The notes beneath the pieces are model-generated. The model did no database searches, was not told where the DNA came from, and saw only the letters and a list, made by a program, of their open reading frames with translations. From NCBI GenBank assembly GCA_013306675.1, contig JABLUY010000126.1:1-64000 (forward strand): DNA of 64,000 bases. Reading direction: 5' to 3'. The stretch comes from Thraustochytrium sp. TN22 (taxonomy: Eukaryota > Sar > Bigyra > Thraustochytrida > Thraustochytriidae). This document shows positions 1 to 64,000 of this stretch, in pieces (within the stretch, counting starts at the first letter, position 1; each line of letters opens with the position of its first letter). Position numbers and translations under genes: made by a program.

Positions 1-472
1 CGGAGCGGAGCGGGCGCCGCCGCCTTCTTCGGCGCCGCGGCGCCGCCAACCACGCAGGCCCAGGCGCCCCCCCCTGCTGCGCCGCGCTGCTCCGCGCCGC
101 GGGGCCCGCTGCCGCGGCAGGCTGGGCCGCCCCCCCCCAGCCGCGCGCCGCGCCTCGCGTTCCGCCCGGTTCTTCTACCCGGGAACGGATCTATGGTGTG
201 CGCGCTGGGGGAGGGGGGCGCGAGGAGTGTGCAGGGGGGCGCGGGTTGGCTTGGGCGCGGTTTGGTTGGAGGTTTTTTCCATCTGGCTGCACACTGCACT
301 GCTGCAGTGGTGTGGCACCGGGGTCGTGGCAGTCGCGTTCGGAGTCTGGAGGCTTGGACGAGTCTTGGACGGGGCTGTGGCGAGAATCCGACGAGCCTTG
401 GTGACGAACTGCCTCGGCCTTGGCGGCTTTGGTGAGCAAGCCACAGCAAGCTGCGCGGAGGACATTGCAGTT

Positions 473-505
<33 letters not shown>

Positions 506-555
506 GGAGCCTGCGACCGCCTGGCCGCGCGGCGCCGAGCGGCAGCCCGGCAGCC
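1..555. other. 5' flank of the STPG gene, no confident gene
   Basis: Very GC-rich sequence. One forward frame is open from base 1 to about 435 and reads as Ala/Pro-rich low complexity; it could be the tail of a gene beginning outside the window, but it has no recognisable domain. The last 80 bases hold a CCTG tetranucleotide run just before the STPG start codon, so this part is probably promoter or 5' UTR. Confidence 0.4.
473..503. repeat. CCTG tetranucleotide microsatellite
   Basis: Between seven and eight uninterrupted CTGC/CCTG units lie about 50 bases upstream of the STPG start codon. The same motif recurs upstream of several other starts in this window (31725-31771, 53057-53110, 62826-62976). 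Confidence 0.9.
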
Positions 556-1504
556 ATGTCGCTGCCCATCAGGTCGGAGCGCAAGACGGACCTGGAGCTG
601 GAGCGCACGCCGTCCGTGGTCGGGCCCGGCAGCTACGTGGCGCACGCCGAGTATGTGGCTCCGCCGTCCAAGACACCCTTCGCCACCTCCGGCAAGAGGT
701 CAGACCTTGTGGCCAACCCGGACCTGCCCGGACCCGGCGCGTACAAGACCGAGGCGCGCGCGCCGCACGTACGGCCGTCCACCACCAACAAACTCGGCGG
801 CTCTGGCCCGCGCCTCGTGCCGGTCGGCACCGGTATCACGGGCTTCGGCCAGTGCACCTACGTGCACAATCCGGGCGCCGGCGAGTACAACGTGCGCGAT
901 GCCATCGCGGGCAGCATGGACCGGAAACGCCAGCAGCGCCTGCGTCAGGAGCCCAAGCGCCACTTCTCCTCGGGTGATTTGCACGGCGCCGGCGCCACGC
1001 CCGTGGCCATTCCCATTCCCGGACGGCACTACGGCTATGACCTCGACGAGGGCACGGGCGAGATCAAGCTGCACCCGATGCCCTTTGTCGTGCACAGGGG
1101 CACGCGCGAGGACCACGTCGGCCCGGGCCACTATGACGCGGATCGCCGCATCCCGGACGCAGACAAGACCGTACGCTTCGGCCAGTCGCGCACCAAGCGC
1201 TCGCCCTTCGCTGAGGCCATGGAGCCGGCGCGCACGCTCGGCCCAGGCCCCGCGGCCTACGCGCACAAGAAATCGCTCGTTCCACGCTCGCAGAACGTCG
1301 GCGGCACCTCCTCCTTCCTCTCCAAGACGCCCATGGCGCACGAGGTGCGCCCGCGTACAACCCATGGGGACGGACGCGGGCCTTACCGCGCTGACCTCGG
1401 CGCCGGTGACCTCGTGTCCAAGGCTCGCCCCCGCGCCGCCTCCTCCCCAGCGCCAATAGCGGCGGCTGCTGCGGCAGCGACGTCGGCAACCAGAGCATCA
1501 GCAT

Positions 1505-1561
<57 letters not shown>

Positions 1562-3021
1562 GAGGAGGAGGAGGAGGGGCGATGGCGCCCCACAGCAGCG
1601 CAAAGATGGTGCCCTTTGGCAGCTCCGCGACCCGCGAGAACACGGTCGTGCGCAACGCGCAGACGCCCTTCACCATGCCGCAGCACATGGCCACGCCAGG
1701 ACCTGGCACCTACGGAAAGACGCGCAAGGTGTCTTGGCTCACCTCGCAGCTGCAAGCTCGGGCGGAGCGCGAGGCGCAGCGCCTTCTCGAGGAGAAGAAG
1801 CGCACGCGCAAGGTCCCGCGCGCCCCGCCTGCGCCCACCTCCACGGCGCTTGTCCCGGTGGCGCCGGAGACGACCGCGACAGAGACCACAGCCGGCTTCG
1901 ACCGCCTGGCGGACTCCAGCCTGCGCGTGAAGCAACAGGCGCCGCCCCCCAGCTCCTCGAGCCCGCTCCTCCTTCAGGACCAGGACAGCGCCCGGCCCCA
2001 CACGGCCGTGGGCTTCGTGCGCGAAGCGGTCCCGCGCAGTGTCTTCGGCTCCACCTCCAGAAAGACGTCCATCTTCGACGAGGAGTCCTCTCGAACCGCC
2101 GACCAGCCCGGGCCGGGTCAGTACAGGCCCATGCTGACGGCGCTCGAGCGGCGCATCGCCGAGGAGCGCGAGCTCGAAGAGTACCAGGAGCAGGTCGAGG
2201 AGGCGGTGCGCCTGCAGCTTGAGATGCAGCTCGAGGCGACACCCGAGTACTTTATGATGGACCCCGTGCGGCCGCGGCTCACGCCCAAGATTCTTCTGCA
2301 GCGCAGGCACAAGCCCTCATCCTCCTTCATGCCTGGGGCCAAGCGCCTCGCCTCATACGCGGATGAGAGTGCCAAGTCTGCGAACGGCCTGGAGGTCAGC
2401 AACGACCCGCGCTTCGGCAACGCGGGCCGTCGCGCCGCGGGCGGGCGCCCTGCTGCCCTGGACGCCACGCCGCAAGCCAACGCTGCCGCCGTCGACGAGG
2501 TCGCAAGGCGGACCGGCGCGGGCTTCCAGAGCACGGCCAAGCGCTTCACGGGTCCCGACGCCGTCTTTGGTACAGTCGACCTTGACATCCCAGGTCCGGC
2601 CGCCTACGGCGCGGCGAGCGGTTTCAAGACCAGCCCGACCGCGGCAGCGCGGCTCCAGCGCCAGCAGTACCAGGCCCTGCGCGTGCACCGAGGCGCCAAG
2701 GCCGCGGACACGCCCACGGACGTCGTCGTTGGCACCTCGCGGCCCTCCGCCTTCGTCCCCAAGTCCCAGAGTGCCGCTTCCTGCGGCCCGGGCACCTATG
2801 CAGTCGGCGGCTCCATGCTCAAGAAATCCTTCAACGTGACCATGACCAACGGCAAGTCCGCCCTCGTCAAGTGGGAAGCCAAGCGCTCCGCGCAGCAGCG
2901 CAGGCTCCACGGCTCGATGCACTCCGACGAGTCCTCCCTCTTTGAGAGCCTCCGCCTCGACGATGCTGGCCCACACCTCCTTGCCGAGCCAAGCGCCTCC
3001 GTCTCTGCCGGTGGTGCTTGA
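556..3021 (+). CDS. Sperm-tail PG-rich repeat (STPG/SHIPPO) flagellar protein
   Basis: An 821-residue protein built from dispersed short Pro-Gly repeats of the SHIPPO/STPG type: GPGSY (23-27), LPGPGAY (about 57), NPGAGEY (about 105), GPGHY (about 190), LGPGPAAY (about 229), TPGPGTY (about 381), QPGPGQY (about 518), IPGPAAY (about 678) and CGPGTY (about 742). In known families (ODF3, STPG1/2, CFAP-type proteins) these repeats occur in axoneme-associated proteins that bind or line microtubules, so a structural role in the flagellum is likely. A poly-Ala and poly-Gly stretch from an uninterrupted GCA run lies near residues 320-345, and a Glu/Arg-rich helical segment near 525-560. The ATG at 556 has a good context. 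The 3' end faces the METTL7-like gene across only 106 bases. The family call is firm; the exact orthologue is not resolved. Confidence 0.88.
1514..1558 (+). repeat. CAG/GCA triplet run inside the STPG gene
   Basis: About fifteen uninterrupted CAG units, read as GCA (Ala), followed by GGA/GGG codons read as Gly. It encodes the poly-Ala/poly-Gly linker of the STPG protein. Pure codon repetition suggests slippage and length polymorphism, not selection on each codon. Confidence 0.9.
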
Positions 3022-3127
3022 GGACTTTTGACTTGAAAGTAAAGAAGCAAACACTTGGACAACAAGGTGGAGACCGTCGATCTTGCGTGGTGATAGGACT
3101 ACTGACGCGCTCCTTTCTTTCGCGGGC

Positions 3128-4042
3128 TCAGCTCTGGGCCGCATCCTTGACGCAGATTCCGGCAATGAAGCGGTCGAGAATGGGAATGGCGAGCTTGGCC
3201 TCCCAGGCAGAGACCCGCCACGGGACAGAGTTGATGGCTGCGATGGTCTCGCGGTTGCAGTGGCAGCCGGCCATGAGGATGGTATAGGTCTCGGCGATGG
3301 AGTCTTGGATGTAGCGCTGCCAGGAACCACGGCCGTAGGCGATGTGCTCGACGAAGTAGAGCTTGCCGTTGGGGCGCAACAGCGCGTAGAGGTCGCGCAC
3401 AACGGCGCGCTGATCAGGCACCTCGCACAGGACGTTGCCGACGATGATGAAGTCAAACTGCTCCGGGCCGCGCTCGCGCAGCAGGTCCGAAGAGAAGCCT
3501 TGGTATACGCCGGTGAAGGGCAGATCAAGCGACTTGGCGCGGCGCTCAATGAGGGGCCGGAACGTGGGCGTGGGCTCCAGGCTCGTCACGCTCTTGATGC
3601 GGTCCTTGTGCTCAACCAGGTAGCCCATGTTGGTGCCGTCCCCGGCGCCGAAGTCCAGCACGTCGCCGTGGGCGGCCTTGAACAACTCACGCTTCACACC
3701 GCCGAGCGCGTGGTCCACGTCCTTCATCACCGTCGGCAGCATAATGGCCATGTACTTGTACTTGGTGGATTCGCTCCAGCGCAGCAGCGCGTACAGGACG
3801 ACCACCGAGGCGGCGACCGCTGCGCCGCTGCCGCCCAGAACGAGTCGAACCGCGCGCGAGCGCACGGCCGCGGCCACAATGCCGCCCAGAACCGCGCCGG
3901 CCGCCAGCTTTTTCGGGCCACTCGCCGGCTTGCCCAGGTCGACCATATCCTGCGACACACGATACGTCAGGCCGTCCACCTCGACGCGGGTGCCGTCTTC
4001 TAGGAGCACGCCTGTGCCATCGTTGTCCGCGCCCTTGCACAT
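3128..4042 (-). CDS. METTL7-like membrane-anchored SAM-dependent methyltransferase
   Basis: A 304-residue class I methyltransferase. Motif I is visible as DVLDFGAGDG at 127-136, followed by an acidic strand end (SLEPTP), a motif-II-like segment FDFIIVGNVLCEV, and a post-II helix with LRPNGKLYFVEH. The C-terminal GCHCNRETIAAI matches the H-x-x-R-E-T element typical of METTL7/TMT1 proteins, which are ER or lipid-droplet anchored and methylate thiol substrates in animals. Two hydrophobic stretches (about 47-60 and 66-88) precede the catalytic domain and fit a membrane anchor. Fold and cofactor are clear; the substrate is unknown. The ATG at 4042 opens a hydrophilic leader of about 45 residues. 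The gene is convergent with the STPG gene. Confidence 0.82.
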   Translation of the reverse strand: MCKGADNDGTGVLLEDGTRVEVDGLTYRVSQDMVDLGKPASGPKKLAAGAVLGGIVAAAVRSRAVRLVLGGSGAAVAASVVVLYALLRWSESTKYKYMAIMLPTVMKDVDHALGGVKRELFKAAHGDVLDFGAGDGTNMGYLVEHKDRIKSVTSLEPTPTFRPLIERRAKSLDLPFTGVYQGFSSDLLRERGPEQFDFIIVGNVLCEVPDQRAVVRDLYALLRPNGKLYFVEHIAYGRGSWQRYIQDSIAETYTILMAGCHCNRETIAAINSVPWRVSAWEAKLAIPILDRFIAGICVKDAAQS

Positions 4043-5286
4043 GCTCGCGTCCAGCCTCTCTGCCGGGCGCGCGAAAGCTCGCTCGGATCACGCTCCTCGC
4101 GTCTCGCCCCTCGCTCCTGCGATGCCGGTCTGGCCCTGGCCTGACTACCTGCCTGTCTGTCTCTCTCGCTATCAATGTAGTCGCTGCTGAGGTCCCAGTC
4201 TGCGCGTCCTTTTCAGGCTTATCTGGCAGGTGGCCGGCCACGGCGTGCCAGATGCCATCGTCATGCCGTGGCGCCACGCTGCGCGTCCTGTTGCGGCGGC
4301 GCGTACGACAGCGCGGGTGACGTTGGGACCGAGCCCGACACCAGCCTGGCCTGCAGTGATCATGAGACCGAGCGCGACTCGAACTCCGAGTCGGCCTCGG
4401 ACTCGGACCGAGCGAGCTGGGGTAGGGTCCTCACTCTCAGTCAGCACCCAGGCAGGCTGGCTGCGCCCGTCTGTCACCCGCGGCCCGCACCCACTCCCGG
4501 TTCTGATCAGCTTGACAGTGAACGCGTCGCCCGTCGCCCGTCGCGCCGATCCTTCGAGCTTCTGTCCGAGCCTCCGAGCCTGGGCCTGCTTTTGTCGTCA
4601 GTGCGTCGCGCGGCGTGCGTCGCGGGCACCTGCGGGCAGCTTGGAAATTATCCAAACCTCCAGCCCGTTCCTGGCGGTAGCTGCGCGGTGCCGAAAGGCG
4701 GTACTAGGCCTAGGCTACACTTTGCGGTGCCAAGATGTTCCACTGGCCGGACAGTAAAGTTACCGTGCGCCTAGCTAGGCCTACACCATGCAGACTCTGC
4801 AGCCTGCGAGCGTGGTGAGGCCGTTAATTGGTTCTGCTTGACGCAGCGGCGGCAGGTGTTGCTGGCGTTGCTGCCTCATCTCAGATTCACAGTCAGTGCC
4901 AGTGCAGCGCTCTTCGTGGCCGGAGGTCCCCGATGGGTGACCACGGCCGCATCCATGACCACCGCCGGCACTGCATGGCACACAAGCGGGCCCGCACAGA
5001 GGCTCGCTTTTTTCCCGCCAGGGCCAGTCTCAGTGTCACGGTTGCGGTGGAAATGGTAACCATGGAGAGCCTAACTTGAAGTTTTGCTTCCGTGCGGCGC
5101 TGCGTTGCGCTCGGCAGTCATGGGGGCAGAACATGGTCCTTTTCGTTTTCCTAAACATGCAGGGGCAGACTCACTGGCGTCTGGGAGCGTCCCTTCAACA
5201 GGAGGCGGGGCGCCAGCTTGATGTGAGGAGATGGTGACGGTGGCTGGATTGTCTAGCCTAATGAGGACTCGGATGGAGTCATCGAA
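4043..5286. other. Intergenic: METTL7-like promoter and CFAP36 3' flank
   Basis: No frame here has protein-like composition or a recognisable domain. The stretch contains several CCGAGTCG/CGACTCGG-type motifs (about 4387-4415), a CTAG-rich palindromic cluster (about 4705-4780, including CTAGCTAG at 4771) and, near 5000-5280, the likely 3' end of the CFAP36 transcript. Confidence 0.6.
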
Positions 5287-6513
5287 TCAGTAGCCACCGC
5301 GGGCAAGGGAGGCGCGCTGCTCGCGGAGCTGCTCGACCTGCTTGAGCTTGCTCTCGAGACCGGCCAGGCCGGTGGAGCCGTCAGACTCGATGAGGTCCTG
5401 CTTCATGCGGCGCGCAAGCGCATGGGTGAGGTGGCTCTGCTGCGCAGAGAGCTTGCGCGGCTCAGCGGCGGCCGCGGAGCCGGCAGTCGTGCTGTGCTTG
5501 GTGCCGTCGTCGCGCTTCTGCTCCTGGTACTCCTGGAGGCGCGCCTCGCGCTCGGCCTTCTTCTTGGCGAGCAGGCGCTTGCGCTGCGCCTCGAGGTGAC
5601 GCTTGCGGCGCGCGATGTCGGCCTCGTCGACGTCGCCGGTCTGGCCAAGATCCATGCGCGGGACCTGGCCGATGATCTTCTCGGCGGCCTGGCGCTGCTG
5701 GTCGAGGAGGTCGCGCTGCTCCTCGACGGCGGCCTGGCCGCTGATGGGCGGCAGCGCAGAGCGGTAGCGCACGGGGGTCGCCTTGTTGCTGCCACCGTCG
5801 TGCTTCGACTCGGAGGACGACTTGGACTCGTCCTGTTGCTTGCCCTCGGCGGCGTCGCCGCTCTTGGACTCCTCCCCACCGGCGGCGCCGTCCGCCAGCA
5901 TGGCGAGGCGCTCCTCTTCCATGGCGAGGCTGATGGCGATGGCGGCCTCGAGGTCGGCCTGCTCCTTCTCGAGAGCCGTCATGTCGCGAATGCGTTCGGT
6001 TTCCTCGCTGAGTCGGAGCGCGGTCTCCAGGTCGGCGGTCTCCTGGCGGCGCATGAGCTCGTCCTCCTTGGACTCGCCACTAGACTGCCGCAGCGCAAGG
6101 GAGAGCTCCTGTGCATCGTCCTCCTCTTCCTCGTCCAGCTCCATGAGCGCCTCCATCTCGAGCTCCTTGTTGCGCTTGAACATGATGGCCTTGAATGTGA
6201 GAAAGTCGTCGCAAGCCACGAGCTGCTCCACGATGCGGCGCGCCACCTCGGTGGCCTCCTCGCTGCGGTACGCCACCTCGCACGCCTCGTAAAAGTCGTC
6301 CGAGCTGATGCCCACCTCCGTCAGGTGCTGCGTCAGGAGGCTCTCTACGAGCTCCTTGAACTCCGAGTGCGCCTGCGTGTGCGTCAGCTTGTTCTCCTCC
6401 TCATTGTCGAAGATTGCGCACGTCTCGTCAATGAAGGTCATCACTGGCACCTCCCACGTCGGTGACTGCAGCACCTGGCACATGTACTCGAACACCCACT
6501 CCGGGTCGCTCAT
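5287..6513 (-). CDS. CFAP36: CFAP36 (CCDC104) homologue with ubiquitin-interacting-motif-like helices
   Basis: A 408-residue protein. Residues 1-125 match the BART-like domain of CFAP36: an N-terminal W-V-x-E-type helix, FDNEEENKLTHTQAHSEFK (35-53, compare FDDEEENKLTYTEIHQEYK as I recall the animal protein) and DDFLTFKAIMFKRNKELE. In animals this domain binds the GTPase ARL3, and CFAP36 is ciliary. The tail is charged and helical; 187-201 (DLEAAIAISLAMEEE) fits the ubiquitin-interacting motif pattern and 161-171 is a weaker copy. The C-terminal region repeats the basic, Arg/Lys-rich coiled coil of CFAP36 (RRKRHLEAQRKRLLAKKK). ATG at 6513. Shares a 770-base divergent promoter with the kinesin-like gene. 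Confidence 0.88.
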   Translation of the reverse strand: MSDPEWVFEYMCQVLQSPTWEVPVMTFIDETCAIFDNEEENKLTHTQAHSEFKELVESLLTQHLTEVGISSDDFYEACEVAYRSEEATEVARRIVEQLVACDDFLTFKAIMFKRNKELEMEALMELDEEEEDDAQELSLALRQSSGESKEDELMRRQETADLETALRLSEETERIRDMTALEKEQADLEAAIAISLAMEEERLAMLADGAAGGEESKSGDAAEGKQQDESKSSSESKHDGGSNKATPVRYRSALPPISGQAAVEEQRDLLDQQRQAAEKIIGQVPRMDLGQTGDVDEADIARRKRHLEAQRKRLLAKKKAEREARLQEYQEQKRDDGTKHSTTAGSAAAAEPRKLSAQQSHLTHALARRMKQDLIESDGSTGLAGLESKLKQVEQLREQRASLARGGY

Positions 6514-7283
6514 CGTGCGCGTCGCTTCTCTTGTTCAGCCACCACCACGTGCACCGCCGCCTGACAGGTGCTGCCTGCTGCGTCTGCTTCTCGTCGGGTT
6601 GCGGCTCTGGCTGCCCTCTCGGCGCCCACGAGCCCACGCCCGCCAGGTCCTTTGGCGTGCGGCGGCGAGAGCGGCCCTGCCTCCGCGCCGCCTTCCGCGC
6701 CGCCCTCTTCCGCGCCGTGCCGCGCCGCTTCGCCTGTTCCAACCAGTAGTTGCGCGGCCTGCCACTGCACGCCACCGAACTAAACACACAAGGCTCACTG
6801 TCAGTAACTTGGAGCGAGCAAGGGGAGAAAAGAAAAGAGAGACGCACAAGACCGCACAGCCCCGTGACTAGGCCGCCGCGCCGAGCCGCGCACACCCTCA
6901 GAGTGTCAGCGCGGTCGGCAGTGTGGCGTGGTGGCATCTGGCGACGACGACGCCGCGCTTTGTTGCGGCACTCTCAAACCAGCCATGATGCCCGCGCCCG
7001 CGTGCGCGCCCATGCGGGGCCGCAATCAGCGTGCCGAGCAATGGGGGCGAAAGAAAGCGAGCCCCGCAGGTGAGGGGGAAAGCGAACCACGGTGTGCACC
7101 GCAACCGACACTGGCACCGACATGGCTCTGGCACTGTGACTCGGACCGTAAGAACTCGGATGGCGCATGCCGCCGTTCGCTGCGGACAGAGCTGAGGCCT
7201 AGCGGTCGCACACGCCATCTGCGCCGCCCTGCGCCGCGGCGCGCGACGCGGCGCGCTGTCGAGTGCGCGAGTGCGGAACGACC
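6514..7283. promoter_or_regulatory. Divergent intergenic region, CFAP36 / kinesin-like gene
   Basis: The two start codons face away from each other across 770 bases with no convincing frame between. The sequence is GC-rich next to both starts, with GCGCC/GCGGC runs at 7225-7262 close to the kinesin-like start. Both products are microtubule/cilium-type proteins, so a shared promoter is plausible. No specific transcription-factor site was identified. Confidence 0.45.
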
Positions 7284-10200
7284 ATGTCGGTCGACGAGGA
7301 GGCGGCGACCACGACCTGGCTTGAGTGCGAGGACGACCAGGGCAATCGCTACTTTTACAACCAGGACACGGGCGAATCGACCTGGGCGCTCCCGGACGGC
7401 GTCGACGTCAAGGAGCTCGACGCCTCAGCGGCGGAGGATGCAAGCACGGACGATGTCGCAAACAAGACCAAGAAGGTCCTGCCACGAAGCCCGACAGAGC
7501 TGGCGCGAGAAGAGCTCGAGGCTGGGGAGAGCCCAGTTGAGGACGACCTCTTTACAGCCGACGCCATTGCCAACGCGCTCGCCGACGCCAGCGACGACGA
7601 GGTGGACTCACCCGCGGCCGATGCTGGACCGGCGCAGGAGAGCGTCCCAAAGCTCACAGCGTTTCCTAAACAGGCCGAGCCGGCGCTAGTCTCGTTGCGC
7701 GGGGAGCGCGACGCGCTGGCGCACAAGCTGGTGGCCGCGGAGAGCGCGCTCAAGGCTGCGCAGGTGAATATGACAAGTCTGGAGGGCCAGCTCCAGGCCA
7801 GCGCACGCGAAGGGGAGTCGCGGATGACAGCGCTGCAGCGGGAGCTGGCCGCCCTTACCGAGAGCAACGAGCTGCAGGTGGGACAGGCGCGTGCCGTAGC
7901 GAAGGAGCTGGAAGTGGCCCGCGCGGAGGTGGACAAGTTGCGCGCGGCGCAAGACCGCCTGGAGCAGGACACTACAATCTCGCGCGCAGCAACGCAGGCC
8001 CAGCTCGCAAAGTTGCAGTCGGAACGCAACGTTGCGGACGCCGCCATGGAGCAGTTACTGCACACCAAGGAGGACCAGGCGCAACAGATCAAGCGGCTGG
8101 AGATTTTGCTGCGCGTGGCAAAGGAGAAAGCGAGCGAGGATGCAGACTCGCGCGCGGAGCAGGCGCGCAAGGAGGCCGCCTTCCGCTGCAAGGCGTCGCT
8201 GACGCAAGCGCTCGGCGCTCTGCGGAGCCAGATCGAGGCAAGTCAGGACAAGAGCAGCCGCGAGGCGCTGGCTCGCGTCGCGGACCTGCTCTCGCAGCAC
8301 CACTCGGGCGATCAGACGTGGGATGGCCCGCTCAAGACGCAGCAAGCGCAGCTGGACGCGCTGGCGACCACAATCCGCGAGCTGCAGGAGCGCCTGCGCG
8401 CCCTGCAGCAGCGAGAGGCGACGCTTGAGACGCAGGCTCAGAGCGCGCGCGGTCTGGGCGCCCGCGTTCGGGAGCTCGAGGACGAGCTGGCGGCCGCGAA
8501 GCAGAGCGAGGCCGCCACGGCTGCGGGCGCTGTGGAGCGGCAGGCAGAGGTGCAGCGGGAGCTGGATCGGGCCGTGGACGAGCTGGAGGCCGGCAAAGTC
8601 CGCGAGGCGAAGCTGGAGGCGCAGGCCGTGAAGCTGCGGTCGCGCGTGCAGGACTTGGAGGCCGGGCTTATCGTCATTCCGCAGGTGGATCCGACCAAGG
8701 CGGCGGAGCTCGCACAGCTGCAGCGGGAGCTGGAGCAGTGCAGGCAAGAGCTCCAGGAGGCGGCGGCCGCAGCGACGAGCCAGCACGCGCGGCTTGAAGG
8801 GGCACAGGCGTCCGAGGCGGCGCTCAAGGCGGCGCTGGCGACGGCGCGCGAGTCCGCTGAGGACGCCGAGGCACGCGCTGCGGCCGCGGAACGCGACGTG
8901 GAGGCCGCCCAGGCCGAGGCGCAGGCTCTGCAGGACGCCGTCGAGGAGGCGCTTGCCGAGGCGCAGCTGGCCGGCACCGAGGCGGGCGAGGCGCGCGCGC
9001 AGCTGGATGCCGAACGGCGACGGCACTTTCAGGAGCGCTCGGCGCTCGCGTCGGAGCTGGACCTCCACCGACGCGCGGCCCAGGTCCGGGCCGACAAGGC
9101 AAGCGTGGGCTGCATCCGCGCCAGAGACCTGATCCCGACGCGAGCAGGTCTGCGGCGCAGCCGCGATGCGGTCGCCGACCTGCGCGTGCAGGTGGAGCGG
9201 GATCTGCACGGATTCCTGGACCACCTGCAGATGGCCAAGCGCAGCCTGGCCGAGCGCACGCTGAACGTCCCGGTCGTACCGGAGACCACCACCGTGGAGG
9301 ACCTCGGCGTTGCGCCGCGTGCCCTGGCGCCGCCGCCGACGCGGCCCACAGGCTGGGCCGCCCCGCGACGTCCCGCGGTCGAAGAAGAGGCATCGCTGAC
9401 GCTGTCCCCGGAGCCCTCGAGCCCAGAGGCGGAGACGGCGGCGGAGGCGTCCACCGGCAAGGGCTTGCGCAGGGCGCGGCGCGTGGCGGCGTACTGCCGC
9501 ATCCACCCGAAGATCTGCCACATTCTGAACTCCTCGGTGATCATGGCGAACCGTGAGGCGCTGGAGCTGTGCAACCAGCACGGGCAAACGCGTCGGTGGG
9601 CGCTGGAGGGTGTGGTGGACTCTTACGTGAAGAACGCGCAGACTTTTGACACACTGAGGCTCTCTGCGTTCTGCTTCGCTATGGACCCGGACAGCGCCTA
9701 TTGCGGCATCTTTCATGGGCAGCAGCACGCCGCACCGTGGCAGAGCGTCTGGGGCGACGCCATGGACCCTGGCCTGCTCGCGCAGACGCTGTACGCGCTT
9801 GTGCAGCAACTCGGGTTCTCGAACTACGATTTGGCGCTCGAGGTGAGCCAGGTGGACCAGGCGTCGAGTCGGCTCGTGTACCGCACGGACGGCATCGCGT
9901 GCAAGTCGCTCCGTACGGCGCAGGCGCTCGTGGACGGTCTGCCGAACCGGCGCGGCGCGGCGTGGGACGTGGACGGCGGGGACCCTGTCCACGATGACAA
10001 CGGCGGCACGGACACCGAGGCGGACGCGCGGCCGCAGAGCGCAAGCGTAAAGCGCGCCGTGCGCGGCAAGAAGCTGCGCAAGGTGAAGAAGCTGCGGCGG
10101 CCTGGCGGCAGATCGTCCAGGACGGCGGTGGTGCCAGGCTTGACGTCAGCGGCGAGGGGCCGCGAGGAGGCGTCTTCGTCTCTGGACAGCGACGAGGCGG

Positions 10201-10643
10201 CCACAAACATCCTCACGACGGCGCCGGTGCTCGCCACGGCGCCGCCAGGGTTGGAGCCCTCGGCGGGCCGGCGGCAGCGCGTGCGTCATCATGAGGTATT
10301 CACGGTCTTGGTGAACGGCCACCCCCGCGTGCAGTTTGTGGTGCTGGCGGACGCTGCGGGCCCGCGACCGGCGAGGATGGACTTGCTGTGGAAGGAGGCG
10401 GGCGACCCGCTGGCCGACCGCGTGCCGGCCGCGGGGTCGATTCTGGAGGAGATCCGCGAGGCAACCGCGGCGTGGCGCGCCGGCACGCCGATGACGGGTG
10501 GTCACCCTCTGCTGAACCAGTTGTATTACCTCCACGCGTCTGTCGCCACCGTGCAGCTCGTAACGCACATTACGCAGGCGCTCAAGGACGCAGACCAGTC
10601 GCTGCTGCATCTTGAGGCAGCCCATGCCATTTGTAACACCTGA
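7284..10643 (+). CDS. WW-domain coiled-coil protein with a degenerate kinesin-14-like C-terminal motor
   Basis: A 1,119-residue protein. The N-terminus is a WW domain (about 12-44; paired Trp/Trp-Pro with RYFYNQDTGESTW). Residues about 150-650 form a long Ala/Glu/Gln/Arg-rich coiled coil. The C-terminal part (about 730-1119) follows the layout of a C-terminal kinesin-14 motor: a first strand RVAAYCRIHP just after the coil (compare RVYCRIRP), WALEGVVDS, a helix leading to GIFHGQQHAAPW where kinesins have the P-loop GQTGSGKT, FTVLVNGHP, VLADAAGPR in place of the switch II DLAGSE, then LEEIREATAAWRAG and HPLLNQLYYL (compare LGDVIAALRSG and NSKLTYLL). The nucleotide-binding residues are therefore missing, and a basic, disordered insert of about 110 residues precedes the switch I position. 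It may be a non-catalytic kinesin partner like Vik1/Cik1. The GTG upstream is not used; ATG 7284 has a good context. Confidence 0.72.
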   Translation: MSVDEEAATTTWLECEDDQGNRYFYNQDTGESTWALPDGVDVKELDASAAEDASTDDVANKTKKVLPRSPTELAREELEAGESPVEDDLFTADAIANALADASDDEVDSPAADAGPAQESVPKLTAFPKQAEPALVSLRGERDALAHKLVAAESALKAAQVNMTSLEGQLQASAREGESRMTALQRELAALTESNELQVGQARAVAKELEVARAEVDKLRAAQDRLEQDTTISRAATQAQLAKLQSERNVADAAMEQLLHTKEDQAQQIKRLEILLRVAKEKASEDADSRAEQARKEAAFRCKASLTQALGALRSQIEASQDKSSREALARVADLLSQHHSGDQTWDGPLKTQQAQLDALATTIRELQERLRALQQREATLETQAQSARGLGARVRELEDELAAAKQSEAATAAGAVERQAEVQRELDRAVDELEAGKVREAKLEAQAVKLRSRVQDLEAGLIVIPQVDPTKAAELAQLQRELEQCRQELQEAAAAATSQHARLEGAQASEAALKAALATARESAEDAEARAAAAERDVEAAQAEAQALQDAVEEALAEAQLAGTEAGEARAQLDAERRRHFQERSALASELDLHRRAAQVRADKASVGCIRARDLIPTRAGLRRSRDAVADLRVQVERDLHGFLDHLQMAKRSLAERTLNVPVVPETTTVEDLGVAPRALAPPPTRPTGWAAPRRPAVEEEASLTLSPEPSSPEAETAAEASTGKGLRRARRVAAYCRIHPKICHILNSSVIMANREALELCNQHGQTRRWALEGVVDSYVKNAQTFDTLRLSAFCFAMDPDSAYCGIFHGQQHAAPWQSVWGDAMDPGLLAQTLYALVQQLGFSNYDLALEVSQVDQASSRLVYRTDGIACKSLRTAQALVDGLPNRRGAAWDVDGGDPVHDDNGGTDTEADARPQSASVKRAVRGKKLRKVKKLRRPGGRSSRTAVVPGLTSAARGREEASSSLDSDEAATNILTTAPVLATAPPGLEPSAGRRQRVRHHEVFTVLVNGHPRVQFVVLADAAGPRPARMDLLWKEAGDPLADRVPAAGSILEEIREATAAWRAGTPMTGGHPLLNQLYYLHASVATVQLVTHITQALKDADQSLLHLEAAHAICNT

Positions 10644-11079
10644 TTATGCGAGAGAAGAGGAACGAGATGAAGAAGAAAAGCAACGTGTGTTCTCGTGGGA
10701 AGAAGAAGAACTTGAATGTCACGAAGGATACCATGTCACGGGAAGGATGGAAAGTTGTGCACCAGAGGCGCACCGAGGCATACATGAGAGCCTTGGCCAG
10801 GCGGTCCTCCTGGTCGGTGGCAGTGCGCATTGCCCCCCCACCCCCCCAACCCCACCCCCCTCCCTTTTTCTCCGGCCAGACTTGAAAGACAACGTGAGAT
10901 GATGGTGTTGTCTCTGTTCTGTGACGATGGAGAAGGCCCTGTGAACGGCCATCACATGTGTCATGTTGACACATGCTCAAGATGCGTCGGCAATGTTGAC
11001 ACATGCTCAAGATGCGTCGGCACACTGTCATATAACTTACGTTTCGCACAAGCGATCCTGCGTTCGAAGATGCAAAAAG
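10644..11079. other. Convergent 3' spacer with a 30-bp tandem repeat
   Basis: AT-richer sequence between the stop codons of the kinesin-like and HTATSF1-like genes; it should hold both 3' UTRs. It includes a C-rich run at about 10831-10862, the string ACTTGAAAG near 10881, and a perfect 30-base tandem duplication (10963-11022). No gene is seen. Confidence 0.6.
10963..11022. repeat. Perfect 30-bp tandem duplication
   Basis: Two identical 30-base units, 10963-10992 and 10993-11022, each starting ATGTTGACACATGCTCAAGA and ending TGCGTCGGCA. Identical units imply a recent duplication. The unit contains the palindrome-like GTTGACACATG. It lies in the spacer between two convergent genes. Confidence 0.93.
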
Positions 11080-11934
11080 TCATGACGAGTGCGAAGCCTC
11101 GAGACTGGCTGCGAAGGCATCAAGACGGTCCTCCTCTTCGGCCGTGTCTGAGGGTGCCTTGCGGTAGTCCGTAAGGCCATCCCAGAACTCGCTGGCGAGG
11201 CGGCGCTGGGCGAACCAGCGGCCGTTCATGCGCTCGACACAGAGCTCGGCGGAGCGCGCCGAGAGGAAGCGCACGATGGCGACGCCGCGCGGGTGGCGCT
11301 CGAAGACAGTAACCTTTTTGACGTCGCCGAAGGTGGCGCACTCCGTGAGCAGGTCTTCCTCAAGGTCGGCCTTGAAGTTGGGGTCGTTGCGGACCTCGTC
11401 CGAGGCCGGGTCGAAGAGGTTGAAGATTGTGACGATGCGCAACCCCTTGCGGTCCTCAACGCCCTCCTCGTTCCACGAGAGCGCCTGGTCCTGCTCGAGT
11501 CGACGCAACTTGAGCGCGCGCTCCATGGTGTCCGAGGTCTGTTTGCCGTACACATGCTGTGCCGCCCAGGAAGGCTGCTTCGAGGCTGGCTCCACGTGCA
11601 GACGGGTGTCTGGCTGGCCGAGGCGCAGCTCGCCGCCATCCAGGATGGTGACTGCATTCTCGACGCTGGGCGCGAGCTGGTACACGATGGTGGCGTCGCC
11701 CTTGGGCTCGCCGTCCGCGTCTTTGTACATGCGCAGGCATGGCTCGCGCGAGAGCGGGTCGGTCTGGAGCAGGCCGCACTTGGCAAAGTGCTCCGCGAGC
11801 TCCTTCGGCGTGGCGTCTTTGGGCACGCCCGTCACGTAGACGGCCGTCACGGGACGCTTGCGTTTCCCGCCGCCACCGCCGCCGCTGCGCTTGGCCTTGC
11901 GCGTCTCCTTGCTGGTGTCCTCTTCCTGCTGCTG

Positions 11935-11987
<53 letters not shown>

Positions 11988-12258
11988 GGCGGTCCTCGCG
12001 GGTGGCGGACGTGGCGGCGGCGTGTTCGGCGGCCGCCGTAGCGGGCGGCGGCAGCAGCTGCTCCTGCAGCAGCGGCACCTGGTCGAGAGGCTGCCAGTCG
12101 GCCATGGTCTCCGTCCACACGAGCGTGGTGCGCGAGATCTTGCCAAGCTCCAGCAGCCTGCGCAGCTCCGGCAGCAGCGCGGGACCGCGCGTCTCCGCGC
12201 CGTCCGCGTACATGAAGCGCGTGAGCGCTGGCACTGGCAGCGGTGAAGGCGCGGCCAT
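11080..12258 (-). CDS. HTATSF1: HTATSF1/Cus2-type U2 snRNP-associated splicing factor
   Basis: A 392-residue protein starting at ATG 12258 in an excellent context (GCCATGGCC). In order: a GYF_2-like domain (about 10-63; RFMYADGAETRGP through TMADWQPLDQ), a pure poly-Gln run (about 92-107), a Lys/Arg-rich linker, RRM1 (about 135-220; TAVYVTGVPKDATPKELAEHF) and RRM2 (about 275-365; RIVTIFNLFDP, then RGVAIVRFLSARSAELCVERMNGRWFAQRRL). The final GRWFAQRRLASEFWDGLTDY is characteristic of HTATSF1/Cus2, where the second RRM is a U2AF-homology motif that binds SF3B1 during U2 snRNP assembly. The acidic C-terminal tail of the human protein is absent, as in the short fungal Cus2. The open frame upstream is not likely to be translated. 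Confidence 0.9.
11938..11983 (-). repeat. CAG triplet run encoding poly-Gln
   Basis: An uninterrupted CTG run on the given strand is read as CAG (Gln) in the HTATSF1-like gene. It separates the GYF-like domain from the first RRM. Confidence 0.9.
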
Positions 12259-12521
12259 GGCGTCTGCCCGAGTTCGCCTTGGCTGGCGAACGACTTGAAG
12301 ATCTGCTGTTCCAGGTGATGGAGAGACTGGCAGAGGGCGTGAGGAGGACGAGGAGGACGTGGGGAGACACGGCAAGCACGGGAGACGCGGCCGCGGGGGC
12401 ACAAGCCCAACAAGGTCAATCCAAAGCTCATCACCCCTTTATGACTGAATGAATGATTGTGGTACCCGGTACGTACCATGAAAGGACTTTGAAAGGCATC
12501 CTGACGTTTCTACCCGTGGCA
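12259..12521. other. Short spacer between HTATSF1-like start and oligopeptidase B stop
   Basis: 263 bases holding the HTATSF1-like promoter and the oligopeptidase 3' end. A KpnI/SnaBI-like palindromic cluster (GGTACCCGGTACGTACC) lies at about 12460-12477. No gene. Confidence 0.5.
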
Positions 12522-14834
12522 TCAAAGGCGAGCGACGCCGAGCTGTTCGACGAGGTAGGCAAACTCAAAGGCCTTCTCGCGAATGTACTTGTAGCGATCG
12601 GAGGCGGAAAAGTGGCCGGAGGAGAGGTCAACCTTGAGAAGGAGGAGGTTATCGTCGGTCTTCTTGTCGCGCAGGTGGGCGACCCACTTGGCAGGCTCCC
12701 AGTAGGCGACGCGCGGGTCAAAGAGGCCGGCGGTAACGAGGATGGAGGGATAGTCCTGCGCGGTGACGTTGTTGACAGGGGAGTAGGAGAGCATGTACTC
12801 GTAGTAGGTTTCCTCGTTGACGTTGCCCCACTCGGTGAACTCGCCGGTGGTGAGCGGGATGGAGGTGTCCGACATGGTGGCGACAACGTCGACGAAGGGC
12901 ACGCCGGCGATGGCGCACTTGAAGAGGTGGGGCGCCATGTTAAGGACGGCGCCCATGAGGAGGCCGCCGGCAGAGCGGCCCGTGATGGCAAGTTTGGAGG
13001 GGTCGGTGTACTTGTTCTCGATGAGGTGTTCGGCGCAGGAGATGAAGTCATGGAAGGTGTTCTTCTTGTGGAGGTACTTGCCCTGGTCCTCGTACCACGG
13101 GCGACCCATCTCGCCACCGCCGCGGATGTGGGCGATGACGACGCAGATGCCGTAGTCCATGAGCGTGATATTGGACGGCACGAAGTCGGGATCATTGCAA
13201 ATGCCGTAGCTGCCGTAGCCGTTGAGGAAGACCGGGCCGGGCGTGCGCTCGGCGAGCGGCGCCTCGAAGCCCAGGTCCTTGCGATAGACCATGGACATGG
13301 GGATCATGACGCCGTCGTGGCCGCGCGCCTCAAGGCGCTCGCAGTGGTAGAGCGAGGGGTCGTAGTTGGGCACCTCCTTCTGGTGCACGAGGCGCTTGTC
13401 CTGCGTGACCATGTTGATGTCGTAGGTGGTAGAAGGCGTGACCATGGACTCGTACATGACGCGCACCGTGTCGGTGTCGAACACCTTGTTGACGCCGGTG
13501 CCGACGGTGGAGATGGCGTCCGGGAAGCCCTCAATCTTGGTGAGCTCCGGCTCGTCGGCCTCCGGGTCGAGCACCCAGAGCGTGGAGAAGCCGCCGCTGC
13601 GGCCCTCGACGACAATGTGGCGCGAGAAGGCGACGGTGTCCTCGATGTTGACCTCCGGGTCGTAGGGGATGAGGTCGCGCCAGTTGTCGCGGCCCGGCGC
13701 GTCGACGGGAGCCCACATGAGCTTCTGGTTCTTGGCGCCGTCGGCGTTGGTGACAAAGTAAAACTTGTCGCCACGGTGGTCAAGCGAGTAGCGCAGCTTG
13801 TCGGTGCGCTCGTGCACGAGCTGCATGGCGTCGCCGAACTGCGCGGTCTCCAGATCGAGAATGCGAAGCTCGGTGGACTCGGAGGTGCCCGCCTCGCAGA
13901 CGAGGAAGCGGCCAGAGAGCGTCTTGCCGAAGCCCATCCAGTACTCCTCGTCGGACTCTTCGTGCAGGAGCTGGTCCTCGGAGCAGTCCGTGCCCATGCG
14001 ATGCCAGAAGAGCTTGTACGGGCGATGCGCCTCGTCATGCACGGCGTAAAAGACATTCTCGTTGTCCTGGCCCCAGACCACGCGGCCCGTCATGTCGGGA
14101 AGCTCGTCCGGCAGCGCGCGGCCAGTGCGCATGTCCACAAACTTGGCCCGGTACGTCTCGAAGCCGGTCTCGTCCAGCGAGTAAGCGAGCAGCTGGTGGT
14201 CGGGCGAGGGCGCCAGGCCGCCCAGGTCGCAGTGCTTCTTGCCGCGCGCCTCCTTGTTCATGTCCAGCAGCACCTCCTCGGAGCGCGAGCCGACCTCCGC
14301 CTCGGAGCGCGCGCGGCAGTAGATCCTGTACGACTTGCCCTTGATCGTGCGCGAGTAGTACCAGTAGTCGCCGTACGGGTACGGCACCGAGTCATCCGTC
14401 TCCTTGATGTGGCTCAGCATGTCGTCATACAGCGCCTTGCGCAGCCCCTTGAGGTGCCGCATCTGGTACTCGCAGTACGCGTTCTCGCGCCGCAGGTGCG
14501 CGATCACCTCCGGGTCCTTGCGGTCGTCGTCGCGCATCCAAAAGTACTCGTCCTCCAGCTCCTTGGGCGGGTCCATCGGGTTCGCGCCGCGGTTCTGGCC
14601 CTCCACCTTGCCGACCAGCACCACCTCGGGCTTCTTGGCCGCCACCGGCGGCGTGCTGGCCACGCGGTCGCTCAGCGCGCGCCGCCGCACGCGGCTCGCC
14701 GCCAGCATCCCCAGCGCCGTCGCCGCGCCCAGCAGCAGCTTCGCGGCGCGCCCTTCGCCGCCGGACCCGCCGCCGCTGCCGCCGCCGGCGCGCCGCGCCG
14801 CCGCGTCGCGCTCCGCCGCGCCGTCGCCCGCCAT
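12522..14834 (-). CDS. Oligopeptidase B-like S9A serine peptidase
   Basis: A 770-residue prolyl-oligopeptidase-family enzyme. The nucleophile is in ITGRSAGGLLMG (Ser about 621); the Asp in AGLFDPRVAYWEPAKW (about 706) and the His in SSGHFSASDRY (about 741) complete the triad. FLNGYGSYGI and the HIRGGGEMGRPWYEDQGK segment are typical of the S9A catalytic domain, and residues about 95-480 form the beta-propeller. The match to YWEPAKWVA favours oligopeptidase B, which cleaves peptides after Arg/Lys, over prolyl oligopeptidase. Unlike bacterial OpdB this one starts with a Gly/Ala-rich leader and a short hydrophobic stretch (LLLGAATALGMLAAS), which could be a mitochondrial leader or a membrane anchor. 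The start at ATG 14834 follows the first Met; the open frame upstream begins only with TTG. Confidence 0.9.
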   Translation of the reverse strand: MAGDGAAERDAAARRAGGGSGGGSGGEGRAAKLLLGAATALGMLAASRVRRRALSDRVASTPPVAAKKPEVVLVGKVEGQNRGANPMDPPKELEDEYFWMRDDDRKDPEVIAHLRRENAYCEYQMRHLKGLRKALYDDMLSHIKETDDSVPYPYGDYWYYSRTIKGKSYRIYCRARSEAEVGSRSEEVLLDMNKEARGKKHCDLGGLAPSPDHQLLAYSLDETGFETYRAKFVDMRTGRALPDELPDMTGRVVWGQDNENVFYAVHDEAHRPYKLFWHRMGTDCSEDQLLHEESDEEYWMGFGKTLSGRFLVCEAGTSESTELRILDLETAQFGDAMQLVHERTDKLRYSLDHRGDKFYFVTNADGAKNQKLMWAPVDAPGRDNWRDLIPYDPEVNIEDTVAFSRHIVVEGRSGGFSTLWVLDPEADEPELTKIEGFPDAISTVGTGVNKVFDTDTVRVMYESMVTPSTTYDINMVTQDKRLVHQKEVPNYDPSLYHCERLEARGHDGVMIPMSMVYRKDLGFEAPLAERTPGPVFLNGYGSYGICNDPDFVPSNITLMDYGICVVIAHIRGGGEMGRPWYEDQGKYLHKKNTFHDFISCAEHLIENKYTDPSKLAITGRSAGGLLMGAVLNMAPHLFKCAIAGVPFVDVVATMSDTSIPLTTGEFTEWGNVNEETYYEYMLSYSPVNNVTAQDYPSILVTAGLFDPRVAYWEPAKWVAHLRDKKTDDNLLLLKVDLSSGHFSASDRYKYIREKAFEFAYLVEQLGVARL

Positions 14835-16213
14835 CGTCCTGCCCCGCGCCGCGCTGCCTGCTCGACTGCCCTGCCCGTCGCTCTCGCCGCGTCGCTCCCG
14901 CCGCGCTCGCGCTCGCGCTCGATCCCCTTCTGCTGGTGCGGCTGCGCCCCGCGCGGCGCCGCCGCCTCGGAGTCGGAGGCCGCCGAGCGCCGCCGCGACG
15001 AACTTGGAGAAGCACGAGGGGAAGAAAGCCAAGAAGAAGGTCAAAGAAGCAAGAAGAAGCGGCCAGCGATCTTTCGCTCCACTAACTATCGCCAGGCAAC
15101 GAACCAGGCTAGGCTAGAGATTGTGCCGTGGCAGTCGTGCGTGAGCGGGTTCACGGCATCGCAGCGCAGCTCTGACGGCTCTGTAGCTAGGCTACAAGCA
15201 CGTTTCCCTCGCCGCTGCACCCCACGTCGCTCAGCTCAGGCTCTGACAGGCTCAGGCTCATCACAGTCGTGATCTTGTCCACGTCGCTCTCGCCCTGCAC
15301 AGCTGCACAAGCGCTGCTGTCCTTGATCTTGGTACCCCAAGGTACCGCGCCCGGCGCGTCCCACATCCTGGGACCTCTCTCCCTCTTGGGACAAAATCGT
15401 TCAAGAGTGTGCGGTGCTAGCACTGCTAGTAGGACTTGGTTGATTGCGCGCGCCGCGCGCTGCCTGCCGCCAACAACTTGTGCAGGCAGGGCCAGCGGCC
15501 AGCCAGGTGCAGCTCGCCGCCGCTCCGGGCTTCAAGTTCTTCCGGCTCCACGCGGCCTCCGGCCGCTCGCGGCGCGCCTCGGAGGGCTCTGGTCATGAGA
15601 GGCCCGGCTCGACTCGGCCGCCGCCAGCTGAGAGGCATCCAAAGTCGTAGGCCACCATCTCCGAGACTCCGAGTCGAAGATACGCTTTGGCGAGCGGGGG
15701 CGTTACTACAGACAAGTCAGGACTCGAGTGGCATTGCAGTGCAGGTCGTGTCGTCGTCGCCTCGCTCCGTGCGCCTCCGAGTCGCGCCGCGCCGCGCGCT
15801 GCGCGAGTCGCACCCGGCGCGCGCCGCGTCCGAGTCCTTTGTCCGAGTCGCCGCCCGTCTGACACTGCCAAACAGTGCCAGCGATCACGATCAGAGTGCT
15901 CCGGCCTCGGCGCGGCCCGCTGGCCGGCACGGCCTGCAGTGACGCCGCGCTCCGAGTCAGGCACTGACAGGCGGGCAGGCTGAGTTTTAGTTTTCGCGAC
16001 GGTTTAGCCAAGTCGCGCGCAGCAGCGGCAAGTGGCGCGCCAGCAGCCGGAAGTGGAAGCGGCGGCCTGCCCGCCTGGCCGCCGGCGCGCGCGCGCAGTC
16101 CACGCAGGCGCAGCGCGAGCAAGGCCGCGGCGCCCGGCCGCGCGCGGGCGGCAGGCGCGGCGAGGCGCGGCGCGGCGAGGCGAGGCGAGGCGAGGCGCGG
16201 CGAGGCAGCGCGA

Positions 16214-16245
<32 letters not shown>

Positions 16246-16266
16246 CGGACGGGGCCGCGGGCGGCG
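14835..16266. promoter_or_regulatory. Divergent intergenic region, oligopeptidase B / desaturase
   Basis: 1.4 kb between two start codons facing away from each other. Repeated CCGAGTCG-type motifs occur at about 15667, 15775, 15841 and 15952, and CTAG-rich palindromes at about 15108-15192. GCGAG/GGCGC pentanucleotide runs occupy 16150-16225, directly before the desaturase start. No protein-like frame. Confidence 0.45.
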
Positions 16267-17475
16267 ATGGCGCCGCAGCAGCAGCGCGGCGGCGCGACCA
16301 CCGTGGCGGCGCTGCGGGCGGCCGGCGGCGGCGATGGCGGCGCGCGCGCGGGCGGCGGCGGCGGCGGCGGCGCGCGCGCGCGGCGCTTCGAGGCGCAGGG
16401 ACGCCGCCCGCCCAGCGCGGCGGAGGAGGCGCTCGCGGACGCGCTCGGCCTGAGGTACTACGAGGACCTGCGCACGCTGTTCTTCTGCGGCGTGTACTTT
16501 GCGCTGGTCGGCCTGCAGCTCAGGTACGAGGTGCCCTCGCGCCTGGGCCGCTTCCTGGCCTTTTGGCTGACGGCCTTCGTCTCGTTCCAGGGCGCCGTCA
16601 CGGTGCACAATGCCGTGCACTGCCCCATCTTCAAGCAGGCGTGGAAGAACCAGGTCTTTCAGGCCGTGCTCTCGATCTGGTTCGGGCACTGCGCGTCCTC
16701 GTACGTGCCGGGCCACAACCTGAGCCACCACCGCAACCTGCAAACCAACAAGGACGTCATGCGCACGACCAAGATGAAGTTCCGCTGGAACTTCCTCAAC
16801 GGCCTGCTCTTCATGCCCACCATCCTCGTCAGCACCTCGGCCAACGACGCCGCCTACTTCAACGCGCAGCGTGCGCTCGACCGCCCCATCTACTACCAGC
16901 TGCGGTTCGAGGCCCTCGTCTACGTCACCTTTCAGGTGCTCGTCGCGGCCTTCAACCCGCAGCGCTGGCTCTTCGTTTGCTGGTTGCCCTGCCTCATTGG
17001 CAAGTACGGCATCATCTCTCTCAACATGCTGCAGCACGACGGTACCGACACTGAGTCCAAGTACAATCACAGCCGCAACTTTGTCGGCCCCGTGCTCAAC
17101 TACTTTTGCTTCAACAACGGCTACCACGGCATTCACCACATGTTTCCTGGCAAGCATTGGAGCCTACTCAAGCACGAGCACGACAAGCGCGTCAAGCCGC
17201 ACATCCACCCCAATCTCGACCAGGACAACATCTTCGCCTACATGTTCGAGCAGTTCGTCTACCCGGGCAAGCGCCTTGACTACCTCGGCAACGCGGTGCC
17301 CATCATCGACGACGGGCCCGACGAGCCCTGGTTTTACGACACCACTGAGACCTGGTCTGACCGCGACGTGGACCCGCGCGTCTGGTCTGCCAAGCTCAAC
17401 CAATACGGGCCCGACGGCAAGCCGGTCGGCCGGATGAAGGGCGATGCGCCACGCTCTGCCCGTCGCGCCGCCTGA
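16267..17475 (+). CDS. Membrane diiron fatty-acid desaturase-like protein
   Basis: A 402-residue protein with the three histidine boxes of the membrane desaturase/hydroxylase superfamily: HNAVH (about 117), HNLSHH (about 154) and HGIHH (about 290, in NNGYHGIHHMFPGKHW). An extra His sits in NMLQHDGTD. Hydrophobic segments at about 70-85, 95-115, 135-150, 175-190, 215-235 and 240-255 fit four or more membrane passes with the boxes on the cytosolic face. There is no cytochrome b5 domain (no HPGG), so electrons would come from a separate b5 or ferredoxin. The first 45 residues are Gly/Ala-rich low complexity. The substrate (acyl-CoA, acyl lipid, sphingoid base or carotenoid) cannot be told from the sequence. 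ATG 16267 is the first in-frame ATG in a good context. Confidence 0.8.
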   Translation: MAPQQQRGGATTVAALRAAGGGDGGARAGGGGGGGARARRFEAQGRRPPSAAEEALADALGLRYYEDLRTLFFCGVYFALVGLQLRYEVPSRLGRFLAFWLTAFVSFQGAVTVHNAVHCPIFKQAWKNQVFQAVLSIWFGHCASSYVPGHNLSHHRNLQTNKDVMRTTKMKFRWNFLNGLLFMPTILVSTSANDAAYFNAQRALDRPIYYQLRFEALVYVTFQVLVAAFNPQRWLFVCWLPCLIGKYGIISLNMLQHDGTDTESKYNHSRNFVGPVLNYFCFNNGYHGIHHMFPGKHWSLLKHEHDKRVKPHIHPNLDQDNIFAYMFEQFVYPGKRLDYLGNAVPIIDDGPDEPWFYDTTETWSDRDVDPRVWSAKLNQYGPDGKPVGRMKGDAPRSARRAA

Positions 17476-17513
17476 TTTCTGCGCGCTCCTTTCTGCTCCT
17501 TTTTCCTGTTGTA

Positions 17514-17544
17514 CGTATGCGTATGCGTATGCGTATGCGTATGC
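17514..17544. repeat. CGTATG hexanucleotide microsatellite
   Basis: About five units of CGTATG in the desaturase 3' flank. Confidence 0.9.
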
Positions 17545-17839
17545 TCTGCACTGCTTTGAACGGACTGTGAAGTCGTCGAGGTGGACCCGAGTTATGTCAT
17601 TGGGGCTCCACCACGAGTCCGTCTCGCGCACCACCACCACCACCACCATCACCATCACTCCGCGCGCCTTCGCTCAAGCACCTATGCCTAGTGCATGCAT
17701 ACGTGTGCTCAGGCCGCGCACCGTGACGCCGCCGTGCATGCCATGCTCGGACGTGAGCCTTGCGTGCGCGCCGTAGGGACCTCTGTTCATGAAGTAGACG
17801 TACTGGAAGGAAGGAGAAGATGCCGCCGAGACAACACGC

Positions 17840-17840
<1 letters not shown>

Positions 17841-17931
<91 letters not shown>
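17841..17931. repeat. TGCG tetranucleotide microsatellite, about 23 units
   Basis: An uninterrupted run of TGCG over 91 bases. Alternating purine/pyrimidine composition makes it a strong candidate for Z-DNA formation. It sits in the spacer between two convergent genes. Confidence 0.95.
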
Positions 17932-18073
17932 ATCTTTCTTGTGTTTCGAATCTCAGACAATGTTTAGTCCTAACAAATCTTCTTTTTTTCTCTCGAACGT
18001 TGCACTAATTATTTCATCACAAAGCGCCATGATGTGGTGGGGGGCGCTACTCTCGTCCTGGAGCCCGTCTCCA

Positions 18074-21000
18074 TCAGAGCTGCGTGTAGGTGTCGCGAAG
18101 GTCGGCGGATATTTCGCAGCTCGACAGATCGCGGCAGTCCTGGTTGCCCAAGCTCGTGTCTCGATCAAAGAGCTCGTGCACCACCTTGAAGAGAGGCACG
18201 CCGCCGCCGGCATCCACCGTGTAGTACCGCGAGTACGGCACAACACAGTGGTGGTCGCCCGGACCCACAAAGTGCAGCAGGTTCGACGGATTCCCCGCCT
18301 GGAGCGGGTCGTACATCTCGTTGAAGGCCGTGTTCCACATGCGCTTGTCCGCGGCCGTCGGCTCATAGTCGGTGCTGGTCTCGTTCTGCTGCAGGAGCAG
18401 AAAGTACACCTGGTTCCAGTCGTACGCCGCCGAGTACTGCGTAAAGTACACCGACGGGTAGCGCTGCGCGGCCCACCGGTACAACTCAGCCAGCGTCAGC
18501 ACAGAGAGATCCAACGGGTCGGTCGACGTGCCGTTCGGCACAATGTCCAGGTCCAGCGCCCCGCCGCCCACGACGTTCCACCTCGGGAAGGACTCGGCCA
18601 AGAAGGTATCCGTCACGACGCCGGCACCGGCGTCGCCCAGCTGCACGACACGCGTCGCGGCGCCCATCTCCTCGTACATCTTGGCGATACGCGGCGTGTG
18701 CCAGAAGCTGCCGTAGCTGCCGGCGGAGCACCCCGAGACCAGGACACGCTCAGGCGCCGGGATCTGGTCGCGGATGTAGTCCAGCACGTAGCCCGTGTTC
18801 ACGTTGCCCTTGTGCTGGATGGTGAGCCCGTCCGAGTACTGCACCACGCTGTCGCCGGCGTGCAGATCGGCCGTGCAGTAGGAGATGTAAATGTGCGTGG
18901 CGTCGCCGTACGGACCGTCTGGGTCGCCCAGGCCCGCCTTGACGTCAAGCCCCTTGGCGGCCCGGCGGAAGCCGGCGCGCGCGTCCTCCACGGTGTCCGT
19001 GAAGCTGCCGGCGGCAGCCTGGCACGTGTTGAGGCTCCAGCAGGCGCCGCCGCCCTCGAACTCGATGATCATGGGTGCGCCCTCAGCGCCCTTCTTGACG
19101 AAGAAGGCGTAGGGCGTGCCTCGCGCGCAGATGGACGCGTTGCCCGGGCGGAACTCGGTCCAGACGCCCTCCTCCAGGTCGGCAAAGTCCGGCATGTGGT
19201 ACGAGTCGTCTAGGCCGTCCGCGGCGTCCGCGTCGGCGTCCGCGGCAGCCTGCTCTGCGAGGCGCACCGAGTACATGCCGGCAAAGAGGCCGAGAAGGCC
19301 AAGGATGGCCACGCAGAAGACGACAGCGGCCCTGCGCACGCTCGTGCGCGAGCACTCGCGCGAGTCGCTGGCAAAGACCCCCCTGGACTCCTGGCGTTCT
19401 ACTCGGAGGCGATGCGGCAGGAGAAACATGCCCATGAGGCCCTCCGGCCCCCAGCGCGCCAGGAGGGTGGGCAACAAAAAGAAGCCCGTTAGATAGGCGA
19501 AGGCGAGCGTGATGCACATGATGAGCGCAAAGACCGAGAGGGGCACGAGCGTGGCGAGCATGAGAACGGCCGTGGCCGCCGTGGTGGACACGGCGCCGGC
19601 CGTGATCGAGGTGCCGAGTGTGCCGAGCGCGTGCTCGACTCGGTCAGCGCGGCGCTCAAGCCCTCGGTCGAAGAAAGCGTCGCAGTACGCCATGGCCATG
19701 TGCACGCTGTAGTCGACGGAGACACCAAAGGTGAGGCTGAGCCCCATCGACTCCAAAGTGCCGAGCGAGCGGCCCGACCAGGAGATGCAGGCGGCCACGA
19801 TAACAACGGACAGAGACACGTTGAGCGTGGCGATGACTGATACAATCCAGTTGTGGCACGCCAGCGCACAGACGATGAGCGAGGATACAAAGGACAAGCC
19901 GAGACTCTGAAAGACCATGTCCACGGACGCGGCCTGGGTGGCCATCGACACGAAGTAGTCATAGTCCGTGTAGTACGTGTCCGTGGACAGTGACTCGGGC
20001 TGCTCCTCGCGCACTTCCTTGAGGAGGCTGTCCCAGCCATCTGCCAGCGCAGTACGCTTGGTGTAGGAGTCCGCCTCGCCGAGCTCCGCCGCGAAGGACT
20101 GCACGGCAAAGCGCGCATGCAGGTTGCCGTTGGCGAGCCGCTCGAAGCCCACGCTCGTGTACATGTCGTAGCCGAACTCGGGCCGCCTGAGGAACTCAAC
20201 AAGCGCCTCCTCGAGCGTCTCCGCTGCGGCTCGCGCCGGGATCTGCACGTCGAGGCTGAGGACGCTGCCGCTCGCGTTGGACGAAACAATCTTGGGCATA
20301 GGAAAGGATTCCTGGCGCGCCAGGCGCCATTTGGCGAAGGCTACCATGAAGCACTTGGCGCGGTCTTCCTCATGTGCGAGGTCCGTCTGAAGGTACAGCT
20401 CGTCTTGGCGCTCCTCGAGCGCTGTCTCGCACACCTCGCGCAGGTAGGTCTGCGCGTCTTCGGCGGCGAGATCAAGGTTTTCGTCAAAGACGGGTGCGCC
20501 GAAGTCGTCGGCAACGGCCAGGCTCGTCCCGGCACGGTCAATGAAGGGCGACTTGATGCCCCAGACCACCTTGACTGAGGTGACGGTCTCCTCCGACTGC
20601 TTGAAGCCGTTTGCCTCACGGTTCGCCAAGTACAGCCCGTTCGGGTGGTCCTCCCTGTAGCCCGTGAGGCCCTCGGACGCCAGCTCCAAGGTGCTCAACT
20701 CCACCAGGGCCGCGATGAGCAGCGCCGCAACGACGAGGAGAACGCCTCTCTGGCCGCGGCGCTGCAGGATGAACCCCTGGGCCAGGTGCACGCGGCAGAA
20801 CCGCTCGAATCGAGTCGCGCGAGAGAGCAGCGTCGAGTCCGTGGCGTATGAGAAGTTGCCCGTTCCGGTGCTCCCGGACGAGTCCGTGCTCCCGGCGAGT
20901 GCAGGGTCAACGACCGCTCGGAGGCCCGCTCCTTTGTTCGCTGCGGAGTGCACCGACATCCTGGTCTCGACAGCCTGCGGGACGAGCGACAGCACCTTGC

Positions 21001-22549
21001 CGTCGGCGGCGCCCTCAAAGTCGTCAGGGTCCGGCAGCAGGTAGCGCTCGCGCAGGACGAGCGCCGCGAGGAACATGGTACAGGCCAGGGAGACGTTGGC
21101 CACGAGCAAGAGCACAGTCCAGACACCAAAGTACTGGAAGCCGGGCATGGGTGAGAGGCCGAGCGCGCCGAAGGCCAGCACCGTGGTCGTAGTCGTGGCG
21201 CAGATGGTATTGGCGCTGCGCGAGAACGCCCAGCCCAGCCGCTTCTCCAGCGTCCAGCCAGGGCCCACCAGCATGCTGCGCGATTGGCGCATCGCGTCCA
21301 CGAGGATGAAGAGGTCGTCTGTCGCAATGCCCAGCAACAGAAAGATGGACACGACGGAGAGGCCGTTGAAGAGCTCAATCCCGAAGATGATTCGGTAGAA
21401 GACGAAGCAGATCGGGAAGGCGAGCATGATCTGCAGGAAGCCGGCGATGCCCAAGAAGATCGAGCCCATGTGCCAACAGAGTCCGACCAGCATGATGCCA
21501 GCGGAGATGCAGGCGCAAAGTGCATCTTCCAGGAGGGTCTCGATGCCCTCGCGCGTAAAGATGCCGCGCTGGAAATGGACGACCACCATTTGAGACGGAT
21601 CATCCTGGTACCGCTGTCGCGCGGCCCCGAGAATGTCAACAAAGGACGCCTCAGTGCCGGAGGACGATCCATCTGCCGCCCCGTCGCGGTCCCAGAGCCA
21701 CTCTGTGAGCTCTGCGAGCTGCTCATCGATGCGGTCGTCCGCGTTTAGATAGCCTGCCCGCGGGAAGCCGAAGCGAATGCGACTCTGCGTGATGGGGCAC
21801 TCCATGCTCACCTCCGGGTCAAAGTCCTTGCAAAAGTGCAAGAGAGAGTCGTCCTTGTCAGCCTCGCGGTCTTCCCACATGCGAAGGACGGCGGCGTCTA
21901 CCTCGGCTTGTGTTGTCGCGTTGCGCAGGTACCGGACGGGGCTCAGCACGGCGGCGCACGCATTGCTGTCGACGTCGACGAGGCAGTTGTCCTCGTAGCC
22001 TGAGACGCGCACGAGGCTGTCCTCCAGCTCGGCCATGCGGGCGATATTGTCCACGGTGAAGACGTTGCCCTGCAGCTTGCTGTCGCCGTTTCCGTTGCCG
22101 GCCGCCATGTACATGATGGTAAGCGGGTAGACGTCTTCGGACTGCTCAGTCTCGCGCACGTTGTTGGTTTCGCCGCTCTCCGGCCGAAGTACGAAGAGGG
22201 CTTTGTACCAGGCGTCCGCTTGGCGTGCGACATCATGGTGGCGCAGCCGCAAGCCGCCGAGCGGATCGTCAATGGTGATGAGGGTAGCGCTCATGCCTGC
22301 GGCCACCACTGCCAGCACGAAGGCGCTCAACAGCATCATGAATGGGTAGGAGACCGCAAAGCCCACGATCAGCGGTACGTTGCGCACGGGGATATCGTAC
22401 TCGGTGGCATCGCCGACGCTGCTGCTTTCGGGTGATCCTGTTGAGCCAGCTGACTCAGTCGAGACAGAGCCATTTACAGACTCGTGCTGGGGTTCATGGC
22501 GTCGGTCCTCCTTGCTCACCACCTCGACCACCACCTCGCCGGAGCTCAT
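18074..22549 (-). CDS. Dispatched/Patched-like RND transporter fused to a pectinacetylesterase/Notum-type hydrolase, copy 1
   Basis: A 1,491-residue fusion. Residues 1-1065 form a two-repeat RND/sterol-sensing-domain protein: a first membrane segment near 60-85, a large loop, then a membrane bundle with GIATDDLFILVDAM (about 407-420), a second loop, and a second bundle with GVSVDYSVHMAMAYC (about 942-956). The paired GxxxDD and GxxxDY motifs in the fourth and tenth helices are the proton-relay type of Dispatched/RND proteins. An extra hydrophobic helix (about 1070-1090, after RRAAVV) leads to a complete pectinacetylesterase domain (about 1118-1491): EFEGGGACWSLNTC, the nucleophile elbow GCSAGSYGSFW (Ser about 1275) and GPGDHHCVVPY as the His region. 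Dispatched-like proteins export lipidated or sterol-linked cargo; this esterase family includes plant pectin deacetylases and the Wnt deacylase Notum. The substrate is unknown. ATG 22549. Confidence 0.85.
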   Translation of the reverse strand: MSSGEVVVEVVSKEDRRHEPQHESVNGSVSTESAGSTGSPESSSVGDATEYDIPVRNVPLIVGFAVSYPFMMLLSAFVLAVVAAGMSATLITIDDPLGGLRLRHHDVARQADAWYKALFVLRPESGETNNVRETEQSEDVYPLTIMYMAAGNGNGDSKLQGNVFTVDNIARMAELEDSLVRVSGYEDNCLVDVDSNACAAVLSPVRYLRNATTQAEVDAAVLRMWEDREADKDDSLLHFCKDFDPEVSMECPITQSRIRFGFPRAGYLNADDRIDEQLAELTEWLWDRDGAADGSSSGTEASFVDILGAARQRYQDDPSQMVVVHFQRGIFTREGIETLLEDALCACISAGIMLVGLCWHMGSIFLGIAGFLQIMLAFPICFVFYRIIFGIELFNGLSVVSIFLLLGIATDDLFILVDAMRQSRSMLVGPGWTLEKRLGWAFSRSANTICATTTTTVLAFGALGLSPMPGFQYFGVWTVLLLVANVSLACTMFLAALVLRERYLLPDPDDFEGAADGKVLSLVPQAVETRMSVHSAANKGAGLRAVVDPALAGSTDSSGSTGTGNFSYATDSTLLSRATRFERFCRVHLAQGFILQRRGQRGVLLVVAALLIAALVELSTLELASEGLTGYREDHPNGLYLANREANGFKQSEETVTSVKVVWGIKSPFIDRAGTSLAVADDFGAPVFDENLDLAAEDAQTYLREVCETALEERQDELYLQTDLAHEEDRAKCFMVAFAKWRLARQESFPMPKIVSSNASGSVLSLDVQIPARAAAETLEEALVEFLRRPEFGYDMYTSVGFERLANGNLHARFAVQSFAAELGEADSYTKRTALADGWDSLLKEVREEQPESLSTDTYYTDYDYFVSMATQAASVDMVFQSLGLSFVSSLIVCALACHNWIVSVIATLNVSLSVVIVAACISWSGRSLGTLESMGLSLTFGVSVDYSVHMAMAYCDAFFDRGLERRADRVEHALGTLGTSITAGAVSTTAATAVLMLATLVPLSVFALIMCITLAFAYLTGFFLLPTLLARWGPEGLMGMFLLPHRLRVERQESRGVFASDSRECSRTSVRRAAVVFCVAILGLLGLFAGMYSVRLAEQAAADADADAADGLDDSYHMPDFADLEEGVWTEFRPGNASICARGTPYAFFVKKGAEGAPMIIEFEGGGACWSLNTCQAAAGSFTDTVEDARAGFRRAAKGLDVKAGLGDPDGPYGDATHIYISYCTADLHAGDSVVQYSDGLTIQHKGNVNTGYVLDYIRDQIPAPERVLVSGCSAGSYGSFWHTPRIAKMYEEMGAATRVVQLGDAGAGVVTDTFLAESFPRWNVVGGGALDLDIVPNGTSTDPLDLSVLTLAELYRWAAQRYPSVYFTQYSAAYDWNQVYFLLLQQNETSTDYEPTAADKRMWNTAFNEMYDPLQAGNPSNLLHFVGPGDHHCVVPYSRYYTVDAGGGVPLFKVVHELFDRDTSLGNQDCRDLSSCEISADLRDTYTQL

Positions 22550-22844
22550 CGTTGCACATTTACTTTGGGCGAGCGCGCGCCCACTCCTCTCCCCTTCCAG
22601 TCGAGCGAGCGAGCAAGTCTCAGCAAGAGTAGCCTAGGTTGCTAGCCCGTGGCCGCGGCAGCCGCCGACCAGGCGACTTGGCCGGGGCGACTCACGGACT
22701 CACAGGTGCTTAGACAGCAGTGAGGCGCACGACTGCGGGAATTGTTGGAAGCAGGTCGACCGCGACGCCTTGTCGCTGCCAGATGGCCGATCTGCCTACC
22801 AGTCCTATTAGAAGTCACGTGGGATCCGTGGGATTCCGTGCCAT

Positions 22845-22922
22845 CGGCTGGACAGCCAGCCGCGGATGATGCTGGGAGGCCGCGTTAGCAGCTCAGCAGC
22901 CCCGGCTGGACAGCCAGCCGCG
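22845..22922. repeat. Pair of identical 20-base hairpin motifs
   Basis: CGGCTGGACAGCCAGCCGCG occurs at 22845-22864 and again at 22903-22922. Each contains a perfect 7-bp inverted repeat (CGGCTGG / CCAGCCG) around a four-base ACAG loop. The pair lies about 300 bases upstream of the copy 1 start codon, so a promoter role is possible. Confidence 0.8.
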
Positions 22923-23759
22923 CTTGAGGAGCGGCTCGAGGAGCGGAGCAACGCGCAGTGAGCACACGCGCTTCTCTCGTGCCCCTACGCGCTTCTCAAG
23001 CCAGGCTTCTGCGCTCCCGTGGGGTAAAGTCCACCGCGCTCGCACCTTGCACCTTGCGCCGTGCAGTCGTGCAGCGTGCCACCCTGCCGCCGGCCGGACG
23101 CTCGCGCCTCGACATCGGCGCCGCTCCTCTGCGAGCGAGCGAGCCGAGCGAGCTCGCTGCAACCTCGGTTGAGTCGCCAGAAGACTTGGAAGCAGCTGGC
23201 TAGCTAGCTACGAGCGGGCATTGGTTGGCCCAGGCAGCAGCTCGGCCCGAAATGTACGTCACAGTGGCGCGTGGCGAATACTGCTGAGCCTGCCTGCATG
23301 CCTGCCAGAGCTACCAGCTAGTTCTCTCGGCCCGTTTTTTCCTTGGGCAGAGACACGCTTGACCTCCGACCTGCACCGCTGCCAGCTGGGCGCACGCTCC
23401 ATCTCGGCACCGCGCACGCGATCGCCACGCCGCCACCAGCGGCTACGCGGCTACGCCGCCTACGCGGCTACGCCGCCTACGCAGCTGCTGTGCCTCGCGC
23501 CTTGCACAAATGGCACTCCATTCGCACCCAATTCACGGTCGCTCACGCGCTCCAGTGGCTCCCACCACTGATGGCGGACCAACTCGGCTGCACACGGACC
23601 GCCAGCTGCGACCTCGTAGCTCGGACTAGCTCTCGCGGTGGGAGGCGCCTCCGCACGTGAAGTTCAAGCAGCCAGCCGCGAGGCAGCCAGACCAGCGGCC
23701 CTGGCGGCTCGGCCCGGCCCTGGCCAGCCGGGCCGCAGGCTGGGATGGCACTTTTGCCT

Positions 23760-23760
<1 letters not shown>

Positions 23761-23797
<37 letters not shown>
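23761..23797. repeat. CTG triplet microsatellite (non-coding)
   Basis: About twelve uninterrupted GCT/CTG units between the two RND-esterase genes, outside any supported coding region. Confidence 0.9.
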
Positions 23798-23801
<4 letters not shown>

Positions 23802-25325
23802 CGCCCATAAAGTACCAGGGGGTGCCCTTGCCACCCTGCCTCCGTCACGTCACGGCTCACGCAAATTACTGCCGCTTAGGCCCGCTCTCACCTGCCTGAC
23901 CTGCAAGCTCGGGCCGCTCAAGGAGTAGGCTCAGGTCGACTCGGACAGAAAATTGCCGCAACTGCACGGCGGCCGCCGGCGAGGCCAGCTCGCTCCAGGC
24001 TAGCCTGGCCTAGATCGAGGTGGCGAGTTTCGGCCGAGGAGCGTGTGGCCCGGACTGGACTTGGAGTGGGAACTGGATTTCACGAGGTCACACCTTCGGC
24101 CCGTTGCGAAGTGACGTGACCTGTGCTAGCCCTTTACAGTGTGAAAAGACCAGGACATTGGCGGCGCCTCGGAGGTCGGGTGGGGGGGGACCTTTGCTGG
24201 CATGCCAACGAAAGCTGCCCGGCGGAGCCGCCGGCGGTCTTATCCAAAATAGGGAAAGAGGCGCCTGGAGTCCGGGACTGTCACGAGGCAGCAAGGCGGG
24301 CGTCTCGACCGAGCCCGACCGAGCCGGCCGCAAGTAGTGCCGGCGGACGCAGCCAAAAAGCGCCGAGCGCCAATCGTCGCTGCAAATGTGCGTCGAGCGG
24401 CCCAGTCCGAGCTAGTAGTCAGCTAGCCAGGACCCTGGACCTAACGTAGTAGCTAGCTCGCCATGCTCGTGGAGTCGACAGCTGGATGTGGAAGAAACTG
24501 GAATTGCAGCCTGCTCGGAATGTGGAAGAAAGCAGCCTGCGCGGCCGGCACTGATGAGTCGGCCGCCTGTAGTAGTGAAGCCTGCAGCATTTTCGGCCCG
24601 CATGCTGGTGAGAATAACTGGCCGCAAGGCGCTTGCACAGGTCTCGCGCGTGATCATTGTGCGAATCGTTGCAATGCCGCAATGATGCCTTTACTTGTGT
24701 GTTTTCTACCTCTCTGTCGCGCGCTGACCGAGCAGGAACGGCGCCTGGGCGGCCGGGCCGCCCGTCAGTCGCCGTTGCACGCGCCTCTGGCCGGCGACGC
24801 CGCTTCCGCGCCGCCGCTTCGGCAATTCACCGCATGGCCCACTGGGCTACAGCTCTCTCGCGACCCGCTGTCGGTGTCCCAGTCGGGGAGGGTGCGGCGC
24901 GTCTGCCTTTGCTTCGCTTCACGCTTGAGCCTGCGCCAGCCATTCACAGTCCAGGCACCGGCGCAAGGTGCCATGCCATAGCCCGCTAGTTGCTGCATCT
25001 CTCTCTCGCGTGGGCCAGTTCTTCCTGCACCGCTCTGCTAGAGCTTCGCCGCACGCGCCGAGGCGCCTCTAGCCTTCCCCAGCCAGGCACACAGCACTGC
25101 GCGATCCGCTTAAGCTCACGCGTGGACGGCGCGCGCCGCGAGCTCCTCTTCACCAGGTGGTGTGACTCGCTGCATTGGTCGCGTTGCGTTGTTGCCAGCC
25201 AGCATGCTGCAGCCGGCGCATCGCGGCGTACTTGGCCTTCGCGCTCCTAAGCGCCTTGGTGCAGAGCGCGCAGCGCGCAAGAGGCGCATAAGGATATCGC
25301 AACGATCTTTTCTTACGAAGTATGG

Positions 25326-28300
25326 TCAAAGCTGTGCATAGGTGTCGCGTAGGTCAGCAGAGAGCTCGCAGCTCGACAGATTGCGGCAGTCCTGGTTGCC
25401 CAAGCTCGTGTTCCGATCAAAGAGCTCGTGCACCACCTTGAAGAGAGGCACGCCGCCGCCGGCATCCACCGTGTAGTACCGCGAGTACGGCACAACACAG
25501 TGGTGGTCGCCCGGACCCACAAAGTGCAGCAGGTTCGACGGATTCCCCGCCTGGAGCGGGTCGTACATCTCGTTGAAGGCCGTGTTCCACATGCGCTTGT
25601 CCGCAGCTGTCGGCTCGTGGGCACTGCTCGTCTCGTCCTGTTGCAGAAGCATGAAATACACCTGGTTCCAGTCGTACGCCGCCGAGTACTGCGTAAAGTA
25701 CACCGACGGGTAGCGCTGCGCGGCCCACCGGTACAACTCAGCCAGCGTCAGCACAGAGAGATCCAACGGGTCGGTCGACGTGCCGTTCGGCACAATATCC
25801 AGGTCCAGCGCCCCGCCGCCCACGACGTTCCACCTCGGGAAGGACTCGGCCAAGAAGGTATCCGTCACGACGCCGGCACCGGCGTCGCCCAGCTGCACGA
25901 CACGCGTCGCGGCGCCCATCTCCTCGTACATCTTGGCGATACGCGGCGTGTGCCAGAAGCTGCCGTAGCTGCCGGCGGAGCACCCCGAGACCAGGACACG
26001 CTCAGGCGCCGGGATCTGGTCGCGGATGTAGTCCAGCACGTAGCCCGTGTTCACGTTGCCCTTGTGCTGGATGGTGAGCCCGTCCGAGTACTGCACCACG
26101 CTGTCGCCGGCGTGCAGATCGGCCGTGCAGTAGGAGATGTAAATGTGCGTGGCGTCGCCGTACGGACCGTCTGGGTCGCCCAGGCCCGCCTTGACGTCGA
26201 GCCCCTTGACGGCCCGGCGGAATCCGGCGCGCGCATTCTCCACGGTGTCCGTGAAGCTGCCGGCGGCAGCCTGGCACGTGTTGAGGCTCCAGCAGGCGCC
26301 GCCGCCCTCGAACTCGATGATCATGGGTGCGCCCTCAGCGCCCTTCTTGACGAAGAAGGCGTAGGGCGTGCCTCGCGCGCAGATGGACGCGTTGCCCGGG
26401 CGGAACTCAGTCCAGACGCCCTCCTCCAGGTCGGCATAGTCCGGCATGTGGTACGAGTCGTCCAGGCCGTCGGCGGCGTCCGCGTCGGCGTCCGCGGCAG
26501 CCTGCTCTGCGAGGCGCACCGAGTACATGCCGGCAAAGAGGCCGAGAAGGCCAAGGATGGCCACGCAGAAGACGACAGCGGCCCTGCGCACGCTCGTGCG
26601 CGAGCACTCGCGAGTTCCGCTGGCCAGGACCACCTTGGAGCCCTGGCGAGCATCCTCGAGCTCGAGGTGACGCGGCAGAAAAAACATGCCCGTGAGGTCC
26701 TCCGGCCCGCAGAGCGCCAGGAGGGTGGGCAGCAGAAGGAAGCCCGTCAGGAAAGCGAGCGTGAGCGTTACGGAGAGGATGAGCCCGAGCTTGTAAAGGG
26801 GCACGAGCGTGGTGAAGAGTAGCGCAGCCGTCGCGCCGATGGTGGACACGGCGCCGGCCATGATGGAGGTGCCGAGCGTGCCGAGAGCATGCTCAACGCG
26901 GTCAGCGCGTCCCAGAAGCGCTCGGTCGAAGAATGCATCGCAGTACGCCATGGCCATGTGCACGCTGTAGTCGATGGACACGCCAAAGCTCAGGCAGAGC
27001 CCCAAGGACTCGATCGTTCCAAGGTCCAGCCCGTTCCAGGAGATGCAGGCGGCCACGACCATCACGGTCATCGTAACATTGAGGGAGGCGATGACGGAAA
27101 CGATCCAGTTGCGGCACACCAGCGCACAAATGATGAGCGAAGCAGCCAGCGACTGGCCGATGCTCCAAAACATGTTGCTGACGAAGTAGCCCTGCGACAC
27201 TTGCCACACAAAGTAGTCGTAGTCGGTGTAGTAGACATGGTCCGAGAGTGACTCCGGCTGTTCATCGTGAACCTCCTCAAGGAAGCTGTCCCAGGCGTCG
27301 GCCAGCGCGCTACGCTTCGTGTAGGAGTCCTGCTCGCCGAGCTCTGCAGCGAACTCCTGCACGGCGAAGCGCACACGCATATTGCCATTCTCAAGCCGCT
27401 CGAAGCCGACATCCGCGTACAGATCGTAGCCGAATTCGGGCCGCCGTAAGAACTCCAGGAGCGCCTCCTCGAGCGTGTCCGCGGCGGCGCGGGCCGGGAT
27501 CTGCACATCAAGGCTGAGCACGCCGCCGCTCGCGTTCTCATGCACGACCTTGGGCACTGGAAAAGCCTCGTTTCGAGCGAGGCGCCACTTGGCGAAGGCC
27601 AACATGAAGCACTTGGCGCGGTCCTCATCCTTGGTGAGGTCCGTCTGCAGGTGCAGCTCCGAGACTCGATTCTCAAGGACGTCCTCGCACATCTCGCGCA
27701 TGTAGAGTTGCGAGTCCTCCGTCGCGAGGTCAAAATCCGCGTCAAAGATGGGCGTGCCGTACTCGTAGAGGTCGGCAACGTTGGTGCCCGTGCGGTCAAT
27801 AAAGCCGGGTTCCAGACCCCAAACCATCTTGACCGTCGCCACGGCATCCTCCGACACCTTGAAGCCGTTTGCCTCACGGTTCGAAAGAAAGAGCCCGTAC
27901 GGGTGGTCTCCCGCGAAGCCTACCATCGACTTCGACGCAATGTGCAGGCTGGGCAGTTGAGCGCAGGCCGCAACAAAGAGCGTTGCGAAGCTCAACAGCA
28001 CAATCTTCTGCCCGGTCCGATTCAGGATCAGACCTTGCGCCAGATGTACGCGGCAGAAGAATTCAAATCCCGAGGCGCGCGAGAGAAGTTCCGCGTCGGT
28101 CGCCAGCGAGACCCTGCTGTGCGGCGCCACTTTGCTACAGCCCATCTTCCGGAAGCCCTCTTCTTCGTCCTGAGGGCCAGCCTCCTCGTCCTGGGCAACG
28201 TCCTTGGCAACATCCTTGGCAGCGTCCTTGGCCTCGCCAGCGTCCTGCGGCTCCGGCGCCGGCGCCGTCACGAAGTAGCGCTCGTGGATCACGAGCGCGG

Positions 28301-29766
28301 CGAGAAAGATAGTACAGACCAGAGCAACGTTCGCAACCAGCAGCAGCACGGTCCAGATGCCAAAATAGCGCAAGGCCGGGACCGGCGAGGTGATTAGGGC
28401 GCCGAAGGCCAGCACCGTGGTGGCCGTCGTTGCCAAGATCGTGTTTGCACTGCGCGAGAAGGCCCACCCCAGCCGCTTCTCGAGTGTCCAGCCGGGCCCA
28501 ACCAGCATACTGCGCGACTGGCGCATCGCGTCCACAAGGATGAAGAGGTCGTCCGTCGCGATGCCCAGCAGCAGGTAGACGGAGCTCACGGAGAGACCAT
28601 TGAAGAGCTGCAAGTTGAAAATCACGCGATATGTCGCGAAGCAGACCGGGAAGGCAAACAAGATCTGCACGAGACCCACGACGCCCAGAAAGATGGAACC
28701 CATGTGCCAGCACTGGACCACCAGTACGATAACAATGGATACGCCCACGAACCGCGCGTCACTCAGCAACGTCTGTACGGTCTCGCGCCCAAGGATGCCA
28801 CTCTGGTAAAACGTGATCACCGTTTCGGAGGGGTCGTCCTGGTACCGCTGGCGCGCGGCCGCGAGAATGTCCATGAAGGACGCCTTGGAGCCAGCGGATG
28901 ATGAGCCGTCCGCCTCGCCGTCGCGGTCCCACAGCCACTCCGTCAGGTCGTCGAACTGCTCCTCGGTGCGATCCTCCGTGTTCAGGTAGCCAGGCCGCGG
29001 GAAGCCGAAGCGAATGCGAGTCTGCGTGATGGGGCACTCTAGGCTCACTTCCGGGTCAAAGTCCTTGCAAAAGTGCAGCAGTGTGTCATCCTTGTCCACT
29101 TCGCGGTCCTCCCACATGCGGAGCACGGCAGCGTCCACCTCGTCTTGCGTTGTCGCGTTCCGCAGGTACCGGACCGGACTTAGCACAGCTGCACACGCGT
29201 TGCTGTCAACGTCGATCAAACAATTGTCCTCGTAGCCTTGAACGCTCACCAGGGCGTCCTCCAGCTCGGCCATTCGTGCGATGTTTTCCACAGTGAAGAC
29301 GTTGCCGGTGGGCGTGTCACCGTCGCCGTTGCCGGGCGCCATGTACATGATCGTAAGTGGAAATAGGCCTTCCGACCCCTCGGTCTCGCGCACGTTGTTG
29401 GTTTCGCCGCTCTCCGGCCGCAGCACGAAGAGGGCCTCGTACCACGCGTCCGCTTGGCGTGCGACGTTATCATCACGCAGCCGCAGACCACCGAGTGGGT
29501 CATCCATCCCCACAAAGGGTACACTCAGCACGGCGACGACCACAGCCAGCACCAAGGCGCTCGTCAGCATTAGGAACGGGTATGCGACAGCAAGGCCTAC
29601 GATGATGGAGACGTCGCGCTTTGGTTCATCTTGATTGCGCTGCGAGGCGGCGGACGCCTCGAACGACAGCGAAAACTTTGGAAAGTACGAACTAGGCCAG
29701 GACGCACCTGACGCTTTGGGTTCTGCACAGCGCTTCTCCTCCGCCTTGACCTTTACACCGATGCCG

Positions 29767-29808
<42 letters not shown>

Positions 29809-29879
29809 AGCTCGACATCCTCAAGCCCAGTCTCTTGAGGACGTGCGTCTTGCTGGTGCTCCGTGCCAGACGTCAGCAT
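25326..29879 (-). CDS. Dispatched/Patched-like RND transporter fused to a pectinacetylesterase/Notum-type hydrolase, copy 2
   Basis: A 1,517-residue paralogue of the gene at 18074-22549, same strand and same architecture. The N-terminus differs: it carries a pure poly-Gln run (residues about 25-38). The RND part keeps GIATDDLFILVDAM and GVSIDYSVHMAMAYC. A linker near 560-580 repeats Asp/Ala/Lys units (KDVAKDVAQDEEAG) not present in copy 1. The thirteenth hydrophobic helix and the whole hydrolase domain (about 1146-1517, nucleophile in GCSAGSYG at about 1300) are nearly identical to copy 1, while the transporter halves differ at a substantial fraction of positions. This step in similarity points to gene conversion or a partial recent duplication. 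Both copies keep intact catalytic motifs and frames, so both are probably functional. Confidence 0.85.
29768..29807 (-). repeat. CAG run encoding poly-Gln in RND-esterase copy 2
   Basis: An uninterrupted GCT/CTG run on the given strand is read as CAG in the gene and encodes about 14 Gln. The run is absent from copy 1. Confidence 0.9.
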
Positions 29880-31215
29880 CGTGCGATTTCAACGCCCACC
29901 AGCGAAGGGGACCTTGAGGTTTTGCGGCGCCGCATCGATCGATCTCAAGGCCAGTGCAAGGAAGATGGGCTCACGCGGCGCAGCGCTCCGCGGCGCGATC
30001 CGGGACGGCGCGGTCGCTGCGGTGCGGCGCGGAGAAGCGCCGGCTAAATTGGAACGAAGCCAACTAAAACCTAGCCTTAGCTATGATCGAATTACCAGGG
30101 TGCGCGCGCTTCTTCCTCACACAGTGTCGAGTGGATTCACCTTGTCCGGCCCGCGCGTTGGCGCAGCCTGAGAGGTTGATCTGGGCAGTCAAAACGAATT
30201 CGAGCCTCGCACTGCATGACTCGGTTCGTCAAGCAGCGCGGACCCCGAGCAAACGTGACCGAAGTGGCGAAAGAGGTTTACTGTTAGTAGTAAGCGCTGC
30301 CACGGGCGTGGCGGCGATTCGGCGAACCGGCTGGCTCAACGGATTTCTTCTTCTCTGCATTCCCTTTTTTTTTTTTTTCAGGCCGGGGCGGGTCAGTCGT
30401 TGGCACAGTGGCATTTTTACGCTGTGGTCACCGCCGTGCTACGAGCATGACCAGGCTCAGACCAGCCACAGCGCGGAGTCTCCCTGGCACAGGCAACGCA
30501 CCCAACGGACAATTGGTGCTTGTGGATTCATGGTGCCATGACAGTAGAAGCTCCGTGCAATGCCTATAGCACGACCTGCCACGAACTGACCGTATCTCGG
30601 CGCGGCTGACCGTGCAAGACCCCGCGCCGCAGTCATTGCATCGAGTCTCGCCTTGGCTCGGAGAGCTCGGTCCACCAGAGCGGCTGTGGGCGGTTGACTT
30701 TGCCTTTTCTCCGCGGGACACGGGGTGGCCCTCGGGCAATCTCTTCCATACAATGCAATGACTACGACCACATTCCATAAACTTAGCCTCGGCGCGGCCG
30801 GGCCAGATCGAGTCGTTTAGGCGCGCGGAGGATGGATGCAAATTTCCAAGGAGGAATTGGTACGACCGAGCCAGGCCGCCCTTTCGAGACGTGCGACCGG
30901 GACAGCAAGTGATTGTGGTACCCCAGTGCGGACAGCGCGGAAGCGCGTCGCCCACGTGAGTCTTTTATCAAAGCGGCTTTCTCTCAACTTGGTTCTTTTT
31001 TCACCATTTCGCCCCCATCGCTTCCTTGCCGGCATCGCGGCTCTCGCGATCTCTCGCAGTTGATCAAGGTTGCTTGATTTCTTGCAGTCTTGCTTTCTTT
31101 ATTCACTCCTCTCTTCACGCTGTGGGCATGTCGCTGCGTCTCTCGTGACTGACTATCAATCTTCTCGAGCCTGCCTGCCTGCCTCGGTGCCCCGTTACGG
31201 CTGGCTAGTCTGTCA
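29880..31215. other. 1.3-kb intergenic region, no gene recognised
   Basis: Promoter side of RND-esterase copy 2 and 3' side of the small membrane protein gene. GC content is visibly lower than in the coding parts. A run of about 14 T lies at 30366-30379. Frames of up to 175 residues exist, but they are Arg/Ser/Cys-rich with no domain and do not begin with ATG. No tRNA fold was found on inspection. Confidence 0.55.
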
Positions 31216-31719
31216 TCAAAGGAAATGGCTGTGCTTGGTCGCCTTGCTATAGAGGCGCGCGAAGAATCCAGAAACGCCGGCGAGCGCGACGAGCAGGAAG
31301 AAGAAGGGCCACTTCCAGCCGCCCTGCGACTCGGAAGCGACCTTGCGGGCGGAGTCCACCTTGCCCAGGACAGACATCTCAACCTTCTCGAGGTTCTTCT
31401 CAAGGTTCTGCTCGCTCTCGTGGATCTTGTCGAGCATCTCCTCAAAGTGCTTGTTGACGCGGGCCAGCTCGTTCTCAAGCCGGTGGTGCAGCTCCTCGAG
31501 CCGGCGGTCGTGCTTCTCGGCCGTCATCTCCAGCATCCGCACAAAGTCCGTCTCCTTGAGCAGCTTGGCCAGCTCCTCGTCGTCGTCCGCGGCTGCCGCC
31601 GCCTCGTCCTCGTCCACCTTGGCGCGCCCGCGGTCACGCCGCGCGTCGGCCGGCGCGGCCAGCGCCAGGAGGACGGCCGCCAGGAGCGCCAACGCCAGCG
31701 CCAGCCGCCACGCTGCCAT
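31216..31719 (-). CDS. Small type I membrane protein with signal peptide and luminal coiled coil
   Basis: 167 residues from ATG 31719. Residues 1-25 are a clear signal peptide (hydrophobic Ala/Leu core ending APADA). An acidic stretch follows (VDEDEAAAAADDDEE), then a coiled coil of about 80 residues with heptad character (FVRMLEMTAEKHDRRLEELH and the next 60 residues). One membrane helix (WPFFFLLVALAGVSGFF) precedes a short basic tail ending in KHSHFL. The layout resembles the stalk, membrane anchor and short cytosolic tail of L-type lectin cargo receptors such as ERGIC-53, but no lectin domain is present. I do not recognise an orthologue. An ER-Golgi role is a guess from topology. The region upstream of the ATG is a CCTG/CAGG repeat and is unlikely to be coding. 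Confidence 0.7.
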   Translation of the reverse strand: MAAWRLALALALLAAVLLALAAPADARRDRGRAKVDEDEAAAAADDDEELAKLLKETDFVRMLEMTAEKHDRRLEELHHRLENELARVNKHFEEMLDKIHESEQNLEKNLEKVEMSVLGKVDSARKVASESQGGWKWPFFFLLVALAGVSGFFARLYSKATKHSHFL

Positions 31720-31724
31720 CCTGC

Positions 31725-31771
31725 TTGCCTGCCTGCCTGCCTGCCTGCCTGCCCGCCCGCCTGCCTGCCTT
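31725..31771. repeat. CCTG microsatellite immediately upstream of a start codon
   Basis: CCTG units with a CCCG interruption begin 6 bases upstream of ATG 31719 of the minus-strand gene, so the tract is in its 5' UTR or core promoter (as CAGG on the sense strand). Confidence 0.9.
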
Positions 31772-32227
31772 GCTGTCGCTCGCGGGCCGCTCTGCGCGCC
31801 GCGCTCTGCTCGCCGCCGCGCTGCCGCCGCGCCGCCGCGTCCCTGCCGCGCGGACTTGATTGGGCTCTGATTTGGCTTGACCTCAGCCGCCGTTGCCACA
31901 TCGATCACATGATCGTCGTGGTCGACGTCAAGAGGGCGATGCACATCACCCAGTTCACCATCAGATCAGACACTGGCAGGGCCCGTCAGGGCAAAGCTCC
32001 CGGCAACGCACGTGGCTGAACGTGGCTATTACAACGGAGAAAGCGCATAGTAACGGCAAGCCAAACGATGTCGGACGGAGCCCTCATCACCCCGGGCGGC
32101 AGTGGGCTTGTAGCTGACTTGTACTAAAAAAAACACTCTTTCCTTGTGCAACAGGTCACAGCTGGCTGCGGCGGGGGCAAGAGAGAGGCCCGCCAGACTA
32201 CCCGGGTCAACGTGAACAAAACCACAT
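31772..32227. other. Intergenic, small membrane protein promoter and centrin 3' flank
   Basis: Between the two minus-strand genes. An AAAAAA run at about 32127 and AT-rich sequence next to the centrin stop codon fit a 3' UTR. No gene seen. Confidence 0.5.
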
Positions 32228-32821
32228 TTAGGCGAACTGCTTCTTGACCATGATGCTGTAGAACTCCTCGAAGTTGATCTCGCCGTCGTTGTCGGTGTCG
32301 GCGCGCTCGATCATCTCCAGGAGCTCAGCATCGGTCATAGTCTCGCCCAGCTCGTGCGCGACACGCTTCAGGTTGCGGTGCGAGATCTTGCCAGTGTTGT
32401 CGTCGTCGAAGAGGTTGAAAACCTTCATGATGTCCTCGCGCGAGTCCTTGTCGCTCATCTTGGCTGCGTGCGGCGAGACCGATCCCTTGTCAGTACGCAC
32501 CCAAGAAAGCAAGCACGCCAAAGAGAGCACGGGCGCGGGGCAGGCGCACGATTACGTACCGGTCATCATGTCGAGGAACTCTTCAAAGTCGATGGACCCG
32601 CTCCCGTCCTTGTCAATGTCCCCGATCATCTGGTAAATGGTCTGGTTCTTGGCCTCGAAGCCGAGCGACTGCATGGCAGCCTTGAGCTCCTTGGGGTCGA
32701 TCGTGCCGGACCCGTCCGTGTCGAACAGGTTGAACGCCTCACGGATCTCCTCGATCTCATCCTCGCTCAGGCCCGGCCGGCCCTCCGTGTACTTCTTGTT
32801 CTTGCGCTGCACGCGGCTCAT
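32228..32821 (-). CDS. Centrin (spliced, two exons)
   Basis: Two exons, 32560-32821 and 32228-32463, joined across a 96-base intron, give a 165-residue centrin. EF-hand 1 is [19 protein letters not shown]-hand 2 is [19 protein letters not shown]-hand 3 is [19 protein letters not shown]-hand 4 is [17 protein letters not shown]. All four loops keep acidic residues at positions 1 and 12 or an equivalent, though loop 3 is atypical (Asn at position 12), as often in centrins. The splice join reads [18 protein letters not shown], matching the centrin linker (M-M-T-x-K-M-S/x-K-D). The N-terminus is short and basic ([10 protein letters not shown]). Centrins organise basal bodies and the associated contractile fibres. 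The ATG at 32821 sits below a CGCCT-rich promoter. Confidence 0.93.
32464..32559 (-). other. Centrin intron, 96 bases, GT-AG
   Basis: On the sense strand the donor is ACCG|GTACGTAAT and the acceptor CCGCACGCAG|CCAAGATG. It splits the Ala codon of MMTAKMS (phase 1). Without splicing the first exon would stop after three further residues, and the joined product restores an unbroken centrin. This is the only intron in the window placed with confidence. Confidence 0.93.
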
Positions 32822-33840
32822 CCTGCCCGCCTGCTCCTGGGAGCTACGCTACGCTGCGCTGCGCTACGCTCCCGACCTCCCTTGCTTTCCAGCAAGTCTG
32901 CGCCGCGCTGGAAAACTTGCACACGTAAGTCGTCTGTCTCTCTGTCTGCGCCTTGCCCGTACGAGGTAGGCGCCGCCGCCAGCCCGCCGGCTGGCCGCGC
33001 GCGCGCGCGGGCGCGAGGGCGAGCGGCGGCTCCGCCTCGTCTCGCCTCGCCCCGCCTCGCCCGCCGCCGCCGCGCGCGCCGGCAGGAGGCCGGGCTCGGG
33101 GCGCTGGGCGGCGCGGGCGGGGGGGCTCGTCGCATCTCATCTCGCGCATGGCACGTAACCTCGACGGCCGCTCGCACCACGGGGCGGCGGCTGCGGCGGC
33201 GGCGGGCGTGCGGGCGGCGGCGGCGGCGGCGGCGGCGGCGCGGCGGCGCGCGTACGTACCTGCGCGCGAGTGCTCGGCGGAGGCGCGGAGCTCGGCGGTG
33301 GCGGGGTCTGCTCGCGCAGCGCGCGGCCGGCGCGGACGTTGCGCGCGGCCCGCCTTACGCGCCTTACGCGCCGCCGCGCGCAGCCCTGCTTGCGCCGCGC
33401 TCGTTAAGGCGCCCGGGTGCAGGACCGTTTACGGCGCCGAGGAGGAGGAGGAGGAGGAGGAGGAGGAGGAGGAGGCGGCGGTGGTGGTGGTGGTGGTACG
33501 CGTACCACGCCCTGGTGGACGAGATTCTGCGGGCCGGGACTCTGATTAATTGCGTCGGTGGGCTTGATGGAGAGCAGCCTGGAGCGCTGAGAGCGCGAGG
33601 TTCGCGTCCCAGTCTTTGGCCCTGGCGTGGCCTTGTCACAAGGTTGTACATTCTTGTTCGCTTTTGTCGGCCTAAGCCAGCTAGCTAGCTAGCTAGAGAC
33701 AAGGGCATGGTTACCGTGCACGCGGGAAGCGTTTGGTTGGCTGGCGCAGCGAAGTTCTGAGGATGCCGCTGATCCCGAAGAGCACCGCCTTGGCTTGGAG
33801 CAGAAGCACAAAAGCACACGCGACTGCGCATTCGTTTAGC
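32822..33840. other. GC-rich, repeat-laden region between centrin and SMU1
   Basis: Centrin promoter and SMU1 3' flank. Contains CTCGC/CGCCT runs (about 33035-33062), CGG runs (about 33180-33246), a GAG run (33437-33474), a GGT run (33478-33497) and a 16-base CTAGCTAG tandem (33681-33696). Forward and reverse frames here are homopolymer artefacts. No gene supported. Confidence 0.6.
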
Positions 33841-35583
33841 TTAGCAGGGACGGTGGAGCGTGAGCTTGCCGCTCGCCAAGAGGGCAGCGATGACAGGCGT
33901 GCCGGCGCCCACAGGTGAGACGACGACACCAATCAGATCGCCCCCGGCGACGGGCACGGCGATGGCCTCTGGCATGGAGGCCACGGCAGTGTCGACGTCC
34001 GCCGTGGAAGAGGAGGAGGAGGAGAGCCGAAAGCAGTACAGGGAGCCGTCCTCGGCAGCGGCGTAGATGCGGTCCAGGGCGTCGTGCGCGCAAGCCGCGG
34101 CCAGGAAGTGCGTATTCTTGTTCGGACAAGCCAAGTCGGCGCGTGAGAAACGGAGCCGACCCGGCGCCTCTCCTTGCTCGTCCTCTCGCCGCTCGTCCGC
34201 GACGAGCAGGGAGAGGCGCGCGGAACGCGAGACAGCGAGCAGGGCAGGGCGACCGGCCCACGTCGAGGGCTGGAGGCCGACGACGGCGGCTGGCAGCGTG
34301 AACTCGACCAAGACTTGCGCCGAGCGAACGTCCCAGACGAAGACCTTGCGGTCGCTGGAGGCGGCGGCGACCAGATCCTGCTCGCCATCGCCGACAAAGC
34401 AGGCAGCGTTGACAGGCGCCTGCGGGCCGCGCAAGACCTGCGCCTGCGCGCCGGACTCGACCTGGAAGATGCGCACGGTGTGGTCCGCGCCGCCCGTGAC
34501 GAGGCGCGTCCCGCTCGGCGCAAAGCGGACGCAGTTCACGGGCACCTTGGACCCGTGCGCGCGTTTCACGCGCGAGACCTGGCTGCCGCTGGCCAGGTCC
34601 CAGACCACCACGGCGCCGTCCAGGCTCGAGCTCGCGAGCCTGCGCGAGTCGCGACTCACGTCGAGCCCGAGCACGGCCTTTTTGTGCATCATGACTTCGT
34701 CACGCGCCTGGTACGCGAGGTCCTTGCGAAGCTTGCCGCTCGTGGGGTTCCACACCTCCAAGAAGCCGTCTGCTGACCCGGTAACGAGGCTCGTGCCGTC
34801 CCAAGACACACACGCCGCGTTTACCGCGGCGCCCTCGCCAAGCTGCACCTGCGCGTAGTCGCGCAGCGCGGTGCCCGCGCTGCGTGCCGCAGTCCCGCTG
34901 CCCTCGGCGTCGGCCTCCTGCACGAGGCCCCTCTTGCGCGCGCGCTTGAGTTGCGTGCCGAGCGTCTCGCCAGCGCCAGCGCCAGCGCCAGCGCCAAAGA
35001 GTGAGCGCGGCCGGCCCTTGCGCTTGCGCGAAGCAGGCGTCGCCGCCCCCGCAGCGTCGGCCCCCTCGCGGAACGCGAGCGCCTCGCCCAGGAGCCGCAG
35101 CAGCTGCGACGGTCCGGCCTCCGTGAGGCACGCGCGCACGGCCTGCGCAAGGTCAGCCCTTGCCTTGCGTTGCGCCTCTGCGCCGCGCTGCGCCCTGCGC
35201 TTCCGCGCCGCACTGTACGAGCTGTACACCTGGTCCTGCAGCTCGTCGAAGCGCATGCCATCCTCGCGTTTGAGCCGCGCCAGGTCCTCGCTCTCGCGCA
35301 GCACCTCCTTGGCCGTGGCTTCCTCGCCGTCCGCCACCAGGTCGCCCAGCATCTCCTCGTACAGGGTCCACAGCACTGAGCTCGGCAGCTGGCAGCGCTT
35401 GAGCCCGTCCAGCGCCTCGCCCCACTTGCCCTCCTGCACCAGCTCGCACACGTGCGAGGCGTCCGCCACCACGTTCAGCCGCACGCCGGCCTCCTCCTCC
35501 AGCGTCTGCGCCGTGCGCTCCAGCCCGGACTCCTGCAGGAACTGCAGCACCACGCGCACGACCTCGTTGGCGTCCACCTCCAT
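33841..35583 (-). CDS. SMU1: SMU1-like LisH/CTLH/WD40 spliceosomal protein
   Basis: A 580-residue protein from ATG 35583. LisH (about 5-38; VVRVVLQFLQESGLERTAQT) and CTLH (about 40-95; HVCELVQEGKWGEALDGLK) are followed by a basic linker and seven WD-type repeats (about 250-580), including LVTGSADGFLEVWNP, LASSSLDGAVVVWDL, LVTGGADHTVRIFQV and VAAASSDRKVFVWDV. The N-terminal core QESGLERTAQTLEEEAGVRLN is typical of SMU1, which together with RED/IK activates the precatalytic (B) spliceosome. Human SMU1 is 513 residues; the extra length here is in the linker (Arg/Lys-rich, GAGAGAGAG). The open frame upstream of the ATG is GC-rich leader. It is the second splicing factor in the window after the HTATSF1-like gene. 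Confidence 0.88.
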   Translation of the reverse strand: MEVDANEVVRVVLQFLQESGLERTAQTLEEEAGVRLNVVADASHVCELVQEGKWGEALDGLKRCQLPSSVLWTLYEEMLGDLVADGEEATAKEVLRESEDLARLKREDGMRFDELQDQVYSSYSAARKRRAQRGAEAQRKARADLAQAVRACLTEAGPSQLLRLLGEALAFREGADAAGAATPASRKRKGRPRSLFGAGAGAGAGETLGTQLKRARKRGLVQEADAEGSGTAARSAGTALRDYAQVQLGEGAAVNAACVSWDGTSLVTGSADGFLEVWNPTSGKLRKDLAYQARDEVMMHKKAVLGLDVSRDSRRLASSSLDGAVVVWDLASGSQVSRVKRAHGSKVPVNCVRFAPSGTRLVTGGADHTVRIFQVESGAQAQVLRGPQAPVNAACFVGDGEQDLVAAASSDRKVFVWDVRSAQVLVEFTLPAAVVGLQPSTWAGRPALLAVSRSARLSLLVADERREDEQGEAPGRLRFSRADLACPNKNTHFLAAACAHDALDRIYAAAEDGSLYCFRLSSSSSSTADVDTAVASMPEAIAVPVAGGDLIGVVVSPVGAGTPVIAALLASGKLTLHRPC

Positions 35584-36448
35584 GGCGGCCTTTTCGCCGC
35601 CGCGGTCAAGTCTCCGAGCCGCCTTCGCGCGCGCGAGCTGCGGGTGAGCGTCGGCGTCGACCGCCGCGCTGCGCCTCGCCTCGCCTCGCCTCGCCCCGCC
35701 CCGCCACGCCACGCCACCGTGACGCAGTGCGCGAGGCCGGCCCCTTTGGGCTCTGCGCGCGCAGGACCACCACAACGACAAGGGCTCCTGCTGGTACCAC
35801 CCGTACTACGACTTCAAGTTGGACATGACACGGAGAGAGGGAGGGCCTGCCAGTGGCTGCGACACAACACCGCTTTCATCTTCACTAAGTTAGAGCCTGG
35901 TACGCTAGCTAGCTAGCAAAAGGACCCGAGCCTCGCCCAGGGACCCAATCGCCAGCTCATCATCAGGCTGGGACGGCCTGGCGCCGCCTCGGGTGCTCCA
36001 AGCTCCCGACTCGTCACTGATCATAGACTTCGGGACATGACCGGACGCAACATCCTCGCGGTGGTCCTCTTGCTGCAGCGCCTCCTCCTCGTCTTGTCCG
36101 AGTCATTCACGAGGGCGTCGCTCTGGCTTGCTTCCTCGGCTTTGTCCAAGCCGGCCTCCCGCGCGAGCTCGCGGCCGCTAACCTCGATCAGCCCGCCTGC
36201 CACTGAAGGAACTCGTGGCGTGCATTTGCGCGCTCTTGCGCAGAGGCAAGGGCAAGGACGCGCCGCCCACCTCCGAGTTGGTTGACGGCCGCGAAGTGCT
36301 CTGAGAGTGAGAGTGAGTAAGTGACTCACACTCGCTTCGCTTGGCGGCTCTCAACAGAGGCAGCAAACCCGCTCGCAAAGGCCCTCGGCGGCGGCGACAC
36401 GCGCGGCGCGGCGCGGCGCGGCGGCGCGGCGGCGACACGCGCGGCAGG
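35584..36448. promoter_or_regulatory. Divergent intergenic region, SMU1 / U-box WD40 gene
   Basis: Both starts point outward. CGCCT runs (35678-35706) lie before the SMU1 start and GCGGC runs (36400-36440) before the U-box gene start. A GCTAGCTAGCTAGC tandem is at 35904-35917. A short forward frame (36037-36285) starts with a signal-like Leu-rich segment, and a reverse frame (36021-36329) is acidic/basic and more protein-like, but neither can be supported as a gene. Confidence 0.45.
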
Positions 36449-38323
36449 ATGGCGGCGAGCGAGGCGGAGCTGGAGAACTGGACGTGCCCGATCCTGCAGA
36501 CGGTGATGCGCGACCCGGTGGTGGCCGCGGACGGGCACACGTACGAGCGTGCGGCCATGGAGGAGTGGTTCCGCAGCTGCCGCGACGCGCAGCCGACGTC
36601 GCCCATGACGGGGTTCCCGCTGCAGAGCCGCATCCTCTTTGCGAACCACAACCTGCGGAGGTCCATCGCGGACTACGTGGCGCGCCACCCCGAGGTGGAG
36701 AAGCAAATGACGACCAAGGAGGAGATCGCCGAGATGGTGCGCCGCTTCCGGACCGCGGAGGCGCGGCCTGACTCGCCGCCGCTCATCGACCTGCGCTCCG
36801 AGACGGAGATTGCCGCGGACGCCAAGGCGGCGGCGCAGACAGCGGCGACCGCGCGCGCCGTGGTGACCGTGGTGGACCCGCCGCGCGCGCCTGGGGCCGG
36901 CGCGGCGCCCGTGGCCGCGGCCTCGCCCGTGGCGGCGCCCGGGTCAGCCGCTGGCGCCATCGCCGCGGCGGCCGTGGCGGCTGTCACATACACGCTGGAA
37001 CCGCCGTCGACGCTGCTGGTGGGCTCGCGCATCAGCCACCACAGCCAGTCGAACGAGCTCGCCATGCTCGAGGCGGACGAGACCGGCGTCTTCGCGCCGC
37101 GCGCGAGCGTGCGGCTGGATAGCTCCGATACGTTCACGTGCGCTTCCATGCTGCGCATCCCGAGCGTGGACGCAGTGCGCAGTATCGGCCGTCAGTACGT
37201 GGTGGTGGGCGGCTCGTCCGGCTCGCTGGCGGTCTGGTCCTACGCGCACCGCGGCGGGGCGCAGCTCGACCGCGTGCGGCTGAATCCGGAGATGCGCAAC
37301 GCACACGCCGAGGGCGTCACCTGTGTGACGAGCTGGCCGCACAACGCTCTGGATCCGGATGCGGCGGCACATCCGCTCATCATCAGCGGTTCGCGCGACC
37401 GCTCGCTCAAGCTGTGGAAGGCGGACACCCCGGAGGCCGGGCCTGGCGGGGCTTGGGCCTTCGGCCACGAAGCGACGCTCGAGCACCACACGGACTTTGT
37501 CAACTGCTGCGAGGTAGAGGCGGCCTCCGGGTCGCTCCTCTCGGGCGGCGGCGACTGGAAGGCCTGCCTCTGGGACCTGCAGCGCCTCGACGCCGGCTGT
37601 GTGAGCGAGTTCGAGGCCCACTCGTATGCGGTCCGCTGCTGCTCGTGGTCCACTTCGGGCCAGCAGGCGGTGAACGGCTTCACGTTCGGGGCGCGCGCCG
37701 GCGCGGGCGCCAGCGCAGCGGGCAGCGACGGCCTGCGCACCTGCTTCGCGACAGGCGGCGACGACGAGATGGTCTACGTCATCGACCCGCGCGCGGGCTA
37801 CGACGGCAAGGTGGCGCAGCTGCGCACGGGCGCGGCGGTGCTGAGCGTATGCTGGGGGCCTACGGACGACGCTCCGGGCGCGCTCCCGTGGCTCGCCGCA
37901 GGTGGCGGCGTGCCGCTGGACTCCTTCAACGCGAGCTCGGACAACATCGGCGGCTGGATTCGCATCTGGGACCCGCGCATGTGGAAGGCGGTGGGCGACT
38001 GCTGCAGCTACGGCACGGACCCGCTCATGTCACCCTCGGGGGCGCGGGCGGACCCGCAGGCGTCGCAGTGCCGCCTGCAGTCCGAGAAGCGCGCCAGCTC
38101 CGGCTGGGAGACGGACAAGACGCGCGAGGCACACACAACCATGGTGTCTGGCCTCTCGCCAGCGCGCTTGCGCGACGGCACCATCGCGCTCGCCAGCGTC
38201 GGCGAGGACCACAACGTGCGCCTGTGGAGGTTGCCCCGCGGTCCGGCCGACAGCATGCTCAAGCCGGTCTATCTGCAGAGTGTCCCGATGCGCTTTGGCC
38301 CTTGCTACGTTGGCTTGCTCTGA
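36449..38323 (+). CDS. U-box E3 ubiquitin ligase with WD40 repeats
   Basis: 624 residues from ATG 36449. The U-box spans about 7-80 (WTCPILQTVMRDPVVAADGH, TYERAAMEEWF, SPMTGFPLQ, LFANHNLRRSI), close to the U-box of WDSUB1 and plant PUB proteins; it binds E2 enzymes. An Ala-rich linker (about 115-190) follows. The C-terminal half has WD40-type blades: VVVGGSSGSLAVW, LIISGSRDRSLKLW, LLSGGGDWKACLW, CFATGGDDEMVYVID, GGWIRIWDP and LASVGEDHNVRLW. In animals WDSUB1 has the reverse order (WD40, SAM, U-box), so this is a distinct arrangement. Function: substrate-specific ubiquitylation, target unknown. The gene ends 188 bases from the convergent sulfatase gene. Confidence 0.87.
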   Translation: MAASEAELENWTCPILQTVMRDPVVAADGHTYERAAMEEWFRSCRDAQPTSPMTGFPLQSRILFANHNLRRSIADYVARHPEVEKQMTTKEEIAEMVRRFRTAEARPDSPPLIDLRSETEIAADAKAAAQTAATARAVVTVVDPPRAPGAGAAPVAAASPVAAPGSAAGAIAAAAVAAVTYTLEPPSTLLVGSRISHHSQSNELAMLEADETGVFAPRASVRLDSSDTFTCASMLRIPSVDAVRSIGRQYVVVGGSSGSLAVWSYAHRGGAQLDRVRLNPEMRNAHAEGVTCVTSWPHNALDPDAAAHPLIISGSRDRSLKLWKADTPEAGPGGAWAFGHEATLEHHTDFVNCCEVEAASGSLLSGGGDWKACLWDLQRLDAGCVSEFEAHSYAVRCCSWSTSGQQAVNGFTFGARAGAGASAAGSDGLRTCFATGGDDEMVYVIDPRAGYDGKVAQLRTGAAVLSVCWGPTDDAPGALPWLAAGGGVPLDSFNASSDNIGGWIRIWDPRMWKAVGDCCSYGTDPLMSPSGARADPQASQCRLQSEKRASSGWETDKTREAHTTMVSGLSPARLRDGTIALASVGEDHNVRLWRLPRGPADSMLKPVYLQSVPMRFGPCYVGLL

Positions 38324-38511
38324 TGGCAGCACCAGCACCAGCACCAGCATCAGCAGCCGCAAGCCAGCTAACCTTTGCCAATGTGTACCACCACCAAGAT
38401 CGAGTCGGGGGAAGGCAGCCCCGGCCAAGCAACTTGAAAGACAAGTTCTTATTTACCAATTCAACTCACATATACTTACTCACAGTCAGAATGAGCCTTC
38501 CAACACATCCA
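38324..38511. other. Convergent 3' spacer, U-box gene / sulfatase
   Basis: 188 bases that must contain both 3' UTRs. A short CAGCAC/AGCACC repeat follows the U-box stop. ACTTGAAAG occurs at about 38433, as in two other 3' flanks of this window. Confidence 0.5.
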
Positions 38512-41500
38512 TCAGTCGGCCAGGGCGACGGTGTCCAGCACAAACGGGAAGCGCAAGAGGTCGTGGCGCTCGTGCGAGACAGACTTGGCGCGGCGGTAGC
38601 GCTCGCCGAGCAGAAAGGACGAGTTGGTCATCCACTGACGGCACTGCACGAGCTGCTGGCGGCGCTTGGACACGGCGCTGCGCGACGGTGCAAAGGCGCG
38701 GTCGTAGCGGTCCGAGGCGAGATATGCTTTGAGCGCCTGCGCCATGCGGTCCGCGAGCGGACGGTGCAAGTGGAGCACCGAGGTGGTCTCGGCTGGATCC
38801 CGGACCAAGTCGTACATCTCGAGCGCGTCGAGCCCCTGTGGGACGAGCTGGCGCGGGTCGCGCGGCTCGAGCAGCAGCTTGAAGGCGCCCGCGCGCACCG
38901 CAAAGCGCGGGCTGTGGGCGCGGCAGTCCGCGCCATTCGCCCAGCCGCGGAACTCGAAGAGCAACGTGCGGTCGGCCGTCGCGGCGAAGAGGTCCTCCCC
39001 ATCCCAGGCGGCGCGCGTGGCGGCGCGAACTGGGACGCGCGCGAGGCGCGCCAGCGTCGGGAAGAGGTCCGCAGTCGTGGCGGGCTGCGACCAGAGTGAG
39101 AACGCTGGCATGCCGCCGCCGCGTAGAACGAGCGGCACGCGCAGACCGCCCTCGTAGAGCGAGCGCTTGCCGCCCCGAAAGGGCCCTGCAGAGCCCTGGC
39201 TCGCAAAGTACATGCCCTGGTTCTCCGGCCCGTTGTCCGAGAGGTAGACCACCAGCACCTGGTCGCGCCAGCCGCGGTCGTCGATCCACGCCAGCAGGCG
39301 GCCCACCTGCGCGTCGTGGTCGCGTACGAGCGCGCGGTAGATTTGCAGTGGCACGTGCGGGTCGGCGGCCGGGTTTGGGAAGCCGCCGCGGCCCGCAGCC
39401 GCGGCCGCAGCGCCGGGTCGGCCAGGGAACGGCAGGTCGGCCAGCCCGTAGCCGAGGTGGGCGGCCTGGCCGCGGCCCGGCGCCAGGTTGAGCGGTGCGT
39501 GCGCGTTTTGGAACCAGACATTGACCAAGAACCGCTTCTGGTCGCGCGCGCGGTCGCCCAGGAAGCGGATCGTGCGGTCGACAATGTCCTTTTGCACGTG
39601 TGACGCGAAAAAGAGGTCGTCGTGGTCGTACCTTTCCTCGGCCGACAGCGTCGACTCGGTGGCCGCATACACCTTGACCTCGTCGATGGCGTAGCTGGCG
39701 TGGCGCGGCGAGCGGTGCGCCGCCGGTGGTTCTAGGTTGCCCAGGTGCCACTTACCAAAGTGGCCCGTCACGAAGCCGGCTGCCCGGAACGCGGACGTCA
39801 TGTAGTCGAGCGGTGTCGAGGACACGTTCCGGCTCCTCAGGCTGGCTTCGCCCAAATAGGCCGCAGTGCCAAAGTACGTGCTCTGGCCGGCCGAGGTGGG
39901 CATTTGCCAGTGGATGGCCACCTCGCGTTGGAACGGGTAGCGCCCCGTGAGCAGCGCGGCGCGCGTTGGCGAGCACACCGTGGAGCTCGCGTAAAAGTCG
40001 GAGAGTGCGAGGCCCTCCTGCATGAGGCGGTCTAGCGCTGGCGTCTTGGGCGCAAGCTTGTCGGTATCAGTCTCCAGCCAGTGCGCCGCGTCCGGGTCCA
40101 CAGGGCTCGCACGCAGCGCCGCCACGTCGCCAAAGCCGAGGTCGTCGGCCAGCATGATGACCACGCCGCGCAGGTTGGCGGCTGCCTGGGGCGCCTCCTT
40201 CAGCTCTGTGCGGCCCTGGAAGGTGCGCTGCAGCGCCTCGGCGCACCCGGGGTGCGGCGCGGCGCGCGGCGAGTGGTCAGCGTACGCGTCCGCGTGCCAG
40301 GTGACCAGGTCCTGGCGCAGGGCGTGCTGCGTCGCGACAAGGTCAGGGTGGTCCGCGAGGTTGGCCTGCTCGTAGTGGCCGGTGGTCGTGGAGCGGTCGT
40401 GCACGCGGAAGAGCTCCACGCGCGTCGGTGCGTCCAGAGCGCCCTCAACGCCGGGCTCGAGCAGCAGCTTGAAGCGGTGGTCGCGCATGATGGCGAGGCG
40501 CGGCGCCGACGCGAGGCAGTGGCCAGGCACGGGAAACCGCCACTCCCAGACGAGCGGGTGCGTGCGGGGCCTCGGTTCGTCGGCCTCCACGTGCGTGGAC
40601 GCGAGTAGATAGTCACTCTGGTCCTCGCCGGAGCCGCGGGCGGCGACTTCGTCGGCGGCGCGGCTACCCACAAGCAGAGCGACCGCGGTTGGCGCCCAGT
40701 CCACAGCACCGACCAGGCCGTGCTTGAGCTTGAGCTTGAGCTGAAGCTCGAGCTCGAGCTCGACCTTGAGCTCGGGCTTGAGCGGGAGCGAGACCGAGAG
40801 CGCGGGGCCGGCCCGGTCCAGCGAGCCAAGCGCTGTAGCTCTCGTGTCATTGGCCCACGCATTGCCTTGCGACGACCGCGACGACCGGACAGAACGCCAG
40901 TAGACAAAAGGGACGCGGATGCCACCGTCGTAGAGTGAGCGTTTCTGGCCGCGAAAGTAAGTGGTGCCGGCTGCGTGCGCGTACACCTCGGGAAGCTCCG
41001 GGCCATTGGTGCTGGAGACGGCGGCCAGGACCCGATGCTGGTGGCTCGCGCTCACGGTCAGTCCCAGGACTTCGCGCACGAGTTGCGCGACGAGTTGACG
41101 TTCGCGACGTTTGCTGGCGCGGTGCAGCATGCGCGGGCATGACGCGTAGCGGTGTGGGTGCGTCTTGCGGCGGCGGATGTCCGGACAGGTGGGGGAAGCG
41201 TCGCCCATGCCGGGCACATCGCGCAGCAGCGCGTGTGCCCATGGCGCGGTCTCGAAGGCCACGTCCACCTGCGGCAGCCAGACCTGGACGTAGAAGCGCT
41301 GGCCAGCGGCTACGCAGCGCGCCGCAAAGCTCTTGGCTGCGTGCACGGCCGCCTCTGGGTTTTGCGTGATGAGGTGCTCGTCCGCCACGGCCTCAATGGC
41401 GAGTGGGACGTCCCAGGTGCCGAAGTGGCCCACCCTGACGCCCTCTTCGCGCAGCGCTGCGAGCAGGGTGTCTGTGGGCCTGAGCGGCGGCAGACCGGCA

Positions 41501-41937
41501 GCACCTCGCTCGCGCGCTGGCGACTGCAGCACGCCCAGTTCCATGGGAAAGCGGCCAGTGAGCCAGCCGACCTTGGAGGGGACGTGGTCCGGGCTGCTTG
41601 TCCGGAAGCTACTGAGCGCGGCGCCGCCCGCGGCGCCCACCAAGGTCTGCATCTCACCAAGGTCCAGGTCTCCCGCTCCGGCGTCTTCGAGCAGGACCAG
41701 CACGACGCCATCCAGCGTCGCCGGCTTGGCCTCTGCCCGTGGTGGTGCCGCGGCGGGCTCAGGCTGGCCCAGCACCTTGAGCACGATCACAGGCACGGCA
41801 ACTGCGTCCTGCTCCGGCTTCCAGCCGCGTGTGTGCCACGCCCATGCAGTCGCTGCGCAGAACCCGAGCGCGAGCGCCATCCCCCTGGCCGCGCCTCGCG
41901 GCTTCATCTTTGATTGTGACAGTTTGCTCTTCTTCAT
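38512..41937 (-). CDS. Tandem-domain sulfatase: degenerate first domain, intact arylsulfatase-type second domain
   Basis: 1,141 residues. The N-terminus is a signal-anchor (MALALGFCAATAWAW near 20-34). The second domain (about 585-1141) is a standard formylglycine sulfatase: metal residues in VVIMLADDLGFGD, the modification site VCSPTRAALLTGRYP (Cys 655, C-x-P-x-R), HFGKWHLG, and LSDNGPENQG with FRGGKRSLYEGGLRVPLVL. The first domain (about 55-560) has the same order of elements but key residues are replaced: LVLLEDAGAGDLD for the metal site, DHVPSKVGWLTGRFP with His for Cys and Lys for Arg, HFGTWDVP for HFGKWHLG, and SSTNGPE for SDNGPE. It is therefore predicted to be a pseudo-sulfatase. Secreted or Golgi/lysosomal location is likely; the substrate is unknown. 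ATG 41937. Confidence 0.88.
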   Translation of the reverse strand: MKKSKLSQSKMKPRGAARGMALALGFCAATAWAWHTRGWKPEQDAVAVPVIVLKVLGQPEPAAAPPRAEAKPATLDGVVLVLLEDAGAGDLDLGEMQTLVGAAGGAALSSFRTSSPDHVPSKVGWLTGRFPMELGVLQSPARERGAAGLPPLRPTDTLLAALREEGVRVGHFGTWDVPLAIEAVADEHLITQNPEAAVHAAKSFAARCVAAGQRFYVQVWLPQVDVAFETAPWAHALLRDVPGMGDASPTCPDIRRRKTHPHRYASCPRMLHRASKRRERQLVAQLVREVLGLTVSASHQHRVLAAVSSTNGPELPEVYAHAAGTTYFRGQKRSLYDGGIRVPFVYWRSVRSSRSSQGNAWANDTRATALGSLDRAGPALSVSLPLKPELKVELELELQLKLKLKHGLVGAVDWAPTAVALLVGSRAADEVAARGSGEDQSDYLLASTHVEADEPRPRTHPLVWEWRFPVPGHCLASAPRLAIMRDHRFKLLLEPGVEGALDAPTRVELFRVHDRSTTTGHYEQANLADHPDLVATQHALRQDLVTWHADAYADHSPRAAPHPGCAEALQRTFQGRTELKEAPQAAANLRGVVIMLADDLGFGDVAALRASPVDPDAAHWLETDTDKLAPKTPALDRLMQEGLALSDFYASSTVCSPTRAALLTGRYPFQREVAIHWQMPTSAGQSTYFGTAAYLGEASLRSRNVSSTPLDYMTSAFRAAGFVTGHFGKWHLGNLEPPAAHRSPRHASYAIDEVKVYAATESTLSAEERYDHDDLFFASHVQKDIVDRTIRFLGDRARDQKRFLVNVWFQNAHAPLNLAPGRGQAAHLGYGLADLPFPGRPGAAAAAAGRGGFPNPAADPHVPLQIYRALVRDHDAQVGRLLAWIDDRGWRDQVLVVYLSDNGPENQGMYFASQGSAGPFRGGKRSLYEGGLRVPLVLRGGGMPAFSLWSQPATTADLFPTLARLARVPVRAATRAAWDGEDLFAATADRTLLFEFRGWANGADCRAHSPRFAVRAGAFKLLLEPRDPRQLVPQGLDALEMYDLVRDPAETTSVLHLHRPLADRMAQALKAYLASDRYDRAFAPSRSAVSKRRQQLVQCRQWMTNSSFLLGERYRRAKSVSHERHDLLRFPFVLDTVALAD

Positions 41938-42452
41938 TTGGCCGGCCCCGCCGCACGCGAAGCCTGAGCGAGTCCCACCTCACATTCAACTCCTGGAGAG
42001 AGCGCCTGGCCGCTCGCTGCGGAGGGCCGACGTGCCCGCGCGCCGCTGCGTGGCGCCGGCGGCTGGCCTTGGTTCGCGCTCTGCCGCGCCGCGCCGCGCC
42101 GCGCCGCGCGGCTTGCCGCCAGAGCCTGGAGCCCAACTTGAACGCTCTCTCTGCCCTCTCAGCGGGGCCAACGGGTGTGGGGGGGCCGCCGCAGTGCAGA
42201 ATGAGTAACTTACGAGTACAATGATCCTGGCTCGGCCTTGCTTGCTCGCTCAGCTCTTCGCAGTCACTGCGAGAAGCTGAGAAGAGGCAGGAAAGGAGAG
42301 AAGTAAGCGCCCGCGATTTTGGCGTCAACCGGGAGAGTCTCACTGACGAGTTCAAGTACTTCATCACATCTGACCTTTGGTATCAAGTGGCCAAGCCTTG
42401 TCTGGAACTTGAAGGAGTTTGCAAGTCGGGCCCGAGGCCCGGGCACGTGGTG

Positions 42453-42539
42453 GTGCCCTAGTGGTGGCGCATCGAGGCGTAAGAGCCTAGCAAGCTGGCC
42501 CTCGCATGGCGATGCGCGTTGCCTCCTTTTCCTGTGGCC
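42453..42539 (+). repeat. 87-bp direct repeat, copy 1
   Basis: Aligns without gaps to 43486-43572, differing at about eight positions. It starts GTGCCCTAGTGGTGGCGCA and ends TGTGGCC. Flanking sequence does not match beyond these limits. Confidence 0.88.
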
Positions 42540-43485
42540 CATGATGACTGTGGCAGCGCCACGGGTCTTTCATCAGCAGCAAGCGCTTCGTTCAAAGTCA
42601 ATGGTGCTGGGGTAGGAGCCGTGAAAATCGACAGCAAGCGAGCGATGCGATTGCAGGTGAAAGTGGCAACAGAAAAACCATCATGACACCACTTGCCGAG
42701 GCTCTGGGCCGACTTTGTGCTCTGAGGAAGTGCCAGCGAGCGTGTTTGCAGCGTGAGTTATCGCGCGCTGGTCCCCGGCGCCGGCCGGGTTGGGCAGTGC
42801 GGGGATGACGTTCGCTGGAACTTCGGCTTGCCTTGCCCCTTGAGGCAGTCTCACATGCACTCTCACTCGCAGGAGCAGAGCGCTCTGTGAGGCAAGCCCA
42901 GTCATGCGTACAACAGGACAGGCAAGCGGCACAGGCAGAAAAATTCGATGAGAGAGAGAACTGCTTGCGCAACCCGGCTGAAGAACGATGAAGAAAGAGC
43001 CAACTCTGGCGTGCACACGACCCGTGGTGTCGGGTGCGGAAGACACCACTAGGGACGCAACAGGAAAAGCCTCCCAGGTGCTGTGCACGAAGGAGAGCCC
43101 GGGGCCAAACCAGCCCAGCCCTACCCTGGACTGGTGCTGGCTCTTGGTTGCGATGGCAAGATGATGGTTGCGGCGTGCCTAAGTAGTTGGCACCAAAACG
43201 CCTACAAAGACGTGCACCCACCAGTCGCGGCACGCACCAAGTGCGCATTGCCGCATGCAATCGCCGCAGCTTGGCGCACTCGAGACAAGTGAATTCTCTT
43301 GTGCCTTCGAACACCATCGCCCCTCCAGACAGCGCATATTGCGTCTCTCTTGTCATGTCTCAAATATGCAGCCAAGGGCGTTGTACGCGTGGCGAGCTCG
43401 CGAGCAGCCAAAACAGCCACGATGGTATGAATCACGGCCAGCAACATTGGAGCTGGCACGTTGTTTGCCCCGTAGCGCGTGAGTT

Positions 43486-43572
43486 GTGCCCTAGTGGTGG
43501 CGCACCGAGGCATAAGAGCCTTGCAAGCTGGCCCTCGCGTGGCGATGCGCATTGCCATCTTTTTCTGTGGCC
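43486..43572 (+). repeat. 87-bp direct repeat, copy 2
   Basis: Second copy of the 87-base unit, same orientation, 1,033 bases downstream of copy 1. It lies in the 3' flank of the minus-strand TMX2-like gene, about 90 bases past its stop codon. Confidence 0.88.
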
Positions 43573-43665
43573 AAACTGCGTGCCCGTCCTTGCATGGCGA
43601 AGAGGACTTGTCTCTCTTGCTCTCCCTCCTTTTGTTGAGCAAAAGGCCCATGACAGAGAGCCCAT

Positions 43666-44457
43666 TCACTCGTCTTTGGCGTCGAGCTCAAAAGTGCCGG
43701 CGCTGCGGTCGGAGAGTGAAAAGTAAGTCTCGATGCCGCGCTTCTCGAAGGAAGCCGGGACAGCGTTGCCCTCGGTGTCGAGGGGCGGGACACGGCGCTG
43801 CTCGCGACCGTTCTGGAAGACAATGATGGAGGGGAGCTGGAAGGACTCGAAGTTGGTGTCGATCTTGAGGGCCTTGGCGGCGGCGGGGTCGTCGCCGAGG
43901 TCGATGCGCGCGAAGACCAGGTGCTCGGAGGCGTGCTTGTCGGCGAGCCAGGAGTAGGAGGGGATGAAGTCAGTACAGGACTGGTGGCCGTCGACGCCGC
44001 AAAAGAGCAGGGTGCTGGGCGGGGACTGCTGCTTGGAGCCCTTGGGCTTGCGCTCCAGCGCGGGGAGGTCGGTGCCGGAGATCTTGGTGATCTTGTCGCT
44101 CCACTCGAAGGTGGGCGCGTCCACGACAATGTACATGATGCCGAAGGCCACGAGGTACCAGGTGAAGACCTTGCGGTCGCTGAACCAGGTCAGGTAGAGG
44201 ATGGCGATCTGGCCATACATGATGACGACGGAGATGAAAGCCTCCATGGAGGTGGCTCTGCGGTAGCGCAGCGCGAGGTAGACCGCGAGCGTTGCAAAGG
44301 CCTCGAGCTCGCGCGGCGCGCCAATGTACTTTTCCAGCTGCAGAATGCTGGTGTCGTCCGCCTCGCTGTCCTTGGGCAGCAGCAGCAAGCGCACAGGCAG
44401 ATAGCTGATCAGCGCCAGCGCGCTGACCACGTAGTAGGGCTGCATGAAGGTGTCCAT
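43666..44457 (-). CDS. TMX2: TMX2-like thioredoxin-related transmembrane protein
   Basis: 263 residues from ATG 44457. N-terminal hydrophobic segments at about 9-27, 52-66, 71-90 and 98-113 precede a thioredoxin-fold domain (about 145-240). The position of the thioredoxin C-x-x-C has a single Cys (GHQSC, Cys161), as in TMX2, where it is SNDC. The match continues through TDFIPSYSWLADKH, FARIDLGDD, LPSIIVFQNGREQRR and PPLDTEGNAV (compare RRPQIDKKGRAV). TMX2 sits in the ER/mitochondria-associated membrane and influences redox and calcium signalling in animals. The tail ends AKDE, close to an ER-retrieval signal but incomplete. It is divergent from GDAP2 across 348 bases; the much longer reverse frame extending into GDAP2 is an artefact. 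Confidence 0.9.
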   Translation of the reverse strand: MDTFMQPYYVVSALALISYLPVRLLLLPKDSEADDTSILQLEKYIGAPRELEAFATLAVYLALRYRRATSMEAFISVVIMYGQIAILYLTWFSDRKVFTWYLVAFGIMYIVVDAPTFEWSDKITKISGTDLPALERKPKGSKQQSPPSTLLFCGVDGHQSCTDFIPSYSWLADKHASEHLVFARIDLGDDPAAAKALKIDTNFESFQLPSIIVFQNGREQRRVPPLDTEGNAVPASFEKRGIETYFSLSDRSAGTFELDAKDE

Positions 44458-44805
44458 TGCGCAGGCGGGCCGGCCGCCGGCCGAGCGCCGCTCCTCGCGC
44501 TGCCCCTGCGCTCCTGCGCCGCCCGTCACCCGCGCTGCGTGTGGTGTGCGGCGTCGAAGGCGATGATGCGGCTCTGCTGAGCTCTCCAGGCGCTGACCTC
44601 GTCGGCCCTCTTCGTCGACACCTCCGTTCACATTCACCGGGCCCGACTCCGCCAAAGCACCCGTGCCGCGATCAAATCCGTTCCCTCGGCCAGCCCTCGG
44701 CCTGGGAGACAGCTGCCAGCGCTTCGGCGACGGCGCGCTGGCGGCGCGGCCCGGCCGCTCCCGCTCGCGCCCGCGCTCGCGCTCGCTTGGTCGCCAGTTC
44801 GCTCC
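44458..44805. promoter_or_regulatory. Compact divergent promoter, TMX2-like / GDAP2-like
   Basis: 348 bases between two outward-facing start codons. Leaves little room for two separate promoters, so shared control is likely. GCGCTCGC runs (about 44760-44785) lie directly before the GDAP2 start. Confidence 0.55.
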
Positions 44806-46275
44806 ATGGGCGGCATGGTGGAGGCCTGGCAGGATGTGGCGTGGTCCCCGCTGCAGGAGGACGCGCGGGACGAGGAGAGGGAGGAGGAGGTGGAGGTGGA
44901 GAGCAGGGAGGGCGAGGGGCGCACGAGGGTGGCGGCGTTCGCGGCGCGGCAGGACGTGAACCGCGTGGTAAAGGTCGTGCGAGGGCCGCCCAAGGTGTTC
45001 GTGGACCTGCGCGTGGACGCGCTGGTGAACCGCAGCAACGAGACGCTGGATGACTGGGGCGGTCTCAGCGAGCACGTGCTGGCGCGCGCCGGGAAGAACC
45101 TGCGCGAGGAATGCACGCAGGTGCCGGGGCGGTGCCAGACGGGCGAGGCGCGCATCACGGCCGGCTGCATGCTGAGCGCCGCCTACGTGGTCCACACGGT
45201 GGGGCCCAAGTACTCTCCCGAGTACCGCACGGCAGCGGAGAGTGCGCTGCACGCGTGCTACAAGAGCGTGCTGACGGTGTGCAAGGAGCAGCGGCTGCGG
45301 TCGGTGGCGCTGCCCATTCTCTTCACCCAGCGCAAGGGGTACCCTCGGGAGCAGGGCGCCATGGTGGCGGTGCGCACGGTGCGGCGGTTCTTGGACCACT
45401 TCGTGGCAGACTTTGACCACGTCGTGCTGTACCTGGGCGAGGACGAGGACGACTGGCGCGCGTTCCGGCGCGCGCTGGCGCTGTTTTGCCCGCGGTCGGG
45501 CGCCGAGGAGGCCTGGTCGGCGCGCGAGCTGGCGCCCGCCGAGGTGGGCAACGAGTGGGGCGAGATCGTGCTGGAGGACCGGCGCATCCGCATCGCGTCT
45601 TCCTTCACGCCGGCCAAGACGCAGGTGGACGGCCAGTACATGCCGGTGGGGCGGCCCGGCCCGCCGCCCGCGCCGCCTGCGCGTGTCTTCACCGAGGTGG
45701 TTTACGGCGTCGACACGCTCGTGGACAATCTGGCGTACTCGAGTCTGCTGGAGCGCGCGGCCGCCGAGGACTGGCGCGACATGGTCGCGAGCAACATCAT
45801 GTACCGCAGTGGCCACGACGACTCGGGCCGGCCGGTGCTGGTCATCGTGGCGGAGAACCTTGCGGTCTCGGGCGGCGTCCCTGCGGACCGCCTGCTCATG
45901 TACTTTGCGCACCTGTGCGACAAGATCTCGCGCCACCCGAAGGGCTTCGTGGTCGTCTGGCTCGACCACCCGGCCGCGGCCGACCACCTTCCCTCGCTGT
46001 CCTGGTTCCGCTCGCAGTACGACCACGTGCTGGGCCGCAAGTACAAGAAGAACCTGCGCCGCCTGTACGTGGTGCACCCCACGTGGCAGCTCAAGGCGCT
46101 CTTCTGGGCCGCCATGCCCTTTGTCTCCTCCAAGTTCTGGGACAAGTTCTTCTACATCGACGACCTCGACGACCTCTTTCGCTACGTCCCGGCCAGCTCG
46201 CTGCTGCTGCCCAAGGCCGTCTTTCGCCACGACGACTACCTCCGCGCGCAGGCTGCCGCCTCCTTCTTCGGCTGA
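44806..46275 (+). CDS. GDAP2: GDAP2-like protein: macro domain plus CRAL-TRIO domain
   Basis: 489 residues. After an acidic leader, a macro domain (about 55-225) shows VDALVNRSNETLDDWGG, GEARITAGCMLSAAYVVHTV and RSVALPILFTQRKGYPREQ. A CRAL-TRIO/Sec14-like domain follows (about 325-489; RPVLVIVAENLAVSGG, VVWLDHPAAADHLPSL, LYVVHPTWQLKALFWAAMPF and SSKFWDKFFYIDDLDDLFRY). This two-domain order and the ending are those of GDAP2. In GDAP2 the macro domain lacks ADP-ribosyl hydrolase activity in some species and binds poly(A)/ADP-ribose; loss in humans causes ataxia. Here the NRSNE segment is kept while some catalytic Gly positions differ, so activity is uncertain. ATG 44806 (CTCCATGG) is used. Confidence 0.92.
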   Translation: MGGMVEAWQDVAWSPLQEDARDEEREEEVEVESREGEGRTRVAAFAARQDVNRVVKVVRGPPKVFVDLRVDALVNRSNETLDDWGGLSEHVLARAGKNLREECTQVPGRCQTGEARITAGCMLSAAYVVHTVGPKYSPEYRTAAESALHACYKSVLTVCKEQRLRSVALPILFTQRKGYPREQGAMVAVRTVRRFLDHFVADFDHVVLYLGEDEDDWRAFRRALALFCPRSGAEEAWSARELAPAEVGNEWGEIVLEDRRIRIASSFTPAKTQVDGQYMPVGRPGPPPAPPARVFTEVVYGVDTLVDNLAYSSLLERAAAEDWRDMVASNIMYRSGHDDSGRPVLVIVAENLAVSGGVPADRLLMYFAHLCDKISRHPKGFVVVWLDHPAAADHLPSLSWFRSQYDHVLGRKYKKNLRRLYVVHPTWQLKALFWAAMPFVSSKFWDKFFYIDDLDDLFRYVPASSLLLPKAVFRHDDYLRAQAAASFFG

Positions 46276-46784
46276 TTACCTCCGCTGCGGCTCCGCACCG
46301 TCCGGCGTCCGCCACTCGCCGTCGCTGCACCTGCGCAGCCTGCGCTGCAACCGTGCAACGCAACAGCTTCCTTCGTCCTTTGCCTTGCACAGTTGCACTG
46401 CCTGGCCCTCCAGGCTTCGCCGCACTGCTTCAGCCTGTCGCTCGCGTCGCGAGCCAGCCCTAATGCTGGCACCGGGAGGCTCCGGCCGGTGTACGCGCTG
46501 CGCTCTCTCTCTGCTTTGTGTTGCCAGGCAAGGGCCAGTCGTGCCAAGGTCACACAGAGTGCCCCACTGCTAACTTACCTACTAGTACAAGTAGGTCGGG
46601 CGGCGTGTGACGCGCGAGCACGCGCTGGACAAACTGCAGCCTGGTGGACTCGGTCCGCGTTGCGCGCGCGCGCGCGCGAGGCAGGCAGGTAGGCAGGCGA
46701 AGGAGCAAAGCAAACCAGCAGCCTCGGCGTCCGAAGCCCCGCGCCGCCGGGCCGGACCCTGGCAGGCTAGGCTACGCGAGCAGG
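46276..46784. other. Intergenic, GDAP2 3' flank and TPR gene promoter
   Basis: 509 bases between two same-strand genes. A GGCTAGGCTAC motif at about 46765 sits just before the TPR gene start, like copies near 4708 and 15112. No gene. Confidence 0.55.
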
Positions 46785-48422
46785 ATGCTCGCGATGCGCG
46801 CGAGCCTCCACAAGAGCCTGGCCAGACTGAGCCAGCGTGGCCGGCGCGACGCCGCGTACGTCGCGGAGGAGGCGCGCATCGTGGACTACCGCGGCGTGAG
46901 CCTGGCGCTGCTCGGAGACCTGCTGCAGGGGGTGCTGGAGGGCAAGGAGGCCGAGGGCGTGCAGCTGGTCGTGGCAACGCACGACCTGAGCGAGAGTGTG
47001 CAGGAGGGCACCACGCTCAAGGTGGTGGCGAACCTCGGGGACGGCCATGTGCGCGTCAAGGCCGCATTTATGCAGGAGGGCGAGGACGGCGTCGAAGTCG
47101 CCCTCGGTGACGACGTGGTGGAAAAGCCGCGCGCAGGCTGGACCACGGAGGACATCGCGGAGCACGTCGTGGTGCCGTTCGTGGCGGGCCTGGGCACAGA
47201 GGAGGCCATCTACGTCAAGGCCGCGCCGCAGAACGCGGTGGGCGAGCGGTTCCAGGGGACCTTTGTGAGCCAGGCGCGCGGGTGTCGCTTCGCGGACTTG
47301 GTGGGCGCGCTCCTCGAACACTTCAGTGAGGCGGCAGACCCATCCGGGGTCTTTGTGTGGCTGGATGTGTTTTGCGCAAACCAGCCGCTGCTGACCCGCA
47401 AGGATGAGCCCGGCGCCGAGACGGACGCGGTACGCGAGCGCGTGCTCACGGAGGGCCTGCACGAGGCCATGGCCAACTTCGAAAGCGCCGTGGTGTTCTT
47501 GGACACCTGGGACGAGCCGGCGCCGCTGCGCCGCGCGTGGTGCGTGTGGGAGATTTTCGGCGCCGTGCGCGGCGGCCGCCCGCTCAGCGTGGTTTGCGCG
47601 CCGGGGCAGGAGGACAGCTTCATGGACGCGCTCCTGCACGACGTGGACGACGTGGCGGAGGTCCTCTCGGCGGCGCTAAATCTGCAGCAGGCGGAGTGCA
47701 GTAAGCCCTCAGACAAGGCCATGATTGACCGCGCCGTGGCCGGGAAGCTCGAGGGCGGCTATGCGACGCTCGACATGGAGGTCCAGGCCCAACAGCGGGC
47801 CTGGCTGACGGGCATCGCGCGCCGTCGTGTCGACCAGGCGCGCAAGGACGGCGGCGACATGGTGGAGATGGCGCTCGTGCTCGCGCACCTAGGCCTCTTG
47901 TTCAGGCAACAGGGCTGCTACGAGGAGGCACTGAGCAGCTACAAGGAGGCCATGGAGATTTACGCCAACCGCCTCGGCTCGCGCCAGGCGCACGTGGCCA
48001 GCACACTGAGCAGCATCGCCAGCGTGTATGAGGCGCAGGGGCGCTACGAGGACGCGCTGGCGAGCCTGACGGAGGCGCTCACGCTGCGCCTCGAGGCGCT
48101 CGGCCCGCGCCACCCCAAGGTCGCCAGCGTGCTCGACAGCATGGGTGTGGTCTTGACGGCCCTGGGCCGCCATGACGAGGCGCTCGAGCGCCTCGAGGAG
48201 GCGGTCGCCATTCGCCGCGACAAGCTCGGCGCGCGCCATCCGCTCGTAGCCGCCACGCTCAGCAACATTGCCAGCGTGCACCGCGCCCGCGACGCGTGGG
48301 AGCTCGCGCTCCCGCTCTGGCTTGACGCCGAGGACATTTATTTGGAGCACCTGGGCCCGGACCATGCCTCCACACGCGAGACGCAAGCTTTCCTTGCGCT
48401 CTGCCACGAGCACGGGCATTGA
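46785..48422 (+). CDS. TPR protein with an N-terminal domain found in protist kinesin-light-chain-like proteins
   Basis: 545 residues from ATG 46785. The C-terminal third has three to four kinesin-light-chain-type TPRs (about 362-540), for example GCYEEALSSYKEAMEIYANR, GRYEDALASLTEALTLRLEA and GRHDEALERLEEAVAIRRDK with the linking ARHPLVAATLSNIASV type. The N-terminal part (about 130-330) contains VFVWLDVFCANQ, then AVVFLDTWDEPAPLRRAWCVWEI. A similar pair of motifs (W-x-D-x-F plus a later R-x-W-C-x-W-E) recurs, as I recall, in many TPR/NLR-like proteins of algae and other protists and may be a TIR-like fold; that is memory, not a search. Function unknown; a scaffold or signalling role is likely. 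No signal peptide or membrane helix. Confidence 0.75.
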   Translation: MLAMRASLHKSLARLSQRGRRDAAYVAEEARIVDYRGVSLALLGDLLQGVLEGKEAEGVQLVVATHDLSESVQEGTTLKVVANLGDGHVRVKAAFMQEGEDGVEVALGDDVVEKPRAGWTTEDIAEHVVVPFVAGLGTEEAIYVKAAPQNAVGERFQGTFVSQARGCRFADLVGALLEHFSEAADPSGVFVWLDVFCANQPLLTRKDEPGAETDAVRERVLTEGLHEAMANFESAVVFLDTWDEPAPLRRAWCVWEIFGAVRGGRPLSVVCAPGQEDSFMDALLHDVDDVAEVLSAALNLQQAECSKPSDKAMIDRAVAGKLEGGYATLDMEVQAQQRAWLTGIARRRVDQARKDGGDMVEMALVLAHLGLLFRQQGCYEEALSSYKEAMEIYANRLGSRQAHVASTLSSIASVYEAQGRYEDALASLTEALTLRLEALGPRHPKVASVLDSMGVVLTALGRHDEALERLEEAVAIRRDKLGARHPLVAATLSNIASVHRARDAWELALPLWLDAEDIYLEHLGPDHASTRETQAFLALCHEHGH

Positions 48423-48840
48423 TTTGATTTGTTAACGACGGCGAGGGTGAGCAGAGAGATGGTAAAAGATTGATCATGTTTGGTTGATGATGATTTCTGT
48501 GCTGATCACGCCTCATCACGCCTTGCCTCGGCTCGATTGAGCTCACGCGCCATGAGCGGACTACAGCCTGATTCCTTTGTCGCGGCGCAAAACAAACAAA
48601 ACAGGCAAGCGTTGAGTGTTGAAACGGAACAGACTCAGGCTTTTCTTCGAGTCATGGTCATTTTGGGTGCGCAGCGACGGCCCACTCGGCCGCGACATAT
48701 CTTTGGAGCGCCCGCCGGCCGGCGCCCCAAGCTGGCCGCAAGCAATCAAAGATCTTCGTTTGTTTGTTCGTTTGACAGACAGAGAGAGAAGCAAGCAAAC
48801 AAGCAAGCAAGCAAGCAAGCAAGCAAGCGATCGACGTGTG
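48423..48840. other. Intergenic, TPR 3' flank and beta-helix gene promoter
   Basis: 418 bases. A perfect 12-base palindrome CGCCGGCCGGCG lies at about 48711, and a GCAA tetranucleotide run at about 48791-48830 ends just before the next start codon. The open frame through this run is not believed to be translated. Confidence 0.55.
48791..48830. repeat. GCAA tetranucleotide microsatellite
   Basis: GCAA/AAGC units, about nine, ending 10 bases upstream of the beta-helix gene ATG at 48841. Another start-proximal tetranucleotide run. Confidence 0.88.
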
Positions 48841-51714
48841 ATGAAGCAAGAGAGGGCGCGCCAATCGATTGGCGCGCGCTCAAGCGCCGTCGCGCGCGCG
48901 CGGCGCTCGACAGCGCGGGTGGCGGCCATCGTCATGGCAGGCGCCGCGGTCCTGGCCATGGCCGTGTCCACGGCGCTGGCCACGGCCGCTGCGAGCGCGT
49001 TCACAGCGGAGTTCGTGGGCAAGGGCGGCGACGCGGAGCTTGAATGCGGCGCGAGGCGCGTGGCCATGGAATTTGCGCCAGTGCTGCCGCTCCGGGACAA
49101 GGATCTCATGGAGGCGCTGGAGTTGGAGCGGTTCTGCGGCCGAGCGGCCGCGCAGGAGGCGCTCGCGACGCGGCGGGCGCGTGAGGAACGCCGGCGCCGG
49201 CGCGCTGCTCGCCTCGCAGACCGTAGAGACGGCGACGATGCTGCCGATGACGAGGATGGCTCTGACGAGTGCTTGACGCTCGACGTGGGCCGAGGACGCA
49301 GGTTCACAAGTCTGCACGATGCAGTGGCAGCGTCGCGGGTCGCGCGCAAGGAGGGCCACTCGTGCCGGCGCATCGTGCTGGCGGCAGGCGTGCACTACCT
49401 GACGGCGACCGTGGAGCTCGGCGCCGAGGACGAGGGTCTCGAGGTGGTGTCTGAAGCGCTCCGGCCTGCGCTGGAGAGAAGTGAAGGAGAAGAACACGAA
49501 GAGGCGCAGTCGGAGAGAACGCAGTTCAAGAGAGGCGCGGACTCGCGGCGCGCGTGGCTGAGCGGCGGGCGACCGGTGGAGATCGACCTGGGCGCGGCTG
49601 GCGCGGTGCGACCCGGGCCGGTGCCGGGCACGGTCGAGGTGAGAGCGCAGCTGAAGGAGGTGGAGCTGATGGAGGGCCTCTTTGGGCTGGAGCCGCACGT
49701 GCGCTTCCAACGCGCGCGGTGGCCGAACGGTGACACGGAGCGCGTGCAGTGGGGCTACGCAAGCCCGAGCGCGCGCGGGGTGAGCCACAAGGCGGAGCGC
49801 GTGCAGGAGTGGCTCAAGCCGGAGCCCGGGTCGCGGCCGCGCACGACGCTGGTGGACTTGAGCGTGGAGGGCAACCCGAGCGGGTTCGTGAAGCGCGACT
49901 CGACGATGAGCGAGTACAACAGGTACTCGTCTGGTAGCGGCGGGATGTGCTCGGAGCTGTGGGACCTGAGCGAGCAGGGCTCGTACTGGTGCGGCAACTC
50001 GTCCGGGGGCGGGTGGGCGGAAGTGGACCGGCGGTGCGTGGCGCGCGGTCAGCTGGAGCTGCCGGTCGGGCTGGAGGTGTACGCGAACAGCTCGGAGGCG
50101 CAGCGCATGGCGCGGTGGCGCGACGCGGCTGCCGGGCCGGCCGTGGTGCACGCGTGGCACTCGCAGAGCTGGTTCACGAACATGTGGAGCGTGGGGCGGC
50201 AGGAGGATTCCGGGCGGCGGCTGCTGTTCTCGCGCGGCGGCTCGCAGGGCGGGCGCAGCTGGTGCGCGTGCGACGAGTGCGGGTACGCCGGGCCGTGGTG
50301 CCGCAAGGCGCTGCGGGTGGACGAGGGGGGTGCCGCAGCTGGGGCGCCAGCGGGGGCGCCAGCTGGGGCGCCGCCACCATCACCACCGGACACGCGGCTC
50401 ATCAGCGGGTCATGGTACGTGGAGAACGTGGAGGAGGAGCTGGACGCGGCGGGCGAGTTCTACTTTGACCGCGGCAGCCGCAGGCTGCGGCTGGTCTTGA
50501 ATGCGAGCGCGGTAGAGGGCCGGGGCCGGCTGGCGCTGGTGGTGCCGGAGCTGCAGACGCTGGTGTCGATGCGCGGCGCGGCGCGCGTGCGGCTGCGCGG
50601 GGTCGGGTTCCGCGACGCGCGCGCCACCTACCTGGAGCGGTACGGCGTCCCGTCGGGCGGGGACTGGGCCCTGCACAAGGGCGCGGCGGTGATGGTGGAG
50701 GATGCGCGCGGAGTGGAGATCTCGCGGTGCGTGTTCCGGCGGCTGGACGGGAACGGCGTGCTGCTGTACGGTCGCGTGCGCGGCGCGGTCCTGGAGGAGA
50801 ACGAGTTCGCGTGGCTGGGCGAGTCGGCCATGGCGGCGTGGGGCGTGACGCGGGAGTGGGACGGGCGCGACGGGCGGCAGCCGCGAGGCACGGTGGTGCG
50901 GCGCAACGTGGTGCGCGAGATCGGCATCTACGAGAAGCAGTCGAGTGCGTGGTTCCAGGCCAAGGCGTGCGGCACGCGGCTCGAGGAGAACGTGTTTTTC
51001 AACCTGCCGCGCGCGGCCATCAACTTCAACGACGGCTTTGGCGGCGGCAACCGCGTCTGGCGCAACTTGCTCTTCAACACGTGCCGCGAGTCGGGCGACC
51101 ACGGCGCCATCAACACGTGGGACCGCCTGCCGCTCCTCTGGGACGCCTCGGGTGCGCACGGCTTCGACGCGCTGCCCACGCGCATCGAGGCCAACCTGGT
51201 CTTCGCCAACTACGGCGCCTCGCAGGCCGTGGACAACGACGACGGGTCCTCGTACTACCACATCGAGCGCAACGCCTTCTTCAACGCCGAGGGGCTCAAG
51301 ATGGACTACGGCGGCCACGACTCGGTCTTTCGCGACAACCTCGTCGTGGTCTTCCCCTACGACGGCCAGAATTGCTTCAGCGTCGCGGGCTTCGTGCCGG
51401 GCCACGCGCACCGTTTCGAGGGCAACGACTGCCTCATCACGCGTGGGCCCAGCCGCGTCGGCACCATCTTCGACAGCTGCGCCGACGCCTCGCGCCGCCT
51501 CCTTCTGGCTCGCAACCGCTACTACACGCCGGACGCCAACGCCACCTGGCGCCTCTGCGCCGCCGCGCACGACCTCGACCTCGACTTGGTCGCCGCGCAG
51601 GCCACCTTCCCCGGCCTCGAGATCGCCTCCCAGTCTCTCCCCTTGCCCTCTGCCGCCGCCATGCTCCACATGCTGCGCTCCAAGATCATGAGCAAATCCG
51701 CCGCGGCCGCATAG
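48841..51714 (+). CDS. Secreted right-handed parallel beta-helix protein (possible carbohydrate-active enzyme)
   Basis: 957 residues from ATG 48841. A signal peptide or anchor lies at about 30-52 (RVAAIVMAGAAVLAMAVS then Ala-rich). Residues about 140-190 start the fold with LTLDVGRGRRFTSLHDAVAA and HSCRRIVLAAGVHYL, the usual opening of right-handed beta-helix proteins. SWYVENVEEELDAAGEFYFD and RGSRRLRLVL recall the N-L-x-x-L-D-x-P-G-E-(W/F)-Y-x-D element of GH141/PL-type beta-helix enzymes. Further turns include AVMVEDARGVEISRCVF, NGVLLYGRVRGAVLEENEF, NVFFNLPRAAINFNDGFGGG and HIERNAFFNAEGLKMDYGGH. A Cys-rich insert (CACDECGYAGPWC) is present. Likely acts on a glycan outside the cell, but the catalytic residues and substrate cannot be assigned. 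Confidence 0.8.
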   Translation: MKQERARQSIGARSSAVARARRSTARVAAIVMAGAAVLAMAVSTALATAAASAFTAEFVGKGGDAELECGARRVAMEFAPVLPLRDKDLMEALELERFCGRAAAQEALATRRAREERRRRRAARLADRRDGDDAADDEDGSDECLTLDVGRGRRFTSLHDAVAASRVARKEGHSCRRIVLAAGVHYLTATVELGAEDEGLEVVSEALRPALERSEGEEHEEAQSERTQFKRGADSRRAWLSGGRPVEIDLGAAGAVRPGPVPGTVEVRAQLKEVELMEGLFGLEPHVRFQRARWPNGDTERVQWGYASPSARGVSHKAERVQEWLKPEPGSRPRTTLVDLSVEGNPSGFVKRDSTMSEYNRYSSGSGGMCSELWDLSEQGSYWCGNSSGGGWAEVDRRCVARGQLELPVGLEVYANSSEAQRMARWRDAAAGPAVVHAWHSQSWFTNMWSVGRQEDSGRRLLFSRGGSQGGRSWCACDECGYAGPWCRKALRVDEGGAAAGAPAGAPAGAPPPSPPDTRLISGSWYVENVEEELDAAGEFYFDRGSRRLRLVLNASAVEGRGRLALVVPELQTLVSMRGAARVRLRGVGFRDARATYLERYGVPSGGDWALHKGAAVMVEDARGVEISRCVFRRLDGNGVLLYGRVRGAVLEENEFAWLGESAMAAWGVTREWDGRDGRQPRGTVVRRNVVREIGIYEKQSSAWFQAKACGTRLEENVFFNLPRAAINFNDGFGGGNRVWRNLLFNTCRESGDHGAINTWDRLPLLWDASGAHGFDALPTRIEANLVFANYGASQAVDNDDGSSYYHIERNAFFNAEGLKMDYGGHDSVFRDNLVVVFPYDGQNCFSVAGFVPGHAHRFEGNDCLITRGPSRVGTIFDSCADASRRLLLARNRYYTPDANATWRLCAAAHDLDLDLVAAQATFPGLEIASQSLPLPSAAAMLHMLRSKIMSKSAAAA

Positions 51715-51954
51715 CTGAGCTTTCGTCCGTCCAGATTTGCGGCTGGCCGACCGGCGACTTGGAGTGAGTCCCTGCGAGGCAAGTCGCGCCACGCCGCGAG
51801 GCTTTCCAAGTCCCTCGCCTCCGACTCGGAGTCCCTCAAGTTGCCCTAGTAGGCCTAGTCCGAGTCGCCCCAGAGGCTGGAGGCGATCATCGTCGAGGCC
51901 GGCTGCGTGCACTGCTTGCGGCCATGGAATCTGGAGGATGATGAGCCAGGCGCC

Positions 51955-52127
51955 GCACACCCGTACTAAGCCATCAGCAGCCGACCGCAGCCGACCGCAG
52001 CCCACGCCGCGCGTGCCGCGCAGGTGCAGGTAGAACTCGTCGCACACCCGTAGTAAGCCATCGACAGCCGACCGCAGCCCACGCCGCGCGTGCCGCCGCG
52101 TGCCGCGCAGGTGCAGGTAGAACTCGT
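51955..52127. repeat. 86-bp imperfect tandem duplication
   Basis: Unit A 51955-52040 and unit B 52042-52127 both start GCACACCCGTA and end AGGTAGAACTCGT. They differ by a few substitutions and by compensating short insertions (a CCGACCGCAG repeat in A, a GCCGC repeat in B). Confidence 0.88.
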
Positions 52128-52627
52128 CCCCCTCCCGCGCCACGGGAGCCATCATGGTGCGGTGGACAGCCGCGCTGCGCAGTGCTGTGCTGCCACCACC
52201 CCGTGCGAGTCCCTCGCCGGGCCGCCTGCGGCGCGCTGCACCGCGCGCGGCCCGCCTGCCTCGCACGCGCTCCCGCGCGCGCTCGCGCCGCCTGCTAGCT
52301 TCGTGGCTGCGCGCTCGCCTCGCCTCGCCTCGCCGCCTCGCTGCCAACTTCGCTGGCGAAAAACGGTGTGCGCGCCGCCGCCGGCCGTGGCCGCAGTGCT
52401 GGTGCGTGCAGTGCACACGGTGCAGTGCAGTGCACTGGCCATGGTGGCAGTGCAGTGCAGTGCAGTGCAGTGCAGGCAGCAGCTTGCAGGCGCGGCCCAG
52501 CTCGCCAGCTGCATGATCGCTCGCCGCCGCGTCGGGCGGCTCGGCGCGGCTCGGCTCGGCTCGGCCGGCTCGGCTCGCTGCGCGCGGCGCCGCCGCCGCG
52601 CTCGAGCGCGCTCTGGCCCGCGCGCGC

Positions 52628-52740
52628 TCCCTCCCTCGCCGCCTCCCTGCCCGCCTCCCTCCTCCCTCCCTCCCTCCCTCGCTCCCTCCCTCCCTCGGAG
52701 TCCCTCCCTCCCTCCCTCTCTCCCTCCCTCCCTCCCTGCC
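52628..52740. repeat. CCCT/CTCC-rich tetranucleotide tract
   Basis: A strand-asymmetric pyrimidine run of CCCT units with a few interruptions (a purine-free strand over most of its length), able in principle to form triplex or i-motif structures. Confidence 0.85.
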
Positions 52741-53056
52741 TGGCAGTGCCTGCTTCAACTCCTCCCCACGGTGGCTCAGAGTCAGCGGGGCGGCGGATGA
52801 ACGACGAGCGGCGGGGTGTGCGCGCTGCGGGCCCGCAGCCCCGCAGCGCCGCGCGCCTCGCCTGGCCGCCTGCCGGCCTGCCTGCCTGCCTGCTTTCCGC
52901 CCGCCGCCCGTGCTCCCTCGCTCGCTCCCGCCCGCTGGCCGCTCGTGATCGCGCGGCGCGCATCCGCTCCCTCGCTGCCGCGCGGCCTGGCCGCGCGCCG
53001 GCCCGCCGCGCCCGCCGCGCGTCTTTGGCGTGGCTGCGCGCGCCGCGCGGCGACGG

Positions 53057-53110
<54 letters not shown>
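53057..53110. repeat. CCTG tetranucleotide microsatellite
   Basis: About thirteen uninterrupted CTGC/CCTG units, about 900 bases upstream of the actin start. Confidence 0.93.
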
Positions 53111-53112
<2 letters not shown>

Positions 53113-53290
53113 GAGGCGCGCGTCCCGCGCCGCGCGTTCCGCTGCGGCGGCGCCGGCCGCCGCGCCTGCGCCGGCCTGCTCCGCCGGGGCCGCGCGCCCG
53201 CCGCGGCCGGCGTTGCGCGCACCGGACCCGGCGGCGGGCGAGGGGCGGCCGGCGGAGGTCCGCCCCGCGCTCCAAGGCGGACCACGCGGC

Positions 53291-53337
53291 GCCTGCCTGC
53301 CTGCCTGCCTGCGCAGCCCAGCCGTCGCCAGCGAGCT

Positions 53338-53367
<30 letters not shown>
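53291..53367. repeat. Inverted CCTG / CAGG repeat pair (potential cruciform)
   Basis: GCCTG units at 53291-53312 are followed after 25 bases by GGCAG units at 53338-53367. The arms are perfect complements over about 22 bases, so the single strand can form a long hairpin. It lies 660-740 bases upstream of actin. Confidence 0.9.
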
Positions 53368-53368
<1 letters not shown>

Positions 53369-54027
53369 GCCGAGCTGGCCGCCGCCGCCGCGCGCTGTCC
53401 GAGCGCGGGCGGCCAGGCGCGGGCGGGCGGCGCTGCGCCGGCGCCGGGCGGCGGCCGCCTCTCTTCGCCGGGGCCCCGGCGGTGGCCCGATCTTCGATCC
53501 TGATCTTTTCTAGCTAGGCAAGTGCGCGGTTGGAGTTCGTGCTTGCACTGCAGGCTGCGCTCCCGAAGGCGGTTAGCGCGCGGTGTCCCAGCTGCTTTTC
53601 GCTGCTTTTCGCAGTGCACTGCAGGACCCGGAAGTGGGGCTTTCTTTTCTTTCCTTTTCTTTTCTTTTGTTTTCTTTTCTTTTCTCTCTCTCGCTCTCGT
53701 GATCGCTCTCACTCGCGCAGGGCGCCCGACTCGGACGCGCGCGCGGTGACGGCGGTTGGAAGGTGCGGGCGCGCGCCGCGGCTGCGGGCACGAGCGAGGG
53801 GGGGCTGCGGGAGGTGCAGGTGCGGCCACCTCAGGCGGAGGCGGCTGCGGGCTCTCCGAGCGCAGAGGGCCCACTCTGGGCCGAACGGGGGCAGAGGGGC
53901 CGCGGCGGCGGCGGCGGCGGCGGCGGCGACCGCGCGGCGCGGCGGCGGCAGCAGACCCGCAACCAGCCCAGCAACCTTCAGCCTCCGCAAGCTTCGCAGC
54001 AGCCGCCCCGCCCACCCCGCAAGCAAG

Positions 54028-55077
54028 ATGGCCGACGATGAGGTCCAGGCCCTCGTGGTCGACAACGGCTCCGGCATGTGCAAGGCCGGCTTCGCCGGCG
54101 ACGACGCGCCCCGCGCCGTTTTCCCGTCCATCGTGGGCCGCCCCAAGCACCCGGGCATCATGGTCGGCATGGACCAGAAGGACGCCTACGTCGGTGACGA
54201 GGCCCAGTCCAAGCGTGGTGTCCTCACGCTCAAGTACCCGATCGAGCACGGCATCGTGACCAACTGGGACGACATGGAGAAGATCTGGCACCACACCTTC
54301 TACAACGAGCTCCGCGTCGCCCCGGAGGAGCACCCCGTCCTGCTGACGGAGGCCCCCCTCAACCCCAAGGCCAACCGCGAGCGCATGACCCAGATCATGT
54401 TCGAGACCTTCAACGTCCCGGCCATGTACGTCAACATCCAGGCCGTGCTCTCCCTGTACGCCTCGGGCCGCACCACCGGTGCCGTCCTCGACTCGGGTGA
54501 TGGTGTCACCCACACCGTGCCCATCTACGAGGGCTACGCGCTCCCGCACGCCGTGCTCCGCATCGACCTTGCCGGCCGCGACCTCACCGACTACATGATG
54601 AAGATCCTCACCGAGCGCGGCTACTCGTTCACCACCACCGCCGAGCGCGAGATTGTGCGTGACATCAAGGAGAAGCTCGCCTACGTCGCCCAGGACTTCG
54701 ACGAGGAGATGCGCCTCGCCGCCGAGTCCTCGGCCCTCGAGAAGAGCTACGAGCTCCCGGACGGCAACGTCATCACCATCGGCAACGAGCGCTTCCGCTG
54801 CCCCGAGGTGCTCTTCCAGCCCTCGTTCATCGGCAAGGAGGCCCAGGGTGTCCACGACACCATGTTCCAGACCATCATGAAGTGCGACGTCGATATCCGC
54901 AAGGACCTCTACGCCAACATCGTCATGTCTGGTGGCTCCACCATGTACGAGGGCCTCGCCGCCCGTCTCGAGAAGGAGATGGTCGCCCTCGCCCCCTCGA
55001 CCATGAAGATCAAGGTCGTCGCCCCCCCTGAGCGCAAGTACTCCGTCTGGATTGGCGGCTCCATCCTTGCCTCGCTC

Positions 55078-55109
<32 letters not shown>

Positions 55110-55158
55110 GGAGTACGACGAGTCTGGCCCGTCCATCGTCCACCGCAAGTGCTTCTAA
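54028..55158 (+). CDS. Actin
   Basis: A full-length 376-residue actin from ATG 54028, without introns in the coding part. Conserved elements: [20 protein letters not shown] (phosphate-binding 1), [39 protein letters not shown] (phosphate-binding 2), [22 protein letters not shown], and the invariant C-terminus [21 protein letters not shown] has Asn where most actins have Ala, which I recall as common in stramenopiles. C-ending codons dominate even more than in neighbouring genes (CTC, ATC, AAC, AAG), as expected for a very highly expressed gene. A pyrimidine-rich stretch ending in CAG at about 53719 suggests a 5' UTR intron, but no donor could be fixed. Confidence 0.98.
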
Positions 55159-56569
55159 GCCTGTTGCATCCCGCAATGCTCGAGCTGTCTGTGAGCGGAC
55201 CTGCCCCCGGTCGAGGCTTCAGTGCATCCCGTAGGGGCGGTGTCTGCTTATCGCGGCTGTGTAGTCAGCGCTACCGAACATAATCGAAGTCTTTGTGATA
55301 CAACCCAATCCACCATTCCTCTTGCTGGCTCTTGTCCTGGGCCATGTGTTGTTAGTGGCTGCGTGGCCGAGAAGGTGAAGGTGGACGTGACTTGATGGCA
55401 TCGGCTGCCAAGTCATGGCGAGCATGATCGACGACGTCCACGACTTGCCGCCGATGCCATCAAGTGCCAATGCAGTCGGCGCAGCCCATGGCGGCGACGA
55501 CCACCATGGCCACCAACGACCTGACGGATGTCGCCAGCACCGCCACGGATCTGGGACTGCTGTCGGAGAGTTTGATTCCAAAAATGAAACCATGCCGCCG
55601 CTCTCCACCTCGTTCAGGTCGTCTTTGTCGTGGTGGTAGTTGTTCGTGGGCGTTCTAGCTTGCCAGTCGACCCAAACGTCCACATTGTCACCACAACACC
55701 CTCGACGTCCTTTCATGGTCCTCCTCATCCTTTGAGTTTCTGGTAGGGTTGCCTAGCTAGCTCTAGCTGGAAACCTTGATCATCCTGATTAGCCTGCGTT
55801 CTATTCGCCCTGCTCCTCTCGGTCGTCCTGCTCCTCTTCGAGCGCCTGGTGCGTCAAGGCAAATGGCAGAGCAGCTTAGGATGGCTTCTGATTATCACGA
55901 CGCTTGTCCTCCGCGACCTCCGGCTCGCCCTCGTGGACCAGGGCACTGACGCGAACATGTCCGAGTAAGAAGCGATGACGGCGGATGGCTTCGGTGATGC
56001 TGACTTGGAGCGCAACAGTTTTGATCGAAGTACTGGCAGCCTCTTGCCGAAGACCCTCGGCAAGTTGGTCCCAGCTTGAGCTGGCCGAGACGTGGCGCAA
56101 CGACTCGTGCAAGGCGCCATCGACTCGTGCGAGGGACCCATTTTGACCTTGACGCAATGACGCTCTGGCCCACGACCTGCGCGCGAGAATACTCTGCTGC
56201 CTTGCTCAGGTGACGCCATCAAGGAAGGTCGCGCCACCCCCTGCAGAGCATGTGCTCCTCTCTCTGTTCAGCCAGTGTGGCCTGCTCGCCAGATCGTTGG
56301 ACGCCCTGCTGCGCTGGCCAAGATCCTCTCTTCTGCATCCTCCGCAGACACAAGACCAGCACAAGACGCCCGACAAACAATCCGAGTCCGAATCACAGCA
56401 ACGGCGGCAACCACAATTGAACAATTGGTAAACCATTGGTGATGAAACAACCACATGAACAATTGAACAATTGGTGATGAAAAACAAGCAAAGAACTGAA
56501 AGCACGAACGGAAAAAGAAGAGCTGGCTGGAGAGCGCAACCTCATGATGCGCGATGAGATAGGGCCTGA
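55159..56569. other. Lower-GC convergent 3' region between actin and the giant surface protein
   Basis: Holds both 3' UTRs. A forward ATG frame (55415-55642) is His/Asp-rich, and a reverse frame without ATG (about 55876-56208) reads in a protein-like, amphipathic way, but neither shows a domain and neither is called. A CTAGCTAGCTCTAGCTGG cluster lies at 55753-55770. Near 56413-56475 an AT-rich block repeats GAACAATTG and ATTGGTGATGAAA twice, about 100 bases past the stop of the minus-strand gene, which could mark its 3' end. Confidence 0.5.
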
Positions 56570-59500
56570 TCAGGCCTTGTCGCCGGCCGCGTGAGTGGGC
56601 GACAGGGTCGTATCCGAAGGCTGCTGCAGTTCGCGAAGGATTTCCCTGCCCTCGCTAGAGGAGAGAAGAGCACGGAGAAAGGAACGAACGCGGCCGCTCG
56701 CTGAGCGAGCAACTGGAGGAGAAACCGACCCGTCATAGACAGGGTTGCTGGAGCTGATCTTGGAGGAGGAGGCCGGTCGACCGTCCACGAGCTCGGCAGT
56801 CGCGACCACTGCATCAGACCTACGCTGCCGGCGGCGGCGGAGAGCCAGGAGGACGGCGGCCGCGATGACGAAGAGGGCACCGAGGCTGCCACCGACCGCG
56901 GCTGCGACCGTGCTCTCGCCCGAATTGCCATCGTCGAGAACCGAGCCATCGTCGACGCCCGTCGCGAATTCGTAGGTCGCCGGGATGATCGTCGACGGAA
57001 GAAGCTCCTCGCGCGCGGCAGTGACCAGGGCCGCACGCGTCTGGCTATCCTGGAGGTAAGAGGTGTACGAGGGCGCCGAGGCGTACGAGGCGTAGTCCGG
57101 CAGTGTCAAGGTGTAGGCCGCGTTCGCACTGGCCAGGCGACGACTGCGACGGTCGCCGCCGTCGTCGCTGGTGACCACGATGGCCTCGGCCAAGTTGCCG
57201 TGCAGGTCGCGTACGCCGCTCAGCGTGATCTCTGCGGACGCGCCGCTCCAGAGCACGTCCACGTCGGCGAACACGGTGATGATATAGAGCCCGGGCGAGC
57301 AAGTGAGTGCGGTGGTGGCGATCTCGGAGGTGGTGCCGTTGTTGAGGGAGACGACGAGGTCTGCCTCTAGGTCGCTCCGGCTGCAGTCCACAGGTTCGCT
57401 GAAGCGAAAGTCCATGACGGGCAGCATCCCGGAGGCCTGGCGCACGGTGACGTAAGGCGTAACCGCAACGAGCTCGGGCCCGCTAGAGTCGCGCAGACCG
57501 AGGCGCAGGCCGGACTCCGTCATGCCTACGATGCGGCGAGTGTCGGCGTCCCGGCAGGTCACGTTGAACTTGAGGAGGTAGTGGCCGTACGAGGCCAGTG
57601 GCAGGTCGGAGCCAGCGAGCTGCATCGAGGTGGCGCCGTCCGGAAAGTCCGCCAGGCGCGCCCAGGCGCCGGCCTGCACGCCATCCGCGTAACGAGCGTA
57701 CCAGGCCACGACCTCCGACGTGTAGGCAGAGCTGTCGGCGCTCGTCCCGCGGGCATAGCTGAGGTCCAGGGACGGCCGCGAAGTCGAGACGGTCCAGGTG
57801 GAACCCTTGGCGATGAGGCCGCCGGACCAGTAGATGGGCGGGCACGAGGACGGCCAGTCGAGCCTGTACTCGAGAGTCTTGGCCGTGCCGCTGTCGCAGG
57901 CCGAGGCGACCGTGAAGACGACATCCTTGCCGCCAACCGTCTCAACGAGCCGCTCGAAGAAGACGGTGACGGTCAGTGGCGAGTTGACCGCGACGGTGAG
58001 CGCGACGGGCGAAATCAGGCTCTGCCCACCCACGCGGTAAACGATCTCGCTAGCGGCACTGGCGGAATCCACGGAGATGACCAAGTCGACTTCGTCCATG
58101 TCCACAGACTTGGCCGTGTTGATGAGGAAGGTCATGGATCCGGTATCGCCGTCGAGGACCAGATCCTGGTCGCCCAGCGGCGTCAGCTCGATGACCTCAC
58201 GCGCAGTGGTCCCCGGCACATGCGGGCAGCTCGTGGTGCCGCCGATGACGCGGTAAACGTGGGCGCCGCTGCGCGGGGACTTGTACATGGCGACGGAGAG
58301 CTGGTCTCCAGGGGAGTCCTCGTCAAAGTGCGTCGTGTACGAGATGGAGGTCGTGGTCAGATCGCTCGTGAAGTTCGTCTGCTGCGTGACGGAGGTAAAG
58401 GTGTCGATATCGGTGCGCACGACCTGAAAGTCGATTCTGGAAACAACCGCACTGTAAGTAACACCAACTCCGCCCCCCAATGACGATTCCATATAGAAAC
58501 CGGCGCCGTCGCCTACGTTGGCTATTCCCTTCTCGGTTGTGCTGGTCGAGTGGTAGTCAATGATCGCTGACGTGAAGTTGGTGTTGGACTCGGTAATGGT
58601 AACCTCGCTGCTGCCGAAGGTGAAGATGTTGGAACCGGAATCGGAGCTTGTGCCGGAGACGAAGCGCGTTAAGTCAAGTGGGTTGTTCAGGGCGTCGCGC
58701 TCGTCCTGGTCCCAGGCCTTCAGCAGGGTCTCCCAACTTGCGTGAGCGTTTGCGGCGTCATTGCAGAACTCGATCTTGGCGTCATCTTCCTCAGCAGTTT
58801 CGTCCATACCGAAGCACTCCCTGTCACTCCTGGCGGTGTTGATGTCGGCCATGCTGCGCCGCACGTCCCCGCGCGAGTAGAAGATGAAAGACTGACGTGG
58901 AGGGCTCCACACGGTCGAAGGGTCGCCCTCGATCATGCACTCCACCGAGTCGAACGTGATGAGCGTGGTCCGCGAAAAGTTACTGACTGAGCCCATGAGA
59001 AAGACCATGTTGCCATCGTCGCCGTAGAGACCCTTTGGCGTTTGCAGAGTGAGCTTAAGCTCTTCCGACGTGCTGGTCACAGTGTTGCCGTACGACTCGA
59101 CCTTGTAGTTCGCCGTGGTGTTCTCATTATTGACCTCGTGTACGACTCGAATGAGTGCTGACACGTCGGAGTAGTGCGACGTCGCATACCCCTCTACAGT
59201 ATCGGTAGATTTGGAATTGATCACGGTCGTTTCGGTTGTGAGCTTTCCGGTCCAGGACATCTCGCTGTACGAGCTCCGCACCTGGTCAACGGCAGTCACG
59301 GGCGGGGCGTAGAGGAATGCGATGGGGACTGTGTCGTTCTTGGTGTAGGCCACAGTCGAGGCTGCCTCGTTGACCATGAGTCCCAGCACGAGCATCTTGA
59401 GGTCCGCCGAGGCGGGCGCACCCTGGTCACTGGACCAGAAATTCTCGTTGTGGACGTCGGCGTCCAACTTGCGGACGAAGCGCACGGCAACGCCCTCATC

Positions 59501-62500
59501 GTCCAGTGGCTCGGGGACGGACGAGTTGAATAGCGCCCCGGCCTCGCCCACGTACGCCAGGCGCAGCGCAGCCGATCTGTTGACCCCGCCCTCCAAGACC
59601 GTCTCAAAGGGGATCCAGCAAGGGTTGTTGAGACCGCACTCCACGCTGTTGTCGAGCCCGGGCGCGAGGTTCCCGGAAAGCCGAGCCTGCGTGCCGGCAG
59701 GAAGAAGAAGACACGTCAGACCGTTGTAGATCGTCTCGGTCCTGACGCCGACAGGCGTCTGACGGTTGCCCACGACGACCACATCTGCGTCGACGCCCGA
59801 GCAGTTGTCCAACTCCAGGCTCGTTGCCTGAATCAGCACCTCCAGCTCCGGGATCGGGTGGTGCACGAACTCGACCAAGGTGTTATCCGCAGTGTCGAGG
59901 GTCAGATCCAGCGTCCGGCTCGCGGTGTCGGGGTAGAGATAGCTGTAGCTGTCGCCCACGGCCACGTTATCGGCCATCTGGAAAGTCAGGCCCCAGGTGA
60001 TCGCATTGGCCGGCACGTCCAGGGCGGTGTCCAGCTCCTCGTCCAGGGAGAAGGTTGCAGAGGCGCTGCAGCCTGCGACTCCGACGGTAAGCTCTCGAGG
60101 GCCGAGGGCGTAGCCGCACTCGGTTGCCGCCATGTAGAAGTCGAGTGCCCGCACAGTGGTGTCCACAAAAAAGGCGTTCACATCGGTCGTTGAGATTACC
60201 GCGATGCCTGCGCCGAGAAGGCTTGCGGCGTCCGTGTCACCCGCGAGTGCCGCGAAGGTGTGGTTGTTGTACGAGAACTGGAAGGTGTACGTCAAGCCTT
60301 TGACGACCGCGAACCTGAAGCTCCCGTCGGCTGCGGTCACCGTGCTAGCCATCGCCTCGCCTCCGGAGACCACAGTCACTGTAACGCCCTGAACGCCGCA
60401 GGCAGAGGCGTCGAAGCTGAGCAGGGCGCTGGACGGCATCATGACGTGGCCTTGGAGGGTTTTCGATTCGAGATCCATCAGGTAGAAGGGCTTCTCGAAG
60501 TTCAGGTGGGATATGTCGAGGGTCGACCCGAGCGCCTCGTAGGTGCCGCAAGGGTTACTGCTATCACTGCCAGTACAGACGACGAGGCCAGCATTCGTCG
60601 GCTCTGCGGAGCCAGGAAGGACACGCGTTGCGTCCACGACCATGAGCGAGGCGTCCCAGACGTCTCCGCTTCCGGGTTCGGGCTCCTCGACGACGACCGC
60701 TGCAACAGTCGCCTTGGAGCTGTCCGAGACCACCGTGCGCAGCGGGTCGGCGCTAGCGTCGTTGCTCATGCTAAAAGTGATGGTGATACCCTCGATCTTG
60801 GTCGTGCCGTCTGCACCGAGCACCGTCCAGGTCGTCGTTGCGTGCCACAAGGTCGTCCGCACCTCACAGCCCTCCCACGAGCCACGTGCGTCGCCATTGC
60901 CGGCTTCGCCCCAGGCCACAGGGCGGTCACTTTTCCCCGTGGCGTACACCGAGGTGAGACATGCCGTGTAGCTGATGCCAGGATCGCGCTTGTCGAATGC
61001 CAACCCCTGATTGAACCTGATCGTCTGACCACCGCCTAGCGAAGTGAAAGGCTCCGCATCCGAGCAGGACACCGTGTTGGCGAAGCTCGCCGCGTCAGTG
61101 CCCCCCGTCATGGCGAGGGTCCACGAAGCAACCGTCTCAGCTAGGATGGACGATTTGAAGGTTGCGGTTAGCACGAGCTCACCACTTGTGTCCATCTGCT
61201 GCTCGAAGCTCAGGTCGTCTGCGCGGTAGTATGTGGCAAAGTCGAAGTCGCCCGAGAGGACGTAGCCCAGGTCCCCCCCGGAGGTCTGGTCAAGCGTCGT
61301 AAGCTCGTTCGCGAGAGACGAGCCCCTGCAGATGTTGTGCTGGCAGATGCGCCCGCTATACTGCCGGTGGCTGCACGAGTCGCATAAGCCGTTGCCAAAG
61401 GTGTTGCCCTTGTAGCCGTAGCACACGCCCTGGGAGCAAGTGCCGGTCGACAGGCTCTGTCCCGACGCGCCGAGCTGGGTTCGCAGGCAGTGGACCGGCT
61501 GGCAACCGTCGTCGGAATTGGGAACTGGAAATTCGTACGCGGGGCAGTCGTGCTTCGGGCGTGTTGTGGAAAATTCGGGGCACAGGTCCTCGTTGTTGCA
61601 GTCATGCTTTTCCCAGTCTGCGGTGCACCACGACCCCTTCGGGCACTTCTCGCACGCGTCACTCGTGCTCGTGCTATCATGCTTCGTCCTGTCCATGTAG
61701 TAGCCGGCGCGACAGGTGGGGCAGTGCTTCGAGCCCGTGAGCACCCATTCTGTCGTGCTCTTGAATCCTTCCGTGGAGTCCCAGTCCCAGTCCCGATTTG
61801 GCATGAGCTGGCACGCCTTAGTGTTAGGATAAAAGTTGAACCACTCGCAACCTGCGTGGCTGATGCAAGCTCGACGGCAATCGTGAAGGTTGTCCTGGGT
61901 TTGTATTTGGAGCGGGGTGTCATCCTTGTAATAGTTCTCGTATACGCAGCCAGGCCGCTCTTGCGCTACCAGGCCAAAGGTGTAGATCTTGCTGCCGCAG
62001 TACAGGTTGCCGTGAAATTTACCCTGTGAACTCGTGTACGGTTGTCCACTGTTCGTCATTGCGCCCGAGTACAGCTTGCATTTGTTGGTGTCCGCTTCAT
62101 AGGCCCACGACAGGCACGGATGATGGTCTTCGCTTCGGGCCTTGTTCCCCATTTTCTGGCACATCTCGGAGCCGGAGTAATCGATCCACACCTCGACACT
62201 GCTCAGACAGTTATTGCACAGCCCGCCCTTCGCCCAATGATTTCTGTCTCTCCGGTCAATGGGGTTCACAACGCCCGCGTTGCCATTTCGGTTGTTGTTC
62301 CAGAAAGATGCTTGATAACACGGCGGAACGTAGTAGTACTTGGCGTTGTCGTTGTCGAATTTGCTCTTGATGCTGTCGACGCCGTTCCAGTCGTGCACGG
62401 CCACGAAGTTGTTGTAACCATCCTCGTTTGCGTCCCAGAGGTAATGCCAGCCTTGATTATCCTGGATGTTGACACTTCGCCTAATGCTCGCAACCCAGTG

Positions 62501-62743
62501 ATCCATGCATTTATCGCGGCAAACCTTGGCGTTGGCCACGTCCGAGATTGTCTTGAAGGGGTTCCCGTCTTCGTACCACGTGTGGGCATTGAAATCAGTC
62601 TGAATGTGACGCACATCACCATGCAGAACGCACCCGGGCTGCAAATGATAGGGCATGGTGTTAGGCGTAGCCGCCATCGCCATCGCCATCGCCAGCGCGA
62701 GCACCGTAAGCGCCAGCAGTGCGCTCATGGTCCCGGTGTGCAT
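56570..62743 (-). CDS. Giant type I membrane surface protein with Cys-rich PAN/Apple-like N-terminus
   Basis: 2,057 residues from ATG 62743. Signal peptide at about 6-25 (MSALLALTVLALAMAMAMAA). Residues about 30-340 hold two or three Cys-rich PAN/Apple-like units, the clearest being GCVYENYYKDDTPLQ with CRRACISHAGCEWFNFYP and ACQLMPN. A Cys-rich stretch follows (CPTCRAGYYMDRT, CEKCPKGSWC). About 500-1900 is a long Thr/Ser/Asp-rich beta-type ectodomain with many N-glycosylation sequons; a carboxypeptidase-regulatory-like unit is visible (VTVTVVSGGEAMASTVTAAD then GSFRFAVVKGLTYTFQFSY). One membrane helix (about 1944-1965, LGALFVIAAAVLLAL) is followed by Arg-rich residues and a Ser-rich tail of about 90 residues. 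I do not recognise the family. A cell-surface receptor, adhesin or wall-linked protein is plausible. GC content is clearly lower in the 5' third (about 61400-62740). Confidence 0.82.
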   Translation of the reverse strand: MHTGTMSALLALTVLALAMAMAMAATPNTMPYHLQPGCVLHGDVRHIQTDFNAHTWYEDGNPFKTISDVANAKVCRDKCMDHWVASIRRSVNIQDNQGWHYLWDANEDGYNNFVAVHDWNGVDSIKSKFDNDNAKYYYVPPCYQASFWNNNRNGNAGVVNPIDRRDRNHWAKGGLCNNCLSSVEVWIDYSGSEMCQKMGNKARSEDHHPCLSWAYEADTNKCKLYSGAMTNSGQPYTSSQGKFHGNLYCGSKIYTFGLVAQERPGCVYENYYKDDTPLQIQTQDNLHDCRRACISHAGCEWFNFYPNTKACQLMPNRDWDWDSTEGFKSTTEWVLTGSKHCPTCRAGYYMDRTKHDSTSTSDACEKCPKGSWCTADWEKHDCNNEDLCPEFSTTRPKHDCPAYEFPVPNSDDGCQPVHCLRTQLGASGQSLSTGTCSQGVCYGYKGNTFGNGLCDSCSHRQYSGRICQHNICRGSSLANELTTLDQTSGGDLGYVLSGDFDFATYYRADDLSFEQQMDTSGELVLTATFKSSILAETVASWTLAMTGGTDAASFANTVSCSDAEPFTSLGGGQTIRFNQGLAFDKRDPGISYTACLTSVYATGKSDRPVAWGEAGNGDARGSWEGCEVRTTLWHATTTWTVLGADGTTKIEGITITFSMSNDASADPLRTVVSDSSKATVAAVVVEEPEPGSGDVWDASLMVVDATRVLPGSAEPTNAGLVVCTGSDSSNPCGTYEALGSTLDISHLNFEKPFYLMDLESKTLQGHVMMPSSALLSFDASACGVQGVTVTVVSGGEAMASTVTAADGSFRFAVVKGLTYTFQFSYNNHTFAALAGDTDAASLLGAGIAVISTTDVNAFFVDTTVRALDFYMAATECGYALGPRELTVGVAGCSASATFSLDEELDTALDVPANAITWGLTFQMADNVAVGDSYSYLYPDTASRTLDLTLDTADNTLVEFVHHPIPELEVLIQATSLELDNCSGVDADVVVVGNRQTPVGVRTETIYNGLTCLLLPAGTQARLSGNLAPGLDNSVECGLNNPCWIPFETVLEGGVNRSAALRLAYVGEAGALFNSSVPEPLDDEGVAVRFVRKLDADVHNENFWSSDQGAPASADLKMLVLGLMVNEAASTVAYTKNDTVPIAFLYAPPVTAVDQVRSSYSEMSWTGKLTTETTVINSKSTDTVEGYATSHYSDVSALIRVVHEVNNENTTANYKVESYGNTVTSTSEELKLTLQTPKGLYGDDGNMVFLMGSVSNFSRTTLITFDSVECMIEGDPSTVWSPPRQSFIFYSRGDVRRSMADINTARSDRECFGMDETAEEDDAKIEFCNDAANAHASWETLLKAWDQDERDALNNPLDLTRFVSGTSSDSGSNIFTFGSSEVTITESNTNFTSAIIDYHSTSTTEKGIANVGDGAGFYMESSLGGGVGVTYSAVVSRIDFQVVRTDIDTFTSVTQQTNFTSDLTTTSISYTTHFDEDSPGDQLSVAMYKSPRSGAHVYRVIGGTTSCPHVPGTTAREVIELTPLGDQDLVLDGDTGSMTFLINTAKSVDMDEVDLVISVDSASAASEIVYRVGGQSLISPVALTVAVNSPLTVTVFFERLVETVGGKDVVFTVASACDSGTAKTLEYRLDWPSSCPPIYWSGGLIAKGSTWTVSTSRPSLDLSYARGTSADSSAYTSEVVAWYARYADGVQAGAWARLADFPDGATSMQLAGSDLPLASYGHYLLKFNVTCRDADTRRIVGMTESGLRLGLRDSSGPELVAVTPYVTVRQASGMLPVMDFRFSEPVDCSRSDLEADLVVSLNNGTTSEIATTALTCSPGLYIITVFADVDVLWSGASAEITLSGVRDLHGNLAEAIVVTSDDGGDRRSRRLASANAAYTLTLPDYASYASAPSYTSYLQDSQTRAALVTAAREELLPSTIIPATYEFATGVDDGSVLDDGNSGESTVAAAVGGSLGALFVIAAAVLLALRRRRQRRSDAVVATAELVDGRPASSSKISSSNPVYDGSVSPPVARSASGRVRSFLRALLSSSEGREILRELQQPSDTTLSPTHAAGDKA

Positions 62744-62825
62744 TTCGTTGCTTGCACTGTTCGCCCCTCACGCGATGCCGCCGGACTGCCTCGCGCCTGG
62801 GCTCGCGCGCTCGCGCAGGCGGCTC

Positions 62826-62826
62826 G

Positions 62827-62878
<52 letters not shown>

Positions 62879-62882
62879 CCAG

Positions 62883-62958
<76 letters not shown>

Positions 62959-62976
62959 CAGCCTGCCTGCCTGCCT
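62826..62976. repeat. Long CCTG microsatellite (about 37 units) upstream of the giant gene
   Basis: CCTG units over about 151 bases with only two visible interruptions (CCAG near 62880, CTGCAGCC near 62960). It begins 83 bases upstream of the ATG of the minus-strand giant gene, so it is in its 5' UTR or core promoter, as CAGG on the sense strand. Confidence 0.95.
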
Positions 62977-64000
62977 GGCTGGTTTCTCCCCTCGTCGCCC
63001 CCCCCCCTGCTCGCCGTGACTCGCCCAGCGGCGAGCTCGAACGGGTTTGCCGCTCAATCAAGCGCTGCCAGTGCGAGCTACCATACCATACCACTGGCAC
63101 TGCGCCTCAGCTTACTATCTAGAGGTAAGTTACTGGCCAGCCAGGCTTGCAGTCAGGCTGCTGCAGCCCCAGATCGTAGATCGTAGCTCCTCGGGCCATC
63201 CCGGCGGCCAGGCGGCGCGCGCCCATTGCACACTGCACTGCCGGTGACGGCAGCAAAAAAGCGTACCTCCGGGCCAGCACCTGCTGCCATGAGTAGCGGT
63301 GCACCGGGTGCAGAGCCGAGCCGTGGCCTATGGCTGCAGTTGGCAGTTCCAGTCGGCCCGCGGCCCGCCGGCTGGCCGCTGCAGACTGAGTGCTGCAGTG
63401 GCGCGCGCTCCTCCTGCGACGCGCGACCAGACGCCGCTCCGAGTCGTACTTAGTACTACACTGCAGGCTACCTACCTACCTAGAGCTACCAGCTGGAGAG
63501 CTACTGTTTGCTACGAAGGTAGCCTCGCCACTCGCGGCCCGGGCGCTTCACAGTCCGAATCAGGCTAGCCTCTAGCTAGCTAGGCTTAGGATCGCGAATC
63601 CGAGTCGTGACTCGCCGGCTGGCACAGCCCCCCGGTAACTTCATTTCCATCGCACGGGAGCCTCACTAGTAGGCCTCCGACTCGGAGCATGCCAGGAGGT
63701 CACGCATGATCAGCCCAATCTGCAGTGACTGCAGGCAGCCTGAGCCGATCCGCCATCACCGCGTGCCCGCTGCCAGTACCAGAAACTGCCAGTGCAGGCC
63801 CGCAGGGGGCCGTGCCAGCCACGTCGGCCAGCGGCCAGCCAGCCAATCATCATCGGCTTGCTGGGCGTGCGCCATTCTTGGCAACCCGCTTCGGCAGCCT
63901 GGCTGGCAACCTCGCGTGCAGTGCCAGTGCCCCAGGCTGTGCATGCCATGCACATTGACCAGACACCGCCATGCTGCACTGCCAGTGCTGCTCAGCTGCA
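62977..64000. other. Right-edge intergenic region
   Basis: About 1 kb upstream of the giant gene with no supported coding frame. It contains repeated CCGAGTCG / CGACTCGG motifs (about 63437, 63600, 63677) and a CTAGCTAGCTAGG cluster (63572-63584). Later parts are rich in TGCCAGTGC/GCCAGCC short repeats. No RNA gene seen. Confidence 0.55.

Follow-up and report, generated by a model that had tools for sequence, protein, structure and literature searches.

A Dispatched-like transporter fused to a pectinacetylesterase-family hydrolase in a tandem gene pair of Thraustochytrium sp. TN22

Two tandem genes of Thraustochytrium sp. TN22 each join, in one frame, a transporter of the Dispatched type and a hydrolase of the pectinacetylesterase (PAE, CE13) family that has its triad residues and, in a predicted model, the Notum fold; the genes arose by duplication and were later homogenised. 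Both lie in the window, the 64,000 nucleotides of contig JABLUY010000126.1 that were analysed, where GC content is 0.60–0.77 in 2 kb steps and long frames run without introns. Copy A is a minus-strand frame at 18074–22549 that encodes 1491 aa without interruption. Pfam matches to Sterol-sensing (1.1e-12) and Patched (4e-11) fall in its first half and a match to PAE (PF03283, 1.2e-16) near its end, all above the curated cut-offs. The domain pair is real and unusual, and it is strengthened by a pair of PAE-ABCG genes in the same genome. We lean towards the reading that the fusion is genuine at both loci and that it couples a Dispatched-family pump with an outer-face CE13 esterase, which would cut an ester on the cargo that the pump handles. 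The features of copy A are as follows.

19361..22549, minus strand: transporter, residues 1–1063, with sterol-sensing domain (Pfam Sterol-sensing and Patched; Dispatched ranked top by PDB profile search)
21314..21331, minus strand: GIATDD in TM4, residues 407–412 (motif)
19700..19726, minus strand: GVSVDYSVH in the expected TM10, residues 942–950 (motif)
18077..19360, minus strand: C-terminal module (TM13 and PAE hydrolase), residues 1064–1491, near-identical to its counterpart in copy B; divergence shifts abruptly at its start
19274..19330, minus strand: additional hydrophobic helix past the RND core ("TM13"), residues 1074–1092 (hydropathy 2.54 and charge balance; a helix in the predicted model)
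18074..19177, minus strand: PAE/CE13 hydrolase domain, from about residue 1125, stop included
18725..18727, minus strand: presumed catalytic Ser1275 of GCSAG (residues 1273–1277), at least 90% conserved in 45 sequences
18419..18421, minus strand: presumed catalytic Asp1377 of AAYDWNQ (DxxQ), invariant in 45 sequences
18248..18250, minus strand: presumed catalytic His1434 of GPGDHHC (residues 1429–1435), by motif

An earlier note on this DNA had claimed that one unbroken frame joins transporter and hydrolase, and this was confirmed, with all 1491 codons open. Third-codon-position GC in 100-codon blocks, each copy's last part-block left out, was 0.75–0.93 in copy A and 0.68–0.91 in copy B and continued unbroken across the junction. 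A strong 5' splice-like motif was found neither within codons 1021–1130 of copy A (about 110 codons round the junction) nor in the matching stretch of copy B. Immediately downstream of copy A, at about 17840–17930, lies a simple repeat of ACGC units.

The assignment of the first half as an RND/sterol-sensing transporter likewise held and could be narrowed: by sequence comparison it is Dispatched-like, which is more specific than RND alone. In a PDB search with a profile built from the transporter parts of A and B and two unfused paralogues of the same genome, the first 8 of 34 rows were Dispatched (188–265 bits), followed by Patched-1 (62.6) and NPC1 (60.8). With copy A alone as query, the first seven rows were again Dispatched (53.6–112.5 bits), then NPC1 (40 bits) and Patched (38 bits); fly Dispatched scored 32.8 bits, under NPC1 and Patched. 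The GxxxDD and GxxxDY motifs are intact, as previously stated, in the form of GIATDD and GVSVDYSVH, and the transporter is probably ion-coupled, to judge from its sequence. At a hydropathy threshold of 1.1, about 11 of the 12 RND-core helices were recovered in copy A, the helix bearing GVSVDYSVH falling below it. A search of the genome for HH_signal gave no match; its controls were equally silent, so that it is uninformative on Hedgehog.

A correction to the earlier note concerns TM13, which lies past the RND core and ahead of the hydrolase. The 15 residues ahead of it are basic (net +2) and the following side is acidic (net −2). RND proteins have both their N- and C-terminus in the cytosol, so one additional helix should carry the PAE domain across the membrane. 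The hydrolase would thereby come to lie on the outer (extracellular or lumenal) face, beside the transporter ectodomains. The sequons and cysteines within the PAE domain are compatible with the outer side and are no proof of it.

The PAE match in copy A scored 61.2 bits against a cut-off of 26.6 and covers profile positions 22–187 of 355 only. The triad was assigned after a passage of PMC5465549, which names GCSxG, DxxQ and HC as the Ser-Asp-His motifs of PAE/CE13; His1433 is another candidate for the catalytic histidine. Together with the Pfam match, these residues bear out the claim of a PAE-family hydrolase with GCSAG and GPGDHH, and from its sequence the domain is predicted to be active as an esterase. 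In structure prediction the hydrolase was modelled as an alpha/beta-hydrolase of Notum type; the transporter model (pLDDT 32.5) was too low in confidence for use. In Foldseek the hydrolase model superposed loosely on Notum (TM 0.50, rmsd 7.5, top row). The comparison with Notum that had been drawn stands for the fold and the triad residues and is weak as an analogy to Wnt. The hydrolase of copy A matched one bacterial PAE-family protein at 159 bits and 40% identity, compared with 32.5 bits and 16% identity over part of the domain for Notum, a score from a different program. In addition, a glycine of copy A aligns with the Notum tryptophan taken as Trp128, beside the oxyanion hole (Notum numbering from the literature).

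Copy B, at 25326–29879 on the minus strand, encodes 1517 aa with the same layout, and Pfam finds PAE, Sterol-sensing, Patched and MMPL in it.

26613..29879, minus strand: transporter part of copy B, residues 1–1089, protein 67% identical to that of A
25326..26612, minus strand: TM13 and PAE module of copy B, residues 1090–1517, stop included, 97% identical to that of A

The two copies differ sharply in divergence along their length. Upstream of codon 1064 (numbering of A), 594 of 1041 aligned codons and 115 of 246 fourfold sites differ, compared with 32 of 428 codons from there onward. Within the similar part, codons 1064–1381 differ at 9 of 318 codons and 3 of 133 fourfold sites and codons 1400–1462 at none of 63. 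Between these lie codons 1382–1399, of which 12 of 18 differ (7 of the 12 silently), with a nucleotide identity of 0.741, compared with 0.719 in codons 1–1063. Of the final codons, 1463–1491, 11 of 29 differ, and DNA similarity breaks off at the stop codon. The simplest account is that a gene already carrying the fusion was duplicated in tandem and that gene conversion then ran across the TM13-PAE module. A late insertion of PAE, copied into one paralogue, is disfavoured by the diverged codons 1382–1399 and 1463–1491; codons 1382–1399 might instead be a hypervariable patch, but 7 of their 12 changes are silent. Two independent fusions in the window were rejected, the copies being duplicates homogenised from codon 1064 on. 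The argument that the fusion occurs twice and so is no annotation accident is therefore unsupported as put: the copies are tandem paralogues made alike at their hydrolase end, and together they represent one fusion.

A PAE family search of the 37.9 Mb assembly found at least four places, all above the cut-off, two of which are A and B; it runs exon by exon and scores the best candidates only, so more PAE genes are possible. The other two, L005 (G000:C47) and L006 (G000:C199), belong to frames that span 1671 and 1679 codons; which start codon the G000:C47 frame uses is uncertain. By eye, these begin with a signal-like start, an ectodomain and one helix, and Pfam assigns them PAE, an ABC ATPase and an ABC2 membrane part, as in ABCG transporters. 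Both have GTRG in place of the GCSA of copy A and keep the Asp and His motifs. The serine nucleophile is thus lost, and the domain in the ABCG layout cannot serve this catalysis. Every one of the four PAE domains found is therefore joined to a transporter, RND in one pair and ABCG in the other, and these two classes are unrelated. Searches with one ABCG ectodomain and a bacterial PAE added no place in the genome (one place at 16.5 bits, E 0.04, was left out). In a tree of 71 rows with midpoint root, in which 15 of 80 bacterial frames (those >450 aa) were omitted and eukaryotic PAE came from this genome only, the RND and ABCG forms grouped with weak support (73/89), and the branch to the ABCG pair measured 3.59 changes per column. 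The PAE-transporter fusions may have had one origin or two.

Besides A and B, sterol-sensing matches occur at 18 places, some of which are fragments of a single gene, in frames of up to 1613 codons. The genome-wide PAE search placed no PAE in six unfused RND frames, five of them among the 18 places, and Pfam found none in the four of the six submitted to it. Twelve sterol-sensing places form a dense tandem array of frames within 41 kb at G000:C17:14291-55046. Two adjoining Dispatched-like frames (L021 and L022; G000:C111, 84–98 kb) have long Pro/Thr-rich stretches, and likewise a weak EGF-like match, between their transporter halves. ABC2 transporters form tandem arrays at G000:C54:21110-54441 and G000:C122:137979-184385, mostly with two ABC2 matches per frame (PDR-like). 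The genome also encodes a PfaA-type PUFA synthase (2539.7 bits summed, 3044-codon frame), which together with the GC content and the long frames free of introns is in keeping with a thraustochytrid. A 5691-codon frame at G000:C410:25857-39995 with repeated PUFA-synthase model matches is probably a large polyketide synthase. Elsewhere in the window, minus-strand frames contain a sulfatase (38512–41937, PF00884, E 3e-43, 1141 codons) and a PAN domain (56570–62743, 2057 codons). Sulfated polysaccharide is present in thraustochytrid walls, according to a passage of PMC11642839.

Outside this genome, an alignment-based scan found 257 bacterial loci that encode a PAE relative, 80 of which were examined, some of them cut by contig ends; an earlier scan with a single protein as query had found no relative. 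The PAE frame has at most two hydrophobic segments in all 80 loci, so it contains no fused multi-helix transporter; in 57 of the 80 there is such a segment, frequently near the start. An RND profile that detected all four other RNDs of the Thraustochytrium genome used as controls matched none of the 4286 ORFs of the 80 loci at E 0.01, a threshold that a very distant RND could escape. Under a greedy longest-ORF rule, five of the 80 loci had neighbours with 650 aa or more and seven or more hydrophobic segments. Pfam assigned four of these to SecD (also above the MMPL cut-off, at 27.6 bits), acyltransferase/PMT, AI-2E and MFS; the fifth had no match at 1e-5. Bacterial gene neighbourhood was accordingly dropped as support for coupling. 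Pattern scans of viral contigs (29 and 72 stretches) gave candidates and no confirmed PAE or transporter relative, though distant ones can escape such scans. PAE had no match in phage records and matched six plasmid records at E 0.01.

An artefact of assembly or annotation might be suspected from two near-identical stretches about 7 kb apart in a 453-contig assembly. We judge it very improbable, as the copies differ at 594 of 1041 codons before residue 1064 and at 32 of 428 after it, lose DNA similarity at the stop codon and show no break in third-position GC at the junction. It is also unlikely, if less so, that one gene yields two products, through cleavage of the chain behind TM13 or through a second promoter that would yield TM13-PAE by itself, as a membrane protein of type II, the parts working apart. 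The basic residues ahead of TM13 make it signal-anchor-like, Met codons 1039 and 1041 precede it in A (one of these in B), and the TM13-PAE module roughly coincides with the unit that was homogenised. Against this, no stop separates the parts, so each ribosome on the long mRNA runs on into PAE.

A stronger competitor, though still one we doubt, is that the transporter half serves as a tether, bringing the esterase to a given membrane, whether of the food vacuole, the cell surface (plasma membrane) or the ectoplasmic net. There the enzyme would digest external acetylated glycans or lipid esters uncoupled from transport. The bacterial relatives fit this reading, being unfused, with a hydrophobic segment in 57 of 80 frames and no RND neighbour found in the 80 loci, and PAE on two unrelated transporter classes is what selection for membrane delivery would be expected to produce. 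However, all four PAE domains found are on transporters and none on a plain single-helix anchor, which would do for tethering. Both classes concerned, RND/Dispatched and ABCG, can carry lipids. The sole passage found on stramenopile PAE/NOTUM genes favours the tether, listing the PAE/NOTUM ortholog group as a 'digestive enzyme' among phagotrophy markers in 30 stramenopile genomes (PMC8163842).

In the reading that we prefer, an ion-driven lipid transporter of the Dispatched family would have gained, at its C-terminus, one further helix followed by a PAE (CE13) serine esterase that is close to the bacterial enzymes. The added helix would flip the side of the C-terminus, placing the esterase on the extracellular or lumenal face. 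There it may cut an acyl or acetyl ester on a lipid, glycolipid or lipid-anchored cargo handled by the transporter, so that cargo would be altered on leaving (or before entering) the membrane. Next to a Dispatched-type pump, such an esterase could free or trim arriving cargo. The identity of the cargo, the direction of transport and its coupling with cleavage are guesses. Coupling stays inferential because the RND profile found nothing in the 80 bacterial loci while its controls were detected. The loss of the nucleophile in both ABCG forms, the loose superposition on Notum and the listing of stramenopile PAE/NOTUM as digestive also count against the preferred reading. More tentatively, the pump might extract an ester-bearing lipid or lipid-anchored cargo that its own outer esterase cuts in the same step, the dead domain of the parallel ABCG branch binding cargo. 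Fused domains often share a substrate, so the pair offers a hint as to what class of cargo Dispatched proteins outside animals handle. Because a single genome joins PAE to transporters of two unrelated classes, it becomes possible to test, in a cultivable protist group, whether hydrolases of this family are linked to the transport of membrane lipids. The fusion was not described in the titles or abstract starts of the matches listed from the open-licence literature, and the word 'pectin' does not occur in the main text of two papers on Phytophthora SSD proteins.

Among known systems, the PAE-ABCG fusions (G000:C47 and G000:C199) resemble copy A in joining a PAE domain, probably outward-facing, to a transporter; they differ in having it N-terminal, on an ABCG half-transporter and with the Ser nucleophile gone. 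Bacterial PAE-family hydrolases (CE13, PF03283) match copy A in its Ser and Asp motifs and in a 'YCT(G/A)DxHxGD' stretch, at up to 37–41% identity; they are unfused, their median frame is about 400 codons, and the 80 loci examined yielded no RND neighbour. Notum is a palmitoleoyl-protein carboxylesterase that acts on Wnt and is not borne by a transporter, whereas the hydrolase of copy A is fused to one. A passage of PMC8403983 links the activity of animal Dispatched to membrane cholesterol and Hedgehog shedding. Dispatched (DISP1, Drosophila Disp) and copy A share an RND architecture with sterol-sensing domain and the GxxxDD and GxxxD(Y/F)xxH motifs, and Dispatched is the top profile match over both halves of the transporter; what sets copy A apart is the additional helix and the PAE domain behind the RND core.
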